A stretch of 64,000 bases of DNA from Mycolicibacterium sp. (GTDB taxonomy: Bacteria; Actinomycetota; Actinomycetes; Mycobacteriales; Mycobacteriaceae): contig JACJWN010000004.1 in the NCBI GenBank assembly GCA_020637165.1, positions 310,001 through 374,000 of the forward strand. The letters run 5' to 3'. The notes beneath the pieces were generated by a model. It was not told the DNA's origin. It saw only the letters and a program-made list of their open reading frames with translations, and did no database searches. The position numbers and the translations under genes are program-made. Position 1 is the first letter of the stretch. Each line of letters opens with the position of its first letter. Below are positions 1 through 64,000 of this stretch, in pieces.

Positions 1-2417
1 ATGGACACCGTGTGCTCTCGGCCATCCAGAATCAACGGTACAGCCGTCACTTGGTTGCCGACCACCAAGCCCGTGGCGTCGTCGACGAGCTGGGCGAACA
101 CCGCCTGGCCCGTTCCCAGGCCACGGTAGGTAAAGCTCAGCTGCGGCGCGCCGACGATCTGCTCCCCGACGTCGGGGGTCAGCGCGACGTTGATCGCGTT
201 ATCCGCCGGGGTGGGGAAGATCAGGCCGATCGGGAAGGATCCGAACAGCGAACCCGACCCTCCGACGAACGGGATGATTCCCAGCGTGCCGCCGGCGCTG
301 GTGGCGCTGTACGGGTCCACCTGGTTGAACCCGTCCTGGAAGGGCAGCAGATCCGAGGTGTAGTAATCCGCGTTCTGGTCCCACCACTGAAACACCGGGA
401 CGGCGTCGGCACCCTGACCGGTCCCGGCCACGTACTGGTTGAGCCAGGCGAAGGTGTCGGCGAAGAGTTGCTGCTGCTGGGTCGGGCTCACCCCGGTCGA
501 GCAGGAACCGTGACCGCCGCAGAACCAGGCCAGCTTCACCGGGGCGCCGAACGGGTTCTCGGTGATGGTCTCGGCGTTGAACACCGACTGATCCAGCGGG
601 AACAGCGCATCGACAGTGCCCTGGAACAGCAGGGTAGGAATCTGCAGCTGATTGAGCAGGGTCGTCGGACCGCTGCTGGACAGGACTGCCTGACCGGTCT
701 GGGTGATGAAACCGAACAGCCCGGTGAGGGCACCGATGTAGAGCTGGTTGTTGATCCGGGCCCCCGCCGTCACCAAGTCAAGCAGCAGAATCCCCGACCA
801 GGCGGTCTTGGGGACCTCCGAGGGGTACAGCGCGTCGATCAGTGAGTACCAGTTGCCGTTGGGCACGATGGCGTCGATGCGGGGGTCGGTGCTGGCGGTG
901 ACCATCTGGATGCCGCCGCCGTAGGACCCGCCCACCATGCCGACCGCCGGGTCGCCCGGTGCGTCCAGTTCGACCAGCGGGTTGTTCGCGGCCCAGCTGA
1001 CGATCGCGGAGGCGTCGCGGCCCTCGTAGAACGGGCTGTCCAGCTGCAGCACACCACCGGAGGCGAATTCGCCGCGGGGATCCCAGGTCACCACGTTGTA
1101 GCCCTCGTCGCGCATGGGGTCCACACCGGGAACCGAGCCGAAGGTGCCCAACACGTTGTAGGGATCGGTCTCCCCCGGCGAGCCCAGGCCCGGTCCGTTC
1201 AGCAAGGTGGGGGCGGTCTCGCCCGCCGCGATGCCGGTCGCCGGGAAGAAGTTGGTGCTGATCGCGGTGCCGTCGAAGGAAATCACGTCATAGGTGAACG
1301 ACAACGGGGTGTCACCCGGAGCATCTGTGGCAACGTTGACGTCGATGGTGGCCACGATCGAGCTGCCGATGATGGGCGCCAGGAGATCGCTGATCAGCGG
1401 CAGCTGCTGGAGCAGGTCGATCACCGGGGCGGCGATCAGGCCGACGACCGGGATGTTGATCAGGAACTGGTCGAAGTCGGTGGTCTCACGGATTCGGACG
1501 GAGAACTGCTCGGTGCCCTTCACACCGCCGGCGTCCAGCCAGGTGGCGTACGGCAGGATCGTGTAGCTCTGCGGGTCCGTCTCGGTCGGCGACACCGGGA
1601 CGGTGTCCATGTCCAGCTTGCCGCCGTTGCTGCCGCCCAGCGAGGTGTAACTCAGGGCGGCCCCACGGGCGCTGGTGGCGTTGAGCGTTCCCTGGAAGAA
1701 GCCGTCGGTGAACTCCACCGTCGGGTCGACGGTGATTCCCTTGCTGGTGACCGCCTGGGCCGTGGTGACCGAGGCCAGCGGGCCGGCGGTGCTCGCCGCA
1801 CTGAGCGGCTGGCGGCGGGCGGCGGCCAGCAGCGCCCACGCCAGCGGCGAGGCGACCGGAACCAGCGGATCGCTGCCTGCGCCGTCTGCGAGCCCGTTGT
1901 CGGCTTCGGACAGGAAACCCGCCACCTCGCCAGCTGGCGCCGGATCGGGCTCGGGGGTCGGTACCGTGGCAACGACGATCTCTGCCGCGGCAGGCGGCGG
2001 CGAATCGGTCGAGGGCGCCTCGACCACGCTCGCGGTCGGCACGCTCGGCGCCGCGACGGCGGCCGCGGCGGGCACCGGCACCGCGGCCGGGGTGGGATCG
2101 ACGTCAACCTCAAGGGCCGAGGACTGGCCGCCGGACACCGGTGGAGCCGAGGGCGTCGCGGTCGAGTCCGAGCGCGAGTTGCGCTGTTGGCGGGCGCCAA
2201 TTCGGGACGGTGTGGCGCTGGGGGCCTGCGCCACGGCCTTTCGGCCCCGCGACGCCGGCTGGGAGGACGACGAGTCGTTACCGCGTGAAGCGCCGCCGGA
2301 ATCCGAGCCGGATCCGGCGGCGTCCGCCCACGCCACGCTCGACGAGAACGCGGCGGCACCGACGCCCAGGGCCACCGCCAATCCCCCGACTCGACCGACG
2401 AATTTCGATGCGCCCAT
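1..2417 (-). CDS. Exported CocE/NonD-type (peptidase S15) alpha/beta hydrolase, 3' end cut by window
   Basis: Open from the ATG at 2417 to the window edge (805 codons visible, no stop), so the C-terminus lies outside. A GGGAGG Shine-Dalgarno sits 6-7 nt before the ATG. Residues 1-30 form a signal peptide ending near AWA, followed by about 170 residues of Ser/Pro/Ala-rich linker containing the segment SPLAWALLAAARRQ. The catalytic region carries the serine-elbow GGSYGGG (Ser about 498), preceded by NVVTWDPRGEFASGG, typical of X-Pro dipeptidyl peptidase/CocE hydrolases; a beta-sandwich C-terminal region follows. Substrate cannot be read from sequence (peptide or ester). Same strand as the aspartic protease gene, about 100 bp downstream of it. 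Confidence 0.8.
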   Translation of the reverse strand, partial: MGASKFVGRVGGLAVALGVGAAAFSSSVAWADAAGSGSDSGGASRGNDSSSSQPASRGRKAVAQAPSATPSRIGARQQRNSRSDSTATPSAPPVSGGQSSALEVDVDPTPAAVPVPAAAAVAAPSVPTASVVEAPSTDSPPPAAAEIVVATVPTPEPDPAPAGEVAGFLSEADNGLADGAGSDPLVPVASPLAWALLAAARRQPLSAASTAGPLASVTTAQAVTSKGITVDPTVEFTDGFFQGTLNATSARGAALSYTSLGGSNGGKLDMDTVPVSPTETDPQSYTILPYATWLDAGGVKGTEQFSVRIRETTDFDQFLINIPVVGLIAAPVIDLLQQLPLISDLLAPIIGSSIVATIDVNVATDAPGDTPLSFTYDVISFDGTAISTNFFPATGIAAGETAPTLLNGPGLGSPGETDPYNVLGTFGSVPGVDPMRDEGYNVVTWDPRGEFASGGVLQLDSPFYEGRDASAIVSWAANNPLVELDAPGDPAVGMVGGSYGGGIQMVTASTDPRIDAIVPNGNWYSLIDALYPSEVPKTAWSGILLLDLVTAGARINNQLYIGALTGLFGFITQTGQAVLSSSGPTTLLNQLQIPTLLFQGTVDALFPLDQSVFNAETITENPFGAPVKLAWFCGGHGSCSTGVSPTQQQQLFADTFAWLNQYVAGTGQGADAVPVFQWWDQNADYYTSDLLPFQDGFNQVDPYSATSAGGTLGIIPFVGGSGSLFGSFPIGLIFPTPADNAINVALTPDVGEQIVGAPQLSFTYRGLGTGQAVFAQLVDDATGLVVGNQVTAVPLILDGREHTVS

Positions 2418-2518
2418 GACGTTTCCTCCCGAATTCGAAACCTCAGCGCACATTAACGCGCCTCAGCTTCTTCTTAGGGCAGGTTTCCCAATTTGCCAGA
2501 AAAGAACCGTCCGCCTGT

Positions 2519-4513
2519 TCACCAAATTGAGAAGTCGGTCGAACCGATGCCGTAGGGGTTGTCGAACCCGTAGTTGAGGTAGATCGGGTTCTGCGCGAAC
2601 GGTGCGTTGCCGGTGTTCATCAGACCGCTGCCGATCACCGGGGTGCCGTAGGCGCCGTTGCCAGTGGTGTAGGTGTATAGCAGCGTCGCACCGTCGGCGG
2701 TGTACACCGCGATCGTGGTGCCCGCCGGGAGGTTCTGACCGACCGTGGTACCGGTGGGGTCGTTGGCGGTGTTGAGCGTTCCGTACACGCCACCGGAGTC
2801 GATGATGGCACCGGCGTCGGTCTGGGCTCCACCGTCGACGCTGACCTTCACGTAGGCGTCCGGCGCCCCCGGCACCGAGACCCGGGTGGGCAGCGGGTTG
2901 GGGCCGAGGACCATGAAGCCGCCCAAGCCGAACGGCAAGGCGTTCTGGTAGAGCAGCAAGCCGTCGCTGAGTTCGCCGGGCATCAGCGCTGTCGGGATCG
3001 GGGCCGGGCCTGGGCCAGCGGTGTTGGCGCCCACGCCGAGGATGCCGTCGGCGCCCCAGGAGAAGAAGTCCTTGAAGACCGCGACGCTGTCCGGGTATTC
3101 GTCGCTGTCGGTCACGATGTTCACCGGCGCCGTGGTGACAGCCCCGCCGCCCAGATCCACCGTCGTGTTGTAGGTCTCGTAGTGGTAGCAGATCCCACCG
3201 CTGAAGCAGCTGTCGCCCTGACCCGTCATCGGGCCGAGGTCCGCGGAGCCGACCTTGTCGCGGGTGGTCACCAGCCCGGAGGCGCCGGTGTCGACCAGCA
3301 GGGTGGCAGCCGATCCGCCGTTCACCGAAACGCCGACCACGGGCTGGGTGGTGGCCACCATCCGCACCGGCACCACCGCGTAGACCTTGCCATCCTGCCG
3401 GGCGGCGGCGACCTGATCCTCCGCGGCGCTGACGTCGGCGCCGAACACGCCGACCAGCGGCATGAACAACGCCGCCCCGCCCATGGAGATCTCGGCGAGG
3501 CTGGGCAGCAGCATGTTGCTGAGTAGGGTGATCTGCGCGACCTGGTGGATCAGCGGAATCCCCGCCGTTCCGGCGAGGAAATCCTGAACGCCCGGATTCG
3601 TCGCGCCCCATGCGGTCAGCGACAGCGAGGCCCCTGCGAGGAACACCTGCGGGACGATCGCAACCACGCCGGCCAGGATGTTGCCCGATCCCCAGGTCTG
3701 CTGAGTGAGGATGCCCTGTGCGTCGGCGATTTCCTGCAGTGCCAACTGGACGTGGGATCCAGGCACGATCTGGGTGCCGGGATTGCCCCCGGCCCCCGGC
3801 AGCCACGAGGTCATCACCGGCGCCGGATCAGCGGCAGGGCCGGGAACGGCCGCCGCCGGGGCGGGATCGGACGCTGGGGCGGCAACCTCAACCACTGCCG
3901 GGTCGGCAGCAACCGCCGCGCCGTCGGGCGCGGTCTGCGCAGGAACCGCGACGGCCGCGCCGCGGGAGGCTCGGACCGCACGTTTCGGGGTGGCCGCCAC
4001 GGCGGCGGTGGCCTCCTCGGCGGCGGGGGCGCCGGGCTCCACTGCAACCGCAGCGGCCGGCAGTGGGGCGCTCACCCCGGCCTCGACATCCCCGGGGGCC
4101 TCGACATCACCGACATCACCGGGGACCTCAACATCACCGGGGACCTCGACATCACCGACATCCAGCGCAGTGTCGGGGAGTTCCGGTGCAGCCGAGACGC
4201 GACCCTTGCGCCCCTGAGCCGCCGACGCGGGCGATCCCACCGAGCTGTCCGCCCCCGCCGCGGCGGCGCGGGACGGGCGCAGGACCTTGCGCCGCGGGCC
4301 GGCGGCGTCGGACTTGGCCGACGTCGCACCGGCTGCTCCCGCGCTCTCGGAAGTCGTCGTGGCGCCCGCAGAGTCCGCTCCGGTGTCAGCGAAGGCCACC
4401 GCGGTGCCGCCGACCAGAGCCACGCCCATGCCCACGGTCACCGCGCCGGCACCGAGCCAGGCATAGGGCTGGATGCGGCGGCTTCCGCCACGCTTGCGCG
4501 CTGAATGGGACAT
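2519..4513 (-). CDS. PecA-type exported aspartic protease without a PE domain
   Basis: 664 aa. Residues 1-42 are a basic-then-hydrophobic signal peptide ending in VAFAD; residues 45-235 are a low-complexity Ala/Pro/Val linker with a GDVE/GDVEVP repeat (about 120-145). The C-terminal half is a retropepsin-like/pepsin-like domain with catalytic LLVDTGASG (Asp408) and a second AIIDSGG (Asp572), resembling the protease domain of mycobacterial PecA, which cleaves PE-domain proteins. Here the PE domain is absent and a conventional Sec-type leader replaces it. Residues 245-360 are a conserved-looking, mostly hydrophobic segment of unknown role. The substrate is unknown; processing of surface proteins is an inference from the family. 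Confidence 0.75.
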   Translation of the reverse strand: MSHSARKRGGSRRIQPYAWLGAGAVTVGMGVALVGGTAVAFADTGADSAGATTTSESAGAAGATSAKSDAAGPRRKVLRPSRAAAAGADSSVGSPASAAQGRKGRVSAAPELPDTALDVGDVEVPGDVEVPGDVGDVEAPGDVEAGVSAPLPAAAVAVEPGAPAAEEATAAVAATPKRAVRASRGAAVAVPAQTAPDGAAVAADPAVVEVAAPASDPAPAAAVPGPAADPAPVMTSWLPGAGGNPGTQIVPGSHVQLALQEIADAQGILTQQTWGSGNILAGVVAIVPQVFLAGASLSLTAWGATNPGVQDFLAGTAGIPLIHQVAQITLLSNMLLPSLAEISMGGAALFMPLVGVFGADVSAAEDQVAAARQDGKVYAVVPVRMVATTQPVVGVSVNGGSAATLLVDTGASGLVTTRDKVGSADLGPMTGQGDSCFSGGICYHYETYNTTVDLGGGAVTTAPVNIVTDSDEYPDSVAVFKDFFSWGADGILGVGANTAGPGPAPIPTALMPGELSDGLLLYQNALPFGLGGFMVLGPNPLPTRVSVPGAPDAYVKVSVDGGAQTDAGAIIDSGGVYGTLNTANDPTGTTVGQNLPAGTTIAVYTADGATLLYTYTTGNGAYGTPVIGSGLMNTGNAPFAQNPIYLNYGFDNPYGIGSTDFSIW
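4079..4156 (-). repeat. In-frame GDVE-type tandem repeat in protease linker
   Basis: A degenerate 15-21 bp unit encoding GDVEVP, GDVGDVEAP and similar variants repeats about five times within the linker of the aspartic protease. Units keep frame, so copy number could change without breaking the gene. Confidence 0.7.
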
Positions 4514-4855
4514 CGACGGGACCCCCTACGGAATCGGTTCAAGAAACCTTAGAATTTACTGAGATGTCTACCACACTTTCCTGGGAGCACGGTTCAGCGT
4601 TCGCCCCCAGCGAAGGCCCGCCACCGCCTGCACCGTTCCCGCGGGTGGATTCGCGATCCGGCTCCTACCTCTTCACGTCCCGGTCCCGGCTCGGCTGCAC
4701 CCTCTTCGGCTCGCCCGGCATCTTCGGAGTGCTTACCGCTTACAGGCCATGCTCACCTGGGAAAACGCAGGCTGCCGAGATCAGCCATGCGGGGAGTTGT
4801 CGGGCGAAAACTCACCGTTGTTCCACAGGATGAAACCTGGAGAAAACCACGAAAA
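4514..4855. other. Divergent intergenic region, no gene seen
   Basis: About 340 bp between the aspartic protease start and the CIRCE element. Short open frames here lack a ribosome site and mycobacterial codon bias. It must hold the promoter of the protease (an AT-rich stretch lies at 4535-4565) and upstream sequence of hsp20. No repeat or RNA structure is obvious. Confidence 0.5.
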
Positions 4856-4882
4856 CTAGCACTCTGCCCTCTTGAGTGCTAA
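4856..4882 (+). promoter_or_regulatory. CIRCE operator (HrcA binding site)
   Basis: Inverted repeat CTAGCACTC - 9 nt - GAGTGCTAA, differing from the CIRCE consensus (TTAGCACTC-N9-GAGTGCTAA) only at the first base. It lies about 70 bp before the hsp20 start codon, the expected place for an HrcA operator. HrcA itself is not in the window. Confidence 0.9.
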
Positions 4883-4953
4883 TCTAAGTTCGCACAGTGA
4901 AATGGCTGCCCGCCGGGGTGGCGGGCTCCTTGAGTAGCAGGAGGTGAACTGCT

Positions 4954-5403
4954 GTGCTGCGCTTTGATCCATTCAGTGACCTTGATGCCATGACGCGGGG
5001 ATTGCTGGTCAGCCAATCCGGCACTGATCGAAGCCCCCGATTCATGCCCATGGACCTCTATAAGGTCGACGATCACTACATACTGACCGCTGATCTGCCC
5101 GGAGTCGACCCGGGTTCAGTCGATGTCAGCGTCGACAACGGGACGCTGACTTTGACCGCCCATCGCTCCGCCCGGTCCGAGGATTCGGTGCATTGGCTGA
5201 CCAGCGAGAGATTCTTCGGCACCTACCGCCGTCAGTTATCCCTCGGCGAGGGCATCGACACGAGCAAGATCGCCGCCACCTACGAAAACGGCGTGCTTAC
5301 CGTAACGATCCCGCTCGCAGAGAGAGCGAAACCGAGACGTATCGAGGTCGCCCACACCGGCTCTGCTACTCCCATCGGGGCAATGACCATCGAATCATCC
5401 TGA
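4954..5403 (+). CDS. Hsp20/alpha-crystallin small heat-shock protein
   Basis: 149 aa from a GTG preceded by a strong AGGAGGTGA site. Residues 30-135 form the alpha-crystallin domain: a YILTADLPGVDPGSVDVSV beta-sandwich start, a W/FFGTYRRQLSL strand and the closing ENGVLTVTIPLAE with a V-L-T-V/I motif region. Small Hsps are ATP-independent holdases that keep unfolded proteins soluble. The upstream CIRCE element predicts HrcA-controlled heat-shock expression. It ends 95 bp before the converging PrimPol gene, with a hairpin between. Confidence 0.92.
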   Translation: MLRFDPFSDLDAMTRGLLVSQSGTDRSPRFMPMDLYKVDDHYILTADLPGVDPGSVDVSVDNGTLTLTAHRSARSEDSVHWLTSERFFGTYRRQLSLGEGIDTSKIAATYENGVLTVTIPLAERAKPRRIEVAHTGSATPIGAMTIESS

Positions 5404-5416
5404 CCGTCGAACCCTG

Positions 5417-5466
5417 CAGGGCAGCGGCCGCAGGACCGTGCTCATCGGCCTGCTGCCGCTGCCCTG
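5417..5466. terminator. Large hairpin between convergent hsp20 and PrimPol genes
   Basis: Arms 5417-5434 and 5449-5466 pair over 17 of 18 bases with a 14-nt loop. It lies between the two stop codons, so it could act in both directions. No long T-run follows, as is common in mycobacteria. Confidence 0.6.
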
Positions 5467-5498
5467 ATGTTTATGCGACGGCCCACTCGGAGACCGTC

Positions 5499-6533
5499 TT
5501 AATCTTTCCCCTTCCGGTCCCGATCCCGGCTCGGCTGAACCCTTTTCGGTTCGCCGGGCATCTTCGGATAGTTGGGGGGATACGGAAGATCGCCCAATCC
5601 GCGTTCGGCATCGGCGTCGGCCAGGGCCAGCAGCGGTTCGATCGACTGGGCCACCGAATCCAACCCCGCCATCGGGTCTCCGCGCCGCGCGAGGAGGTCG
5701 GGCACGGTCGCCATGGTGTAGTCGTCGGGGGTTTCGGCCGCGGCCAGTTCGGCCCATGTCAGCGGAGTCGACACAGTGGCGATCGGGGTGGGCCGCACGG
5801 AGTAGGCGGCGGCGAAGGTGCGGTCGCGCGCGTTCTGGTTGAAGTCGATGAAGATGCGTTGACCGCGTTCCTCTTTCCACCATGACGTCGTCACCAAATC
5901 GGGTGCCCGCCGCTGCACCTCGCGGGCCAGGGCGATTCCGGCGCGACGCACGGCGACAAAGTCCCAGTCGGCGGTGATCCGAAGGAACACGTGCACCCCG
6001 CGGCCTCCGGACGTCTTGGGGTAGCCGACCATACCCAGTTCGTCGAGCACCGGTTTGAGGACCTCGACGGCCACCGCGCGCGCCTCGGCGAATCCGGTGC
6101 CCGGCTGCGGGTCGAGGTCGATCCGCAACTCGTCGGGGTGATCGGTGTCCGGGCAACGAACCTGCCAGGGATGCAGGGTGATCGCGCCCATCTGGGCGGC
6201 CCACACGATGGCCGAGGGATGGGTGACCCTCAACGCGTCGGCGGTCCGGCCGGACGGGAAGGTCACCCGGCAGGTCTGCAGATAGTCGGGATGTTTCGGC
6301 GGTACCCGTTTCTGGTAGATCTGCTCTCCGGCAATGCCGTCGGGAAAACGCTGCAGATGCGTCGGCCGGTCCCGCAAGGCGGTGAGCATCGGCCCCGACG
6401 CCACCGCGAGGTAATAGTCGATGAGGGCCCCCTTGGCGCCGCGTCGACCCAGTTTGGGGAAGAAAACCTTGTCACGATTGGTGATTCGCACAGCGACGCC
6501 TTCGACGTCGATCACCTCGGCGGCACCGGCCAT
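5499..6533 (-). CDS. LigD-like DNA polymerase domain protein (PrimPol-C type)
   Basis: 344 aa. Archaeo-eukaryotic primase/polymerase fold of the LigD-POL family: RIDLDPQPG carries the metal-binding DxD (Asp139, Asp141), TSGGRGVHVF is the nucleotide-binding motif (about 175-185), and RIFIDFNQNARDRT the third acidic motif. It lacks ligase and nuclease domains, so it is a stand-alone Prim-PolC (Rv3730c-like) used in gap filling in base-excision or end-joining repair. The ATG at 6533-6531 overlaps the TGA of the ligase gene (ATGA), indicating translational coupling; an earlier in-frame start at 6599 would lie inside the ligase gene and is less likely. The C-terminus is basic (KRVQPSRDRDRKGKD). 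Confidence 0.9.
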   Translation of the reverse strand: MAGAAEVIDVEGVAVRITNRDKVFFPKLGRRGAKGALIDYYLAVASGPMLTALRDRPTHLQRFPDGIAGEQIYQKRVPPKHPDYLQTCRVTFPSGRTADALRVTHPSAIVWAAQMGAITLHPWQVRCPDTDHPDELRIDLDPQPGTGFAEARAVAVEVLKPVLDELGMVGYPKTSGGRGVHVFLRITADWDFVAVRRAGIALAREVQRRAPDLVTTSWWKEERGQRIFIDFNQNARDRTFAAAYSVRPTPIATVSTPLTWAELAAAETPDDYTMATVPDLLARRGDPMAGLDSVAQSIEPLLALADADAERGLGDLPYPPNYPKMPGEPKRVQPSRDRDRKGKD

Positions 6534-7588
6534 CAGAGCGACTCCAGCACGTCGGTGACGTCGTAGTCGGCCGGGACGTCGAGCTGACTGAATGTGCAAC
6601 TCGACGGATCGCGGTCCGGGCGCCAGCGCAGGAATCGGACGGCGTGCCGGAATCGCCGTCCGCCGCCGGTACCTTCCATCTGGTCATAGGCCACTTCCGC
6701 GACCCGTTCCGGACGGACCGGGATCCACCTTTTGTCGGCCGCCGAGTTCCACCTGCTCGCCTCCCCCTCGTTGACGACGTCGACGCCTTCCCGCAGCGGC
6801 TCGAGTTCGGCGAGCAGGGCAACGCGGTCCTTCGCGCTGAACGATGCGGCGCCGCCGACCATCCGGAGTTCACCGCCCTCGTCATAGAGGCCGAAGAGGA
6901 CCGACCCTAGACCGGTTCCGCTCTTGTGAACGCGGTATCCCATTGCCACACAGTCCGCGTCACGGGCGTGTTTGACCTTGACCATGTCCCGCCGGCCGGG
7001 CTGATAGGTCCCGTCGAGCCGCTTGGCGATGACCCCGTCGAGTCCCGCGCCCTCGAAGGCCGTCAACCACTGCGCCGCCAGACCGGGATCCTCGGTCATC
7101 GGGGTCACGTGGCACCGGCCGCCAGCCGCCACCGCCTCCAGCAGGGCTTCGCGCCGCGGCCAGAACGTCTCACCCATCAGTGTCCGATTCCCGACGGCAA
7201 GCGCGTCGAAACCGATGAAATGCGCGGGCGTCTGGTCGGCGAGCAGCCGGATCCGGCTCGCCGCGGGGTGAATGCGCTGTGCCAGCGAGTCCCAATCCAG
7301 CCGGGTCCGCCCGTCGATCCGTCGGGGGACCACCACTTCACCATCGAGCACGCACCGCGGCGCCAGTTGCTCACGCAGGACCGATATCAACTCCGGGAAG
7401 TACCGGCCCAACTCCTTGCCGCTGCGGGACTGGATCACCACGTCGTCGCCATCACGAAAGACCAGCGCACGAAAACCGTCCCACTTGGGTTCATAGGACC
7501 ACATTCCGGCCGTGTCCGGCACCCTCGCCTGCGCCTTGGCCAACATGGGCTGGACCGGCGGGGAGAGGGGGAGATCCACGGGGTCCAT
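6533..7588 (-). CDS. ligC: ATP-dependent DNA ligase LigC
   Basis: 351 aa from the ATG at 7588; an upstream extension to 7768 is open but overlaps the divergent gluQ and is not needed. Motif I EPKWDGFRA carries the adenylated lysine (Lys35); RSGKELGRYFPEL, LDGEVVV (motif III region), GLDGVIAKRLDG (IV) and VKVKHARDADC (V) follow, then an OB-fold. This is the small LigC type, without polymerase or nuclease domains. It is followed by and translationally coupled to the PrimPol gene, as in other mycobacteria, where the pair acts in NHEJ backup and base-excision repair. No ku gene is in the window. Confidence 0.92.
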   Translation of the reverse strand: MDPVDLPLSPPVQPMLAKAQARVPDTAGMWSYEPKWDGFRALVFRDGDDVVIQSRSGKELGRYFPELISVLREQLAPRCVLDGEVVVPRRIDGRTRLDWDSLAQRIHPAASRIRLLADQTPAHFIGFDALAVGNRTLMGETFWPRREALLEAVAAGGRCHVTPMTEDPGLAAQWLTAFEGAGLDGVIAKRLDGTYQPGRRDMVKVKHARDADCVAMGYRVHKSGTGLGSVLFGLYDEGGELRMVGGAASFSAKDRVALLAELEPLREGVDVVNEGEASRWNSAADKRWIPVRPERVAEVAYDQMEGTGGGRRFRHAVRFLRWRPDRDPSSCTFSQLDVPADYDVTDVLESL

Positions 7589-7593
7589 CGTCG

Positions 7594-7599
7594 TACATT
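7594..7599 (+). promoter_or_regulatory. -10 box (TACATT) of a leaderless gluQ promoter
   Basis: TACATT ends 8 nt before the gluQ ATG and no Shine-Dalgarno is present, so transcription probably begins at or next to the start codon. Only 19 bp separate the gluQ and ligC start codons. Confidence 0.5.
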
Positions 7600-7607
7600 C
7601 TCTTGCG

Positions 7608-8504
7608 ATGCACACCACCCTCGAGCCGCGCGGCGCCGGCCGGTTCGCCCCGAGTCCGTCCGCCGACCTCCACATCGGCAACCTCCGCACGGCGGTACTC
7701 GCCTGGTTGTTCGCCCGCTCGAGCGGCCGTCGATTCCTGGTCCGCGTCGAGGATCTCGACGATCGCACCCATGCCGAGGTGGGACGACGTCAACTGGCCG
7801 ATCTCGCGGCGATCGGGCTGACCTGGGACGCGGCTCCGGAATGGCAGTCCGAGCACCCGGACCGGTACGGCGCCGTGATCGAGGGACTCATGCAGCGGGA
7901 TCTGGTCTACGAGTGTTTCTGCAGCAGAAAGGACATCCTCAACGCGCCGCGGGCGCCGCACGCCCCGGAGGGCGCCTATCCCGGCACCTGCCGGACCCTG
8001 ACGGCGCCCCAGCGCGCACAACGCCTGGCCGCGGGTCGCCCACCTGCGCTGCGGCTGCGGGCCGAGGCCAACGAGTACACCGTCACCGACCTGGTCCACG
8101 GCAGCTACACCGGGGTCGTCGACGATTTCGTGCTGCGCCGAGGTGACGGGGTCGCGGCCTACAACCTCGCGGTGGTAGTCGACGACGCGCACGCCGGCAT
8201 CGACCAGGTGGTTCGCGGTGACGATCTGCTGTCGTCCTCGCCGAGACAGGCCTATCTGGCAGCCCTGCTCGGCTATCCCGAGCCGGTGTACGGTCATGTC
8301 CCGCTGGCCTTGAACGCCGACGGCAAGCGGCTGGCCAAACGCGACGGCGCGGTCACCCTAGCCGACCTGGGCGCCGACCGGGCGTGGTCACTGATCACCA
8401 CGTCGCTGGGCTGGCCGGCCACCGACATGGCCGAACTGTTCACGTTGTTCGACCCGGCACGGCTGCCGCGCGAGCCGTGGGTGTACCGGCCCGGCCTGGA
8501 CTAG
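7608..8504 (+). CDS. gluQ: Glutamyl-Q tRNA(Asp) synthetase
   Basis: 298 aa. Class I synthetase core like GluRS (RFAPSPSADLHIGNL with HIGH-like HIGN at 22-25, VRVEDLDD, and KRLAKRDGAVTL as the KMSKS loop) but without the anticodon-binding C-terminal half, which identifies GluQRS. A zinc-type Cys/Tyr cluster (YECFCSRKD ... GTCRTL) is present. The enzyme attaches glutamate to queuosine at position 34 of tRNA(Asp), so it implies Q-modified tRNA; tgt lies 7 kb away. Start chosen for fit to family length and the leaderless promoter. Its stop shares the CTAG at 8501-8504 with the converging gene. Confidence 0.92.
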   Translation: MHTTLEPRGAGRFAPSPSADLHIGNLRTAVLAWLFARSSGRRFLVRVEDLDDRTHAEVGRRQLADLAAIGLTWDAAPEWQSEHPDRYGAVIEGLMQRDLVYECFCSRKDILNAPRAPHAPEGAYPGTCRTLTAPQRAQRLAAGRPPALRLRAEANEYTVTDLVHGSYTGVVDDFVLRRGDGVAAYNLAVVVDDAHAGIDQVVRGDDLLSSSPRQAYLAALLGYPEPVYGHVPLALNADGKRLAKRDGAVTLADLGADRAWSLITTSLGWPATDMAELFTLFDPARLPREPWVYRPGLD

Positions 8505-9712
8505 ACGGGCAGTTCCTTCTGGCCCCACGGCGAACCGTAGGAGGTCAGCAGATCCAGGAACGGCACCGAATCGAAAGCCTCCGGACCCAGCACACCGACT
8601 CCCGACCAGGTTCCGCCGGCCAGGAGTTCCAGAGCCACAACAGGATTGATCGCGGTCTGCCACACCACGCACTGGTGGCCGTACTCGGCCATCGACCACT
8701 CGTTGTCGACCACGTGGTAGAGGTAGGTCGATCGCGGGAGCCCGTCCTTGCCGGTGCCGGTCACCCACAGACCCGCGCAGGTCTTGCCGCGCATCTTCGG
8801 CCCCAGGGTGGCCGGATCGGGCAGACAAGCGGCGACGACGTCGCGCGGTGAAACCTCGACACCGGAGACCCGCACCTTCTCGGTGCTGTCCAAGCCGAGT
8901 TTGTGTAACACCTTGAGGACGTCGATGAACTCCTCACCCAGTCCGTACTTGAACGTTGCTCTCTTGCAATCGATCCAGCGGGGCATCAACAGCACTTCCT
9001 CGTGCTCGACGTTGACGCACTCCACCGGACCGATGCCCTCGGGAAAATCGAAAACCTCGGGCTCGCTGAAGGGTTCGGTGACGAACCAGCCCCTGCCCTT
9101 CTCCCAGATCACCGGCGGGTTGAGACATTCCTCGATAGTGGTCCAGATGGAGAACGACGGCGCGAAGTCGTATCCGTCGACGGTGAGGTTGGCGCCGTCG
9201 CGCGTACCGAGTTCGTCGATCTCGCTGAACAGATGGTCGGCGGCGTAACGGGCGAACACATTCGACAGGCCGGGCTCAACCCCGAATCCGACCAGCGCCA
9301 GCCGGCCGGCCTCCTTCCATCGGGGCTCGGCCTCGAACTGCTCGTCGCCGAGTTTCACCCCGGTCAGCTCGTAGGGCTTTTCCGGGTGCCGACTCGACAG
9401 GCTCATCGCCATGTCGAGATAGTCGGCCCCGCCGGCCAGCGCACCATTGAAAATGGACATTACGAAGCGGGGGTCCACCGCGTTGACGACGTGTGTCACG
9501 CCGTGCCGGCGAATGAGGGCCGCTACGTCATCCTCGGAGGAGGCGTCCACCCGGGTGGCGGTGAACCGGGGATCGTCAACGGCGTCGGCCGCCTGCTGGG
9601 CGCGGGCCTGGTCATAGTCGGCGACGACGATCCGCTCGAAGAAACCCCGTCTCTTGGCGATGGCGCAGAACGCCGAGCCCACACCTCCGGCACCTACCAG
9701 CAGAATCCTCAT
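8501..9712 (-). CDS. Saccharopine dehydrogenase-family oxidoreductase
   Basis: 403 aa. N-terminal Rossmann fold MRILLVGAGGVGSAF (GxGGxG at 7-12) with an acidic VADYD at the end of beta2, suggesting NAD preference, then the family core VVNAVDPRFVMSIFNGAL and GGADYLDMA. The C-terminal part matches the saccharopine reductase/carboxynorspermidine dehydrogenase group. The true substrate is uncertain: lysine catabolism or polyamine chemistry are both possible. It follows the P450 gene by only 9 bp on the same strand, so they are likely co-transcribed, which may hint at a shared substrate pathway. Stop codon overlaps that of gluQ. Confidence 0.8.
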   Translation of the reverse strand: MRILLVGAGGVGSAFCAIAKRRGFFERIVVADYDQARAQQAADAVDDPRFTATRVDASSEDDVAALIRRHGVTHVVNAVDPRFVMSIFNGALAGGADYLDMAMSLSSRHPEKPYELTGVKLGDEQFEAEPRWKEAGRLALVGFGVEPGLSNVFARYAADHLFSEIDELGTRDGANLTVDGYDFAPSFSIWTTIEECLNPPVIWEKGRGWFVTEPFSEPEVFDFPEGIGPVECVNVEHEEVLLMPRWIDCKRATFKYGLGEEFIDVLKVLHKLGLDSTEKVRVSGVEVSPRDVVAACLPDPATLGPKMRGKTCAGLWVTGTGKDGLPRSTYLYHVVDNEWSMAEYGHQCVVWQTAINPVVALELLAGGTWSGVGVLGPEAFDSVPFLDLLTSYGSPWGQKELPV

Positions 9713-9721
9713 GGGCGAAAG

Positions 9722-10936
9722 CTACACCGCGACGCGCAGGCTGGCCATGCCGCGCAGTGTCACATGCGGCTTGTAGTCCGGCTCCGCGGCGAGCCGCGCC
9801 CCGGGGAAGCGTTTGGTCACCGCCGAGAGCGCGACGGTCGCCTCCAGCCGGGCCAGCGGCGAGCCGAGGCAGAAGTGCGGACCGAGCCCGAACGCGAGGT
9901 GGCGGATCGAGGAGCGGGTCGGGTCGAACTCGTCGGGCCGTTCGGTGACGGCGGGATCGCGGTGCGCCGCGGCCAGCAGCAGCATCATGGTGTCGCCCTT
10001 GGGAACCACGGTGTCCCCGATGGCCATGTCCTCCCCGGCGACCCGTCCGACCAGCTGAACCGGTGGGTCGTAACGCAGCGTCTCCTCGACGATGGCCGAT
10101 GCTCGGCCGGAGTCCTCGCTCAGCGCGCTCCAGTGCCGCGGGTGACGCAGCATCGCAAGGATCGCATTGGCGATCAGGTTCACGGTGGTCTCGTGGCCGG
10201 CGATGAGCAGCAGGTTGCAGGTCGCGACGATCTCTTCCTCGGTGAGCTGGTCACCGGCCTCCTCGACGGCGATCAGCCCGGACATCAGATCCTCCCCGAG
10301 GTGGGCGCGGCGGTGCCGGACCAGGTCCCGCAGGTACTCCCGCAGCCACAGACCGGCCTGCAGACGTTCCTCGAATCCCTGCGGCTGACCGCTGAAGGCG
10401 ATGAACGGATCCAATCCCTGCGCCAACATCGACGACGCCCAGCTGAATTTGGGTTCGTCCTCGATCGGCACCCCGAGTAACCGGCAGATCACCGCGACGG
10501 GCAGGGGGTAGGCCAACTCGGAGATCGCCTCGAAGCTCCCGTCGGCGCCGGCCTTCGCCAGTAGTCCGTCCACCAGTTCGGCGATGCCGGCTTCCATGGA
10601 TTTCACCACTTTGGGTGAGAACGCCTTACTGACCAGCCTGCGCAGGCGGGTGTGGTCGGGCGGGTCGAGGAACAGAAAACCGGGGGTTCCGAACGGCCTG
10701 ACCTCCTCCCCGGCCGCCAGGGCCCGCTGGGCGATCGTCGACTTGAGCCGGTCGCTGCACGAGGCCGGGTGGCGAAGCACCGTCTCGCAATCCTCAAATC
10801 CGGCGAAGACGACCACGTTGGAGTCCTCAAGCCGGAATGGGGAGCGTTCCCGCAACCGCCCGAAAATGGGGTACGGGTCGGGGCGGTTGCTCTGGTCGAG
10901 CAGTTGCAAGAGCAGCGATTGGGAGGCAGCAGTCAC
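9722..10936 (-). CDS. Cytochrome P450
   Basis: 404 aa, GTG start. Contains the I-helix oxygen-binding motif LLIAGHETT, the K-helix ExxR (EETLRYDPP) and the heme loop FGLGPHFCLG with the thiolate ligand at about Cys356. Soluble bacterial class, with no membrane anchor and no fused reductase; partner ferredoxin and reductase are not adjacent. CYP subfamily cannot be fixed by eye. It sits upstream of the saccharopine dehydrogenase-like gene in a probable two-gene operon. Confidence 0.93.
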   Translation of the reverse strand: MTAASQSLLLQLLDQSNRPDPYPIFGRLRERSPFRLEDSNVVVFAGFEDCETVLRHPASCSDRLKSTIAQRALAAGEEVRPFGTPGFLFLDPPDHTRLRRLVSKAFSPKVVKSMEAGIAELVDGLLAKAGADGSFEAISELAYPLPVAVICRLLGVPIEDEPKFSWASSMLAQGLDPFIAFSGQPQGFEERLQAGLWLREYLRDLVRHRRAHLGEDLMSGLIAVEEAGDQLTEEEIVATCNLLLIAGHETTVNLIANAILAMLRHPRHWSALSEDSGRASAIVEETLRYDPPVQLVGRVAGEDMAIGDTVVPKGDTMMLLLAAAHRDPAVTERPDEFDPTRSSIRHLAFGLGPHFCLGSPLARLEATVALSAVTKRFPGARLAAEPDYKPHVTLRGMASLRVAV

Positions 10937-10970
10937 CGGTCCAGTCTGCCTGCCCTCAGCGAACCCGGTC

Positions 10971-11723
10971 CTAAGGAACCCGGCCCTGCCCGCACCCGGC
11001 GGGCACCGTCGGCCCCTTGGCCAGTGCCTCCCCGAGCGACATCGGACCGTTGCCGGCGTTGAGGTCGACCACCGCCGGCAGGGACAGCCTCACCTCGTAG
11101 GCCACCGACCCCTGGCCGTCGGCGATGCGGCAGTCCAGACCGACCCGCCGCCCGGCGCCTCGACCGAATTCAGCGTCAAAAGCCTCCCGCAGCGACCTCG
11201 ACGACACTTGCGATGAGGCTTTGGTGAACACCGGGTCCAGAACCCGCACGGCCTGATCGGTCAGCGCCGCGGCGATACCGAAGTACTCCGGTGCCGCGAC
11301 CCCCGAACAGGTTCCGTGCGCGTACCACTCGTGCGAGGTCATCACCGCCGAGTCCGACATCAGTGACTTCAGGCTCTGCTGAAGGTCTCGGGGCAGGGGC
11401 ACCGGGTTACGTTTGCGGTCGGCGGCGCGTTTGGGCAGTTCGCAGTACTGCTGACTGGACGGTTGCGGCCACAGGCCGTGCAGGACGAAGGTCCGGCCCA
11501 TCTGCTCGACATGACCGGACCGGCACCCCGGGTTGGACCGCTCGACCTTGCACAAACTGGGACCCCACGTCACCACGAGCAGGCTGGAGGTGCTGTCGGA
11601 GGGCCCGGTCGGCGGCTCGGCGGGCTTGCGGTCCAGAACCAGCAGGCTGTAGGCCACGGCGATCACCACGGTGGCCGCCAGGACGGCGGAGATGGACAAT
11701 ACGGTCGCGTCGCCTCGCTTCAT
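10971..11723 (-). CDS. Membrane-anchored ribonuclease T2 family protein
   Basis: 250 aa. One N-terminal TM segment or uncleaved signal (residues 10-30), then an extracytoplasmic RNase T2 domain. CAS I is TFVLHGLWPQ (His82) and CAS II is HEWYAHGTC (His131, Glu132, His136); the usual Lys/Arg before the second CAS II His is Ala here. At least six cysteines could form disulfides. T2 enzymes cut single-stranded RNA through a 2',3'-cyclic phosphate. The ATG at 11723 is only 40 bp from the start of the divergent flippase-like/reverse transcriptase operon, so they share a control region. It ends 34 bp from the P450 start on the same strand. Confidence 0.9.
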   Translation of the reverse strand: MKRGDATVLSISAVLAATVVIAVAYSLLVLDRKPAEPPTGPSDSTSSLLVVTWGPSLCKVERSNPGCRSGHVEQMGRTFVLHGLWPQPSSQQYCELPKRAADRKRNPVPLPRDLQQSLKSLMSDSAVMTSHEWYAHGTCSGVAAPEYFGIAAALTDQAVRVLDPVFTKASSQVSSRSLREAFDAEFGRGAGRRVGLDCRIADGQGSVAYEVRLSLPAVVDLNAGNGPMSLGEALAKGPTVPAGCGQGRVP

Positions 11724-11763
11724 GGCGCAATCTATTCAACACCCCCATGGAGAAACCCGCCCC

Positions 11764-13821
11764 GTGAACGAGATCGACCGCTGGTTCGAGCGCACGGCGC
11801 GCGCCACCGGCCAACCGGTCTCGCTCTACCCGTGTCTTCTCACCGGCCGGATCCTCCCCTACTTCCGCTACCGGCTGCGCTACCCGTTCCTCATCGCCAC
11901 CGTCCGGTTCCTGGTACACGTCGCGGAGTTCTTCATCCTGCTCTCCAGCCTCGGCGGGGTCGCCGCCTTCACCGTCATGGTGTTGCGGGCCGGCAGCCTG
12001 ATCGTCTCCGGCGGCTGGTGGGGGCTCCTGGAGATCATGCGGGAACGGCTGCGGACCTTCGCCCGCGCCGGGGACCGCTCGGCCAGCGAAATGGAAATCG
12101 GTCGCTGGCTGGTGCTGTCGGTGTTCGTCGCGCTGATCGCGACGGTCGCGGGAGGGGCGGTGGTGATAGCGCTGAACGCTTCCGGCGGGGACCCGGTATC
12201 CCGCCTGTACGCATTCCTGGTTGTCCTGGAACTGGCCATCGACCTGCCGGTCCGAGTGCTGCACTCGGGCATCTACGCCACACGGCGGGTCTACAAACCG
12301 GTCTGGGCGATCTTCGTCCCGACCCTCGCCCAACTGGCGATCCTCGGCGTCGGTTTCTACCTTTACCCCACGGCCGCAATCATCACCGCGATCGTGGTCT
12401 CCAACGCCCTGAGTATCTGGATCACCGTCCACTTCTGTCTGGAGATCTACCGGCTGATGGGGCTGCGCCCGAGATACGGCAGCGACGATCACCGGTTCTG
12501 GCGCCACCTTCCGGAGATTCCGTTCTGGACCGGGTTCCAGGCGACACTGTCCGGGCTGAGCCTTCGCCTCGACGCCGTTCTCGTCCTGGCCCTCGTCGGC
12601 TTCTACGGCACCGACACCCGGACATTCGACCTCACCGCCGCCATGACGAGTTGGCAGCACATCGACGCCTTCGAGTTCTTCTACCTGGTCATGCCGCTGT
12701 TCCGGGGAACTTACGACAGTGCCGGAATCTTCTACTTCGACCTGGTGCGGCTTCGCCGCGCCCCGGGGATGCGCGAGTTGCAACTGCGGTTCTTCCGCAA
12801 GTTGCTCTGGGCGGCCCCGGTGATCGCGCTGTTCTTCTGGTCGCTGGCGGCCGGGCTGGGCACTTTGGTCCTGCACGACGTCCCGGTCAGCTTCGTGCTC
12901 GCGCTGCTTCCGCTGTTCCTGCTGCGCAGTTACATCGGCGCCTATCAGATCCGGTTGTTCGCCGAGGGCTTGTTCACCACCCATATCGCCACCCTGGTTT
13001 TGCTCGTTGTCCTGCTGGCCCTGGTGTGGATCAACCCCAACCCCGCGGGGGACTTGATCCAGATCACGGCGGCGATGACCGTGCAACTGATCGTGCTGAT
13101 CAATCTCCAGCATCTGCGCGATCGCAGGGCCCTGCCCCTGCCCACCCTGGTGCCGGTCCGCGATTGGATGACCTCGCTGGCGGCCGAACCCGGACCCGCG
13201 GTCGTTGGCACCGTTTCGATGCCGACGTCGATCCTGCCCAAGCAGAAGTCCGCCGTTGTGGCACTGGTGGACAACCACTTCGACGGTCGGGGCCACGTCG
13301 CGTTCCGTTCCCCGGAGACCCTCCTCTACTACCGCCGGTGTGGGGAAGAGGACGCACTGCCGCAGGACCATCTGGAATTGCAGGAACTCACCGGCTGCTG
13401 CGCGGGTCGAGGTAGGCCCGCGTCCTTCGCCGCGGCAGACGGACGCAGCGCCCTGGACCGCGCCGTCGCCGAGAGGCGGATCGTTCCGGCCGGTGCCGTC
13501 TCGGCGCAAAAGAGAACACTGGACACCCTGACCGACGAGTTCCGGACCACCTTCCCCGACGGCATCGTGTTCGACACCGAAACCCTTAGCGGCGCAGAGG
13601 ATATGCGCCGTCTTGATGCCGGAATACTGGCCCAGGCCCTGCCTGCCGCGCTGGCCAGCGCCGGCGAGGGCAGCGACTTGGTCCGGCTGGGCGAGCACTG
13701 GATGACCCCCGTGTACACCGGGGTGGCGCTGCGGCTGCTGTTCGTCCTGCCGCCGGGCGTGGCGCCGGGCTCTCTGCGGGAATGGCTCCGGGCCGTGAGA
13801 CTCTGGAAATTCAATGGGTGA
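11764..13821 (+). CDS. Multi-TM flippase-like membrane protein, partner of reverse transcriptase
   Basis: 685 aa from the GTG at 11764, which has a GGAGAAA site 8 nt upstream; an in-frame ATG at 11722 overlaps the RNase T2 start and is less likely. About eleven TM segments (near residues 42-60, 63-82, 114-138, 148-168, 180-201, 203-225, 268-285, 346-370, 374-392, 406-424, 432-448) have the spacing and polar/aromatic pattern of MATE/MVF-type lipid or polysaccharide flippases. The last 230 residues form a soluble, probably cytosolic domain I do not recognise (QKSAVVALVDNHFDGRGHV, then a Cys-Cys motif and an acidic/alpha-helical stretch). The stop overlaps the start of the reverse transcriptase gene by 8 bp. 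No transport substrate can be named; the flippase link is by pattern only. Confidence 0.7.
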   Translation: MNEIDRWFERTARATGQPVSLYPCLLTGRILPYFRYRLRYPFLIATVRFLVHVAEFFILLSSLGGVAAFTVMVLRAGSLIVSGGWWGLLEIMRERLRTFARAGDRSASEMEIGRWLVLSVFVALIATVAGGAVVIALNASGGDPVSRLYAFLVVLELAIDLPVRVLHSGIYATRRVYKPVWAIFVPTLAQLAILGVGFYLYPTAAIITAIVVSNALSIWITVHFCLEIYRLMGLRPRYGSDDHRFWRHLPEIPFWTGFQATLSGLSLRLDAVLVLALVGFYGTDTRTFDLTAAMTSWQHIDAFEFFYLVMPLFRGTYDSAGIFYFDLVRLRRAPGMRELQLRFFRKLLWAAPVIALFFWSLAAGLGTLVLHDVPVSFVLALLPLFLLRSYIGAYQIRLFAEGLFTTHIATLVLLVVLLALVWINPNPAGDLIQITAAMTVQLIVLINLQHLRDRRALPLPTLVPVRDWMTSLAAEPGPAVVGTVSMPTSILPKQKSAVVALVDNHFDGRGHVAFRSPETLLYYRRCGEEDALPQDHLELQELTGCCAGRGRPASFAAADGRSALDRAVAERRIVPAGAVSAQKRTLDTLTDEFRTTFPDGIVFDTETLSGAEDMRRLDAGILAQALPAALASAGEGSDLVRLGEHWMTPVYTGVALRLLFVLPPGVAPGSLREWLRAVRLWKFNG

Positions 13822-15142
13822 GCCGGTCGACGTCGAACGGCTGCTGGCCGATCCCAACACCTACGAAGACGCCATCCTGCGGATCTTCGAGAAACGCCGG
13901 CAACGCGGCATGGCCTATGCCGAGGCGGGCAATGGAGTCACCTTCTTCGACACCGCGACCAAGCGGCGATCACTGGCCCGAGCCATCGCCGACAGCATTG
14001 CCGCGGGGACCTACCGCCCCGAGCCGGTTGATCTGTGGATATTGGAGACCAAGGGCAAGAGCCGCGCCGCGCATATGCCCGCCTTCATCGATCACGTCGT
14101 GGGTTCGGCCCTCTACCAACTCCTTTCCCACAACGCGCGCTGCTACGGCCTGCCCGGGGTCTACTCCTATCTGCCCGGCGTGACGAATGTGACGGCCATG
14201 CGGGCGCTGGCTGATTTCGTCCGCGCCCATCGCAAGCGGGTGGGGCCGGAAGGCCCGCCGCTGTATGTTCTTCAGTCCGACTTCGAGAAGTACGGCGACA
14301 CCCTTCCGGTGGGACCCGACGCCCCGTTGTGGCCCATCCTGCGGGCGGTGGCCTCGCTGGGAAGCTTGGGCGGCGTATCCGAACGGACCTGGAATCTCAT
14401 CACCGGTCTTGCCCGACCGGTCGTCCGGGATCAGGATGGAACACCCTTCACCAGGCTGCACGGGGTGGCCATGGGCACCCCGATCGTTCCGATGCTGGCC
14501 AATCTCGCTGTGGTGCCGATGGATCGGGCGATTCTCGACGTCGAGGGGATCTTCTACGCCCGCTATAACGACGACTTCCTCATCGCCCATCCCGATCTTG
14601 CCGCGATCCATGAGCTCGACACGCGGATCGACACACTCCTCGAGGGCCTCGGTGTGCGACGCAAGCTGGCCAAGGAGGTGCGCACCGCGCTGAGCGGCAA
14701 CGGAATGCCCTCGAAACAGGATCCCGGCTACCTCGGCGGCAACCGGATCGACTGCCTGGGTCTGTCGGTGTTCCACGCCGGCACGATGGCGGTCGGTCCG
14801 CATCATCTGCGCCGGTTGGTCGCGCGGGTTGTGGACCGGATCGACGCCACCGTCCCCGCACTGGCCCCGCTTGCACCGGCCGAACGGCTTCGCCACCTCG
14901 TTGCCGCCACCAACGTCATGCTGGATGTGACGAACCCCTTTGCGGTTCAGGGCTTGTCCGCGGTGCTGGAGAACACGACCGATCGCGGCGTGCTGAAGGA
15001 TCTGGACTTCCGGATCGCCCGCAAACTGGCGCAAGTCGCCACCGGACTTCCCGGTGCGCGCGGTTTCCGGCAGGTGCCGCCGCGGGTGCTCCGCGGCGAG
15101 TTCGGACTGACGTCGTTGGTGCACCTGCGCAACTTGCGCTGA
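13814..15142 (+). CDS. Stand-alone reverse transcriptase (RNA-directed DNA polymerase)
   Basis: 442 aa. RT motifs appear in order: RT1/RT2 region KGKSRAAHMPAFIDHVV and the SYLPGVTNVTAM equivalent of the RPGRS element (80-130); motif A VLQSDFEKYGDTLP (Asp156); motif B HGVAMGTPIVPMLANLAV (216-233); motif C FYARYNDDFLI (Tyr251-Asn-Asp253-Asp254); motif D GVRRKLAKEV; motif E YLGGNRIDCLG (306-316). All three catalytic aspartates are kept, so it is probably active. No maturase X, HNH or Cas1 domain is present; the last 120 residues look alpha-helical. No group II intron RNA or diversity-generating VR/TR repeat is visible. It is translationally coupled (ATGGGTGA overlap) to the flippase-like gene. 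Closest description is an unclassified UG/Abi-like RT, a set rich in phage-defence enzymes, but the class is not established here. Confidence 0.85.
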   Translation: MGEPVDVERLLADPNTYEDAILRIFEKRRQRGMAYAEAGNGVTFFDTATKRRSLARAIADSIAAGTYRPEPVDLWILETKGKSRAAHMPAFIDHVVGSALYQLLSHNARCYGLPGVYSYLPGVTNVTAMRALADFVRAHRKRVGPEGPPLYVLQSDFEKYGDTLPVGPDAPLWPILRAVASLGSLGGVSERTWNLITGLARPVVRDQDGTPFTRLHGVAMGTPIVPMLANLAVVPMDRAILDVEGIFYARYNDDFLIAHPDLAAIHELDTRIDTLLEGLGVRRKLAKEVRTALSGNGMPSKQDPGYLGGNRIDCLGLSVFHAGTMAVGPHHLRRLVARVVDRIDATVPALAPLAPAERLRHLVAATNVMLDVTNPFAVQGLSAVLENTTDRGVLKDLDFRIARKLAQVATGLPGARGFRQVPPRVLRGEFGLTSLVHLRNLR

Positions 15143-15303
15143 CGCGGCGCGGCGCGATTGAATGCCGCTGAGGGCGCGGACCCCGCTTCCGGGCGGAATT
15201 CCCCGAGGGACCACAGAGGCTGCGGCTTTCGGTCGCTCATTTTTCGGTTTTTCCCCGCGCCCTCGCGCGCCTCGGACCGTCCCTCAGGCCCTCCGGCCGA
15301 CCC
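15143..15303. other. Intergenic region after the RT operon
   Basis: 161 bp between the RT stop and the tgt stop (convergent). It contains T-rich tracts (ATTTTTCGGTTTTTCC at about 15239-15255) and GC-rich partial inverted repeats that could end transcription or hold a short RNA. RT systems often need a linked ncRNA, so this is the first place to look, but no clear structured RNA is evident by eye. Confidence 0.35.
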
Positions 15304-16533
<1,230 letters not shown>

Positions 16534-16641
16534 CTAACCAAGGCGCCGGTGATTAGATCCGGTTGGGAATGGGCATTACCCGTTCGTCAATTAACAAAAC
16601 GGTGGTCCGTGACAAGGGCTACCGCGACGAAGGGAATGTCC

Positions 16642-17151
16642 GTGATACGTGGTTTGGTGGTCGGCGTCGGGGGCGCCGCGGTCCTGATGGTCGGCTTGAT
16701 CGGCTGTTCCAGCGACAAGTCGTCGGAAAAGAAGGCCGGCGAGGGGGCAACGGCGACGTCCTCTGCGGGCGCGGCCACGGTCTCGTCCGGCGCAATGAGC
16801 GCATCGGCCGGACCAGGCACCGCGACGGTGACCATCGACGGTCAACCCAAGGACATTGAGGGCCAGGTCGTGTGTACCACCAACGGCGGCAATCTCAACA
16901 TCGGGATCGGCGACGCCACCACCGGTATCGCCGTCGTGATGTCCGAGGATGCTTCGAAGGTGAATTCGGTCGGCCTGGGCAACGTCGACGGCGTCGCACT
17001 GGGCTTCCAGGAGGGCGCACCGGGCGGCAGCGCCTCGGCCACCAAGAGCGACAAGACCTACAAGGTCAGCGGTACCGCCACCGGCGTGGACATGGCCAAT
17101 CCCATGGAGCCGACCACCAAGCCATTCGAGCTCGAGGTCACCTGCCCTTAG
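16642..17151 (+). CDS. lpqH: 19-kDa lipoprotein antigen LpqH family
   Basis: 169 aa from the GTG at 16642, with an AAGGGA site 6 nt upstream; an ATG at 16636 would overlap that site. Signal peptide with lipobox LIGC (Cys22), then a Ser/Thr/Ala-rich stretch that is O-glycosylated in LpqH. The mature domain has VVCTTNGGNLNIGIG, VGLGNVDGVALG and the C-terminal TATGVDMANPMEPTTK, which align closely with M. tuberculosis LpqH, a lipidated TLR2 agonist of the cell envelope. Divergent from tgt; its last 14 bp overlap the convergent acyltransferase gene. Confidence 0.92.
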   Translation: MIRGLVVGVGGAAVLMVGLIGCSSDKSSEKKAGEGATATSSAGAATVSSGAMSASAGPGTATVTIDGQPKDIEGQVVCTTNGGNLNIGIGDATTGIAVVMSEDASKVNSVGLGNVDGVALGFQEGAPGGSASATKSDKTYKVSGTATGVDMANPMEPTTKPFELEVTCP

Positions 17152-18562
17152 GGCGCTTGGACGAAGCGGCGGCGCTCCGGCGACGGGGTGCCGCCGCTTT
17201 CTTCTTCGCAGTCCCCACCGCCGCTTCCAAATCGGTCAGGGAGTCCTCCAGATGGCCGAGCAGCCGCTGCAGACTCGGCACACTGCGCCGGCACCCGACC
17301 AGCCCGAAGTCGAGGTTGTCGGCATTGTTGGACAGCGTGATGTTGAGCGCCTGACCGTCCAGCGCTATCGATAGCGGGTAGTTGCCGTCGAGACGGGCGC
17401 CGTTCCAGTACAACGGCTCTCGCGAACCGGGCACGTTGGAGATCACCAGGTTGAACGGCGGAGCGGCCGATCCGATGGCCGGGGCGAGCATGGACAGCAG
17501 CAGGGGCGAGACGTTGAAGGCCGACAGCGCCATCTGCTGCAATTTGGGCAACTGCTTGAAGACCTCCTTATTGCTACGCATCGACCCGCTGACTTCGGCC
17601 AGTCGCTGTGCGGGATCCTCGCGGTGGGTTGCCAGGCTGGCCAGCAATGCCCCCACCTGGTTACCGCCGCTGGAGTCGTCGTCGCGCAGACTGACCGGAA
17701 CCATCGCGATGAGCGGCTTGTCCGGCAGCGCGTCCTGCTCGATCAGGTAGGCCCGCAAGGCTCCGCCGCAGACCGCCAGAACGACGTCGTTGAGGGTGAC
17801 GCCCGCGGCCGTCTTGATGGCCGTGAACCGTTGGATCGGCCAGGACTGGGCGGCGCAGCGCCGGGCACCGCCGATCGGCACGTTGAAGATCGTCCGCGGG
17901 GCGCCGACCGGCAGAGTCAGTTGCTGTTCGAACAACCCCTTCTGCGCGAGGTAGAGGGCCGAAGGCCCCAATCCGACAAGGGATTCGGCGACTTTCACGA
18001 GCTCGCTCAGCCGAGAGGGGCGGGGCCTGCGACTGGAAGAGGACCGGCCGTTGGTACCCCAGGCGACCCGCATATCGTGATCGTCGGCGTCGGTGGACAA
18101 CGACCGGCGCATCATCCGCATTGCACTGACACCGTCGACGAGCGCATGGTGAATCTTGGTGTAGACCGCGAACCGTCCGTCGTTGAGGCCCTCGACGAGA
18201 TTGCTCTCCCACAGCGGTCGGTGGCGGTCCAGCAGCGAACCGTGCAGTCGCGACGTGAGCTCCAGCAGCTCCCGGACCCGTCCAGGTGATGGTAGAGCGG
18301 AACGCCGCATGTGGTACTCAAGGTCGATGTCACGATCGAAAGCCCAAGTGACGTTGGCGATTCCGCCCAGCAGTTCGGCGGGATGCTTGCGGAACGTCGG
18401 TGCGACGTCCTCGCGATTGATCAGGTGCTGGTACATGTCCCGAAGGAAATCCGGTCCGGCGCCCTCCGGCGGCTCGAACAGCTGCAGCCCGGCGACGTGC
18501 ATCGGGTGCTCACGCGACTCGGCGAGCAGGAACATCGAATCGACCGGCGATATCAGTTCCAT
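17138..18562 (-). CDS. Wax ester synthase/diacylglycerol acyltransferase (WS/DGAT)
   Basis: 474 aa. N-terminal MELISPVDSMFLLAESREHPMHV is typical of the family, the catalytic HHALVDG (His138, His139, Asp143) is intact, and GNQVGALLASLATHREDP and NLVISNVPGSREPLYWNGA are the conserved C-terminal blocks. The enzyme esterifies diacylglycerol or fatty alcohols with acyl-CoA, building triacylglycerol or wax stores. Start has a GGAGG site. The C-terminus is a Lys/Arg/Ala-rich tail. Mycobacteria carry many paralogs, so the exact tgs number cannot be given. Confidence 0.93.
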   Translation of the reverse strand: MELISPVDSMFLLAESREHPMHVAGLQLFEPPEGAGPDFLRDMYQHLINREDVAPTFRKHPAELLGGIANVTWAFDRDIDLEYHMRRSALPSPGRVRELLELTSRLHGSLLDRHRPLWESNLVEGLNDGRFAVYTKIHHALVDGVSAMRMMRRSLSTDADDHDMRVAWGTNGRSSSSRRPRPSRLSELVKVAESLVGLGPSALYLAQKGLFEQQLTLPVGAPRTIFNVPIGGARRCAAQSWPIQRFTAIKTAAGVTLNDVVLAVCGGALRAYLIEQDALPDKPLIAMVPVSLRDDDSSGGNQVGALLASLATHREDPAQRLAEVSGSMRSNKEVFKQLPKLQQMALSAFNVSPLLLSMLAPAIGSAAPPFNLVISNVPGSREPLYWNGARLDGNYPLSIALDGQALNITLSNNADNLDFGLVGCRRSVPSLQRLLGHLEDSLTDLEAAVGTAKKKAAAPRRRSAAASSKRPKGR

Positions 18563-18660
18563 GGGCCTTGCCTCCGTTACTGCCGTGACCGCCTGGCTGA
18601 GACGATAGGCCAGGCTGGGGCTGAAAAGCCCGGTTGGTCCCCACAGCTTACGGTGGAGAC

Positions 18661-19212
18661 ATGGTGCTCACGCCCGCCTTCCGCATCGCCGCGACCCTCG
18701 TCACGGTGGCCCTGACCTCGAGCGGATGCGCGACCACCAGCACCCCTTCGTCGTCGCCGACCGCCGCAACCGTGACGACCGTCACCAGCACTGCGCCGAT
18801 TCCGGTGACTACCGCCACAACCGACCCCGTGGGGCCGACGGACCCGGCTGCGGCAATGCGGAAATGGGAGGCTCTCGCCGGGGACCACTTCAAGAAGTCG
18901 GCCAGGGCGCTGCAGCAGGTCTCCGAGGCCGCGGAGGCCGGCGACGAGGCGGCGGTCCGCTCCGGCTGTCAGCAACTGCACGACGCCAACGCCATCGGTC
19001 TGCAGCGCGACCTTCCCACGCCGGATCCCGAGCTCACCGCTGAGCTGCAACGGATGATCGACGATATGAACATCGCGACGCACGCATGTCTGCGATTCGT
19101 CCTGGCGCGTAACCCCAACGACGCCATCGTCTATCAGGATTACCTGGCCAAGGCGGTCGACCACCTGGACCGGGCCAAGCTGCTTCTGGATGCGGATCTG
19201 CGCCCGAGTTGA
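18661..19212 (+). CDS. Putative lipoprotein of unknown function
   Basis: 183 aa from the ATG at 18661, preceded by GGTGGAG. Signal peptide with lipobox TSSGC (Cys about 22), then a Thr/Ser/Pro linker and an alpha-helical domain of about 120 residues (HFKKSARALQQVSEAAEAGD ... MNIATHACLRFV ... DHLDRAKLLLDADL) with two cysteines. It looks like a four-helix-type extracytoplasmic domain; no enzyme motif seen. Divergent from the WS/DGAT gene, with 98 bp between. Function unknown. Confidence 0.75.
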   Translation: MVLTPAFRIAATLVTVALTSSGCATTSTPSSSPTAATVTTVTSTAPIPVTTATTDPVGPTDPAAAMRKWEALAGDHFKKSARALQQVSEAAEAGDEAAVRSGCQQLHDANAIGLQRDLPTPDPELTAELQRMIDDMNIATHACLRFVLARNPNDAIVYQDYLAKAVDHLDRAKLLLDADLRPS

Positions 19213-19245
19213 TCGGCACCTGAACCCATTGGGGCCTGAACTAGA

Positions 19246-19539
19246 TCAGCGGTGGCCGCCGCCGCCCGCCCCTCCCCCTGGCACGCCGCCGCCGGGATGG
19301 GCGTTCCAGCCGGGTTCGGCGACCTCGGCCTCGGTCAACTGGTCGCTGACGTCGGGCATGACGGTGGGGACGCAGTCCATCGAGAAACTGTCGGTGGTGT
19401 CGACGAGGTCATTGCATTCCGCAACCAGCCGCGGCGCGGGCGCCGGCGATGAGACGGTGACGGCGATCGCAGGGGCCAGCGCGATGGCGGCCCCCAAAGC
19501 GACATAGATCAGCCGGCGGCCGGAGATCTTCAGAGCCAT
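19246..19539 (-). CDS. Small exported protein with Gly/His-rich tail
   Basis: 97 aa from the ATG at 19539, which has a GGGAG site about 6 nt upstream (a GTG at 19545 is possible). N-terminal TM/signal (residues 8-28), a short conserved-looking core with two cysteines (ECNDLVDTTDSFSMDCVPTVM) and TEAEVAEPGWN, and a tail HPGGGVPGGGAGGGGHR. Likely exported; the Cys pair may form a disulfide and the tail may bind metal, both inferred. Function unknown. Lies just downstream of the beta-propeller gene's 3' end on the same strand. Confidence 0.65.
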   Translation of the reverse strand: MALKISGRRLIYVALGAAIALAPAIAVTVSSPAPAPRLVAECNDLVDTTDSFSMDCVPTVMPDVSDQLTEAEVAEPGWNAHPGGGVPGGGAGGGGHR

Positions 19540-19578
19540 GCTCACTCCCGGGATGCCTGGGTTCCTACGCTTCCCAGG

Positions 19579-22239
19579 CTAAACCACCGCAGGCAACGGG
19601 TCGGTACGGCCGATCTCGGCCAGGTCGTCGAGCCGGTAGGCCGTCACCGAGGTGTTCCCGACCGCGTAGAGGACATCGCCGATGCGCACGGTGCGGACGG
19701 TCGGTTCGTCGGTGTGGATCTCCCCGATCACGTCGATGCCTTCCGGGGTGATGCGCACCACTGCCAGGAAGTTTTCGGAGCGATAGCCGGTCTGCGGGTC
19801 GTAGCCGCTGCCGGAAACCGGCACCACCAGGATCCCGTCTTGCGGTGAATACAGCAGCGCGTGATGGTCGAACTGGGCCTCGGAGAAGGACCACTGGTAA
19901 CCCGAGTCGAGGAACTCCCGGTCGATCTGGTTCAGGCTGGCGCCGTCGCTGACGTCGAACAGGCTGGCGTGCAGGTGGGTGTTCGAGCTTCCGGCCTCGC
20001 GCTCCTGGCCGATGCCGAGCAGCAGTCCGTCACCCACCGACTGCAGGTAGTTGGAGAAACCCGGGATGATCAGCTCGCCCTGCAGTGCCGGGGCGGCCGG
20101 GTCGCTGAGGTCGATGGCGAACAGCGGATCGGTCTGCAGGAACGTCACCAGGTAGGCGGTGTGTCCCATGAACCGCACGGCGTAGAGCTGCTCGCCCGGC
20201 GCCAGTCCGGTCAGCCGACCGACCTCGTCGAGGGTGTCCCCCTCGATGTCGAAGATGTAGACGCCGTTGTCGTTGCGAGTGCTCGATATGCCCTCGCCCC
20301 ATTGCGAGCTGTTGGTGTGGGTGGCCACCCGCAGATACCCGTCCCGCTCGTCCATGGCGAACTGGTTGATCAGCGTCCCGGACACCACACCGACGGCCTG
20401 CCAGTCGATATCGGTTCCCGTGACGGCGAAGCGGTCGATGCGGGTCTCGGTGGTCCAGCTCGAGTCGGTATAGCGGTCCGCTCCGGAGGCCACATAGACC
20501 GCGTCGGTGGTCATGTAGACAGTGCCGCCGTAGGAGGAGACCAGATTGCCCACCCCGTCGGCGAAACCACCGCCGTTCGCCCCGGAGTCCAGCGACACCA
20601 TCGTCATCAACGCCTGCTGGTCCTGGGCCTGCGGACGCACGATGTCCCCGGCGCCGGCGATGAGGCCCAGATCGACCGTGGCGCCGTCGGCGTCGACGGA
20701 ATAGGCATGCGCCAGAGCGAGATCCGCGATCTGCGGTCCGACCCGGTCGAGGTAGGAGTCCCAGCTCTCGTAGGTGCGATAAGCGGTGATGTCGGACCCG
20801 CCCCAGGGCATCTTCAGCAGAGCGTCGGGGGTATCGCCGACCACGGCCGTCGGGTCCTTGCCCACCGGTGTGTCGGTGTACTGCGGCGCGGGCAGATCCA
20901 ACGATCGCTGCAGGACCAGATAGACCACACCGTCGACCGCTCGCGAATCCTGGTAGGCCCCATCGAAGACGGTTTCGCTGACCACCGCGGGTGCGCCGCG
21001 GTCCGAGACGTCGTAGACGCTCACCGTGGTCTGCGGATTCCACGGTCCCCAGTAGCCGTAGGCCATCCGCACCATCGGTCCATACCAACCCGAACCCGTC
21101 TGGGTGATCACCGTCAGCCGGTCCCCGGACAAAAACGATCCGACCACGTCTCCGGCGATCGCCGATTCCGAGGCGACAGTCAGGTCTTCGGTGCGCACGA
21201 TCGTCAACCGGCCGTTGTGCGCGACGTACATGTACTGGCCGTCGTTTTCCACGAAGTCGGCCTCGTCGACGCCGTCGACCTGGGTGTTGGTACCGGAGGC
21301 GACTCCGCCGGCATCCATCTCGGCCTTGAGGTACAGCGGCCAGGGACCATACCCGTACCCGTACACCGGCACTGTCTGCCCGAACAGCCCGGCGTACTGC
21401 TGAGCGGCGAGGTCGAGCAGGTAGGCGTTCAACTCCTCCTCGGTCAGGTATGCCCCCGTCACGGTCTCGCCCGTCTCGACGGCGGACTGTCCGGCGCCGA
21501 GGGCGGGGAAGATGTTGACCAGGGAGCGGCGGACCAGCAACAGCGCACCCTCCAGCAGCTCGGCGATCGGGCTGGCGGGCAGACCCGACAACCAGTTCGC
21601 GGCGGAGTCGAAGAGCGCGTTGACCGCTGCGCCGATCGTGGCGACGGGCCGTGCTGCGACGGCGTCTTGGGCGTAAGCCCGCCGAGCCGACTGCACACCT
21701 GGGCGCGCCGGGACGCCGAAATCGCTGAGGCTTGCCGCGGCGCCCGGAGTGGCCGGCGCGGCTGCCCCGCCCGCCGATGACCCGGGAATCAGGGTTGTCG
21801 CGTTGCTGCCGCCGTCGTCGCCGATAGCTGGAGCCGACGCGGTTGGCTGTCCGATCGGCACCGCCGGCAGGACCGAACCGCCTCCCGGTGCCCGACGGCC
21901 GGGCACCCGCATCGCCGATCCCGATCCCGATTCCGATTCCGATTCCGCGATCGCAACGGGGACCACCGCAGAACCGCCGGCCGCGGCCGGCCCGGGCCGG
22001 ACAGAACCGGGGCGCCCGCCACGGCCTAGTCCGGCGGCCGAGCCACCGTTCGCGGCTTTCCGGGACGCCCGAGCCTGTCCCGACGGACCGCGCTGGGACG
22101 ACTGCGGACGGGACGCCTCCGAGGACTCACCTGCGGGGGACTCGGCCGCCGCGATCCCGGCGGCCGGTGGCCCCACCAGCGAAAAGCCCAGTGTGACGGT
22201 GGCCAACCCGGAGCGCGCAACGCGCTTCATCACCGACAT
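19579..22239 (-). CDS. Exported beta-propeller-domain protein
   Basis: 886 aa from the ATG at 22239 (GAGG about 9 nt upstream). Signal peptide (1-30, ending AAAE), then about 200 residues of Ser/Arg/Gly/Pro-rich linker with an SESESESGSGS run, then the hydrophobic module SPIAELLEGALLLVRRSL. Residues about 260-880 match the bacterial beta-propeller domain family (Pfam Beta_propel): STNTQVDGVDEADFVENDGQ-like motif, TVSVYDVSDRGAPAVVSE, VVYLVLQRSL, FMGHTAYLVTFLQTDPL and LHASLFDVSDG. This family is surface-located and of unknown biochemical role. Large acidic and Asp-rich loops could bind calcium, which is inference. Confidence 0.82.
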   Translation of the reverse strand: MSVMKRVARSGLATVTLGFSLVGPPAAGIAAAESPAGESSEASRPQSSQRGPSGQARASRKAANGGSAAGLGRGGRPGSVRPGPAAAGGSAVVPVAIAESESESGSGSAMRVPGRRAPGGGSVLPAVPIGQPTASAPAIGDDGGSNATTLIPGSSAGGAAAPATPGAAASLSDFGVPARPGVQSARRAYAQDAVAARPVATIGAAVNALFDSAANWLSGLPASPIAELLEGALLLVRRSLVNIFPALGAGQSAVETGETVTGAYLTEEELNAYLLDLAAQQYAGLFGQTVPVYGYGYGPWPLYLKAEMDAGGVASGTNTQVDGVDEADFVENDGQYMYVAHNGRLTIVRTEDLTVASESAIAGDVVGSFLSGDRLTVITQTGSGWYGPMVRMAYGYWGPWNPQTTVSVYDVSDRGAPAVVSETVFDGAYQDSRAVDGVVYLVLQRSLDLPAPQYTDTPVGKDPTAVVGDTPDALLKMPWGGSDITAYRTYESWDSYLDRVGPQIADLALAHAYSVDADGATVDLGLIAGAGDIVRPQAQDQQALMTMVSLDSGANGGGFADGVGNLVSSYGGTVYMTTDAVYVASGADRYTDSSWTTETRIDRFAVTGTDIDWQAVGVVSGTLINQFAMDERDGYLRVATHTNSSQWGEGISSTRNDNGVYIFDIEGDTLDEVGRLTGLAPGEQLYAVRFMGHTAYLVTFLQTDPLFAIDLSDPAAPALQGELIIPGFSNYLQSVGDGLLLGIGQEREAGSSNTHLHASLFDVSDGASLNQIDREFLDSGYQWSFSEAQFDHHALLYSPQDGILVVPVSGSGYDPQTGYRSENFLAVVRITPEGIDVIGEIHTDEPTVRTVRIGDVLYAVGNTSVTAYRLDDLAEIGRTDPLPAVV

Positions 22240-22377
22240 CGGCACCTCGTGTCCGCCAGTTACTGAGATTTTGCTGTGGAGTAGTCGAACGATAGCTGTG
22301 AAACTACGCGTCCGTCAACCGCCGGTGGAGTTGACGGGGCTCATCGAAGTGAGCCGCCATCCACCGTCGCGACCAAT

Positions 22378-24138
22378 TTAAGTACGCGCCAGTGTTCGGC
22401 GATCGATATGAGCCTGACGGCCTTGTCGGTGATGGGACAAGGGGCGTTTGAGGCTGCCACCGCCGCGCGTCGGAGCCGGGCCCCCGACGTCGGGGTCAGC
22501 GTTATCCGCAACGGCGTCGACGACGTTGGCTGGCGTTGGGGGTGTTGACGCGGGCGTCGTTTGTCTGATTGTCGCCGCGGCGGTTCGTGCCGGTAGGCGG
22601 GTGTCCGCGGAGGGTTGCAGCTCAGCCAGGTTGATTTGCGTGTCCGCGTTCGCACTCCTGGGGACTGAGTTGGCCTCCGCCGAGTCGGCAGCGGTCCTGA
22701 TGACCTGCTCAATTGTGGTCGTTCCACCATCGATCGTGGTCGTGATGCCGATATCTGGATCGGGAGCCGGCGAGGGGGAGGTCAGAAAATCCGCCACGGC
22801 GTCCGCAACGGGCCTATTGGTGAGCAGGTCGTCGTGGAGAATCACCTCATCGGGGCGCACTCCGGGCAGCGAGTGAACCTCGACATTGCGGACTTCCGCG
22901 CCGATCACTGCTTTCAAATACGTTGATCGGTACGGGGTCACCCAGTCGTCGTCTCTCGTCGCGATAACCAGATAGTTCACGCCAGGCTTGGTGTCCGGAG
23001 TCTGGTCGAGTGCGTCGATGAATGAGCTGCCGAGCAACTGCTGTCGGGGGGCTACGCCGAGTACGGCGTCGACTACGCGGTCGGCGAGCCATCGCACCAC
23101 GGGCTGCAGTGGTCCTGGGAAGAGGGCGACGACATCGAACAGCATGTTGCCCGAAAGGAAGTACTGGACTGTCTTCTTGCCGAAGACGGCATTGAGCGGG
23201 TCGACCAATCCGGGCGCGAATGCGTTAAGCAATGTCTCTGCGCCGCCGCCAAAGGTCGTGCCGTGATTGGTTGCTGCCAGGTCGACCACCTTTCGCACAC
23301 CGTCATCGGAATAGTGCGCCAGATAATCTTTGATCAATAGCCCTCCTTGGGAGTGCCCTACCAGGTCGATCTGATCGGATCCTGTCTCGGCTTTCGCTCT
23401 GGCGATTTGTGCAGCAAGGTCCTCGACGGACAGGTTCATGTTTTGAATACCACCGGCTGCCGGGTCCAGCAATCCAATGAGACTGAACGCCCGGCCGTAG
23501 GTGTAGGAATACACCGTCAGACCCCGCGATTCGAGGTTTTCTTTCAGCGGTTCAACTTCTGTCGCGTTGGAAAACGTTCCGTGCACGATGAGAACAGGGA
23601 TTTCCGTTTGCTCGGCGACGGCCTCGGGCTGTGCCGCCGTCGTCGAGGACTGCACCGACACCGAGTCGGCTGCTGCCGCAGCAGGCACCGCGTTGGTGCT
23701 TTCTGTGAGCGACGTGGTCGCCCTGACCCCACGGAGCGACGATCCACCGCCGAATCCCGCGACGGTCGGCGCACCGCGGAAACCGGAGCTCGGGGCCTGT
23801 ACCCGGGGATTGGCCCCATCGTGCAGAAGGCGCGTCACGACGGTCGTACATGCGTCGATGTGAAGCAGCAGGCCAGGAGCCAGATCGGATCCGGCTCCGA
23901 CGGGCTCGGCCTCACGCGGTGCAGGCGCGTCGGGGATCACGCTGGATTGGCCCGTAAGAACCACCGACCCGTAATCCACAGTCACGGTCAACACCTGGCC
24001 GAGATCCGGCGGTTTCAACATTTCGTGCGCGGATCCGTGGCCTAAGGGTGTTGCCATCGCATGCGTCGGCAGAACCGGCGTCGACGCGACAAGAAGCAGT
24101 GCTGAGGCTGCAACCAGCAGTGCCCTAAGACTTTTCAC
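22378..24138 (-). CDS. Exported alpha/beta-hydrolase lipase/esterase
   Basis: 586 aa from a GTG at 24138 with a GGGAGG site; an upstream in-frame ATG at 24231 would put the signal peptide internally. Signal peptide VKSLRALLVAASALLLVAST. The lipase core has VLIVHGTFSNATEV (oxyanion region), DLVGHSQGGLLIKDYL (nucleophile elbow GHSQG), and AATNHGTTFGG, like class 2/EstA-type lipases. A long Thr/Ala/Pro-rich C-terminal tail follows after about residue 430. Codon use is somewhat less GC3-biased than neighbours. Triacylglycerol or ester hydrolysis at the cell surface is inferred. Confidence 0.82.
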   Translation of the reverse strand: MKSLRALLVAASALLLVASTPVLPTHAMATPLGHGSAHEMLKPPDLGQVLTVTVDYGSVVLTGQSSVIPDAPAPREAEPVGAGSDLAPGLLLHIDACTTVVTRLLHDGANPRVQAPSSGFRGAPTVAGFGGGSSLRGVRATTSLTESTNAVPAAAAADSVSVQSSTTAAQPEAVAEQTEIPVLIVHGTFSNATEVEPLKENLESRGLTVYSYTYGRAFSLIGLLDPAAGGIQNMNLSVEDLAAQIARAKAETGSDQIDLVGHSQGGLLIKDYLAHYSDDGVRKVVDLAATNHGTTFGGGAETLLNAFAPGLVDPLNAVFGKKTVQYFLSGNMLFDVVALFPGPLQPVVRWLADRVVDAVLGVAPRQQLLGSSFIDALDQTPDTKPGVNYLVIATRDDDWVTPYRSTYLKAVIGAEVRNVEVHSLPGVRPDEVILHDDLLTNRPVADAVADFLTSPSPAPDPDIGITTTIDGGTTTIEQVIRTAADSAEANSVPRSANADTQINLAELQPSADTRLPARTAAATIRQTTPASTPPTPANVVDAVADNADPDVGGPAPTRGGGSLKRPLSHHRQGRQAHIDRRTLART

Positions 24139-24179
24139 AAGGCCTCCCGAGCAGTGCTCAAGCGCCGACTGCGACGGGG

Positions 24180-24575
24180 TCAAGGCGAAGCACTTCTGTG
24201 CGTCCAGAAATGGAACGTAACACGTGGGCAATCGCGTTCGCGACCGCGAGCCTCACCACGACGGTTTGCCGCGGTGGACAGCGATGCGCGGGCCACGGCG
24301 TTCCTGCCTTCGGCCGAGGTGACCAAGGGGAAGACGCCGTCGCCGGTGGTCCGGTTCGTTGTCAACGGTGACGGCGATGCCGTCGCCGACACCGTTCTTC
24401 CCGCAAGCGGACGTGCCGACTCCGCTGCGGCGATCGCGTCGGTTGCGACTCTGCCGTTGGTGGCGCCGGGGAGGGCGGTCCGGCCGCAGGCCACCAGTGC
24501 TGCCCCACCGATCAGGCTGGCCGCGAGACAGCAGCGCCAGAGGACCGGGGTCGCCGCGAAGGATGGCCCGATCAT
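24180..24575 (-). CDS. Possible small lipoprotein, hypothetical
   Basis: 131 aa. N-terminus MIGPSFAATPVLWRCCLAASLIGGAALVAC resembles a lipoprotein signal with lipobox ALVAC (Cys about 30). The rest is low-complexity Thr/Ala/Arg with no recognised domain, and the last 30 residues look random. A GGAG lies 10 nt before the ATG. A 170-aa frame on the other strand overlaps, so this call rests mainly on the signal peptide and position, between the P-type ATPase and lipase genes on the same strand. Confidence 0.4.
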   Translation of the reverse strand: MIGPSFAATPVLWRCCLAASLIGGAALVACGRTALPGATNGRVATDAIAAAESARPLAGRTVSATASPSPLTTNRTTGDGVFPLVTSAEGRNAVARASLSTAANRRGEARGRERDCPRVTFHFWTHRSASP

Positions 24576-24636
24576 GGCGCATCAACTCCTCGTGGCCTCA
24601 TCCGTCCCCTTCGTCATCCGTCCACTTCGTCCGGGG

Positions 24637-27087
24637 CTACCCCTGGGTTTGATGTCGGTTGTGTGAGGATTCGCTCAAGACCCGAGGCGACGGCTGGTCC
24701 GCCGCGGGCACCGGTTGCGGCAGGCCGAACGACTTTGATGCCGCAGGGTCGGGCAGCTTGAGACGTTTGAGCATGAGGGCGTTGACCGCGACGATCAGGC
24801 TCGAGCCCGACATCGACAGCGCCGCGATCTCGGGGCGCAACACCAGGCCGAACAAGGGCTGGAACGCCCCGGCCGCGATGGGCAGCGCGATGATGTTGTA
24901 GCCGACGGCCCACCCCAGGTTCTGGCGCATCTTTCGTACGGTGCCCCGCCCGATCCGCAGGGCGATCGGGACGTCCAGAGGATCCGAGCGCATCAAGACC
25001 AGATCGGCGGTCTCGATGGCGACATCAGTACCGGCGCCGATGGCAACCCCGAGATCGGCTTGGGCCAATGCCGGAGCATCGTTGACCCCGTCGCCGACCA
25101 TCGCGGTCACGCGGCCGCGGTCCTGCAATTCGGCGATCGTGGCGGGCTTGCCTGCCGGCAGTACCTCGGCGACCACGGTGTCGATGCCGATCTGCTCGGC
25201 GATCCGTGTCGCGGTGGCCTGATTGTCGCCACTGAGCATGACCACCTGCACACCCAGGTCATGAAGGTCACGGACCGCCTCGCCGGAGGTCTCCCGTGCA
25301 GCGTCGGCCAGCGCTATCAGCCCGACGCCCGTGCCGTCCACCGCGACGAGCACCGCGGTTCGCCCGCTGGAAGCCAGTTCATCCCGTTGGGCCATCAGCG
25401 CGGCCGGGACATCGACGCCGTCTTCGGCCATCAGTTCGCGGGTGCCGACGACGACGCGTCGGCCGGCGACCGTGGCGGCCGCCCCGCGGCCGGGAACACT
25501 GTGGAAGCCCGTCGATGACGCTGGAGACACGCCCCGGTCCTCGGCATAGCGCACGATCGCAGCAGCCAAAGGGTGCTCGGACTCCTTCTCCACCGCCGTG
25601 ATCATGCCCAGCAACTCCGCTTCACCGATGCCGTCGGCGACCAAGTCGGTGACGGCCGGCTCACCCCTGGTCAGGGTTCCGGTCTTGTCCATCACCACGG
25701 TCTCGATCCGCGCTGAAACCTCCAGAGCCGTAGCACTTTTGAACAACACACCGCGTTTGGCGCCCAAACCGGTGCCGACCATGATCGCCGTCGGCGTCGC
25801 CAGACCGAGCGCATCCGGGCAAGTGATGACCACCACGGTGATGGCAAACAGCAACGCGGCCTGGACACCAGCCCCGACAGCCCACCAGACCAGGAACGTC
25901 ATAGCACCACCGATGAGGGCGACGAGTACCAGCCAGAAGGCGGCGCGGTCGGCCAACCGCTGCCCGGGCGCCTTGGAGTTCTGCGCCTCCTGCACCATCT
26001 CCACGATCTGGGCCAGCACAGTGTCCGAACCGACCTTGGTCGCGCGCACCCGCAACGTTCCGGTGGTGTTGACCGAGGCTCCGATGACGGCGTCGCCGGG
26101 GGCTTTGGACACCGGCAGGCTCTCCCCGGTGACCATCGACTCGTCGACCTCCGAAGCCCCCTCCTCGACGACGCCGTCCACCGCGATCTTCGCCCCCGGT
26201 CGGATCAAAAGCAGATCCCCCGACACCACGTCGGCGGTGGGCACCTCCACCGGTTCGCCCCCGCGGATCACCACCGCCATCGGCGGAGCCAGTTCCATCA
26301 GGGCCCGGATCGCATCATTGGCCCCGCCACGGGCGCGCATCTCGAACCAATGTCCCAACAGCACAAAGGTTGTCAGGACAGTGGCGGCCTCGTAGAAGAC
26401 CTCGCCTCCACCGGTCAGGGTCACCCCGACGCTGTAAAGCCAGCCCGCCGCCACCGCCACGGCCACCAGGACCATCATGTCCAGTGTCCGGGCTCGCAGC
26501 GCCCGCCAGGCCCCGTCGAAGAAGATCCACGCCGAGTAGAACACCACCGGCAGGCTCAGCAGGAACGTGAACACATCATCACGCATCCCGAACGGCGCCG
26601 GAATGGTGAAGCTCAGCATGTCGCGGCCCATCGGCGAGAACAACATGATCGGGATCGACAACGTCAGCGCTACCAGAAACCGGTTGCGCATATCCCGGAC
26701 CATCGCACCCATCGACACGCCCGAGTGGCCGCCGTGGCCCATCACCTCGTGGGGACTGCGCCGCGTCTCTCCGCCCTCGACGTGCCCAGCGTGCTCACCG
26801 ACAGGCGGGTGGCGGCCCACTGGCGAGCCTGTCGGCTCTGCCATCGGATCACAGATGTGGTCGGGAACGGACCGGCCGGCGCAGTGGAAGCCGCATTCGC
26901 GCACCCAAGTCGACAGCTGCGCCAGCGACGTCGTCGCCGGATCGAAGGTCACCGTGGCGGTGTGGTTGACGGCATTGGCCGCGACAGCGCTCACCCCGGG
27001 GCGGCGAAGCAAAGCCGATTCGAGCACCGCCTCCGTGGTGGCCCACTGCAAGTCCTGCACGTCGAGTGTCGCGGTGACGGTGGTCAT
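24637..27087 (-). CDS. P1B-type heavy-metal ATPase with CPD motif (CopB-like)
   Basis: 816 aa from the ATG at 27087 with GGGAGG site (upstream GTG at 27204 rejected). Residues 1-75 form an HMA-like fold that lacks the CxxC metal site; residues 80-135 are His-rich ([21 protein letters not shown]) as in CopB. Then eight TM segments, the actuator motif MVTGESLP, the phosphorylation motif [14 protein letters not shown], and [10 protein letters not shown]. The intramembrane metal motif is TCPDALGL, i.e. CPD, not CPC, CPH or SPC. It exports a metal ion using ATP; which metal is uncertain, copper or silver being the CopB-like guess. Lies downstream of nhaA on the same strand, with 120 bp between. 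Confidence 0.88.
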
Positions 27088-27207
27088 CGAATCCTCCCGG
27101 TTGGATCTCCGGCGCGATGGTCGGCGGTGTCGGGCCCGCACGAATCCAGTGGATTCCCGACGGGTCCCAATCTCACTCCCAACCCGGCCCACTTCAAGTG
27201 CCACGCT

Positions 27208-28488
27208 CTATCCCCCGTCTTCCACGGCGCACACTGCCCGGTAGCGGCGATTGCGAAGCCGCAGCACCACAGAGGCCAGCGAGGCGGCGATCAGGGAGCC
27301 GATGAGGACGCCGATCTTGACGTAGTGGTCCCGGTCGGAGCCTGCGCCGTAGGCGAGATCACCGATCAGGAGGGCGACGGTGAAGCCAACACCGGCGAGC
27401 AATGCGATTCCGAACACATCGATCCAGCGGAGGCTGGGGTCGAGCTTGGCGCGGGTGACCGCAGCGATCAGGGCGGCGGTACCGAGGACCCCGGCCGCCT
27501 TCCCGACCACCAAACCGAAAACGACGCTGACAGTGATCGGATCGCCCAGCGCGTCGACGAGTCCGCGGTAGCCGCCGACTGTCACGCCCGCGGAGAAGAA
27601 GGCGAACACCGGAACGGCGAATCCGGCCGATACCGGCCTCATACGGGTCTCGAAACGTTCGGCCAACCCATGGTCATCACCGGCTGCGCCACGCCGTACC
27701 GGAACGACAAATCCCAGCAGCGCGCCCGCGACGGTGGCGTGCACACCCGACTCATGGACAAACACCCAAGTAAGTACGGCAAGGGGGCTCAACACCCACC
27801 AGGATTGCACTCCCCTCTGCACGCAGATGGTGAACAAGACCAACGGCACCAACGCCACCGACAGCGCCCACAGGTGGACGACCCTGGTGTAGAAGACCGC
27901 GATCACAGTCACCGCCAACAGATCGTCGACGACCGCCAACGTCAACAAGAAAGTTCTCAAGGCCGCAGGTAAGTGAGTCGAGATCACCGCCAGCACCGCG
28001 ACGGCAATCGCGATGTCAGTCGCAATGGGAATGGCCCAACCGTTCGCCGCGCCCTCGCCCAGGTGGGCGGTGAGCGCGACGAAAGCAGCGGCCGGGACGA
28101 CCATTCCGCCTACCGCGGCCGCGATGGGCAACACTGCGCGCGAGACATCATGCAGCTCTCCGGCCACAATCTCCTGCTTGAGTTCAAGTCCCACAACGAA
28201 GAAGAACACGGCCAGCAGTCCGTCGGACGCCCACGTTCCAAGGGTCAAGTTCAGGTGTGAAACGGATATGTCGACGCCCACCGTGGTGTCCCGGACCGAT
28301 TCGTACGCCGAGGACCACGGAGAATTGGCCAAGACCAACCCAGCGGTTGCCGCAATGAACAGCAGCACACCGCCCACTGCTTCTTGGCGAAGAAGGTCTG
28401 TGATCCGCGCGGTCTCTGACCACGATCCGCGGCTTAGTAATCTGGTGACGCGCCTGGAAGCTTCGATGGAAATTGGATACCCCGACAC
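27208..28488 (-). CDS. nhaA: Na+/H+ antiporter NhaA
   Basis: About 426 aa. NhaA hallmarks: GLLAVFFFVVGLELKQE, PIATDIAIAVAVLAV (the D-I-A-I motif), LLTLAVVDDLLAVTVIA with the two essential aspartates, and the C-terminal GVGFTVALLIGDLAY. About twelve TM segments. It exchanges two protons for one sodium at alkaline pH. The start is uncertain: a GTG at 28488 is used here, without a clear ribosome site, and a TTG lies one codon upstream. The upstream CopB-like relation (27087) suggests a stress-response pair but each could have its own promoter. Confidence 0.92.
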   Translation of the reverse strand: MSGYPISIEASRRVTRLLSRGSWSETARITDLLRQEAVGGVLLFIAATAGLVLANSPWSSAYESVRDTTVGVDISVSHLNLTLGTWASDGLLAVFFFVVGLELKQEIVAGELHDVSRAVLPIAAAVGGMVVPAAAFVALTAHLGEGAANGWAIPIATDIAIAVAVLAVISTHLPAALRTFLLTLAVVDDLLAVTVIAVFYTRVVHLWALSVALVPLVLFTICVQRGVQSWWVLSPLAVLTWVFVHESGVHATVAGALLGFVVPVRRGAAGDDHGLAERFETRMRPVSAGFAVPVFAFFSAGVTVGGYRGLVDALGDPITVSVVFGLVVGKAAGVLGTAALIAAVTRAKLDPSLRWIDVFGIALLAGVGFTVALLIGDLAYGAGSDRDHYVKIGVLIGSLIAASLASVVLRLRNRRYRAVCAVEDGG

Positions 28489-28609
28489 CAACCGGGCAAT
28501 CCCGGCATATCGAGCTGGGCCAGCGATATCACCGGAAGAGACAGCCGCGATCCGCCGGCGACGCGGGCAACGACAAGCCCCCCCACCTGCGCTGACAGGA
28601 TCGGGGCTA

Positions 28610-28700
28610 TGGCGGTGGCGGAGGGATTTGAACCCTCGGACGGGGGTTACCCGTCACACGCTTTCGAGGCGTGCTCCTTAGGCCGCTCGGACACGCCACC
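28610..28700 (-). tRNA. tRNA-Ser (anticodon CGA)
   Basis: Class II tRNA. Acceptor GGTGGCG (from 28700) pairs with CGCCACC; discriminator G, and a CCA end is encoded at 28612-28610. Anticodon loop CTCGAAA, long variable arm ACGGGTAACCCCCGT-like, T-loop GTTCAAATC. Reads UCG serine codons. Confidence 0.95.
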
Positions 28701-28759
28701 GCGGTGAATCTTACGGCCCACTCGCGGGCAGCCCAAATCGCCCGGATCGGCGGCCACGG

Positions 28760-29242
28760 CTATTCCGGCTCACGCTGGCGCGCGAAGAACTCCTCAAGTA
28801 GGGCCGCGCACTCGTCGGCGAGCACCCCGCCGTGAACCTGCGGCCGGTGGGTCAGTCGTCGGTCCCGCACGACGTCCCACAGCGAACCCACCGCTCCGGT
28901 CTTGGGCTCCCAGGCGCCGAAAACCACCCGGGCCACCCGGGCCATCACGAGGGCTCCGGCGCACATCGTGCACGGTTCGACGGTCACCGCGAGCGTGGCG
29001 CCCTCCAGTCGCCAACCGTCACCGAGCCGGGCCGCGGCCGCCCGCAACGCGAGAACCTCGGCGTGTGCGGTCGGATCACCGAGGGCCTCGCGGGCGTTGG
29101 CGGCGCGGGCCAACTCCACCCCGTCGGAGTCGAACACCACCGCTCCGATCGGCACCTCGCCGGGTCCGGCTTCCGCGGCGGCGGCGATGGCGGCGCGAAC
29201 CAGAGCCTCGTCGGCGGTGGTCCGCTCGCCGGCGGGGCTCAC
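28760..29242 (-). CDS. tadA: tRNA-specific adenosine deaminase TadA
   Basis: 160 aa. Cytidine-deaminase fold with zinc/proton-shuttle motif TAHAEVLALR and PCTMCAGALV, followed by GAWEPKTGAVGSLWDVV, the TadA signature. Converts A34 to inosine in tRNA-Arg(ACG); that tRNA is encoded at 48431-48503. GTG start overlaps the stop of the upstream gene (GTGA), so the two are coupled. Confidence 0.93.
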   Translation of the reverse strand: MSPAGERTTADEALVRAAIAAAAEAGPGEVPIGAVVFDSDGVELARAANAREALGDPTAHAEVLALRAAAARLGDGWRLEGATLAVTVEPCTMCAGALVMARVARVVFGAWEPKTGAVGSLWDVVRDRRLTHRPQVHGGVLADECAALLEEFFARQREPE

Positions 29243-29757
29243 CGGCCGAGTCGGTCCAGCACCGCGGACAGTTCCTCGGCGAAACCCATCTCGCGAGCGA
29301 TGCGGCCGATCTGCTCGTCGGCGTAGAGATCGGTCTCGGACAGGATCACGCCCAGCACCGCATCGGGTAGCCCCAGGTCGGCCAGCACGCCCAGGTCGCC
29401 CTCCTCGAACGGGTCGGCATCTTCGAGCTCGTCGGGGGCGATGTCGGCGTCGAGCTTCTCGAGTGCCTCGTTGGCGATGTCGTAGTCCAGCGCCGCCGTG
29501 GCGTCGGAGAGCAGCAAACGGGTGCCCGAGGGCGCGGGACGCACGATGAGAAAGAACTCGTCATCGATGTCGAGCAGGCCGAATACCGCTCCCGCGCTGC
29601 GCAACTCGCGCAATTCGGTCTCCGCGGCCGCCAGGCTGTCCAATGCCTTGGCGGCCATCGGCGAGCACCGCCAGGTGGCACCCTCGCGGACCACCGCGAC
29701 GGCGAAACCGAAGGGGGTGTCCCCCGACCCGGGCGCGGCCGCCCGCTGCGTTTCCAT
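29239..29757 (-). CDS. tRNA adenosine deaminase-associated protein
   Basis: 172 aa from the ATG at 29757. Matches the actinobacterial family always found before tadA: FGLLDIDDEFFLIVRP, SDATAALDYDIANEALE, and an acidic middle (DELEDADPFEEGDLG). No catalytic motif; role as a TadA partner is inferred from the fixed neighbourhood. A TAGCGT box 8 nt upstream suggests a leaderless transcript for the pair. Confidence 0.85.
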   Translation of the reverse strand: METQRAAAPGSGDTPFGFAVAVVREGATWRCSPMAAKALDSLAAAETELRELRSAGAVFGLLDIDDEFFLIVRPAPSGTRLLLSDATAALDYDIANEALEKLDADIAPDELEDADPFEEGDLGVLADLGLPDAVLGVILSETDLYADEQIGRIAREMGFAEELSAVLDRLGR

Positions 29758-29765
29758 GGCGCCAT

Positions 29766-29771
29766 ACGCTA
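29766..29771 (-). promoter_or_regulatory. -10 box (TAGCGT) for the tadA operon
   Basis: On the minus strand TAGCGT ends 8 nt before the ATG at 29757, with no ribosome site between. Leaderless start is likely. It lies within 80 bp of the divergent tyrA start. Confidence 0.45.
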
Positions 29772-29849
29772 GTCCCTGACCAGGGCGGTTGACCAGGAGA
29801 TGACGGGGCCGACCGGCCCGGCCCGCGTGGGTGTGCCAACCTGTGATGC

Positions 29850-30806
29850 GTGGACGAAACACCCGTCTGTGTGCTCGGTCTGGGACTGATCGGCGGTTCG
29901 GTGCTGCGCGCCGCGGTGGCAGCGGGACGGGACGCGTTCGGATACAACCGCTCCGCCGACGGTGCCGACGCCGCGCGAGCGGACGGTTACGCCGCCAACA
30001 CCGATCTGATCCGGGTCCTGAGTTGGGCCGCCGAACGCCGAGCCCTGATCGTCGTGGCGGTTCCGATGCCCGCGGTGACCGAGCTGCTCGGCTCGGTCGC
30101 GGAGTTGGCGCCCGACTGCCCGCTCACCGATGTCATCAGCGTGAAGGCCCCGGTGCGCGACGCCGCCTGCGCGGCGGATCTGCTCGACCGGTACGTGGGC
30201 GGGCACCCCATGGCCGGCACCGCGCAATCCGGCTGGTCGGCCGGAAACACCACTTTGTTCACCGGCGCCCCGTGGGTGGTCAGCGTGGATGACCATGTCG
30301 ACGCCCGAATCTTCGCTCAGGTGATGCATCTGGCCTTGGACTGCGGGGCGGTCGTCGTGCCCGCCATCTCCGATGAGCACGACCGGGCCGCGGCCGCCAT
30401 CTCCCACCTTCCACATCTGCTCGCCGAGACGCTGGCCGCCACCGCCGCCGACGTTCCGTTGGCCTACGCCCTGGCGGCCGGGTCCTTCCGAGACGGCACC
30501 CGGGTGGCCGGCACTGCACCGGAACTTGTTCGCGCGATGTGCGAGGCCAACGCCGATCAGCTGATCCCGGCCGTCGACCAGGCCCTGGACACGCTGAGGA
30601 AAGCCCGCGCGTCACTGGCCGACAGCGGGTCAGTCGCAGGACTCGTTGCTGCCGGCCACGCCGCGCGGATCGGATTCGACACCTTCGCCCGGCCCGACCT
30701 CGTCGCCGTCACGCTCGGCGAACCGCAGTGGCGTGAGCGACTCGCCGCCGCAGGCCGCTCTGGGGCGGTGATCAGATCCGCTCTGCCAGGCCCGGGTATT
30801 CGATGA
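29850..30806 (+). CDS. tyrA: Prephenate dehydrogenase
   Basis: 318 aa, GTG start. N-terminal NAD-binding [10 protein letters not shown] (GxGxxG at 10-15), then [23 protein letters not shown] (the catalytic HPMAG motif), and an alpha-helical dimer domain with [12 protein letters not shown]. Oxidatively decarboxylates prephenate to 4-hydroxyphenylpyruvate for tyrosine; HisC2-type aminotransferase at 48.7 kb could complete the route. No ACT domain, so no obvious feedback site. The 3' end overlaps the convergent gene by 35 bp. Confidence 0.93.
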
Positions 30807-31365
30807 TGAAGCCCTCGTCGTCGACGACGACGGTGGTGTCGGCGACCGGTGAGTGCACCTTGATCCCCTCGCCGGCCTCCGGACCCGAACTGGTGTAGCC
30901 GATGGTGGCCGGGGCCACGGTCAGCTCAGGCAAGTAGACGTACACCACCGGCAGCTTCACCGACTCGGCAACGCGGTACAGGCCGGTTCGCCGGATCGGC
31001 AGCGCGTTGAAGAACGGGCTGAAAACCACGTCGACGTCCAGTGCGCCCTCGAAAGCACCGCGGGACTCACCGTGTTGGTCGGTGACCAGCCACATGTCCT
31101 CCTCGTCGCGGGACAGCGACATCTGCCGATCCCGCTCGGCGAGGGTGACGTTGAGCGACAGCCGCTTGGTCACACCACTGTCGTCGGTCACCAAGTCATA
31201 GGAGGCGCCGAAGGCCGGAGTTTGTTCGGTGGCGCCGGCGACGATCCGGCCGTGCGCCTTGATTCGGTTGCCCGACAACTGAACACGGACCGATTCCATC
31301 CGCGAGGCGTCCGGGGACCGCCAGGTCAGCATCGCCGGCCACTCTCGCGTCCTGGATTTCACCAT
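30772..31365 (-). CDS. Putative glycolipid-binding domain protein
   Basis: 197 aa. Beta-rich protein resembling the glycolipid-binding family (Pfam Glycolipid_bind, formerly DUF1089): [33 protein letters not shown]-like strand pair, [20 protein letters not shown] and [11 protein letters not shown]. No signal peptide. It overlaps proZ by 7 bp and is likely the last gene of the pro operon. Orthologous position to Rv3755c. Biochemical role unproven. Confidence 0.75.
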
Positions 31366-32135
31366 CCCTCTACCGTAAGGGACGACTGCTCGCCGCTGTA
31401 GTCCGGAGTCCGGCTACGAGTGCCGGTGTCGACGCGGACTTCGTCGTCGAGCAGTGGTTGGGGCATGCGACGCCGGAACCGCCCGGATCCGGGCATCGAG
31501 GCCCACACCACCAAAGCCAGCAGACCGTCGAGCAGCAGCGCCAGAACGGTCACCAGCAGGGCGCCGACCAGGGCCAGGTAGAACTGGCGCACCTTGATGC
31601 CGTCGATCAGATACCGGCCCAGCCCGCCCAGGCTGGCATAGGCCGCCACGGTCGCCGTCGCCACCACCTGCAGGGTGGCCGTGCGCAGGCCACCGAGGAT
31701 CAACGGCAGCGCGTTGGGCACCTCCACCCGGGTTAGCACCCTGCGCTCGGACATCCCCATCGACCGCGCGGCGTCGGTCATCTTGGGATCGACGTTGGCG
31801 ATTCCCGCATAGGTTCCGGCCAGCAACGGCGGGATCGCCAGGAGTGCCAGCGCGGCCGTCGGCGGCAGCAGACCGAGGCCCCACATCAGCACGCCGAGCA
31901 GCAGCACCCCGAGGGTGGGCAGGGCGCGCAGCGCATTGACGGTGCTGACCACAAGGAAGGAGCCCCGGCCGGTGTGTCCGATCACCAGGCCGATGGGAAC
32001 GGCGATGACGGCGGCGACCGCCACCGCGATCCCGGTGTACTGCAGGTGCTCGACGATCCGGGCGCCCAGCCCGGCACTGCCGCCCCAGTTGTCCGCGGTG
32101 AAGATGTAGTCGAGGGCCTGCTGGAGGAAGCTCAT
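31359..32135 (-). CDS. proZ: Osmoprotectant/quaternary-amine ABC transporter permease ProZ
   Basis: 258 aa from the ATG at 32135, which overlaps the proW stop (ATGA). Five to six TM segments with the permease EAA-type loop DAARSMGMSERRVLTRVEVPNALP and ASLGGLGRYLIDGI. C-terminal 45 residues are hydrophilic and acidic. Pairs with ProW in an OpuC-like importer of glycine betaine or related compounds. Confidence 0.92.
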   Translation of the reverse strand: MSFLQQALDYIFTADNWGGSAGLGARIVEHLQYTGIAVAVAAVIAVPIGLVIGHTGRGSFLVVSTVNALRALPTLGVLLLGVLMWGLGLLPPTAALALLAIPPLLAGTYAGIANVDPKMTDAARSMGMSERRVLTRVEVPNALPLILGGLRTATLQVVATATVAAYASLGGLGRYLIDGIKVRQFYLALVGALLVTVLALLLDGLLALVVWASMPGSGRFRRRMPQPLLDDEVRVDTGTRSRTPDYSGEQSSLTVEGW

Positions 32136-32788
32136 GCCGACGCCCTCCGCCTCGGCTTCGCTCGCACCCACGGGGTGATGAACCGTCCGGCGGCCAGGAT
32201 GAGGAGGTCGATGACGACCGCCAACACGAAGATCGCGATGATCCCCGCCACGATCTGATCGCTCTTGTCGGCCTGGTAGCCCTCGGTGAACCACACTCCC
32301 AGCCCACCGATCCCGATCACGGAGCCGACGGCCACCATCGAGATGTTGGTGACGGCGACCACCCGCAGTCCCGCGGTGAGCACCGGGATCGCCAGCGGCA
32401 GTTCCACTTTGAGCAACTGGCCGATCCTGCTGTAGCCGATGGCGCTGGCGGCGTCGCGGACGTTGACGGGTACGGCGTCGAGTGCCTCCGGGACCGCGCG
32501 CACCAGCAGCGCGGTGGTGTAGAGGGTCAGCGCGACGATGACGTTGGCCTCATCGAGGATGCGGGTCGGGATGATCAGCGGAAGGACCACGAACAGCGCC
32601 AGGGAGGGGATGGTGAAGATGATGCTGGCGCTCAGCGTGGTCAGCCGCCGCAACGCGGTGCGTCGCCAGACCACCGCACCCAGTGGAACGGCGATCAACA
32701 GGCCCAGCAGCAACGGGATGAGCGAAAGCCGCAGATGGATGAGGGTCAGCGCCCAGGCACTGTCGAGGTGGTTGAGAAGATAGCGCAC
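32132..32788 (-). CDS. proW: Osmoprotectant ABC transporter permease ProW
   Basis: 218 aa, GTG start 6 bp after proV ends. Five TM segments; permease loop DAASAIGYSRIGQLLKVELPLAIP and GSVIGIGGLGVWFTEGYQ. Second permease half of the ProXVWZ importer. Confidence 0.92.
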   Translation of the reverse strand: MRYLLNHLDSAWALTLIHLRLSLIPLLLGLLIAVPLGAVVWRRTALRRLTTLSASIIFTIPSLALFVVLPLIIPTRILDEANVIVALTLYTTALLVRAVPEALDAVPVNVRDAASAIGYSRIGQLLKVELPLAIPVLTAGLRVVAVTNISMVAVGSVIGIGGLGVWFTEGYQADKSDQIVAGIIAIFVLAVVIDLLILAAGRFITPWVRAKPRRRASA

Positions 32789-32794
32789 TGGCCC

Positions 32795-33952
32795 TCAGCC
32801 CGGCTCGGACCCGGGTGCCGGCTCGGGCTGCGGACACGGTGGCGACTCCGGTTCGAGAACCTGCCGTTGCACGTCGAGTGCGTCGATCACGTCATCGGCC
32901 ACGATGCCGCCGAGCAGAACGCCCGACTCGTCGACGGCCACTCCGATCCCGGCCGGCGAGGACAGCGCGGCGTCGAGTGCGGCCCGCAGGGTTCCATCCG
33001 GGCGGAACAGCGAGCCGCCGGCGGTCACGCTGTCGTTCAGTGAGTCCCCATCGCGATGGCACTCGACGCCGTCGGCGTCGATCCACCCGCACGGCGTCCC
33101 GTCCGGACCGGTCACCAGCCGCCACTCGTTCTCGCCCAGTACCAACTCGTCAATCTCGTATTCGCTCACCGTGGCAACGGGTTTGAGGTCCAGTCCGGAA
33201 CCGCTGAAGAACTGCAGCAGCCGGTATCCCCGGTCGGTTCCGATGAACTCCGCGACGAATTCGTTGACGGGGTTGGACAGCAGTCGCGAGGGTGTGTCGT
33301 GCTGCTGTAGCTTCCCACCGGTACCGAACACCGCCACCGCGTCACCGAGTTTGACCGCCTCGTCGATGTCGTGCGTGACGAAGACGATGGTCTTGTGCAG
33401 TTCGCTCTGCAGCCGCAGGATCTCGGCCTGCAGTTCGTCGCGGACCACCGGGTCGACCGCCGAGAAAGGCTCGTCCATCAGCAGGATCGGCGGATCGGCC
33501 GCCAGCGCGCGGGCGACTCCGACCCGCTGCTGCTGCCCGCCGGAGAGTTGGGCCGGGTAACGCTCGCCCAGTTTGGGGTCCAGACCCACCCGTTCCAGCA
33601 CCTCATAGGCCGCGCGCCGGGCCGCCCGGCGGGACTGTCCCTTGAGCACGGGAACGGTGGCGACGTTGTCGACCACCCGCTGGTGGGGCATCAGTCCGCC
33701 ACTTTGGATGACGTAGCCGATACCGAGGCGCAACGTGACCGGATCGACCGTCGAGACGTCCCGGCCGTCGACGGCGACGGTCCCGGAAGTGGGCTCGACC
33801 ATTCGGTTGATCATCCGCATCGAGGTCGTCTTGCCACAACCGGACGGCCCGACGAACACCGTCAGCGAACCCTCCGGAACCTCCAGGTTCAAATCGTCAA
33901 CGGCCACCGTCCCGTCGGGATAGCGCTTCGTGACGCCACTGAAGGAGATCAT
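32795..33952 (-). CDS. proV: Osmoprotectant ABC transporter ATPase ProV
   Basis: 385 aa. Walker A GPSGCGKTT, signature LSGGQQQRVGVARAL, Walker B ILLMDEPFSAVDP, H-loop FVTHDIDEAVKLGDAVAV. Residues about 260-370 form a CBS-like tail (VTAGGSLFRPDGTLRAALDAAL ... VAVDESGVLLGG), which in OpuA-type ATPases senses ionic strength. Starts exactly at the proX stop and drives uptake by ProW/ProZ. Confidence 0.94.
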   Translation of the reverse strand: MISFSGVTKRYPDGTVAVDDLNLEVPEGSLTVFVGPSGCGKTTSMRMINRMVEPTSGTVAVDGRDVSTVDPVTLRLGIGYVIQSGGLMPHQRVVDNVATVPVLKGQSRRAARRAAYEVLERVGLDPKLGERYPAQLSGGQQQRVGVARALAADPPILLMDEPFSAVDPVVRDELQAEILRLQSELHKTIVFVTHDIDEAVKLGDAVAVFGTGGKLQQHDTPSRLLSNPVNEFVAEFIGTDRGYRLLQFFSGSGLDLKPVATVSEYEIDELVLGENEWRLVTGPDGTPCGWIDADGVECHRDGDSLNDSVTAGGSLFRPDGTLRAALDAALSSPAGIGVAVDESGVLLGGIVADDVIDALDVQRQVLEPESPPCPQPEPAPGSEPG

Positions 33953-34888
33953 CTATCGGCTGCTCACCGGGGTGTCGAAGCCGTTGTCGCTCAGCCACTT
34001 CCGGGCCGCCTCGTCGGGATCCACCCCGGAGTTGCCGGCCACCGCGCTGTTGAGTTCGGTGAGGTCCTCGGTGGTCAGCTTCTCCGACACCGCGTCCAGC
34101 ACGGTCTTGAGCGGGTCGGACATCTTCTGCGGGCTCACCAGCGGGACGACATTGCCGGGCAGGAAATTGTGCTTGGGATCCTCCAGCACCACCAGGTTGT
34201 TCTGCGGAATCGCCGGCGAGGTGCTGAAGATGTTCGCCGCATTGACGGTGCCGTCCACCAGTGCCCGCACCGTCGCCGGCCCTCCGCCGTCATTGATCGC
34301 GACGAAGTTATCCGCACTGATGTCCAGGTTGTAGGTGGCCTTCAGCCCGGGCAGGCCCTCGGCACGTTTGAGGAGTTCGGAGGGCCCCCCGAACTTCACC
34401 TCCGCCGAGTGCGCGGCCAGATCGCCGATGGTCTTGAGGTTCCACTTCTTCGCGGTGGCCTCGGTGACGCTCACGGTGTCGCTGTCGTCGGCCGGCGACG
34501 GGTTCAGGATCGCCAGATCCCCGGGCAGTGCCCGGTAGAGGGCCAACTCCACCTCGTCGGGGGTGGTGACGGTGCTATCGGGTTCGAAGTACTGCAGCAG
34601 ATTTCCGGTGTACTCCGGGATCAGGTCGATGGAGTGATCCCGCAGAGCCGGGATGTAGGTCTCCCGGCTACCGATGCCGAACTGCCTGGTGACCGTGAAC
34701 CCGTTGGTGGTCAGGGCCTGCGCGTAGATCTCGGCGAGGATCTTCGACTCCGGGAAGTCCGCCGAACCGACGACCAGGGACTTGAGGTCTCCGGATATCT
34801 CGCCGCCGCCCAGCGGGTTGGAACTGCCGCAGGCGCTCAGAACCGGCAGCGCGACAGCCAGGACCATCGCGGCCAACCAGCGTCGCAC
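33953..34888 (-). CDS. proX: Osmoprotectant-binding lipoprotein ProX
   Basis: 311 aa, GTG start with AAAGGA 8 nt upstream. Signal peptide with lipobox LSAC (Cys20). OpuAC-type ligand domain: VVGSADFPESKILAEIYAQ, DLIPEYTGNLLQYF, and FGGPSELLKRAEGLPG. First gene of the ProXVWZ operon; binds a quaternary amine (glycine betaine, choline or carnitine) outside the membrane. Divergent from the LapA-like gene. Confidence 0.93.
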   Translation of the reverse strand: MRRWLAAMVLAVALPVLSACGSSNPLGGGEISGDLKSLVVGSADFPESKILAEIYAQALTTNGFTVTRQFGIGSRETYIPALRDHSIDLIPEYTGNLLQYFEPDSTVTTPDEVELALYRALPGDLAILNPSPADDSDTVSVTEATAKKWNLKTIGDLAAHSAEVKFGGPSELLKRAEGLPGLKATYNLDISADNFVAINDGGGPATVRALVDGTVNAANIFSTSPAIPQNNLVVLEDPKHNFLPGNVVPLVSPQKMSDPLKTVLDAVSEKLTTEDLTELNSAVAGNSGVDPDEAARKWLSDNGFDTPVSSR

Positions 34889-35026
34889 CCCTACGTCCTT
34901 TCGCTCCCGTCCCTCCGACCATATCCACCCCGCCGGGGCCTGTCTGCCCGATCTGGCCGACTCCGTTATTCACCCGTTGCCTGTTTGGTGGTTTCCTTAC
35001 GGCCCGCCAGCGACGATGATGACCCC

Positions 35027-35386
35027 ATGAGCAGCGAACCGAACTCCCCGCCGGGTGACCCGACGCCACCGGTGGTGGCAGAAACGGGAACCGATGGCCT
35101 GCAGGGCGAGCAGGCCCAGGACGTGAAATTCACCCGGGCCGCCGCGCTGTGGTCCTCGCTCATCTCAGGATTCCTGATCCTGATCGTGTTGCTGATCTTC
35201 ATCGCGCAGAACACGGAGGCAACTCCGTTCACCTTCCTGCGCTGGCATTGGAGTCTCCCGTTGGGTGTGGCGATGCTGCTGGCGGCGGTGTGCGGCGGGC
35301 TGATCACCGCACTGGTCAGCGCCGCCCGGATGTTCCAGTTGCGCCGGGTGGCCAAGCGCAACCTCGAGTTCGCCCGCAAGCACTAG
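35027..35386 (+). CDS. LapA-domain small membrane protein
   Basis: 119 aa. Hydrophilic first 40 residues, then two TM helices (about 45-66 and 78-103) separated by the signature AQNTEATPFTFLRWHWSLPLG, matching the LapA (lipopolysaccharide assembly A, DUF1049) family; C-terminus basic. In mycobacteria, which have no LPS, the role is unknown. Orthologous in position to Rv3760. Confidence 0.82.
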   Translation: MSSEPNSPPGDPTPPVVAETGTDGLQGEQAQDVKFTRAAALWSSLISGFLILIVLLIFIAQNTEATPFTFLRWHWSLPLGVAMLLAAVCGGLITALVSAARMFQLRRVAKRNLEFARKH

Positions 35387-35429
35387 GCACGCAGGGCAAA
35401 CTTGCCGGGGCCACGATCGCGTTCGTGGC

Positions 35430-36245
35430 TCAGTACCTGTCGATGGGTGGGGGTTCCGGAGCGGTCAGCCCGGCCGGGCCGAGGTTCTTGTCGAACGCCG
35501 CTTTCCATGCGCCGTCGGCCTCCATCTTCGCGAGCGCGTCGTTGATCTTCGCCCGAAGTTCGGAATCGCCCTTCTTCAGTCCGATTCCGTAGCGCTCTTC
35601 GGAGAAGGGCTTGCCGACGATCTTGAACTCACCGGGCGACTGCGCGGCGTAGCCGGCGAGGATCACTTCGTCAGTGGTAACCGCGTCGATGGCCCCGTTG
35701 CGCAGCGCTTCCATACATGCCGAGTAGGTGTCGTACTGCTGTAGCTGAACGCCCGGATACTGGTCCTTGATACGTTGCGCCGGAGTAGATCCCGATACTG
35801 AACACAACTTCTTGTTGTTCTGGAGTGATTCCGGTCCGACGATGTCGGTGTTGTCGGACTTGACCAGCAGGCTCTGGCCGGTGAGCAGGTAGGGCCCGGC
35901 GAAGTCGACCTTTTGTTTGCGGGCGTCGGTGATCGAGTACGTCGCCGCGATGAACTCCACCTGATCGTTGGCGATCAGGTTCTCCCGCTGGGACGACGGC
36001 GATTCCTTCCATTCGATCTTGTCCTCTGGATAGCCCAGTTCCTTGGCGACGTAACGGGAGACATCGACATCGAACCCGCTCATCGAGCCGTCCGGGTTCT
36101 TCATCCCCAGACCCGGCTGATCGAATTTGGTGCCGATGACGATGGTGTCGCCGGAGGCGGAATCACCCCCGCACCCCGTCGCGGCCAGAGGCAGCGCGAT
36201 GGCGCACAGCGCGGCACCGATGATGCGGGTTGGTGAAAACCTCAC
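35430..36245 (-). CDS. Amino-acid ABC transporter binding lipoprotein (GlnH/GluB type)
   Basis: 271 aa, GTG start. Lipobox ATGC (Cys about 25). Family-3 binding fold: GFDVDVSRYVAKELGYP, FIAATYSITDARKQKVDFAGPY, SLQNNKKLCSVSGSTPAQRI with a conserved Cys pair (KKLC ... SACM), and GIGLKKGDSELRAKIN. Typical of glutamate/glutamine-binding proteins. No permease or ATPase is adjacent, so it must work with a transporter encoded elsewhere. Confidence 0.88.
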   Translation of the reverse strand: MRFSPTRIIGAALCAIALPLAATGCGGDSASGDTIVIGTKFDQPGLGMKNPDGSMSGFDVDVSRYVAKELGYPEDKIEWKESPSSQRENLIANDQVEFIAATYSITDARKQKVDFAGPYLLTGQSLLVKSDNTDIVGPESLQNNKKLCSVSGSTPAQRIKDQYPGVQLQQYDTYSACMEALRNGAIDAVTTDEVILAGYAAQSPGEFKIVGKPFSEERYGIGLKKGDSELRAKINDALAKMEADGAWKAAFDKNLGPAGLTAPEPPPIDRY

Positions 36246-36382
36246 TCGAGGGTCCTCTCGTCAGAGCCAGCTGCCGTAGGTCCTCCCACCGTACGACACC
36301 GCAACCGTTCGAGGCGGACGGGACCATCGGCCCTGGCCGCGGCGGCCGGACCGGCCTACCGTTGGCGCGTAGGAGGTTCTCG

Positions 36383-36748
36383 ATGATCGAAGTGCTTCAG
36401 GATATGCCCGCAGGTGTCGTCGGCATCCAGGTGTCCGGTCGAATCACCGCGGAAGATTTCCACCAGTTCAAACCCACCCTCGACCAGATGCTGGATTCCG
36501 ACGAGATCCGCTTCATCGAAGTCATCGGGCCGGACTACGAGGGTTTCGGACCCGGCGGACTGCTCGCCGACATCAAACAGGGCTTCAGCACCCTCAAGCA
36601 CCTTCGCGCGTTCAAACGCACCGCCGTCGTCACCGACAAGGAGTGGATGGTTCACGCCACCCACGCGCTGGCCTGGATGATCCCTGGTGAGGTGGAGGTG
36701 TTCGGACTCGATCAGCTCGAAGCTGCCAAACAATGGGCGGCCGGCTGA
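36383..36748 (+). CDS. SpoIIAA-like (STAS/SEC14) domain protein
   Basis: 121 aa from an ATG with AGGAGG 7 nt upstream. The whole protein fits the SpoIIAA-like family (PF11964): VVGIQVSGRITAEDFHQF, RFIEVIGPDYEGFGPGGL, and TDKEWMVHATHALAWMIPGEV. No catalytic residues. Such proteins may bind lipids or act as anti-sigma antagonists; no partner is nearby. Confidence 0.82.
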   Translation: MIEVLQDMPAGVVGIQVSGRITAEDFHQFKPTLDQMLDSDEIRFIEVIGPDYEGFGPGGLLADIKQGFSTLKHLRAFKRTAVVTDKEWMVHATHALAWMIPGEVEVFGLDQLEAAKQWAAG

Positions 36749-36758
36749 GCGGAGGCCG

Positions 36759-37058
36759 CTATTCCTCGTCGCTGACGGCCTCCAGCCGCGCGGTGACCCG
36801 GGCCAGCGCCTCGGCGAGGACATCCACCTTGTCCTCCCGCTTCTGATTGGCCGGTTCGGCCGCGCCGCGGGCCCCCTCGGCCTCCACCCGGGCCGCACCC
36901 TGGCGCCTCAGCAGACTGAAGTTCTTCTCCCGGGCCCTGCGGAGCCGGCTCTGCAGATCCTTCAGCGCGTCCGCGTCCAGCTGGTTCAGACGGTGCTCCG
37001 AGGTCTCGTCGATCAGCTCGTTCTCTTGCTTGGTGAGGTTCACTTTCGGGTTGCTCAT
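36759..37058 (-). CDS. Small charged coiled-coil protein, hypothetical
   Basis: 99 aa, nearly all alpha-helical, rich in Glu/Arg/Lys: ENELIDETSEHRLNQLDADA then RLRRAREKNFSLLRRQG. Predicted coiled coil; no signal or TM segment. Ends 11 bp from the convergent SpoIIAA-like gene and starts 14 bp after the alkyl sulfatase stop on the same strand, so it may be the last gene of that operon. Function unknown. Confidence 0.7.
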   Translation of the reverse strand: MSNPKVNLTKQENELIDETSEHRLNQLDADALKDLQSRLRRAREKNFSLLRRQGAARVEAEGARGAAEPANQKREDKVDVLAEALARVTARLEAVSDEE

Positions 37059-37072
37059 GCGATGTTCCTAAC

Positions 37073-38959
37073 TCACGGGGTGATGATGTTGAAATTCGGG
37101 TCGGGCCGGTCCAGCACGCCCATCAGCGTTTGCAGCACCCCGGCGTCGCCGGCCACGTCGAGGCCAGGCGAGTCGAAGTCGCCCATCGCGGCGGCCAGCA
37201 GCCGCATCTTGGCGGCCAGGGTGACCGTCGCCGCCGCCGTGGCCGGCTCGGGCGGACGCTTGCGGTACACCAGGACCCCGTTGCGCAGGGTCAGGCGATA
37301 GTTGACGTCGAGGTCGGCGAAGGTCACGTCCACGGCGAGGTCCAGGTCCCAGGCTCGCGGGCCGTTGACCGACAGGGCCAGGATGTCGAACATCTGCTCC
37401 GGGGTGAGCTGGGTGAGCATGGTCGGGGCCGTGGTGCTGACCGGGGTGCCGAAGTTGCCGGATCGCAACTCCGTAGCCCCGGACAGGAAGAAGTTGCGCC
37501 AGGTCGCGCACTCGGCTCCGTAGCCCAGTTGCTCCAGGGCATCGGCGTAGAGCCGGCGAGCACCCTCGTGGTTCTGGTCGGTGAAAACGACGTGATCCAA
37601 CAGTGTTGCCGCCCAACGGAAATCACCGGAGTCGAAAGCCTCCTGAGCCAGTTCGACAACCCGGTCGATGCCACCCATCGCGGCCACGTAGCGGGGGCCG
37701 GCCTGCTCGGGCGGGTGCGGCCATAGCCGGGCGGGGTTGCCGTCGAACCAGCCCATGTAGCGCTGATAGACAGCCTTGACGTTGTGGTTCACCGATCCGT
37801 AATAGCCGTGGGTGTGCCAGGCGCGTTCCAGCGCTGGGGGCATGGCGAAGTTCTCGGCGATTTCGATCCCGGTGAAGCCCTGGTTGAGTTGCCGCAGCGT
37901 CTGGTCGTGCAGGTAGGCGTAGAGATCACGTTGCAGGGAAAGGTATTCCACAATGCGTTCGCGACCCCAGGTCGGCCAGTGGTGCGAGGCGAACACGACG
38001 TCGGTCCGGTCGGTGAAGGTGTCGATGGCCTCGGTGAGGTAGCCCGCCCAGGCCCGCGGGTCGCGCACCAATGCCCCACGCAGGGTGATCAGGTTGTGCA
38101 GGTTGTGGGTGGCGTTCTCGGCCATGCACAGCGCGCGGAATGCGGGGAAGTAGAAGTGCATCTCAGCCGGCGCCTCGGTGCCCGGCGCCATCTGGAACTC
38201 GATCTGCACGCCGTCGAGGGTGTGCGTCTCCCCGGTGGTGGTGATGTCGATGGTGGGGACGATGATGCCGACCTCACCGGTCGACGGCGCCTGTCCCAGT
38301 CCGCAGCCGACCTGTCCCCGAGGCCCGCGGTCCAGTGCGGTGCCGTACATGTAGGCGGCGCGGCGGGTCATCGCCGTTCCCGCGTAAACGTTTTCCTGCA
38401 CGGCATGGCCGATGAAGCCCTCCGGCGCCAGCACCGCCACCCGGCCCGCATCGACGTCGTCCTGGGTCGTCACACCCAGGACCCCGCCGAAGTGATCAAC
38501 GTGGCTGTGGGTGTAGATCACCGCCCGTACCGGCCTGTCGCCGCGGTGCTTTCGGTAGAGCGCGAGGGCGGCCGCGGCGGTTTCGGTGCACACCAACGGG
38601 TCGATGACGATGATTCCGGTGTCGCCCTCGACGAAAGTGATGTTGGACAGGTCCAATCCACGAACCTGGTAGATGCCCGCGACCACCTCGTAGAGACCCT
38701 GCTTGGCGACCAGGTGGGATTGTCGCCACAGGCTGGGATGCACGGACGCGGGCGCGTCTCCGCCGAGGAATGCGTAGACGTCGTTGTCCCACACCACCCG
38801 GCCGTCCGCCGCGGTGATCACACACGGCTCCAGCGCCGCGATGAATCCCCGATCGGCATCGTCGAAGTCGGCGGTGTCGCCGAACGGCAGCGTCGTCAGG
38901 TGTTCGCGATTGAGGGACTCGATGATCGGTGTCGGGGCGTTGGACTCCACCCCGGGCAT
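37073..38959 (-). CDS. SdsA-type alkyl sulfatase (metallo-beta-lactamase fold)
   Basis: 628 aa from the ATG at 38959. Metallo-beta-lactamase core THSHVDHFGG (His151, His153, Asp155, His156), later AENATHNLHNL and FASHHWPTWG supplying further metal ligands; a helical dimerisation domain and a C-terminal SCP2-like lipid-binding domain (LALSVNGPRAWDL) complete the SdsA1 architecture. Cleaves primary or secondary alkyl sulfates such as dodecyl sulfate. No signal peptide, so probably cytosolic here. Starts 10 bp after tcrY on the same strand. Confidence 0.9.
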   Translation of the reverse strand: MPGVESNAPTPIIESLNREHLTTLPFGDTADFDDADRGFIAALEPCVITAADGRVVWDNDVYAFLGGDAPASVHPSLWRQSHLVAKQGLYEVVAGIYQVRGLDLSNITFVEGDTGIIVIDPLVCTETAAAALALYRKHRGDRPVRAVIYTHSHVDHFGGVLGVTTQDDVDAGRVAVLAPEGFIGHAVQENVYAGTAMTRRAAYMYGTALDRGPRGQVGCGLGQAPSTGEVGIIVPTIDITTTGETHTLDGVQIEFQMAPGTEAPAEMHFYFPAFRALCMAENATHNLHNLITLRGALVRDPRAWAGYLTEAIDTFTDRTDVVFASHHWPTWGRERIVEYLSLQRDLYAYLHDQTLRQLNQGFTGIEIAENFAMPPALERAWHTHGYYGSVNHNVKAVYQRYMGWFDGNPARLWPHPPEQAGPRYVAAMGGIDRVVELAQEAFDSGDFRWAATLLDHVVFTDQNHEGARRLYADALEQLGYGAECATWRNFFLSGATELRSGNFGTPVSTTAPTMLTQLTPEQMFDILALSVNGPRAWDLDLAVDVTFADLDVNYRLTLRNGVLVYRKRPPEPATAAATVTLAAKMRLLAAAMGDFDSPGLDVAGDAGVLQTLMGVLDRPDPNFNIITP

Positions 38960-38969
38960 TGTTCCCGAC

Positions 38970-40520
38970 TCAACGGTCTGGGGGAAGACCGGGCACGTCG
39001 CCGGTGGTCGGCGAGTCCCCCCGGGGCAGCCGAACCGTGAACTCGGTCCGGCCCGGCGCGCTGCGCAGGCCGATGTTCCCGTCATGCGCCCGCACCACTG
39101 CCGCGACGATCGCCAGGCCGAGCCCGGTGGACCCGGCCGTGCGTGACCGCGAGGTATCACCGCGGGCGAAGCGCTCGAAGACCTCCGACTGCAACTCGGC
39201 CGGGATACCGGGGCCGTCGTCGGCCACCCGCAGGACGACACAGTCCCCGTCTGCCCGCAGCGTCACCGTCACCGAGGTGCCGGCCGCGGTGTGGGTGCGC
39301 GCGTTGGCCAGCAGGTTGGCCAGCACCTGATGCAACCGCACCTCATCACCTCTGACCAGCAACGGATCGGCCGGAACGTCAAGAGTCCAGCTGTGATCGG
39401 GCCCCGCGATATGGGCGTCGCTGACGGCGTCGGCGCACAGCCGGGACATGTCGACAGGATCATTCTGCAGCGGGCGCCCGGAGTCCAGCCGGGCCAGCAA
39501 CAGCAGATCCTCGACCAGATGGGTCATCCGATCGGCCTCGGACTGCACACGGCCCATGGCGTGGGCGACATCGCCGGGAACCTCGGCCCGGCGGCGCTGC
39601 GCCAGTTCGGTATAGCCACGGATGGCAGCCAGCGGGGTCCGAAGCTCGTGGCTGGCATCGGCGACGAACTGGCGCACCCGGCTCTCACTGGCCTGACGCG
39701 TGGAAAGGGCCGCAGCGATGTGATCGAGCATCCGGTTGATCGCCAGACCCAGCCGGCCGACCTCGGTGTGCGGGTCGGCGTCAGGCTCGGTGACCCGCAC
39801 CGGAAGCGCTACCTCACCACGGTCCAGCGGCAGGCTCGCGACCTGGCCCGCCGTCGCGGCGACCCGGTTCAGCGGAGCCAGCGCCCGGCGGATCACCCAG
39901 ATGCCGACGAATGTCGCGGCGGCCAGGGCCATTGCCGTCACCACCGCGAAGATCAGTGCCACCCGGGCAAGGGTCTGCTGAACCTGCCGCATGCTGACCC
40001 CCACGACCACGGTGTTGCCCACCCGATGGCCCGGGGCGGCGGCCACCCGGTAGCTGCCGAGTCCGTCGAGCTTGACCGTGACGGGGCCGTAGGTTGCGGC
40101 CGACTCAGCGAGCTGACGGGCCGCGGCCGGCGACACCGTTACGCGGTCGCCGCCCGGGTCCAGCGCGCCGGCCTTCACCGTGATGCCGCCGCTGACGATC
40201 GCGGCGACCATCCCGGTCGGCTGGCCCGGGGCGTCGAGGAACTCCGGACCCGGCCCCGGCCGGGGGATTCGGATCGCCGGGGGGCTGAATTCGATCGGGG
40301 GCGGGGGCGGGGGCCGGCGCTCCATCATGGACGACCGGCGGGTGATCTGCAGTAGCTGATCGTCGAGTTCACCGACCAGATACCGGTGCAATGCCACTTC
40401 GGTGACCCCGGCAATCACCAGGCAAACCGCCGCCAGGAGTGCGATCTGCCCGGCCAGCAGCCGCGCCCGCAGCGACTTGGGTCCGACCCGCGGGCGTCTA
40501 GCCAGCGGGTTTGAGGACAT
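38970..40520 (-). CDS. tcrY: Sensor histidine kinase TcrY
   Basis: 516 aa. TM1 (about 22-42), extracytoplasmic sensor (43-185) with a Pro-rich run (RRPPPPPPI) and no recognised domain, TM2 (188-212), HAMP, then DHp with SHELRTPLAAI (phospho-His291) and HATPase_c with N-box HQVLANLLANARTHT and VADDGPGI/STGLGLAIV. Start overlaps the tcrX stop by 23 bp. Phosphorylates TcrX; in M. tuberculosis the pair responds to low iron. Signal here not visible in sequence. Confidence 0.9.
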   Translation of the reverse strand: MSSNPLARRPRVGPKSLRARLLAGQIALLAAVCLVIAGVTEVALHRYLVGELDDQLLQITRRSSMMERRPPPPPPIEFSPPAIRIPRPGPGPEFLDAPGQPTGMVAAIVSGGITVKAGALDPGGDRVTVSPAAARQLAESAATYGPVTVKLDGLGSYRVAAAPGHRVGNTVVVGVSMRQVQQTLARVALIFAVVTAMALAAATFVGIWVIRRALAPLNRVAATAGQVASLPLDRGEVALPVRVTEPDADPHTEVGRLGLAINRMLDHIAAALSTRQASESRVRQFVADASHELRTPLAAIRGYTELAQRRRAEVPGDVAHAMGRVQSEADRMTHLVEDLLLLARLDSGRPLQNDPVDMSRLCADAVSDAHIAGPDHSWTLDVPADPLLVRGDEVRLHQVLANLLANARTHTAAGTSVTVTLRADGDCVVLRVADDGPGIPAELQSEVFERFARGDTSRSRTAGSTGLGLAIVAAVVRAHDGNIGLRSAPGRTEFTVRLPRGDSPTTGDVPGLPPDR

Positions 40521-41232
40521 ATCCCGCGCCGCGCAACGTGTGGATCATGGGCGCGTGGCTGCTGTCGATTTTCTTCCTCAGATAGGAGATGTAGAGCTCG
40601 ACGATGTTGGACCGGCCGCCGAAGTCGTACCCCCACACCCGGTCCAGAATCTGCGCTTTGGACAGCACCCGCTTCGGGTTGCGCATCAGGAACCTGAGCA
40701 ACTCGAACTCAGTTGAGGTCAGGGTGATCGGCTCGCCGGCACGGGTCACCTCGTGGCTGTCCTCATCGAGGATCAGATCGCCAACGACGATCTGCGCCCC
40801 GTTGCCCTCGATGCTGGCCCCGGTGCGCCGCAACAGACTCCGCAGCCGCAGAACGACCTCCTCGAGGGAAAACGGCTTGGTGACGTAGTCGTCCCCGCCC
40901 GCGGTGAGCCCGGCGATGCGGTCCTCCACGGCATCCTTGGCGGTCAGCAGCAGGACCGGCAGTCCCGGTGTCTGCTCACGCAGTTTCGCCAGCACCTCCA
41001 GCCCGCTCATATCGGGCAGCATCACGTCGAGCACGACAGCGTCGGGGCGTAGTTCGCGGGCCGCGGCCACGGCGGAGGCACCGTCGGCGGCCGTTCCGAT
41101 GTCCCAGCCCTCGTACCGCAGCGCCATCGACACCATCTCGGCCAGCACGGCCTCGTCGTCGACGACGAGGATTCGGATGGGGTTGCCATCGGCACGGCGC
41201 ATGGCGATGCGGTCGGCCGCGGCGGAGGTCAT
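40498..41232 (-). CDS. tcrX: OmpR-family response regulator TcrX
   Basis: 244 aa from the ATG at 41232; a frame extending upstream to 41790 is antisense to the next gene and is rejected. Receiver domain with DDE acidic pair, phospho-acceptor VVLDVMLP (Asp69) and TKPF (Lys); winged-helix DNA-binding domain with TSTEFELLRFLMRNPKRV and GRSNIVELYISYLRKKI. First gene of the tcrXY pair. Confidence 0.92.
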   Translation of the reverse strand: MTSAAADRIAMRRADGNPIRILVVDDEAVLAEMVSMALRYEGWDIGTAADGASAVAAARELRPDAVVLDVMLPDMSGLEVLAKLREQTPGLPVLLLTAKDAVEDRIAGLTAGGDDYVTKPFSLEEVVLRLRSLLRRTGASIEGNGAQIVVGDLILDEDSHEVTRAGEPITLTSTEFELLRFLMRNPKRVLSKAQILDRVWGYDFGGRSNIVELYISYLRKKIDSSHAPMIHTLRGAGYVLKPAG

Positions 41233-41333
41233 GGTTCCAGTATGGGAGCACCGATGAGCCGACCCTGTGCCATCCCTATGCGCCGGCTTTGAAAGAACCT
41301 TTCGACTTGCCCGGCGGCGGCAGCCCGGCTCAA

Positions 41334-41339
41334 TAAACT
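41334..41339 (+). promoter_or_regulatory. -10 box (TAAACT), leaderless
   Basis: TAAACT ends 7 nt before the GTG at 41347, with no Shine-Dalgarno. Drives the DUF1622/ThrE-like pair. Confidence 0.55.
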
Positions 41340-41346
41340 TCTTTCG

Positions 41347-41730
41347 GTGAGTCTCTTCCAATTCATCGAGGTCGTGGGCAAGTCGATCGACGCGGTCGGC
41401 GTCGCAGTGATCGCGATCGGCGCACTGGTCTCGGCGGCCGGCGCGGCGGTGCGACTGAGTCGGCGTCAAGACGCTTACCGCCACTTCCGCCAGCAACTCG
41501 GTGCCTCGATTCTGCTGGGCTTGGAGTTCCTGGTGGCCGCCGACATCATCCGGACGGTGGCCGTCGCCCCCGAACCGCGCACCGTCGCGGTCCTCGGTGG
41601 GATCGTGCTGATCCGGACCTTCCTGAGCTACTCCCTGCAACTCGAGGTGACCGGCTACTGGCCGTGGCAGGCCGCCAAGGCACGCAAGGAGCAGCAGGTC
41701 CACCATGAGGCCGCGGCGGCGCCGCAATGA
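41347..41730 (+). CDS. DUF1622 membrane protein
   Basis: 127 aa, GTG start. Three TM segments: about 10-33 (VGVAVIAIGALVSAAGAAV), 51-70 (LGLEFLVAADIIRTV), 78-92. FRQQLGASILLGLEFLVAADI is the DUF1622 signature. C-terminus Lys/Gln/Ala-rich. Its last 26 bp overlap the ThrE-like gene. Function unknown. Confidence 0.8.
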   Translation: MSLFQFIEVVGKSIDAVGVAVIAIGALVSAAGAAVRLSRRQDAYRHFRQQLGASILLGLEFLVAADIIRTVAVAPEPRTVAVLGGIVLIRTFLSYSLQLEVTGYWPWQAAKARKEQQVHHEAAAAPQ

Positions 41731-43048
41731 AAACGATTGCGCAGTGAACCAGATCTCCCGCCGCCGGCGCATCCTCGCCGGTCTGCGCAAGAGACAGCCG
41801 GCCCCGCTGGCTCCCCCGGATTTCTACCCGCCGGCCGATGTGGCGGCGATGCTGCGCTCGATCGGGATCGCTCTGGTGGAGGTGGCCCAACCGACGCCGG
41901 TCGTCGAGGACCGGCTGGCGCATATCGCGGCTCGGTACAGCACCGAGCAGACGCGGGTTGCGGTGTTGCCGACGATGCTGATCATCCAGATCGGCTCGGC
42001 TGCCTACGAGGTTGAAGCTTCGACGCACTTCTCGCTGCAGCTCGACGCGGCCGGGCGCATCGACGAGATCACCGACCTGGCCGAGGCCGGCGCTATCGCA
42101 CCCCTCGACGCCGTTGCCCAGATCGCGGCGGCGCGAACACTCAAGCCGCGGTTCGGCGCCGCCGCGACGGTGATCGGATACGCCGTCACCACGGTCGGTT
42201 TCGGGATGATGATCAACCCCACCTGGGCGTCCCTGCCGGGATATCTGTTCCTCGGTCTGATCGTCGGCGCCATCGTGCAGTCATCCGTCGCACTACCCTC
42301 GCTGACGCCGATCCTGCCCACCCTCTCTGCGCTGGTCGTGACCCTGCTGGCGATCTGGTTCGTGGCCGATACGGCCAATGACGGGCTGCTGCGGGTGATC
42401 ACCCCCGCGCTGGTGGCCACCCTGCCCGGCATGTCGCTGACGACTGGCGCAATGGAACTGTCCGGTTCCCGGATCATCGCCGGCTCCAGTCGCCTGGTCT
42501 ACGGGATCTCCCAACTCGCCCTTCTGGTGTTCGGAGTGATCCTCGGAGTTCACATCGCCGGCGAGGTGGCACCCAGGAGCCCGTCGGCCCAGATGGGCGC
42601 GTGGTCGTTGTACCTGGCGATCGTGGTCGTCGGACTCGGACTTTCCGTGTACCTGTCGGCGCCGCGCGGATCGCTGTTCTGGCTGATGGCGGCGATCGCC
42701 GCGGCCCTGCTCGCCCAGCAGTGGGCGACGAAGTGCTTCTCCACCACCCACTCCGGCTTCGTCGGCGCGATCGTGTCGGTGGTCTTCGCGATGGTGGCCG
42801 CCCAGGTCAGGAGCGCCCCACCCGCCGTGGTGATGATGCTGGCCGCATTCTGGTCACTGGTGCCCGGCGCTTTGAGCTTCATGTCGGTCAGCTCTGCGGC
42901 CACCGGCGGCAACGCCGACGTGGCCAGCCTCAGCGCGGCCGGCGCCGCAATCCTGTCCATCGCGCTGGGCACTCTGGTGGGCTGGAGTATCTGGCGCACC
43001 ATCGAGTGCCGGTTGCCGCGGTCGGGGGCGGCCGCCGGCCGACGGTGA
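41705..43048 (+). CDS. ThrE-family threonine/serine exporter-like protein
   Basis: 447 aa. ThrE domain (PF06738): RSIGIALVEVAQPTPVVEDRLAHIA, VLPTMLIIQIGS, then about ten TM helices, with ATLPGMSLTTGAMELSGSRIIAGSSRLVYGI in the second half. ATG at 41705 gives a 26-bp overlap with the previous gene; a GTG at 41744 also fits the family start and neither has a good ribosome site. Probable amino-acid exporter. Confidence 0.82.
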   Translation: MRPRRRRNENDCAVNQISRRRRILAGLRKRQPAPLAPPDFYPPADVAAMLRSIGIALVEVAQPTPVVEDRLAHIAARYSTEQTRVAVLPTMLIIQIGSAAYEVEASTHFSLQLDAAGRIDEITDLAEAGAIAPLDAVAQIAAARTLKPRFGAAATVIGYAVTTVGFGMMINPTWASLPGYLFLGLIVGAIVQSSVALPSLTPILPTLSALVVTLLAIWFVADTANDGLLRVITPALVATLPGMSLTTGAMELSGSRIIAGSSRLVYGISQLALLVFGVILGVHIAGEVAPRSPSAQMGAWSLYLAIVVVGLGLSVYLSAPRGSLFWLMAAIAAALLAQQWATKCFSTTHSGFVGAIVSVVFAMVAAQVRSAPPAVVMMLAAFWSLVPGALSFMSVSSAATGGNADVASLSAAGAAILSIALGTLVGWSIWRTIECRLPRSGAAAGRR

Positions 43049-43050
43049 GG

Positions 43051-43056
43051 TAGCTT
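43051..43056 (+). promoter_or_regulatory. -10 box (TAGCTT), leaderless
   Basis: TAGCTT begins 3 nt after the upstream stop and ends 7 nt before the GTG at 43064. It would start the phosphotransferase/FadE/SDR operon without a leader. Confidence 0.55.
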
Positions 43057-43063
43057 CGCCTGC

Positions 43064-44095
43064 GTGGACGACGTCACCCGATCGGCGGTAGCCGGGTGGA
43101 TGTCGACCCAGGGTCTGGGCGAGGGTCCGATCGGCGACGTCTCGGAAATCACCGGCGGCACCCAGAACATCATGTTGCGGTTCACAAGGGCGGGTCGCGA
43201 GTACGTCTTCCGCCGCGGGCCCCGCCACCTTCGCCCGGTCAGCAACACGGTCATCCTCCGTGAGACGCAGGTGCTGCGCGCACTGGCCGACACCGACGTG
43301 CCGCACCCGCGTCTGATCGCGGTGTGCGAGGACACCTCGGTGCTCGGCGATGCGGTCTTCTACTTGATGGAGCCGATCGCCGGGTTCAACGCCGGCGCCG
43401 GGCTGCCCGCGCTGCATGCAGGCGACGCCGATATCCGGCACGGCATGGGCCTGTCCATGGCCGATGCCGCCGCCCGACTCGGCGCGGTGGACCACGAGGC
43501 GGTCGGCCTGGGAGCCTTCGGCAAGCCGGCCGGATTCCTGGAACGGCAAGTCCCGCGCTGGCTTTCCGAACTCGAGTCCTACTCGAAATTCGACAACTAT
43601 CCCGGCCCCGACATCGGCGACGTGGACGCGGTGGCGGCCTGGCTGCGCGAACACCAACCGCCGGAATTCCGCCCCGGAATCATGCACGGCGACTACCACG
43701 CCGCCAACGTGATGTTCTCCCCCGACGGACCCGATGTGGTCGCCATCGTCGACTGGGAAATGTGCACCATCGGCGACCCGCTGCAAGACTTGGGCTGGAT
43801 GTTGGCGACGTGGTACCGGCCCGGGCACGAGCCGGTGCTGCCCAACCAGCTGATGTCCGCCGGCGGCCTGGCCACACCGGGGGAACTCATCGAGCGGTAC
43901 GCCACCAGTACCGACCGCGATCTGTCCCAGATCGACTGGTACGCCGTTCTGGCCTGTTTCAAACTCGGCATCATCCTGGAGGGCTCGCACGCGCGGGCCG
44001 CAGCCGGCTTGGCGCCCAGGGAGGTCGGCGATGTGCTGCACACCGCGACGGTCCGGTTGTTCGACCGGGCGCGCGCGATCATGGACGGAGAGTGA
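43064..44095 (+). CDS. APH-family phosphotransferase (ACAD10/FadE36-like)
   Basis: 343 aa, GTG start. Kinase fold: GGTQNIMLRFTRAGREYVFRRGP (ATP region), catalytic loop MHGDYHAANVMF and Mg-binding VAIVDWEMCTIGDP. This matches the aminoglycoside-phosphotransferase-like domain of human ACAD10 and the protein misnamed FadE36 in M. tuberculosis. ACAD10 phosphorylates 4-hydroxyacyl-CoAs before dehydrogenase action; the next gene is an acyl-CoA dehydrogenase, so the same two-step chemistry is inferred. One base separates the stop and the next GTG. Confidence 0.87.
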   Translation: MDDVTRSAVAGWMSTQGLGEGPIGDVSEITGGTQNIMLRFTRAGREYVFRRGPRHLRPVSNTVILRETQVLRALADTDVPHPRLIAVCEDTSVLGDAVFYLMEPIAGFNAGAGLPALHAGDADIRHGMGLSMADAAARLGAVDHEAVGLGAFGKPAGFLERQVPRWLSELESYSKFDNYPGPDIGDVDAVAAWLREHQPPEFRPGIMHGDYHAANVMFSPDGPDVVAIVDWEMCTIGDPLQDLGWMLATWYRPGHEPVLPNQLMSAGGLATPGELIERYATSTDRDLSQIDWYAVLACFKLGIILEGSHARAAAGLAPREVGDVLHTATVRLFDRARAIMDGE

Positions 44096-44096
44096 A

Positions 44097-45275
44097 GTGA
44101 TCGACTTCGGGATACCGGCGGACCTGGCCGCGCGGCGCGACGAGATCCGCTCTTTCGTGACCGAACAGATCGTCCCCTTCGAGCGCGACCCGCGCCTGAC
44201 CCGGCACGGCCCGAACGACGACCTGCGGGCCGAGATGGTCGAACTTGCCCGCACGGCAGGGCTTCTCACCGTCCAGGCGCCCCGCCGTTTCGGCGGCTGG
44301 GAACCCACGCATACCGAGCAGGCAGTCCTGTTCGAGGCGGCCGGTTGGTCGACGCTGGGGCCGGTGGCGATGAACTGCGCCGCCCCCGACGAAGGCAACA
44401 TGTTCCTCCTGGGCAAGATCGCCGACGACGCTCAGGCCGAAGAGTTCCTGGTGCCGGTGATCGACGGGCGGCAACGGTCGGTGTTCGCCATGACCGAGCC
44501 GGGTGGCGCCGGTTCTGACCCCGGCCAGTTGACGACTGAGGCAGTCTTCGACGGCACCGAGTACGTGATCAACGGCCGCAAGTGGTTGATCACCGGTGCC
44601 GACGGCGCCAGAACCTGGATCATCATGGCGCGGGTGGCACCCAACCCGCACGGCGGCGACGGGCCGACCCTGTTCCTCTGCGACGGCAACACACCCGGTA
44701 TCGAGCTCGAACGGGTGATGGACACCATGGACCGCAATTACGTCCAGGGCCATGGAGTGGTGCGGTTCCGCGATCTCCGATTGCCGGCCTCGGCGGTTCT
44801 CGGCGAAGTCGGCCAGGCGTTTCGCTACGCGCAGATGAGGTTGGCGCCGGCCCGGCTCACCCATTGCATGCGCTGGTTGGGCGCGGCGTCGCGGGCGCAG
44901 TCCATCGCCGTTGAGCACGCCCGCGCCCGCACGGCGTTCGGCAAGCCGCTGGGCGAGCACCAAGGTGTCTCGTTCATGTTGGCCGACAACGAAATTGCGA
45001 TCCAACAATGCCGCCTGGCCATCTGGTGGGCGTGCTGGACACTGGACACCGGAGCCAAGGGCCGCCACGAGAGCTCGATGGTCAAGGCCTATGTCTCGGA
45101 GGAACTGTTCAAGGTCGCCGATCGGTGCGTGCAGGTGCTTGGCGGTATGGGCATCTCCGACGAGACACCGGTGGGCATGATCTTCTCCGATATGCGCGCC
45201 TTCCGGCTGTACGACGGGCCCACCGAGGTGCACAAGTACGCGATCGCCCGGCAAGTGCTCAGGGACCCCCGATGA
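44097..45275 (+). CDS. Acyl-CoA dehydrogenase, ACAD11-like
   Basis: 392 aa, GTG start with GGAGAG 5 nt upstream. MTEPGGAGSDPGQLTTEA is the FAD/substrate signature, ARTAFGKPLGEHQGVSFMLAD the central motif, and CVQVLGGMGISDETP ... YDGPTEVHKYAIAR the C-terminal one. The usual catalytic Glu position holds DGPTEVH, i.e. Asp-Gly-Pro-Thr-Glu, as in ACAD10/11-like enzymes. With the kinase upstream, conversion of phosphorylated 4-hydroxyacyl-CoA to enoyl-CoA is a reasonable inference. The stop overlaps the SDR start (ATGA). Confidence 0.9.
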   Translation: MIDFGIPADLAARRDEIRSFVTEQIVPFERDPRLTRHGPNDDLRAEMVELARTAGLLTVQAPRRFGGWEPTHTEQAVLFEAAGWSTLGPVAMNCAAPDEGNMFLLGKIADDAQAEEFLVPVIDGRQRSVFAMTEPGGAGSDPGQLTTEAVFDGTEYVINGRKWLITGADGARTWIIMARVAPNPHGGDGPTLFLCDGNTPGIELERVMDTMDRNYVQGHGVVRFRDLRLPASAVLGEVGQAFRYAQMRLAPARLTHCMRWLGAASRAQSIAVEHARARTAFGKPLGEHQGVSFMLADNEIAIQQCRLAIWWACWTLDTGAKGRHESSMVKAYVSEELFKVADRCVQVLGGMGISDETPVGMIFSDMRAFRLYDGPTEVHKYAIARQVLRDPR

Positions 45276-46033
45276 GCGTGCTCGACATGTTCCGCCTCGA
45301 TGACCGGGTGGCGATCGTGACCGGCGCCTCCTCCGGATTGGGCGTGTCCTTTGCGCGGGCGTTCGCCGAGGCCGGCGCGGACGTGGTGCTGGGCGCGCGG
45401 CGGGTCGAGAAGATGGCCGGCACCGCCGCGCTGGTGCAGGCAGCCGGGCGCAGGGTCCACACCCGTCGAACCGACGTGGCCGACCCCGATCAGTGCCAGG
45501 AGTTGGTGGACGCGGCGATGACCGAGTTCGGCCGGGTCGACATCCTGATCAACAACGCCGGGGTCGGCACGGCCGTCCCGGCCACTCGGGAAACCCCTGA
45601 GGAGTTCCGTGCCGTCATCGACGTCAACCTCAACGGCTCCTATTGGATGGCCCAGGCTTGCGGCCGGGTGATGCAGCCGGGAAGTTCCATCATCAACGTC
45701 GCCAGCGTCCTGGGCCTGACGACGGCCGGTCTTCCCCAGGCCGCCTACAGCGCCTCCAAAGCCGGGGTGATCGGACTCACCCGGGATCTGGCGCAGCAGT
45801 GGAGCGGCCGCAAGGGCATCAGGGTCAATGCAGTGGCCCCCGGGTTCTTCGAAAGCGAGATGACCGACGAACTCAAGCCCGGCTACCTCGACGGCCTGGC
45901 GCCGCGGATGATCCTGGGCCGCCTCGGGGACGCCGCCGAGCTGGCGGCGACCGCGGTCTGGCTCGCCTCGCCCGCGGGCGGGTACGTCACCGGCCAGACG
46001 ATCGTCGTCGACGGTGGCCTGACGATCGGCTGA
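45272..46033 (+). CDS. Short-chain dehydrogenase/reductase
   Basis: 253 aa. Classical SDR: TGASSGLG (14-21 region) cofactor motif, NNAG, catalytic Ser in INVASVLG and YSASK, and PGFFESEM. GARR after beta2 suggests NADP preference. Third gene of the operon with the kinase and FadE; likely oxidises or reduces the acyl product. Confidence 0.92.
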   Translation: MSVLDMFRLDDRVAIVTGASSGLGVSFARAFAEAGADVVLGARRVEKMAGTAALVQAAGRRVHTRRTDVADPDQCQELVDAAMTEFGRVDILINNAGVGTAVPATRETPEEFRAVIDVNLNGSYWMAQACGRVMQPGSSIINVASVLGLTTAGLPQAAYSASKAGVIGLTRDLAQQWSGRKGIRVNAVAPGFFESEMTDELKPGYLDGLAPRMILGRLGDAAELAATAVWLASPAGGYVTGQTIVVDGGLTIG

Positions 46034-46046
46034 GGCGCCGGTGGAC

Positions 46047-46052
46047 TAGGGT
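46047..46052 (+). promoter_or_regulatory. -10 box (TAGGGT), leaderless
   Basis: TAGGGT ends 8 nt before the GTG at 46061; no ribosome site. Confidence 0.45.
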
Positions 46053-46060
46053 CTGCGATC

Positions 46061-46687
46061 GTGACCGTCGGAGAAGAAGTTCGCAGTTCGCTGGATCACT
46101 GGAGCGTCGGGGAGTGGCGCCAGGCCTTCTGGCACGCCACCGCCGCGCTCGAGCAGACCGCTGACAAGCGCTACCCGGCCCTGCCCCGCGCCACCCAGTT
46201 CAAACGCACCATTCGCGAGGACTTGGACATCTTCGGGGCTATGTCCGCACCCGATATCGACTTCGTCGCCTCGCGGTTCCCCGTCCCGGTCGCCAGCGAC
46301 CTTCCCGACGGCCGGCCCGATATCGCCGACGTTCTTTACGCCGCTCACCGCTACTTCCGGGGTGAATCCGAGGAGATGCCCGCCGGGTGCGAGATCGTCC
46401 CGCACGCCGGTGGGGTGTCGATGTTCGAGATCAGCCACGGCCGGCTGTGGATGCGCGCCTCGGCGGCGCTGGGACTGCTGGCCATCGCGGTGTTCGCCCC
46501 CGAGAACCGCAACGAGACCATCCCAGGCAACTACCAGCTGGGCTGGCAGCAGCACGTCTTCCACGTCACCGGATGGTGGGGCTGGCAGGACCACTTCCGA
46601 AAGATCGTGGACGACCCGTCGGTTCCGCAAGCCGTCGCCCTGGACTTCGGCCCCGAGTGGGACTCCTGGGGGCCCGTCACCCGCTGA
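46061..46687 (+). CDS. Conserved hypothetical soluble protein
   Basis: 208 aa, GTG start. No signal, TM or recognised catalytic motif. Trp-rich: LDHWSVGEWRQAFWHATAA, IPGNYQLGWQQHVF, GWWGWQDHFRKIVDD, FGPEWDSWGPVT. The codon bias and start context support a real gene. A hydrophobic patch (ALGLLAIAVFAPE) could be buried core. Function unknown. Confidence 0.7.
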   Translation: MTVGEEVRSSLDHWSVGEWRQAFWHATAALEQTADKRYPALPRATQFKRTIREDLDIFGAMSAPDIDFVASRFPVPVASDLPDGRPDIADVLYAAHRYFRGESEEMPAGCEIVPHAGGVSMFEISHGRLWMRASAALGLLAIAVFAPENRNETIPGNYQLGWQQHVFHVTGWWGWQDHFRKIVDDPSVPQAVALDFGPEWDSWGPVTR

Positions 46688-46701
46688 CGCCCCCCTGTAC
46701 C

Positions 46702-46788
46702 CCCCGCCCCCCTGCGCGAGCAGACACAAAAGTCCGCGACACGCCGGTGGAATTGGGCGGTTGGTGTCTGCTCGCGCGGGGGGCGGGG
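46702..46788. terminator. Long inverted repeat between convergent genes
   Basis: Outer C/G-rich arms 46702-46713 and 46778-46788 plus perfect 14-bp arms 46714-46727 and 46764-46777 (GCGCGAGCAGACAC / complement), with a 36-nt loop; one bulged T between. It fills the gap between a plus and a minus gene, so it may terminate both. The GCGAGCAGAC core recurs in mycobacterial intergenic regions as I recall it. Confidence 0.65.
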
Positions 46789-46789
46789 T

Positions 46790-48205
46790 TCAGGCCTGCA
46801 GAACCTGACGCAGTTTGCCGCTGCGCGGCTCCTGTCTGGGCGGCTCGGAGGCGCAGGTGATCGTCACGTCACTGACGTGGTGGCTCCCGAGGAACTCCCG
46901 CACCCGCGATCCGACCGCCCGCTCAACGTCGCCCCGCACCGCCTCGTCGTCGACGTCAAGACGGATCGTCAGATCGCGCGGACCCGTCCCGATCGCCTGG
47001 AAGCGATGGACGCCGGGGGTTTCCTCGATCACGACCCCCAACGCCAACGGCAGGATCTGCACCGAGCGATGCTCGGCGGTTTCGAAGCTCAGTAGATCGT
47101 TGGTGCGACCCTCGACCGCCACCACCGGGAACGAACTCCCGCAGACACACGGCTGCGGTTGCAGCATCACCCGGTCCCCGAGGTCGTAACGGATGATCGG
47201 CTGGATGCGGTTAGCCAGGTTGGTCACCAGCGCGCTGTCCGACAGCACGCCGGGCGGCACCGGGCGTCGGTCCGAGTCCACCGGTTCGAGGATGTACCAG
47301 TCCGAGTTGACATGCAGGAACCCGTGGGTGCATTCGATGGCGAGGGCGGGCACCTCAATGGCGGCGTATCCCTGGGTGATCGGACATCCGAAGGCGGAGT
47401 AGACCGCCTCGCGCATTGCGGGGGTGAATAACTCGCCCGCGCAGAGGATGTGCACCGGGTCGATCCGGAGCCGGCCGGCGCGCTGTTCGGCGGCGAGAAG
47501 CACGAAGACGCTGGGATATCCGCTGAGCAGGGTCGGCTGGAAGGAGTTCAACTCCGCGACCAGTTCGTCGATCGGGCGCAGGACGGAGAGCACTCTTGTC
47601 CGATCGGCCAGAAATGGACTGATCCCGCGGACGCGCTCGGCCAATGCCACAGCTCCGAAGTGACCTCCGGTCGCGAACAGAGCCGCGTTTCGGATCCCCC
47701 GTCGGGCGAGCTCTGCGAGGTCGATCCTCCGCACGACGGGCTGGGGCCGGGTGCGGCCGAGGATGTTGTAGACCCGCCAGGACAGCCGGTCCTGCAGGAC
47801 CACGGCCGGCTCTCCGGTGGTTCCGGAGGTTGTCATGACGAGGTAGCGGCCCCGATAAAGCCGGCCGACGCAGTCCTCGCGGGAGAGGAAGTCACGCCGG
47901 AGATCCTCGAGGGTGACGTCCGGATCGGTGACCCAGTCGTCGAAATTGGACATCAGGGTGGGCTTGTCCAAGACCGGCAACTGGCTGAGCCGATCGCAAC
48001 CTGACGGCACACCCCGATAGTGATGCCGGTGGAACGGCGACGCGGTGCGGGCATGCCGGACGAGGTTGCGCAGGCGGATCCGCTGTACTCGGGACAAGCG
48101 TTGCGGGCCGGAATGGGCCGTACGGACGGCATCGGCAAGCAGGTAGGGCACCGCTTCGGACATCAGCATGCCCGTCACCCCATCACGGGGAGATTCGCCA
48201 GCCAA
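46790..48205 (-). CDS. PaaK-like adenylate-forming ligase
   Basis: 471 aa (alternative ATG at 48169). AMP-binding fold like phenylacetate-CoA ligase/CapK: MTTSGTTGEPAVV is the P-loop, GYPSVFVLLAAEQRAG, CAGELFTPAMREAVYSAFGCPITQGYAAIE, and IIRYDLGDRVMLQPQPCVCG with VEGRTNDLL. C-terminal domain present but lacks a clear catalytic Lys motif at the very end beyond SGKLRQVLQA, whose Lys may serve. Acid substrate unknown; no thioesterase or carrier gene adjacent. Confidence 0.8.
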   Translation of the reverse strand: MAGESPRDGVTGMLMSEAVPYLLADAVRTAHSGPQRLSRVQRIRLRNLVRHARTASPFHRHHYRGVPSGCDRLSQLPVLDKPTLMSNFDDWVTDPDVTLEDLRRDFLSREDCVGRLYRGRYLVMTTSGTTGEPAVVLQDRLSWRVYNILGRTRPQPVVRRIDLAELARRGIRNAALFATGGHFGAVALAERVRGISPFLADRTRVLSVLRPIDELVAELNSFQPTLLSGYPSVFVLLAAEQRAGRLRIDPVHILCAGELFTPAMREAVYSAFGCPITQGYAAIEVPALAIECTHGFLHVNSDWYILEPVDSDRRPVPPGVLSDSALVTNLANRIQPIIRYDLGDRVMLQPQPCVCGSSFPVVAVEGRTNDLLSFETAEHRSVQILPLALGVVIEETPGVHRFQAIGTGPRDLTIRLDVDDEAVRGDVERAVGSRVREFLGSHHVSDVTITCASEPPRQEPRSGKLRQVLQA

Positions 48206-48379
48206 TCCCTGTCAGCGAGTGTCGGCGAATCGGAGGCGACGCCCGGAGACTCAGCCGCCGAGAAGGGCGGGATCTCCCGGCTCGTCGCCCGCTGCACCTG
48301 TGATTGCGAGGCCGCCTTCGAACCCGGGCCCCGCACCACCCCGGGCCTGCTACCGGAAGCCACGGCCCCACAAACAGAC

Positions 48380-48404
48380 CCCGAACCCTAATTGTGGGTT
48401 CGGG
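48380..48404 (-). terminator. Hairpin terminator after tRNA-Arg
   Basis: Perfect 9-bp stem (48380-48388 with 48396-48404) and 7-nt loop, 27 bp beyond the 3' end of tRNA-Arg on the minus strand, followed by a T-containing stretch. It could also act on nothing from the plus side, as no plus gene ends here. Confidence 0.6.
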
Positions 48405-48430
48405 CTATTCCGATGTCTTGACACAAAGAG

Positions 48431-48503
48431 CGCGCCCGAAGGGATTCGAACCCCTAACCTTCTGATCCGTAGTCAGATGCTCTATCCGTTGAGCTACGGG
48501 CGC
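48431..48503 (-). tRNA. tRNA-Arg (anticodon ACG)
   Basis: Acceptor GCGCCCG (from 48503) pairs with CGGGCGC; D-loop AGCTCAACGGATAGAG; anticodon loop CTACGGA; T-loop GTTCGAATC. A34 becomes inosine through TadA (28760-29242). CCA not encoded. Confidence 0.95.
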
Positions 48504-48542
48504 CGTCTTCAGTTGTTCGTGGCCGATGCGAGTCAGCCGCGG

Positions 48543-48631
48543 CGGAGGCGAGAGGATTTGAACCTCCGGTCCCCTGTAAGGGGGACAACTCATTAGCAGT
48601 GAGTCCCATTCGGCCGCTCTGGCACGCCTCC
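48543..48631 (-). tRNA. tRNA-Ser (anticodon GCT)
   Basis: Class II tRNA. Acceptor GGAGGCG (from 48631) pairs with CGCCTCC; anticodon loop CTGCTAA; long variable arm with GTCCCCC/GGGGGAC-type pairing; T-loop GTTCAAATC; discriminator G. Lies 39 bp upstream of tRNA-Arg on the same strand, so both may share one transcript. Confidence 0.95.
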
Positions 48632-48714
48632 TGAACCACCGAGAGCGTACACATGGCCGACAACGTAAGGCAAAGCCAGTCCAGAGCCGGTCCCGGGCAG
48701 GCCACAACCGCCCC

Positions 48715-48720
48715 TAGACT
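48715..48720 (+). promoter_or_regulatory. -10 box (TAGACT), leaderless
   Basis: TAGACT ends exactly 7 nt before the ATG at 48728, with no ribosome site; the usual mycobacterial leaderless spacing. Confidence 0.6.
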
Positions 48721-48727
48721 TGGCCGG

Positions 48728-49792
48728 ATGACCGCGCGCCTGCGCCCCGAACTGGCCGATATCCCCGCCTACACCCCGGGCAAGACCGTTCCGGGGGCGA
48801 TCAAGCTGGCCAGCAACGAAACCGTGCACGGGCCGCTGCCCAGCGTGCGGGAGGCGATCGCCGTGGCCACGGAGACCATCAACCGGTATCCGGACAACGG
48901 AAACGTCGAACTCCGCGAGCACCTGGCCCGCCACCTCAGCAGCGAGGGCGAGGTCACCCCGGAACGGATCGCCGTGGGCTGCGGGTCGGTCAGCCTGTGC
49001 CAGCAGCTGATCCAGATCACCTGCACGGTCGGCGACGAGGTGGTGTTCGGCTGGCGCAGTTTCGAGGTTTATCCGCTGCAGGTACGCGTCGCGGGCGCCA
49101 CACCCGTCGGGGTGCCGTTGCGCGATCACACCTTCGACCTGGACGCGATGCTCGCCGCGATCACCGACCGGACCCGGCTGATCTTCGTGTGCAACCCGAA
49201 CAATCCCACCTCCACGGTGGTCGATCCCGACGAACTGGCCCGCTTCGTTGCCGCAGTCCCGCCCGAGATCCTGGTCGTGATCGACGAGGCCTATGTCGAG
49301 TACATCCGCGACGACCTGCAGCCCGACAGTCTCGGGCTGGCGAGCACCCACCCGAACGTCGTCGTGCTGCGAACGTTTTCCAAGGCCTACGGCCTAGCCG
49401 GCCTGCGGGTGGGCTACGCCGTCGGCGACCCAGAGGTGATCACCGCGCTGGGCAAGGTGTACGTCCCGTTCACCTCGAGCACCATCTCCCAGGCCGCCGC
49501 GATCGCCTCCCTCGCGGCCGCCGGGGAGTTGCTGGCCCGCACCGATGCGGTGGTCGAGGAACGCATTCGGGTCAGTGCCGAACTGGCTCGCCTGGGCTAC
49601 CGGGTCCCGGCCACCCAGGCCAACTTCGTCTGGCTGCCCCTGGGCGAACAGACCGCCGATTTCGCCCTCCGTTCCGCCGAGGCCCGGGTACTGGTCCGGC
49701 CCTACGCCGGCGAGGGGGCCCGGGTGAGCATCGGGGCACGGGATGAGAACGACGCGTTCCTGGCGTTTGCCGCGGAGTGGATCGGCCGCTAA
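48728..49792 (+). CDS. hisC2: Aromatic/histidinol-phosphate aminotransferase HisC2
   Basis: 354 aa. PLP fold type [63 protein letters not shown] and the Schiff-base loop [16 protein letters not shown]. Mycobacterial HisC2/Pat acts on aromatic amino acids, so it could take the TyrA product to tyrosine. Divergent from the tRNA-Ser gene. Confidence 0.9.
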
Positions 49793-49872
49793 CCGAAGAC
49801 TCGGCGCGGACCCCGATCCGCACGCCCGTTAGCGTGGTGGTGGCATCAGCGCCCCAGGAGGAGGGATCAGCC

Positions 49873-50808
49873 ATGGGCAGGATCTATGGCAACGTCAGCG
49901 AACTGGTCGGGCGGACCCCATTGGTCCGGCTGAACCGGCTGACTGAGGGGCTCGATGCTCAGGTGGTCGCCAAACTGGAGTTCTACAACCCCGCCAACAG
50001 CGTCAAGGACCGCATCGGGGTCGCGATCATCGACGCCGCCGAACGGTCCGGCGAGCTGCGCCCCGGTGGCACCATCGTGGAGGCCACCAGCGGAAACACC
50101 GGTATCGCGCTGGCCATGGTCGGCGCCGCCCGCGGTTACAAGGTCATCCTGACCATGCCCGAGACCATGTCGACCGAACGCCGCGTCATGCTGCGCGCCT
50201 ACGGCGCCCAGATCGTGCTCACCCCCGGCTCGGAGGGCATGGCCGGCGCGGTCGCCAGGGCCAAGCAGATCATCGCCGACACCCCTAACGCCATTTCGGC
50301 CAACCAGTTCGGCAACCCGGCCAACCCCGCCGTCCACGAGAGCACCACCGCCGAGGAGGTCTGGGAGGACACCGACGGCGCGGTCGACATCTTCGTCGCC
50401 GGCATCGGCACCGGCGGCACCGTCACGGGGGTTGGCCGGGCGCTCAAAGCCCGCAAGCCCGGGGTGCGGATCGTCGGGGTCGAGCCCAAGGACTCGCCGC
50501 TGCTGACCGAGGGGCAGGCCGGGCCGCACAAAATCCAGGGAATCGGAGCCAATTTCGTTCCTGAGGTTCTCGACCGGGACGTCTACGACGAGATCATCGA
50601 CGTTGAACTCGACGACGCCGTCCGGGTCGCACGGGATCTCGCCACGCAAGAGGGCATCCTCGGGGGCATCTCCTCCGGGGCGATCATTTGGGCGGCGCTG
50701 GAACTGGCCAGGCGCCCCGAGAAAGCGGGCAAACTCATCGTCGCGGTGGTCTGCGACTACGGCGAGCGCTACATCTCCACGGTGCTCTTCGACGACATCC
50801 GGGAGTGA
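49873..50808 (+). CDS. cysK: Cysteine synthase (O-acetylserine sulfhydrylase)
   Basis: 311 aa, ATG with GGAGGAGGGATC upstream. PLP lysine in [11 protein letters not shown]; substrate loop EATSGNTGI; phosphate loop [19 protein letters not shown] near the C-terminus. Makes cysteine from O-acetylserine and sulfide. Four bases separate it from cysE, which makes its substrate. Confidence 0.96.
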
Positions 50809-50812
50809 CGCC

Positions 50813-51397
50813 GTGACGTTGCTGTCGACCCTGCGCGAGGACCTGCGCAACGCGCGCCAGCACGACCCGGCCGCACGCGGCGACGTCGAGAACGCGCTGG
50901 TCTACTCGGGGCTGCACGCGATCTGGTCCTACCGGCTCGCCCACCGTCTGTGGTCCAGACCCGCACTGCGGGGCGCGGCCCGGGTGCTGAGCCAGCTGAC
51001 CCGGTTCCTCACCGGTATCGAGATCCACCCGGGAGCGCGCATCGGACGGCGGTTCTTCATCGACCACGGGATGGGCGTGGTGATCGGCGAGACCACCGAG
51101 ATCGGTGACGACGTGATGATCTACCACGGAGTGACGCTGGGTGGGCGCTCCCTGGAGCGGGGCAAACGCCATCCCACCCTCGCAGACCGGGTCACCGTCG
51201 GCGCCGGCGCGAAAGTGCTGGGCCCGGTCGTCATCGGCGAAGACAGCGCCGTCGGCGCCAATGCCGTTGTCACCCATGACGTTCCAAGGGATTCCATTGC
51301 CACCGGTATCCCTGCGGTGATCCGGCCGCGGGCCGACGCCCAGCGGGAGCCTCTGGTCGACCCGACCACCTATATCGACCCGGCGATGTACATCTGA
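50813..51397 (+). CDS. cysE: Serine O-acetyltransferase
   Basis: 194 aa, GTG start. Short actinobacterial form: N-terminal helical part then left-handed beta-helix hexapeptide repeats: [25 protein letters not shown] is the catalytic region (His in DHGMG), then IYHGVTLGG and [26 protein letters not shown]-terminal tail [12 protein letters not shown] ends in Ile, as CysE tails that dock into CysK do, so a cysteine synthase complex is likely. Coupled to cysK. Confidence 0.95.
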
Positions 51398-51428
51398 CCC
51401 TGAAGGCCCTCACCAGGGCCGGCAGCCG

Positions 51429-51434
51429 TAGCCT
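51429..51434 (+). promoter_or_regulatory. -10 box (TAGCCT), leaderless
   Basis: TAGCCT ends 7 nt before the ATG at 51442, without a ribosome site. Confidence 0.5.
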
Positions 51435-51441
51435 GACTGTT

Positions 51442-52266
51442 ATGAGCGCGCCGTATGAGTCACTCGCCGTCGAGATCTCCGATCATATTGCCCAGGTGAC
51501 CCTCCTCGGGCCGGGTAAGGGCAACGCGATGGGGCCGGCGTTCTGGGCGGAGCTTCCGGTGGTCTTCGCCGAGCTCGACGCCGACCCCGAGGTGCGGGCG
51601 ATCGTTCTGACCGGATCGGGGAAGAACTTCAGCTACGGGCTGGATCTGCTGGCCATGGGCAACACGCTGGGCGAGACCATGTCCGGGGAGGTGTCGGCAC
51701 GCCCGCGGACGGACTTCCACGCCACCGTCAAGCGCATGCAGCGTTCCATCACCGCGGTGGCCGACTGCCGCACGCCGACCATCGCCTCGATTCACGGCTG
51801 GTGCATCGGCGGCGGGGTCGATCTGATCAGCGCCGTCGACATCCGCTACGCCAGCGCCGACGCGAAGTTCTCGGTGCGGGAGGTGAAGCTGTCGATCGTC
51901 GCCGACGTAGGCAGCCTGGCCCGGCTGCCCTACATCCTCAACGACGGGCACCTGCGGGAGTTGGCGCTGACCGGCAAGGACATCGACGCCGCCCGGGCAG
52001 AGCGGATCGGTCTGGTCAACGATGTTTTCGAGGACGCGGAGGCGGCACTGAAGGCGGCCCACGCGACCGCCGCCGAGATCGCGGCGAACTCGCCGCTGGC
52101 GGTGCGGGGCACCAAGGACGTCCTCGACGAGGGACGGACCGATGCCGTCGCGGCCAGCCTGCGCTACGTCGCGGCCTGGAACTCGGCCTTCCTGCCGTCC
52201 AAGGACCTCAAGGAGGGCATCACGGCGATGCTGCAGAAACGCGATCCCCACTTCACCGGCGAGTAG
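51442..52266 (+). CDS. echA21: Crotonase-family protein, probable dienoyl-CoA isomerase (EchA21)
   Basis: 274 aa. Crotonase fold with oxyanion-hole loops FSYGLDLLAMG and HGWCIGGGVDLI. The active-site segment REVKLSIVADVGSLARLP keeps the Glu and Asp spaced eight residues apart as in delta3,5-delta2,4-dienoyl-CoA isomerase, not the two Glu of hydratase. So it more likely moves double bonds in polyunsaturated acyl-CoA than hydrates them. Position matches echA21 in M. tuberculosis. Confidence 0.85.
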   Translation: MSAPYESLAVEISDHIAQVTLLGPGKGNAMGPAFWAELPVVFAELDADPEVRAIVLTGSGKNFSYGLDLLAMGNTLGETMSGEVSARPRTDFHATVKRMQRSITAVADCRTPTIASIHGWCIGGGVDLISAVDIRYASADAKFSVREVKLSIVADVGSLARLPYILNDGHLRELALTGKDIDAARAERIGLVNDVFEDAEAALKAAHATAAEIAANSPLAVRGTKDVLDEGRTDAVAASLRYVAAWNSAFLPSKDLKEGITAMLQKRDPHFTGE

Positions 52267-52318
52267 GCGCTCCGGCCGATTTCACGGCAGCGGGCCGGGC
52301 AGATCGCCGTCCCTGACG

Positions 52319-52324
52319 AGGAGG
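52319..52324 (+). promoter_or_regulatory. Shine-Dalgarno deciding the amine oxidase start
   Basis: AGGAGG at 52319-52324 lies 5 nt before ATC (52330) and 8 nt before ATT (52333), both in frame with the flavoprotein. No ATG, GTG or TTG follows at a usable distance; the first GTG (52372) is 47 nt away with no site of its own. Confidence 0.5.
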
Positions 52325-52332
52325 CCTTCATC

Positions 52333-53652
52333 ATTTCGATCGAACGACCGGGTTCCGATCCGGTCGTCGATGTGGCCGTTGTCGGCGCAGGATTAACCGG
52401 TCTCGTGGCGGCCCGCGAGCTCGCACGGCGGGACATCGGGTTCGTGGTGCTGGAGGCCGCCGACCGGGTCGGCGGCAGGGCGTTGAGTGCACCGACCGCT
52501 CTGGGCTCGACGGTGGATCTCGGCGGTCAATGGATCGGTCACGATCACCACAGACTCAAGGCCCTCATCGACGACCTCGGCGCCACCCGGTACCCGATGC
52601 ACACCGGGTCGATGCCGGTCCTGATCGACGGCCCCCGCCGACTGACCCCGGCAGCCCCATCGGTATTGACCGCCGCAGCGGCCCTGGCCGGCGTTGCCGC
52701 ACTCGCCAGGACGGGGGTGCCCACGCGCTGGAACTCGCAGACGTTGCAGACCTGGTTGGACAGGGTCCCGGGCCGGACCGCCCGACGCCTCCTGGAGTTG
52801 CTCGCCCTGGTGTCCTGGACAGCCGACCTGGACCGGCTCTCGCCCTATGCCATGGCTCGAATGGTGCGCCACCAGGGTGGGGTGCGGACCATGCTTGCCA
52901 CCGCCGGCGGCGCGCAGGATTCCCTTCTCGTCGAGGGCATCGGCTCGCTGGCCGATCGACTGGCGGCGGGTCTCGGATCGCGAATCCGATTGGGCCACCG
53001 CGTTGACCGCGTTTCCGCCAGCGGGGGACGCATACTGCTGGACACCACTGCGGGCCGCTTTGACGCCGCTCGGGCGATCATTACGATTCCCCCGCCGGCG
53101 GCCTCCAGGATCGCCTTCGCCCCACCACTGCCGCCGGCGATCGCGGGACTCCAGCGAAATACCGTCATGGGTTCGGCCTATAAGGCCGTCGCCGTCTACC
53201 CCCGCCCCTTCTGGCGAGAGGGCCCCGGTGGCGAGTTCATCGTGCTCGACGATCCCGGGTTCGCCGTTTTCGACAGCAGCCCGCCCGGCGGCCCCGGTCA
53301 TCTGACCCTGCTCAGCGCCGGTCCGCGGGCCCGCCGCCTAGCCGAGTTGGACCCTGCAGCACGGCGAAACATCCTGCTCGGCCCGTTGCGCCACCACATC
53401 AGCTCCGATGTACTCGAGCCCGCAGGCTGGCACGAAAAGTTCTGGCATCTCGATGCATTCGTCGGCGGTGGCTACTCAGCTCTCCCCATCCCGGGAACGT
53501 TCGAGGGCATCCCCCCGACGGCATCATCACCGACCGGCAATCTGCACTGGGCGGGCACCGAGACTGCCGCTGACCATGCCGGCTACTTCGAGGGGGCCAT
53601 CGAATCCGGCCTGCGTGCCGCCCGCGAAACCGCCGACGAATTGGGCCGATAG
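52333..53652 (+). CDS. FAD-dependent amine oxidase (monoamine oxidase-like)
   Basis: 439 aa if started at the ATT (52333); 426 aa from the GTG at 52372. VDVAVVGAGLTGLVAARELA is the dinucleotide motif, EAADRVGGRAL follows, DLGGQWIGHDHHRLKAL is the MAO signature, and NLHWAGTETAADHAGYFEGAIESGLRAA the C-terminal FAD motif (usual covalent-flavin Cys absent). Oxidises an amine, substrate unknown. The residues between ATT and GTG (ISIERPGSDPVVD) match normal N-terminal extensions of this family. The ISL3 element inserted 120 bp after its stop. Confidence 0.87.
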   Translation: MSIERPGSDPVVDVAVVGAGLTGLVAARELARRDIGFVVLEAADRVGGRALSAPTALGSTVDLGGQWIGHDHHRLKALIDDLGATRYPMHTGSMPVLIDGPRRLTPAAPSVLTAAAALAGVAALARTGVPTRWNSQTLQTWLDRVPGRTARRLLELLALVSWTADLDRLSPYAMARMVRHQGGVRTMLATAGGAQDSLLVEGIGSLADRLAAGLGSRIRLGHRVDRVSASGGRILLDTTAGRFDAARAIITIPPPAASRIAFAPPLPPAIAGLQRNTVMGSAYKAVAVYPRPFWREGPGGEFIVLDDPGFAVFDSSPPGGPGHLTLLSAGPRARRLAELDPAARRNILLGPLRHHISSDVLEPAGWHEKFWHLDAFVGGGYSALPIPGTFEGIPPTASSPTGNLHWAGTETAADHAGYFEGAIESGLRAARETADELGR

Positions 53653-53764
53653 TCCGGTGCGCCATGCAACCGCAACAACCAAGGAGGCCCTTCGGTCCCT
53701 CAAGCTCGCACGACCACGCTGTGCGCTGATGGCGACGTAACGCCCGACAACTCGGCCCTCACAT

Positions 53765-53772
53765 CGTTATCG
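53765..53772. repeat. Left 8-bp target-site duplication (CGTTATCG)
   Basis: Identical to 55237-55244 and directly flanks the IS end; 8-bp duplications are the ISL3 norm. Confidence 0.93.
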
Positions 53773-53793
53773 GGCTCTTCGAAGTTAACCGGG
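53773..53793. repeat. Left terminal inverted repeat of ISL3 element
   Basis: Reads GGCTCTTCGAAGTTAACC plus GGG; contains the transposase stop codon region (53785). Confidence 0.9.
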
Positions 53794-55110
53794 CAGCTGC
53801 GCGGTGGTGAATCTGGTGCTGGCCCGCTGGGCGCGGGTGCAGTGGAAGCGTATCCGGCGGCGTGAGTTCTCGGTGTTGCGGAAGCCGCAGGCGACGCGTT
53901 TGACCTGTTTGACCAGGCGGTTGAAACCTTCGGTTCGGGCGTTGCTCAGGCCGGTGTGCAGGAACGCCAGGATCGCCGGCCACCAGGTCTCGATGGTGGT
54001 GGCCAGGCGGTGCAGTTCGGGGATGTTGGTATCGGCGCACCAGCTGTAGAACCGGTAGAGGCGGGTGCGGATCTCGGCGTCATCGGTGCGGCCGCCGGCG
54101 GCGGCGAGCAGCTGGCGCAGTTCCTCTTTGGCGATGTAGGCCGACAGGATCTGACAGCTGGGGTCGTTGTCGATCAGGGCGTTCCACATCGCCGCGAATG
54201 CTCTGGGCGCCAGGCGTTCTCGCGCGGTCAGCAATCGGCGGCGGTTGGCCCACTCGGGGTCGTGTTTGCGGCCGCGCCGGCCGTGGGTATCGAAGGTCAC
54301 CCGGCGCCGCACCGCGGTCAGTGCGTCGTTGGCGAGCTTGACCAGATGAAAGTGGTCGACGACCAGCTCGGCGTTGGGCAACAACTCGCGGGTGACCGCG
54401 GCTGCGTAGGCCGCCGACGGGTCGATCACCACGTGGGTGATCGAGGCCCGGAACTCCTCGCTCTGTTCGCTCAGCCATTGACGGACCGCCGCCCCGGTAC
54501 GCCCCTCGACTTGTCCGAGCAGGCCCTGATCGCCGCCCAGATCGACGAAGCCGGTGTCCCACGGGTCGGTGCGCACCCAGCGGCCGGAGTCGGTGTCGCG
54601 GGTCCAGCGGGGCTTGCCGCGGCGGGTCTCGTCGATGCCGAGCACCCGCACCGGGGCCGGGTTGCCCAGGACCGTCTCGGCGTGGGCCACGAACGCAGCG
54701 TGTGCCGTCGGCCAGGACACCCCGGCCCCATCGGCGACCTCGACCACCGAACGGGCCGCATCCCCGATCTCGCGGGCGATCTGCGTGCGCAACCGGGTGG
54801 TGGTGCGCCGCCGCGGCGGTACCTGCTCGATGGCTTCGGTGAAGCTGGCGCGTGAGCAGGTGTCGTTGCGGCAGCGGTAGCGGGTCTTGTTCCACCGCAG
54901 AACAATTGGGTCTTCCCCGTAGCGGATGTCACGGGGGCTGGTGACGGTGCGTTCCTTGACTGAGTCCGACGCTATTCCACAGTCCGGACAACGGGCGGCG
55001 TTCGGGTCGATGGTGATCAACTCGACCACCCGGGTGCGATCAGCGTGTGGGACCACCCCACGCACCCCGAGTCCTTCCAGCCCCAACAACAACGACGTAG
55101 GCTCGACCAT
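53785..55110 (-). CDS. ISL3-family transposase
   Basis: 441 aa. N-terminal zinc ribbon CPDCG ... CRNDTC (about 41-85), helix-turn-helix region, then the DDE core: VLGIDETRRGKPRW (first Asp), THVVIDPSAAYAAAV (second Asp), DHFHLVKLANDAL, and SNARTEGFNRLVKQVKRVACGFRNTENSR near the C-terminus with the Glu. Full length, no frameshift; likely active. Start has a GGAG about 9 nt upstream and lies next to a hairpin arm (55111-55120). Confidence 0.95.
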   Translation of the reverse strand: MVEPTSLLLGLEGLGVRGVVPHADRTRVVELITIDPNAARCPDCGIASDSVKERTVTSPRDIRYGEDPIVLRWNKTRYRCRNDTCSRASFTEAIEQVPPRRRTTTRLRTQIAREIGDAARSVVEVADGAGVSWPTAHAAFVAHAETVLGNPAPVRVLGIDETRRGKPRWTRDTDSGRWVRTDPWDTGFVDLGGDQGLLGQVEGRTGAAVRQWLSEQSEEFRASITHVVIDPSAAYAAAVTRELLPNAELVVDHFHLVKLANDALTAVRRRVTFDTHGRRGRKHDPEWANRRRLLTARERLAPRAFAAMWNALIDNDPSCQILSAYIAKEELRQLLAAAGGRTDDAEIRTRLYRFYSWCADTNIPELHRLATTIETWWPAILAFLHTGLSNARTEGFNRLVKQVKRVACGFRNTENSRRRIRFHCTRAQRASTRFTTAQLPG

Positions 55111-55174
55111 GCCCCTGGCTCTCCTTGCAGAATCTGTTTGCTTCGCAACATCCAGATTCCCGAAAGCCAGGGGC
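55111..55174 (-). promoter_or_regulatory. Inverted repeat in the transposase leader
   Basis: Perfect 10-bp arms at 55111-55120 and 55165-55174, 44 nt apart. In minus-strand RNA the downstream arm directly abuts the start codon and overlaps the ribosome site zone. Such a hairpin could limit translation from read-through RNA; this role is inferred. Confidence 0.45.
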
Positions 55175-55215
55175 GCCTCACCTCAACGACACGCCGAGAC
55201 CCTGACCAGGCATTG

Positions 55216-55236
55216 CCCGCTTAAGCTCGAAGAGCC
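55216..55236. repeat. Right terminal inverted repeat of ISL3 element
   Basis: Complement reads GGCTCTTCGAGCTTAAGCGG plus G; mismatches the left repeat at three positions. Confidence 0.9.
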
Positions 55237-55244
55237 CGTTATCG
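55237..55244. repeat. Right 8-bp target-site duplication (CGTTATCG)
   Basis: Second copy of the duplication; ends 8 bp before the start codon of the phospholipase gene. Confidence 0.93.
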
Positions 55245-55252
55245 TCCCCATC

Positions 55253-58123
55253 ATGAGCGGCAACTCGGCGAAAGCGTGGGCGGCGGCCGCCGCGCTGGGG
55301 CTTTCCCTGGCCGGCCCACAGGCATTCGGCACCGCCACCGCGGACAGCGGCGACCAGCAGAAGGTGCGGACAAGTCAGAACCCCGGTCCGCAGCGGACCC
55401 AGGCGACCCGCCCGAACCGGAACCCGGGAGCCGTCCGGACGCCTCGGACGCCCGCGCTCCAGTCCCCAACCGGCCGGTCGAGCAGACCATCGCCGACACG
55501 GTCGGTTCCGGCTACCGCCGCTTCCGCCGAGGCGCGCGAGGTCGCCGTTCCCGTGGCGGCTTTCGCGGTCACCACGCCCCGGTCCGATGCGACCCCGGCA
55601 CCGCCGGCAGCACAGGCAACCCCGGAGGTGCCGGAGCCGAGCATCACGATGGCGGAGACCGTCGCGGCCACGGCCTTCACCCGTGCCCACCGGACCGGCG
55701 AAGCGCCCGCTCCGGGAGCCGAGATCGTCGCCGGTGCGATGCTGCTGACCCGGCGCACGCTGACCGCGGCGCCGGTAGCCGACTCCGTTACCCAGATTTC
55801 CGGCAACCCGATCGCCGATTTCCTCACCGACGTCCGGGTGTGGGTGGAGACCTACGCCAACCTCTACCCCTGGTGGAGCGGCAGCCTGCTGCCCGAACCG
55901 CTCAGACAATTCTTCTTCAGCGCCACCCCGGTCGCCGACCCCATGCAGGTAGAACTCGACCTCGCCGCGGGCGTCACCAGCCGGGCCATCCCGTTCAGCG
56001 CCACGGACGCCGACGGCCATCGGCTGGTTTTCTCAGTGCCCGATCAGGGCCAGCCCGGCGGACCCAACCACGGCACGGTGAGCGTCGACAACGCCGCGGG
56101 CACCTTCACCTACACCCCGGACGGGGACTTCACCGGCACCGACACCTTCTCCTTCGTCGCCAGCGACGACACCTCGCTGCACTTCCACGCCTGGGCCGGT
56201 CTGCTCAACGCCGCGTTCGGCGTGCTCGGCACCGGACTGGCCGGCGGGCACCGAACCACCGCGACGGTGACAATCTTCAATAACGTCGACATCCGACCGG
56301 ACCCTGCACTGGCGGTTTACACCGATATCGTCGGAGACTTCTCGGTGCTCACCTACAACGTCTCCGGTCTACCCTTCCCGTTCTCCGGCGCAGCGCTGCC
56401 GAGGATTACCAACACCCTCGAAATCGGTTCGCGGCTAGAGGGTTTCGACGTCGTCAACGTCCAGGAGGACATTGCCTACCATCAGTTCCTGATCGCCGGC
56501 ACGGACTTCCCGGATCGGACGGCCCCGTCGGTGCCCACCTGGGCGTGGCCGGTCGGCGTTCCGTTCTCCGACGGCCTGAACTCTATGTCGTCGTACTACC
56601 TGGAAAGCCTGCAGCGCCAGGCCTGGTCCACTCGCGCAGACCTGCTCAACCCGGGCGGATTCACCTACACCCGCCAGCACATCCCGGGAGGCTCCTCAGT
56701 CGACGTCTACAACGTCGACACCAGCGGCGGCGCCATGACGAATGACGAGATCGCCCAGTTGTCAGCGTTCATCGGCGCGAACTCGATCGGCCGGGCAGTG
56801 ATCGTCACCGGCGACTTCGGCCAGTACTACTCCGACCCGGGGCAGACGCTGAGCGCCTTCGCCGCCGCCAACGGCCTCACCGACGCCTGGGTGCAGGTCG
56901 AGTTCGGCGGGCTCACCCCCACCGACGCCCAGCGCTGCGCCTACGCCGACAGCTGCGAGCAGCCGGACAAGATCTTCTTCCGCGACGCAGCCCCGCTGGA
57001 CCCGCTAGCCCCGGCCAGCAGCCCGGTGCGGCTGCTGGCGCTGGACTACACCAACGAAGGCCTGAACTTCCTCGACGATGCCGGCCGGGACCTCTCCGCC
57101 AACCGGCCCCAGTCGGTGAACTTCAGCTACACGGTCGACGCGGTCGGCCCCATGAACGTCGAACTGTCCGACTGGATGGCCAACCTACCCGCGCTGTCGA
57201 CGCTGCCGCTGACCCAGATTCCCATCCCCGGCACCCATGACTCGGGCAGCTACGGCATAACGCCGCAGTCTCCGTGGGCGCTGACCGGGAAGGACCAGTT
57301 CGGCATCCTCACCGAACTGCCCGCGGTCCTGCAGGACCTCGTCGTCAAGCCGATCGCCGCCGGCTACGGCAAGACCCAGTCCAAGGACCTCTACGAGCAG
57401 TTCAGCGACGGCATCCGCTACGTGGACCTGCGGCTGACCAACGAACCCGACGGGCAGGTCTACCTCGAACACGGGCTGCGCTCAGTGCCCTTCACCGACG
57501 TGGTCGACGACATCGGGGCCTTCGCCAACGAGCATCCCCGCGAAGTGCTGGTCGTCTACGTCCAGGGAATCAAGAACTTCACCGCCGACACCCACGCCGC
57601 GGTTATCGCACAGATGGACGCCGCGTTCGGGGCGCGTATGGCGCCGCGGGCGCTGGGCACTTCGGCCACGCTGCAGGATCTGTGGGCGGCCGACCGCAAC
57701 GTCATCGTCGTCTACAACAACTCCGAGGTCGTCGCCGCCGACCCGGTGTTGTGGCCGGACGACACCCTCTACCGCCCGTGGCCTCAGGTCGCGTCGGTGC
57801 CGGATCTGCTGGCGGGTAACGAGACAAACCTGGCCAACCGGCCGCCCGCAGCGATCTGGGGCATGTTCGGTGAGTCCACCCCCGGCCCGCTCAACTACGT
57901 CACCGGCGTCCTGACACTGAGCACCCGCAACATCGAGCAGTTCATGTTCAACGTGCACCCTCCGGTGCAGCGGTGGATGCGAGTGAACTTCAAGGAGTCG
58001 CTGAACCTGGTGACGGCCGACTGGTATCAGGAATTCTGGCCCGCCGGTTCGACTCTGGCGCGCGACAATATCGGAGCCGTATACGAGACGCTGGGTCTGA
58101 GGGATTCGGCAGTGGTGCTGTAG
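55253..58123 (+). CDS. Exported PI-PLC-like phospholipase fused to a degenerate EEP domain
   Basis: 956 aa from the ATG at 55253. Signal peptide (1-32), Pro/Arg/Ala-rich linker (35-150), hydrophobic module EIVAGAMLLTRRTL and NPIADFLTDV, then a VCBS/cadherin-like repeat (NAAGTFTYTPDGDFTGTDTFSF, about 275-310). Residues about 360-620 resemble an endonuclease/exonuclease/phosphatase (sphingomyelinase-like) domain with YNVSGLP and NVQED (Glu about 405), but GDFN is GDFG and the SDHxP catalytic end reads SANRP. Residues 640-956 are a PI-PLC X domain with IPGTHDSGSY (His662), YVDLRL and LEHGL (His740), apparently intact. No Shine-Dalgarno is seen; the IS lies 8 bp upstream (after the duplication) and replaces the native upstream DNA. 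Confidence 0.8.
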   Translation: MSGNSAKAWAAAAALGLSLAGPQAFGTATADSGDQQKVRTSQNPGPQRTQATRPNRNPGAVRTPRTPALQSPTGRSSRPSPTRSVPATAASAEAREVAVPVAAFAVTTPRSDATPAPPAAQATPEVPEPSITMAETVAATAFTRAHRTGEAPAPGAEIVAGAMLLTRRTLTAAPVADSVTQISGNPIADFLTDVRVWVETYANLYPWWSGSLLPEPLRQFFFSATPVADPMQVELDLAAGVTSRAIPFSATDADGHRLVFSVPDQGQPGGPNHGTVSVDNAAGTFTYTPDGDFTGTDTFSFVASDDTSLHFHAWAGLLNAAFGVLGTGLAGGHRTTATVTIFNNVDIRPDPALAVYTDIVGDFSVLTYNVSGLPFPFSGAALPRITNTLEIGSRLEGFDVVNVQEDIAYHQFLIAGTDFPDRTAPSVPTWAWPVGVPFSDGLNSMSSYYLESLQRQAWSTRADLLNPGGFTYTRQHIPGGSSVDVYNVDTSGGAMTNDEIAQLSAFIGANSIGRAVIVTGDFGQYYSDPGQTLSAFAAANGLTDAWVQVEFGGLTPTDAQRCAYADSCEQPDKIFFRDAAPLDPLAPASSPVRLLALDYTNEGLNFLDDAGRDLSANRPQSVNFSYTVDAVGPMNVELSDWMANLPALSTLPLTQIPIPGTHDSGSYGITPQSPWALTGKDQFGILTELPAVLQDLVVKPIAAGYGKTQSKDLYEQFSDGIRYVDLRLTNEPDGQVYLEHGLRSVPFTDVVDDIGAFANEHPREVLVVYVQGIKNFTADTHAAVIAQMDAAFGARMAPRALGTSATLQDLWAADRNVIVVYNNSEVVAADPVLWPDDTLYRPWPQVASVPDLLAGNETNLANRPPAAIWGMFGESTPGPLNYVTGVLTLSTRNIEQFMFNVHPPVQRWMRVNFKESLNLVTADWYQEFWPAGSTLARDNIGAVYETLGLRDSAVVL

Positions 58124-58295
58124 GAGACACCGCATCGTCCGCCGGTCGGTACGAGAAGGCATTTGCGGACCCGCGTGTGACCTCGATTCCGCTGCCGGCG
58201 CATCATGCGGCCACGGGTGCGGCCGTTGACTACGGGGATACCTCTGGAATCTCAGCCCCGAGACGTTCGTCTTCTCCGCGCAACGGTCGCTGACG

Positions 58296-58928
58296 GTGGA
58301 TAGTGGTCGAGTGGAACCCACGCCCGCTGAATCGGCGAGCTCCTCGGCTCCCTCTCGTCGGGGGAGGCCGCGCAGCCAGAAAGCCCGCGACGCTGTCTTG
58401 CGCGCAACGCGGGAGCTGCTGCTCGAGGTCGGTCCGCAGGCGATGACGACGGATCAGATTGCGGGCCGCAGCGGGGTGAGCAAAGCAACGCTCTACAAGT
58501 GGTGGCCCAACAAGTTTGCGATCGCCGTGGAAGCATTCCTCCGGGAGGAAACCGTCGTATCGCCGGTTCCTGACACCGGCTCGGCGCGCGAGGACTATCG
58601 CATCTGGCTTCGCAACACGGTCGATCTCTTCGCCGGGCCGTACGGTCGTGTTTTCGCCCAGCTCATCGGTGAGGGGCAGGCCAATCCCAAACTGCGCGCG
58701 GAACTGCGGGAACGGCTGTTGGCCCCGCGGCGGCGGATGACCCGTGAAATCTGGGATCGCGCAGCACGGCGCGGTGAGCTGCGTGCCGATGTCGATTTCG
58801 AAACGGCGATGGATCTGATGATCGGCGCGGTGACCAACCGACTGCTTCTCGGCTATGCACCGCTGGATGAAAAGTCCGCCGACGCGATCGTCGATACGGC
58901 GATGCACGGCTTCCTTGCGCGAAGCTGA
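58296..58928 (+). CDS. TetR-family transcriptional regulator
   Basis: 210 aa from GTG at 58296; GTG at 58311 is equally possible, as a GATAGT box lies 6 nt before it. HTH: RGRPRSQKARDAVLRATRELL, MTTDQIAGRSGVSKATLYKWWPNK, then an all-helical ligand/dimer domain (TetR_C group with GAVTNRLLLGYAPLD). The likely operator is at 58977-58996, controlling the next gene and perhaps itself. Ligand unknown. Confidence 0.88.
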   Translation: MDSGRVEPTPAESASSSAPSRRGRPRSQKARDAVLRATRELLLEVGPQAMTTDQIAGRSGVSKATLYKWWPNKFAIAVEAFLREETVVSPVPDTGSAREDYRIWLRNTVDLFAGPYGRVFAQLIGEGQANPKLRAELRERLLAPRRRMTREIWDRAARRGELRADVDFETAMDLMIGAVTNRLLLGYAPLDEKSADAIVDTAMHGFLARS

Positions 58929-58976
58929 CACCGACAAATGCACAGGAAAAACCCAGCGCCGCACAGCCCGTTCATA

Positions 58977-58996
58977 AAAACTGAACGTATAGTTTT
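58977..58996 (+). promoter_or_regulatory. Imperfect palindrome over a -10 box, likely TetR operator
   Basis: AAAACT - 8 nt - AGTTTT, symmetric about a central CG, overlapping TATAGT (58988-58993), a good -10 hexamer, 40 bp before the start of the small exported protein. Position right after the TetR gene suggests repression of that promoter. Confidence 0.5.
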
Positions 58997-59034
58997 GTGT
59001 GTACGGAGAAGTCCAACCGAGAAGGAGGAGACCA

Positions 59035-59337
59035 ATGAACAAGAAACTGCGCCACATCATGCCGCTGGCCGTTGCCGCCAGTGGGCTGGCAATCGCCTTC
59101 GCACCCACCGCGTCCGCTGCCCCGACCAACACATCAGGCAACCCGTCGATCGTCACGACACCTGGCAACGCCCAAATCACCACCCGGCCCGGACCGAGTG
59201 CCACGCAGGCCGGGGCACAGCAATACCCGTTTGCCGGTGACACTCTGCTGTTCCATAACGCCCACGGCGCCGTTGGGGGACATCCCGGTGGACATCCCGG
59301 CGGCCATGCTGGCGGGGGCGGCGGCGGAAGTCACTAG
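59035..59337 (+). CDS. Small secreted Gly/His-rich protein
   Basis: 100 aa, ATG with GAAGGAGGAG upstream, so strong translation is expected. Sec signal peptide with cleavage after ASA (about 29). Mature part: IVTTPGNAQITTRPGPSATQ, QYPFAGDTLLFHNAHG, and a tail GGHPGGHPGGHAGGG ending SH, holding five His. A metal-binding or surface-matrix role is possible but inferred. Preceded by the TetR gene and operator; followed by a strong terminator. Confidence 0.78.
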   Translation: MNKKLRHIMPLAVAASGLAIAFAPTASAAPTNTSGNPSIVTTPGNAQITTRPGPSATQAGAQQYPFAGDTLLFHNAHGAVGGHPGGHPGGHAGGGGGGSH

Positions 59338-59381
59338 CCATACCGTGCGGCCTCGAGGGCCCACCAAGCTGCTCGCGACGA

Positions 59382-59419
59382 CGGAAAAGCCCGGCACCTT
59401 CAGGAGCCGGGCTTTTCCG
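59382..59419. terminator. Strong bidirectional hairpin terminator
   Basis: Perfect 14-bp stem (59382-59395 with 59406-59419), 10-nt loop; the stem itself holds AAAA/TTTT, giving a T-run in both directions. Lies between the small exported gene and the convergent agmatine deiminase gene. Confidence 0.88.
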
Positions 59420-59529
59420 ACCGGCGCCGCCCCGCCACGGCGCCATGATGACGTCCGCAGGCCCTCCTCCCTCGACGTCGGGTCTCGTTAGGCCGAGTCC
59501 GATGCTCGGCGGTGACGGTTTGGGGCTTC

Positions 59530-60522
59530 TCATCGGGCAGGTTCTTGTTGCGTCGCGCAGTGGATGCCACCACCACCGGCGGCGATGGCATCGATGTTGA
59601 TCTGCACGACCTCTCGGTCCGGGAAGAGCCGCTGGAGCGTGGCCTTGGCGGCGCCGTCGCTGCGGGAGTCGCCGAATTCGGGGGCGATGACCGCGCCGTT
59701 GCAGACATAAAAGTTGATGTAGCTTGCGGCGAAGTCGACGTCATCGAATTTCTTCCGGACGGTTGCGGGGCCCTCGATCACCTCGACCTGCAGCCGCCGA
59801 TCGTGGGCATCGGTGGCCAAGCACAGGATGTCGAGGTGACGGCGGGTGACGTCGTAATCGAATGACTTCGGGTCGATTTCCAAGCCGGCGACGACAACGC
59901 CAGGGCCGGCGAAGCGCGCGTAAAAGTCGGTGTGTCCGTCGGTGATGTCACGCCCGGCGATACCGGGCAGCCAGATCACCTTTGTGATCCCGAGCAGGCG
60001 GTCCAGTTCGGCCTCCACCTGGGGCTTGGAAAGACCGGGATTGCGGTTGTCGTTGAGCACGCAGCTCTCGGCGATGATCGCGGTGCCGCGGCCGTCGACC
60101 TCGATCCCGCCGCCCTCGAGCACCAGGTCGGTGCGCAGCGTCTGAACACCGGCCCGGGCGGCGACGAATTCGGCAACGTTGGCGTCGCGGTGGTGCTCCT
60201 GCTTGCCACCCCAGCCGTTGAAGTTGAAATCCACACCGCCCCAGCCACTGTCAGTCTTGACGAAAACCGGCCCGGTGTCGCGCATCCACAAGTCGTCTAC
60301 CGGTGCGGCGATCAGCTCGATGTTCGCCGCACCGATCAGACCGCGAGCCAGGTCCATCTCCTCAGGGCGCACCAGCATCGACACCGGCTCATACCGCGCG
60401 ATCGTGGTCGCGATCAGCAGCAGATCGCGGCGCACCTGGGGCAGCAACCGCGAGCCCCAGATCCGCCTGTCGGCCCCGAAAGCCATCCACGTCCGCGCGT
60501 GCGGATCCCCTTCTTCCCGCAT
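59530..60522 (-). CDS. aguA: Agmatine deiminase (peptidyl-arginine deiminase family)
   Basis: 330 aa from ATG at 60522 (GTG one codon earlier possible). Pentein fold: PVDDLWMRDTGPVFV, VLEGGGIEVDGRGTAI, TDGHTDFYARF and catalytic GGGGIHCATQQEP (Cys322). Converts agmatine to N-carbamoylputrescine, feeding putrescine synthesis. No carbamoylputrescine amidase is adjacent. First residues MREEGDPHARTWMAFG match the family start without signal peptide. Confidence 0.9.
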   Translation of the reverse strand: MREEGDPHARTWMAFGADRRIWGSRLLPQVRRDLLLIATTIARYEPVSMLVRPEEMDLARGLIGAANIELIAAPVDDLWMRDTGPVFVKTDSGWGGVDFNFNGWGGKQEHHRDANVAEFVAARAGVQTLRTDLVLEGGGIEVDGRGTAIIAESCVLNDNRNPGLSKPQVEAELDRLLGITKVIWLPGIAGRDITDGHTDFYARFAGPGVVVAGLEIDPKSFDYDVTRRHLDILCLATDAHDRRLQVEVIEGPATVRKKFDDVDFAASYINFYVCNGAVIAPEFGDSRSDGAAKATLQRLFPDREVVQINIDAIAAGGGGIHCATQQEPAR

Positions 60523-60997
60523 CACCCACCGCCTACCGTCGTCATGTGTACCAGCGCGACTGTGCGTCGAGCCGCTGTACGGCGTCAAGGTGGGTTCGCC
60601 GCAGCCCGGGAGCCGCTGCGAGGGGGCTTCGCCGCTCCGTGGGCGGGGGAAATCATGGCGGGTCGCTGCGGCTGGGTTGGTGATGGCGCGGTGGGCTGGC
60701 TGGGGTCGACGCTGTTGAGGTGTTTCGGTCGGATACGTTTGCGTCTAAGTCGCTGCTGAGCACGGCGAGCAGCTTGGGGCGGGAAGGCCCATCGCTCCAC
60801 GGCGTTGCGTGGAATGTTGCCTTGAGGACCAGAGTGAGATTGTTTGATCGATCCGGCCCTCAGATCCGACCCCACGGCGAGCTGCTCACCGTCAACGCCG
60901 GATATCGACCCCTTTCTGCTCAACCTGAATGCCCTTGCACGGGGGGTGTAGGGGCTTGCCCCAGACTCCGCAACCGCCCAACACACTTTATTGACTG
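60523..60997. other. Non-coding region before tRNA-Ser(TGA)
   Basis: 475 bp without a convincing gene; open frames on both strands are Arg/Pro-rich and lack ribosome sites. It contains imperfect repeats such as GCGAGCAGCTT (60767 region) and GCGAGCTGCTC (60878 region), which may be remnants. Base composition drops near 60830-60850. No identifiable mobile-element end. Confidence 0.4.
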
Positions 60998-61084
60998 CGG
61001 TGGCGGAGGGATTTGAACCCCCGGACGGTGTTAGCCGTCTCTCGCTTTCAAGGCGAGTGCATTAGGCCGCTCTGCCACGCCACC
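60998..61084 (-). tRNA. tRNA-Ser (anticodon TGA)
   Basis: Class II tRNA. Acceptor GGTGGCG (from 61084) pairs with CGCCACC; anticodon loop CTTGAAA; long variable arm; T-loop GTTCAAATC; discriminator G; no encoded CCA. Reads UCA and other UCN codons. Confidence 0.95.
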
Positions 61085-61111
61085 GCCGATCAGCCTAGCG
61101 GGCCGTCCCGG

Positions 61112-61642
61112 TTACGCCGGGGCCGCGCCCCGGCTACTGCGGACCCGCCGGTTGGCGCCGTCGGATTGCAGCGCCGAACTGATCCGGCGGCAGTTCTCCC
61201 CCAGTGCCGCCATCTGCGAACGGGTGAGTGGCAGCAGAAAGCGTTGCCGCACGGCTTCGGCATAGGTAAACATCGCCTCGTCGATGGCGACGCGGCCGAC
61301 GTCGGTGATACCGGCCAGTACTCCACGGCCGTCGTGCGGGCTGGCCTCCCGCCGAACCAGACCCAACCGTTCCAGCCGATGGATCTGCCGGGTCACCCGA
61401 CTCGGAAGCGACTGCAGTTGCCCGGCGAGTTCACCCATCCGGGCCGCACCGGTTTCCGAGCTGCTCAGGATGTCCAGCAGCCGCACATCCGGCAAGGTCA
61501 GCCCGTGCCGCTCAGCGAGCAACTTGTTCAGGGTGCCGTAAACCCGCAACGCAGCTTCGAGGAAGTTGTCCCAGGAGCGTTGCTCGGCGATGTCCAGACC
61601 CGGCATCTCGCTTGCGGTACGCCCCCCGATAGTCCCACCCAT
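61112..61642 (-). CDS. MarR-family transcriptional regulator
   Basis: 176 aa. Winged helix: LTLPDVRLLDILSSS, ARMGELAGQLQSLPSRVTRQIHRLERLGLVRR (recognition helix) and SPHDGRGVLAGITDVGR (wing, D-R motif). Helical ends for dimerisation. TATCAT lies 6 nt before the ATG, so the mRNA may be leaderless. Divergent from the quinone oxidoreductase with 72 bp between, a typical MarR-target layout. Confidence 0.9.
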   Translation of the reverse strand: MGGTIGGRTASEMPGLDIAEQRSWDNFLEAALRVYGTLNKLLAERHGLTLPDVRLLDILSSSETGAARMGELAGQLQSLPSRVTRQIHRLERLGLVRREASPHDGRGVLAGITDVGRVAIDEAMFTYAEAVRQRFLLPLTRSQMAALGENCRRISSALQSDGANRRVRSSRGAAPA

Positions 61643-61701
61643 GGCGCCATGATAAGGCTATGCCAGCGAATTTCGGTGCGGTTCGGCGGGGAGCGTCAAG
61701 G

Positions 61702-61707
61702 TAGCGT
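61702..61707 (+). promoter_or_regulatory. -10 box (TAGCGT), leaderless
   Basis: TAGCGT ends 7 nt before the ATG at 61715; no ribosome site. Lies within the shared MarR/oxidoreductase region. Confidence 0.55.
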
Positions 61708-61714
61708 CACGTCC

Positions 61715-62695
61715 ATGCACGCCATCGTGACGGAGGCCGGACGGCTCACCTGGCAGGAAGTGCCCAACGCCACCGCCGGGAACGGCGAGGTGCTGATCGA
61801 GGTCTGGGCAGCCGGGGTCAACCGTGCGGATTTGCTGCAGGCCGCTGGCAAATATCCGCCCCCGCCGGGGACAAGCGACATCCTGGGCCTGGAAGTCGCC
61901 GGGGTCATCACTCAGGTTGGTGACAGTGTCACGGGATTTTCTGTGGGACAACAGGTTTGTGCCTTGCTGGCCGGCGGAGGCTATGCCGAGTACGTGGCGG
62001 CCCCGGTCCGACAGGTCCTGCCTGTTCCCGACGGTGTCGGCCTGGAGGCCGCGGCCGGGCTGCCCGAGGCGGCGTGCACGGTGTGGTCCACCGTCGTGAT
62101 GGGCGCCCGACTGGCGCCAGACGAGTTCGTATTGATCCACGGCGGGGCAAGCGGTATCGGTACTCACGCAATCCAGATCGCCCGAGCGCTCGGTGCGCGT
62201 GTCGCGGCAACGGCCGGTACACCGTCCAAGCTTGCGCTCTGCGGCGAACTGGGCGCGGAGGTCGTCATCTCCCACCGCGGCGAAGATTTCGTACAGCGCG
62301 TGCGGGCCGCTACCGACGGCGACGGCGCCGATCTCATCCTCGACATCATGGGTGCCGCCTATCTGGAGCGCAATCTCGCCGCACTCGCCACCGACGGACG
62401 GCTGGCCATCATCGGCATGCAGGGAGGAGCCAAGGCCGAACTGAACATCGGCACCCTGATCGGCAAGCGGCTCAAGGTGATCGGAACGGCGCTGCGCAGC
62501 CGCCCGATCGACGGCCCACACGGCAAAGGTGCGATCGTCGACGCGGTAGCGGCCTCGGTGTGGCCGATGATCGCCGAAGGACGCGTCCGGCCGGTCATCG
62601 GCGCGCGATTCCCGGTAGAGCAAGCCGCCGAGGCGCATCGCGCTCTCGCCTCCGGCGAAGTGCACGGCAAGGCGCTCCTGACGATCCGGAAGTGA
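61715..62695 (+). CDS. NAD(P)H quinone oxidoreductase (zinc-free MDR family)
   Basis: 326 aa. GroES-like N-terminus with AAGVNRADLLQAAGKYPPPP (the quinone oxidoreductase signature), then Rossmann fold with LIHGGASGIGTHAIQIARALGA; no zinc Cys/His set. Transfers electrons from NAD(P)H to quinones or acts on enones. Divergent from the MarR gene and convergent with the next gene (19 bp gap). Position equals Rv3777. Confidence 0.92.
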   Translation: MHAIVTEAGRLTWQEVPNATAGNGEVLIEVWAAGVNRADLLQAAGKYPPPPGTSDILGLEVAGVITQVGDSVTGFSVGQQVCALLAGGGYAEYVAAPVRQVLPVPDGVGLEAAAGLPEAACTVWSTVVMGARLAPDEFVLIHGGASGIGTHAIQIARALGARVAATAGTPSKLALCGELGAEVVISHRGEDFVQRVRAATDGDGADLILDIMGAAYLERNLAALATDGRLAIIGMQGGAKAELNIGTLIGKRLKVIGTALRSRPIDGPHGKGAIVDAVAASVWPMIAEGRVRPVIGARFPVEQAAEAHRALASGEVHGKALLTIRK

Positions 62696-62714
62696 ACATT
62701 CAGCCCAGGGAAGT

Positions 62715-63911
62715 TCAGCCCAGGGAGGCCAGAGTCCTTACCAGGTGGTCGATTTCGGAGACCGTGGAGTAGTGAGCGAGTCCCAGAGTCACAGCCCCGC
62801 CGATCTCGTCGACACCGAGGACATCCAGCACCCGGGAGGCCGCATTGCCTACCGCGAGCACCCCGTTCTCGGCCAGCCTCTGAACCACCCGTTCGGCGGG
62901 CACACCGGAAACCACGATGCTCACCAAAGGAATTCGCGTTTGCGGGTCGCCGATCACCGACACCAGCGGCAGCGAGCGCAATGAGGTCATCAGATAGTCG
63001 AGCAAGCCATCGAGATAGCTGCGTGCGGATGCCATCGAATGGGCAAGCCTCTGCCGCCGGTCACCGCGGGCGCTTTCGTCGAGACCGGCCAGATACTCGA
63101 TACTGGCCACCGCCCCGGCCAGCAGCCCGTACTGGTAGAGGCCCAGCTCCAGGCGAGCCGCGCCGCTGGCGTACGGGTTGGTCGACACCGAGCCCAGCCG
63201 GTCTATCAACGCGGGGTCGCGGAATACCAGAGCACCGACCGGGGGACCGCCCCAGGCGGCGGCGTTCAGGGCAACCACATCGGCTCCGGCCGAGGTGATG
63301 TCGAGCAGCCGGAACGGGGCCGCGGCCGAGTGGTCCACGACCAGCAGGCCGCCGACCCGGTGCACACGCTCGGCGACCGCGGCGACATCGACGACTGTGC
63401 CCAGCGCCGAGGAGGCCGACGGGATGGCCACCAACCGGGTGTCGGAACTGACCAGCTCGTCCCACTGCCAGACCGGCAGTTCGCCGGTCTCGATGTCGAC
63501 CTCGGCCCACTTCACCGTGGCGCCGTGCCGGTGGGCGGCCCTCAGCCACGGCGCGATGTTCGCCTCGTCGTCGAGCCGGCAGAGCACCACCTCGTTGCCC
63601 AGCCCGGCGCGGGTCGACGACGCATCAGCCAAGGAGGCCAGTAGGACGGCCCGATCCGCTCCGACTACCACCCCGGCGGGATCGGCGTTGAGCAGGTCGG
63701 CGACGGCCCGGCGCGCGGCGTCGAGGAGTGCGACGCTGCGCGCTGCAGCCGGATGGGGGCTGGAAATGTTAGCCGTGGAGCCACGAAAGGCCGTCGATAC
63801 GGTGCTGGCGACGGACTCTGGGATCACCATCCCGGCTTGGGCGTCGAAGCGGGTCCACCCGTCGCCCAGCGCCGGGTGTAGACCGCGCACGCGCGCGACG
63901 TCGTATGCCAT
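62715..63911 (-). CDS. Cysteine desulfurase-like protein lacking the PLP lysine
   Basis: 398 aa from the ATG at 63911 with AGGGG upstream. Class V aminotransferase fold: [53 protein letters not shown] (Asp193 of the PLP pyridine contact). Where the Schiff-base Lys should be, the sequence reads [14 protein letters not shown] (about 215-228), with no Lys. The mobile Cys loop is also not evident. So it is probably not a normal desulfurase; PLP may not be bound covalently. Equivalent in position to Rv3778c. Confidence 0.85.
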
Positions 63912-64000
63912 CGCACCACCCCTGACCCGTTCGCGAACTGCGACAGCCCCGAAAAAGCCATCCAACCCGGGGGACGGCGATCGCGACCGCGTCACCATAC

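Follow-up and report, generated by a model that had tools for sequence, protein, structure and literature searches.

Two reverse transcriptase (RT) systems of bacteria are closest to the locus described here. In DRT10, as set out in the available parts of a preprint (PMC12632851), an RT is accompanied by a dedicated structured non-coding RNA (ncRNA) and a co-evolving membrane protein, and the product of the RT is proposed to control the membrane effector. DRT9 consists of an RT and an ncRNA, with poly-dA being made on a poly-U template. The products reported in such sources for DRT2, DRT9 and DRT10 (PMC12632851 among them) are DNA.

Like DRT10, the present locus unites an RT, a structured ncRNA and a membrane protein. 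However, the membrane partner of DRT10 is a SLATT protein and its ncRNA lies upstream of the membrane gene (PMC12632851, in part), whereas here the partner has a MOP-like predicted fold with no family match, the RNA lies behind the RT gene, an RNase T2 is additionally present, the steric-gate position of the RT is occupied by glycine, and the model of UG17, the class of the DRT10 enzyme, gives the RT only 27.8 bits. Likeness to DRT9 is seen in the second-best PADLOC score of the RT (55 bits, far below family level), in rank 4 in the fold search and in a U-rich tract in the RNA. Nevertheless, the DRT9 chain has 499 residues against 442 here, two extra proteins are encoded in our locus, and the DRT9 ncRNA was sought by its authors in the 300 bp upstream (PMC12489045, in part) rather than behind the RT gene. 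A literature search covering titles and abstract openings for RTs with a flippase or RNase T2 gave no such system among the matches listed, and the available text of PMC4244168 and PMC8934634 makes no mention of mycobacteria. The combination of an RT-like enzyme, a transporter-like protein, an exported RNase and an RNA of its own, present in certain mycobacteria and a small number of rhizobia, looks new.

Layout of the cassette

The window analysed is a stretch of 64,000 nucleotides from Mycolicibacterium sp. It contains a four-part cassette comprising an exported RNase T2, a MOP-fold membrane protein, an RT-fold polymerase and a dedicated small structured RNA. A preliminary description of this DNA had correctly located the RT and membrane-protein genes and their overlap, but its "two-gene system" was too narrow, since the RNase T2 gene and the RNA fall on either side of the span it covered. 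The features are as follows, in window coordinates.

10971..11723, minus strand: membrane-anchored, exported RNase T2 of 250 aa, divergent from the membrane-protein gene
11724..11763, no strand: 40-bp gap between the divergent RNase T2 and membrane-protein genes, presumed shared promoter region
11764..13821, plus strand: membrane protein of 685 aa, with a MOP-like transmembrane (TM) part and a C-terminal cytosolic domain
13814..13821, plus strand: 8-bp overlap of the membrane-protein stop with the RT start, read from the sequence
13814..15142, plus strand: RT-fold polymerase of 442 aa, ATG start (ORF calls, profiles, predicted fold)
15134..15163, plus strand: promoter-like pair, TTGCGC at 15134-15139 and TTGAAT at 15158-15163, immediately 5' of the RNA; putative promoter
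15166..15267, plus strand: conserved structured RNA of about 100 nt (alignment, covariance model)

Comparisons were made across 42 loci, the window and 41 related loci (numbered with L); these 41 overlap with the 35 genus genomes considered below and the two are not independent samples. The 8-bp overlap, found also in L015, L023 and three Rhizobiaceae loci (L033-L035), probably couples translation of the membrane protein to that of the RT. The membrane gene most likely begins at GTG 11764, since homologues in many loci first align at around residues 27-32 of the longer ORF.

The RT-fold polymerase

The RT matches RVT_1 with an E-value of 7.7e-05, below Pfam's cut-off, and PADLOC RT models with E-values down to 1.5e-16. 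Its AF2 model (pLDDT 87.7, pTM 0.80) was compared with solved structures using Foldseek, the best match being the GsI-IIC RT (PDB code 6ar1; E 3.6e-14), followed at rank 4 by DRT9 as the second kind of structure (E 1.3e-13) and at rank 16 by a DGR RT. Judged by the predicted structure, this is a real polymerase fold and not a chance match. We take the key positions to belong to motif A (D156..G161), motif B (M220-G221-T222) and motif C (Y251-N-D-D254). The catalytic D156 and the Y251-N252-D253-D254 sequence picked out previously are identical in 42/42 loci, as are K82, R84 and G161.

The last of these residues occupies the steric-gate position of motif A. Glycine is found there in all 42 loci, whereas each of 17 reference RTs has Phe or Tyr. 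The reference set, also used for the tree, comprised 14 RTs from collected loci and three named records; four of the 18 collected ORFs (L072, L074, L079, L086) were excluded, there being no YxDD or FxDD in the extracted ORF. With glycine at the gate, ribonucleotides may form part of the product or make up all of it. A precedent comes from telomerase, in which the pair D251/Y256 has the same Asp+5 spacing and the Y256A substitution lowers the 14,000-fold selectivity for the sugar to less than 2 (PMC7274783, in the part available).

The enzyme fits none of the RT families modelled in PADLOC or NCBIfam at family level. Its best PADLOC score is 58.6 bits with a CRISPR RT model, with which three CRISPR-type RTs reach 279-321, and Pfam finds no Cas1 domain in it. 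Among the UG/DRT/Abi models of PADLOC, the 55 bits obtained with Drt9 (DRT9 being, we assume, UG28) is the best UG/DRT score, compared to 368-662 bits for five UG/DRT/Abi control RTs with their own models. With the NCBIfam group II model TIGR04416 it scores 50.2 bits (cut-off 300), and no intron RNA family was found at the locus; with the NCBIfam retron model St85 it scores 27.5 (cut-off 235), the best listed PADLOC retron model giving 21.3 bits and two control retron RTs 313 and 725. In a tree with the reference RTs the cassette enzyme forms a separate long branch, the group II/CRISPR clade having support of only 86/96. Assignment as a group II intron, CRISPR or retron RT was rejected on these scores and on the separate branch, despite the likeness to group II, G2L and CRISPR-associated RTs seen in the best fold match and the best PADLOC score. 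The absence of intron and retron hallmarks noted previously is thus borne out by the intron, retron, CRISPR and UG/DRT models tested, and nothing in the genomes examined places the enzyme firmly among group II intron or DGR RTs.

The membrane protein and the RNase T2

The membrane protein consists of a TM part (approximately residues 1-455) and a C-terminal cytosolic α/β domain (approximately 465-685) of about 220 residues. There are 11 hydrophobic peaks and a C-terminal soluble region of 239 residues, matching the 11 TM segments and large cytosolic domain of the preliminary description, and the AF2 model (pLDDT 79.5, pTM 0.80) agrees in outline. Foldseek matched this model best to a MATE transporter (PDB code 6hfb; E 6.4e-6), with WzxE at 1.4e-4. 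By title, 49 of the 50 listed matches are MATE, Wzx, MurJ or other MOP-superfamily transporters, the remaining one (5c6n) having an uninformative title; the TM-score by target ranged from 0.38 to 0.63 among the 50. A MATE/Wzx/MurJ (MOP superfamily) fold is therefore predicted. Sequence profiles give a different picture: across 38 members the best Pfam match has an E-value of 0.0052, in a single member, the window's protein matches no Pfam or PADLOC family, and hhalign yields probabilities of 0.5% against MurJ and 0.2% against Wzx, where a column-shuffled control yields 0.1% and MurJ against Wzx 97.4%. A MurJ or Wzx identity by sequence profile was rejected on the hhalign result, while membership of the MOP superfamily was retained by predicted fold. 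The extra cytosolic domain of some 220 residues further distinguishes the protein from that superfamily.

The RNase T2 matches PF00445 with 58.4 bits (cut-off 26) and has RNase MC1/NGR3 as relatives in the PDB. H82, E132, H136 and six Cys residues are identical in all 39 loci that have it; the His/Glu/His set we assume to be catalytic, and the protein is a putative nuclease. Cassette-linked members differ from the family at large in a fixed N-terminal anchor motif, with R3 and V8 present in 39/39. Among eight orphan RNase T2 sequences compared by eye, six lack the anchor, L055 keeps part of it and the N-terminus of L056 lay outside the comparison. Conservation of the anchor in the cassette and its absence from most orphans suggest contact with a partner, and the anchor and the six conserved Cys together indicate that the enzyme presumably acts outside the cell. 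The gap between the RNase T2 and membrane genes is 19-228 bp in 38 of 39 loci measured and 671 by the same measure in L042. The idea that an RNA is encoded in this gap was rejected, the gap being 40 bp in the window and variable elsewhere.

The structured RNA

The alignment of 42 RNAs shows a closing helix P1, a hairpin P2, a bipartite hairpin P3 and a U-rich linker. P3 contains the near-invariant sequence ACAGAGGYUGNGGCUUUC, and its region is conserved from mycobacteria to rhizobia. Covariance model R1 scores the window RNA, itself one of its 42 source sequences, at 102.8 bits. Two-sided (compensatory) changes are seen at 9 of 22 pairs, compared to a mean of 4.3 in shuffled alignments, none of 500 of which reached the observed figure. 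The U-run is internal, with P1 closing after it; the longest run in the linker is of at least four residues in 41/42 loci and of two in L012. Upstream, TTGC occurs at -83..-77 from the RNA core in 38/42 loci, and in 14 of these 38 lies past the RT stop codon; L023 and L032 lack it. The pattern TTG-N19..21-TNNANT precedes the RNA in 19/42 loci. One extra RNA copy, which looks like a remnant, is located away from any RT.

Distribution and genomic context

In a sample of 297 genomes of the genus Mycolicibacterium, the RT and the membrane protein occur in an identical set of 35, so that the tight coupling of a stand-alone RT to a flippase-like protein proposed earlier holds, neither gene having been found without the other in the genomes examined. 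The RNA is present in 34 of the 35, adjacent to the RT by coordinates, and the RNase T2 likewise in 34, the exception being a genome with decayed copies. Eight of the 297 genomes carry the RNase T2 without the rest. Among the 41 related loci it is found in 38, the other three (L015, L023, L029) being truncated by contig ends. The full set is also present in three Rhizobiaceae, with RT identities of 52-54%. Named carriers include Mycolicibacterium rhodesiae JS60 and Flavimaribacter sediminis WL0058. Samples of the phylum (346 genomes) and of the rhizobial order (297 genomes) each held a single carrier, the window's own genome and the seed respectively.

Searches of 72,556 plasmid and 50,697 phage records gave six matches and one, respectively, all weak (25-28% identity, at most 57% covered) and none a member; those annotated are group II RTs, cas1 or RNA-directed DNA polymerases. 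In IMG/VR, one of ten pattern-matched stretches is a remote relative at 23% identity. Phage or plasmid cargo was rejected, these matches being only weak and partial. The cassette lies in many chromosomal contexts and its occurrence is patchy, as would fit an accessory system; the "long residence" suggested by the preliminary description is not supported by this variety of insertion sites, by carriage in only 35/297 genomes or by one decayed copy.

Beyond the three cassette genes the commonest neighbour cluster is found in 13/42 loci, and the neighbours at the tgt site were accordingly rejected as part of the unit. In the rhizobial locus L033, adenine deaminase and nucleoside hydrolase genes adjoin the cassette; L034 and L035 share these neighbour clusters, which appear in no other of the 42 loci. 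Flanking genes of 18 loci were scanned with PADLOC (127 ORFs, of which 96 were used after dropping 24 under 200 aa, six of L004 and one long ORF of L037). The 25 families listed, of 88 matched, are UvrD-type helicase models (GajB, RTasHel), with two genes each, and were read as generic; no Cas family is among them, and a defence island was rejected, none being seen among the families listed.

Interpretation

We give a probability of roughly 45% to the explanation that the cassette contains a polymerase which works on an RNA template and signals to a membrane effector, the whole being most likely an accessory anti-phage or abortive-infection system working like DRT10. The small RNA would be transcribed from the promoter-like sequence behind the RT gene and then bound by the polymerase, which would copy a short, probably single-stranded template within it. 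The likeliest template, by analogy with DRT9, would be the U-rich linker. The product, possibly containing or consisting of ribonucleotides, or the ribonucleoprotein itself, would target the co-translated membrane protein at its cytosolic domain and thereby switch that protein's transport or permeability. The targets of the anchored RNase T2 might be RNAs at the outer face or, once the membrane opens, those of the cytosol. This explanation draws on the linkage of the four parts, their conservation as a set in Rhizobiaceae, the covariation of the RNA and its positionally fixed upstream box, the invariant catalytic residues and G161 set against the aromatic references and telomerase Y256A, the place of the ncRNA-templated DRT9 among the closest solved structures, and the DRT10 pairing of RT, ncRNA and membrane protein. 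Counting against it are the lack of a defence-island signal among the 25 listed of 88 families, the lack of any plasmid or phage member, the short U-run of L012, the missing TTGC box of L023 and L032, the evident ability of the RNase T2 to work without the rest, and the rhizobial purine genes. The UG/Abi-like phage defence suggested earlier keeps its plausibility by analogy, gaining nothing from the families listed for the flanking genes.

What the polymerase makes bears on several readings. It is possible, at somewhat under even odds, that it is an ordinary DNA-making RT yielding cDNA as do DRT2, DRT9 and DRT10, another residue selecting the sugar despite G161; this is compatible with the signalling role just described. 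The DNA products reported for DRTs and the nearness of the fold to group II and DRT9 RTs agree with it, and Y160 (Phe in 3/42 loci) and M220, which stand near the pocket, might supply the gate, but the invariant glycine and the telomerase precedent speak against it. We consider it rather unlikely, though worth stating, that the enzyme, having lost its aromatic steric gate, works in nature as an RNA polymerase on an RNA template: its own small RNA would be copied into further RNA, and this copy would serve as substrate or signal for a membrane machine formed by the MOP transporter and the external RNase T2. An RNA-making polymerase would also suit the RNase partner in a doubtful further scheme of nucleic-acid export or envelope function. 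There the MOP-fold protein would move the polymer, or a lipid-linked form of it, as Wzx and MurJ move lipid-linked sugars, and the RNase T2 would trim or recycle RNA outside, consistent with the predicted fold and with the anchor and six Cys. However, neither MurJ nor Wzx is matched by profile, occurrence is patchy, and since no neighbour cluster exceeds 13/42 loci, most neighbours being without annotation, there is no sign of a constant ligase or glycosyltransferase partner.

Two readings carry still less weight with us. The rhizobial adenine deaminase and nucleoside hydrolase genes, and the RNase T2 found alone, would fit scavenging of RNA or purines, in which the RNase T2 would digest external RNA, the digestion products would be taken in or passed out by the MOP-fold protein, and the polymerase with its RNA would regulate these products or use them up; yet those neighbours are confined to three loci, and a template-like RNA with a polymerase seems needless for the purpose. 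Similarly improbable is that the structured RNA is a mere 3'-UTR, terminator or operon regulator with no polymerase partner. Its position just downstream of the RT gene, in the same orientation, and a U-rich stretch that could resemble a terminator, allow this, but the internal U-run, the conservation of P3 between mycobacteria and rhizobia and the fixed upstream box, which in 14 loci lies beyond the RT gene, do not favour it; nor does the extra RNA copy away from any RT, remnant-like though it is.

The cassette thus presents a whole RT family with glycine where reference RTs hold an aromatic gate, set against reported bacterial RT systems which, in the sources available, make DNA. It makes two questions testable: whether nature has turned a relative of RTs into an enzyme that makes RNA, and by what route the nucleic acids made by RTs take effect via membrane proteins, the latter question being left open by the DRT10 authors (PMC12632851, in the part available). 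In practical terms it is a small unit, with predicted RNA boundaries, carried by named strains. Should the RNA polymerase reading be true, cells would have a system built on an RNA-making relative of RTs, in which a single cassette joins the synthesis of RNA to its destruction and to membrane transport.

Composition of the cassette

The two overlapping open reading frames of the preliminary description, which had proposed a two-gene system of flippase-like membrane protein and stand-alone reverse transcriptase (RT), are both present in the window with an 8-bp overlap. The unit is, however, larger than two genes, also containing a divergent RNase T2 gene and a structured RNA:

10971-11723, minus strand: RNase T2 gene
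11764-13821, plus strand: membrane-protein gene (GTG start at 11764 most likely, judging from homologues)
13814-15142, plus strand: RT gene
15166-15267, plus strand: structured RNA

A scan of genome contigs gathered 41 related loci besides the window, 38 in mycobacterial or actinobacterial-labelled bins and three in Rhizobiaceae, these last having RT identities of 52-54%. One of the 38 bears the label Bifidobacterium breve and is presumably a mis-binned contig. The RT is directly preceded by the membrane-protein gene in 40 of the 41, the remaining locus (L029) starting within the RT gene. The third gene, recognised at different sites by clustering of neighbours, was located by tblastn in 38 of the 41; contig ends truncate the three loci without a match (L015, L023, L029). 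Sequence comparison revealed a strongly conserved element downstream of the RT stop in all 42 loci.

The polymerase

Although the RT matches Pfam only weakly (E 7.7e-05, below cut-off), it clearly matches PADLOC RT models (to 1.5e-16), and its AF2 model (pLDDT 87.7) has fold matches led by the GsI-IIC group II RT (3.6e-14), DRT9 (1.3e-13) and G2L4. Residues K82, R84, D156, R250 and Y251-N-D-D254 are identical in all 42 loci. A profile search against PADLOC and NCBIfam RT families found none, of those tested, that fits at the family level: the best PADLOC score was 58.6 bits, compared to 279-725 for ten control RTs with their own best models, and scores fell far below cut-off for NCBIfam group II, St85, Drt2 and Drt3a. 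In a 21-row tree the family makes up a single long branch of its own (support 100/100). Neither the retron group (100/99) nor the group II/CRISPR group, whose support is only 86/96, includes it; because branches are long its placing is unsure and its neighbours are not settled.

The fifth residue beyond the motif-A aspartate is Phe or Tyr in each of the 17 reference RTs and Gly (G161) in all 42 cassette RTs. Motif B bears M220, a position occupied by Gln in 13 of the 17 references and by Met in none. In telomerase, where D251 is catalytic, the residue at this motif-A position (Y256) serves as steric gate, and the Y256A substitution reduces dGTP-over-rGTP selectivity from 14,000-fold to <2 (PMC7274783). 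Mycobacterial DinB2, of another polymerase family, has a leucine gate and naturally incorporates ribonucleotides (PMC4176160). Given G161 and these comparisons, the cassette polymerase is predicted to accept rNTPs.

The membrane protein and RNase T2

The window's membrane protein has no match in Pfam, PADLOC, NCBIfam, PHROGs or PDB sequences, and among 38 family members the best Pfam match has an E value of 0.0052, in one member. Its AF2 model (pLDDT 79.5, pTM 0.80) is helical to around residue 455, followed by an alpha/beta domain. By title, 49 of the 50 fold matches listed are MATE, Wzx, MurJ or other MOP transporters, the title of the other (5c6n) being uninformative. Sequence profiles do not link the protein to MurJ (0.5%) or Wzx (0.2%; column-shuffled control 0.1%), whereas MurJ and Wzx are linked at 97.4% by the same method. 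The earlier flippase-like assignment is therefore correct as far as the predicted fold is concerned.

The third gene encodes an RNase T2 (PF00445, 58.4 bits against a cut-off of 26) with an N-terminal anchor. All 39 loci, the window among them, share H82, E132 and H136, the catalytic His/Glu/His of the family, as well as six cysteines. In cassette-linked RNase T2 an RGDxxVLSISA-like motif is kept at the N-terminus (window ~11634-11723, minus strand), with R3 and V8 present in all 39 and a modified form in rhizobia; judged by eye, it is missing from six of eight orphan RNases T2, those lacking the rest of the cassette.

The structured RNA

In the RNA consensus a closing helix is joined by two hairpins, one small and the other bipartite, the latter containing a near-invariant region. 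In the pair counts, 97.4% of cells are paired. Two-sided changes occur in 9 of 22 pairs (shuffled mean 4.3; 0 of 500 shuffles as high). Since related sequences can exceed shuffled counts, the firmer control is that in which pair partners were slid by 1-3 columns, which left only 1-3 two-sided pairs. G-U pairs favour the plus strand (at one pair, for example, C-G 26 and U-G 15). Rfam gave no match above gathering score. The longest run in a U-rich linker is at least 4 in 41 loci and 2 in the other (L012, by alignment).

In 38 of 42 loci a TTGC box stands 77-83 nt ahead of the RNA core; 40 have one anywhere within the searched 50-nt region (nucleotide shuffles: mean 9.2, maximum 18), and L023 and L032 have none there. 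The box falls beyond the RT stop in 14 of the 38 (16 of the 40), so its conservation is at the DNA level and cannot be due to codons alone. A promoter-like TTG...TNNANT, with 19-21 bases between its parts, matches in 19 of 42 loci. We read box and pattern as a putative promoter for a separate RNA.

A second, weaker RNA copy (44 bits) is found at L063:5116-5217 (G018:C46:21115-21216), where the 10 kb examined contain no match to any of the three cassette proteins; it looks like a remnant of another cassette. Elsewhere in the window, ARAGORN called two tRNA-Ser(CGA), at 28610-28700 and 55402-55480, which score below the gathering score of the Rfam tRNA model and are possibly false calls.

Co-occurrence and distribution

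Across a set of 297 genomes from the genus, one of them the window's own, RT and membrane protein occur in the same 35, bearing out their proposed coupling. The RNA is present in 34, all within these 35. RNase T2 is present in 42, namely in 34 of the 35 and in eight others. By coordinates, 35 of 36 RNA matches sit directly behind an RT, the other being the weak extra copy in G018. The odd one of the 35 (G153, locus L061) is a decayed cassette: its RT matches residues 3-231 only and its RNase T2 is in two pieces, with the membrane protein nearly full length. Thus, in these genomes the RT was always accompanied by RNase T2 or a remnant of it; the reverse does not hold, RNase T2 occurring without other parts in eight genomes. 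Three of these eight (L054, L056 and L057, in G106, G194 and G209) occupy the window's own site, between tgt and a P450 gene, with no membrane protein or RT there and no RNA match, a state that either loss of the module or its insertion at a later time would explain.

One genome carries two cassettes ~63 kb apart (G207:C1:995098-1062669), one with an internal TGA in its membrane gene. In wider samples, the window's own genome was the only carrier among 346 from the phylum, and the seed genome the only one among 297 from the rhizobial order. Plasmid and phage records gave weak, partial matches only, with no carriage by either found. The 42 loci form 11 site groups when a single neighbour in common is enough to join them, or 21 if two are required. 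Spearman correlations of protein distances in the mycobacterial set, kinship not factored out, were 0.66 (RT-membrane), 0.51 (RT-RNase) and 0.71 (membrane-RNase).

Possible role

This four-part combination was absent among the literature matches listed, subscription papers and supplements lying outside the search scope. A role in RNA scavenging would suit the rhizobial cassettes, where adenine deaminase and nucleoside hydrolase genes lie directly beside the cassette (L033:9476-12153) and the same neighbour clusters recur at L034 and L035. Also speaking against defence, 96 flanking genes from 18 loci gave no defence-island signal among the 25 of 88 PADLOC families listed, and neither phages nor plasmids were found to carry the cassette. 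With modest confidence we nevertheless consider defence the leading role.

In the proposed mechanism, the polymerase would bind and copy the structured RNA, the U-rich linker being a candidate template; DRT9 copies a poly-U tract (PMC12483538). Gene overlap and the cytosolic domain may couple the polymerase to the membrane protein, which its product would control, and RNase T2 would act either on the outer side of the membrane or once the membrane has opened. Closest among published proposals is that of a preprint on DRT10, a tripartite system of ncRNA, SLATT and RT whose product is suggested to control a membrane effector (PMC12632851).
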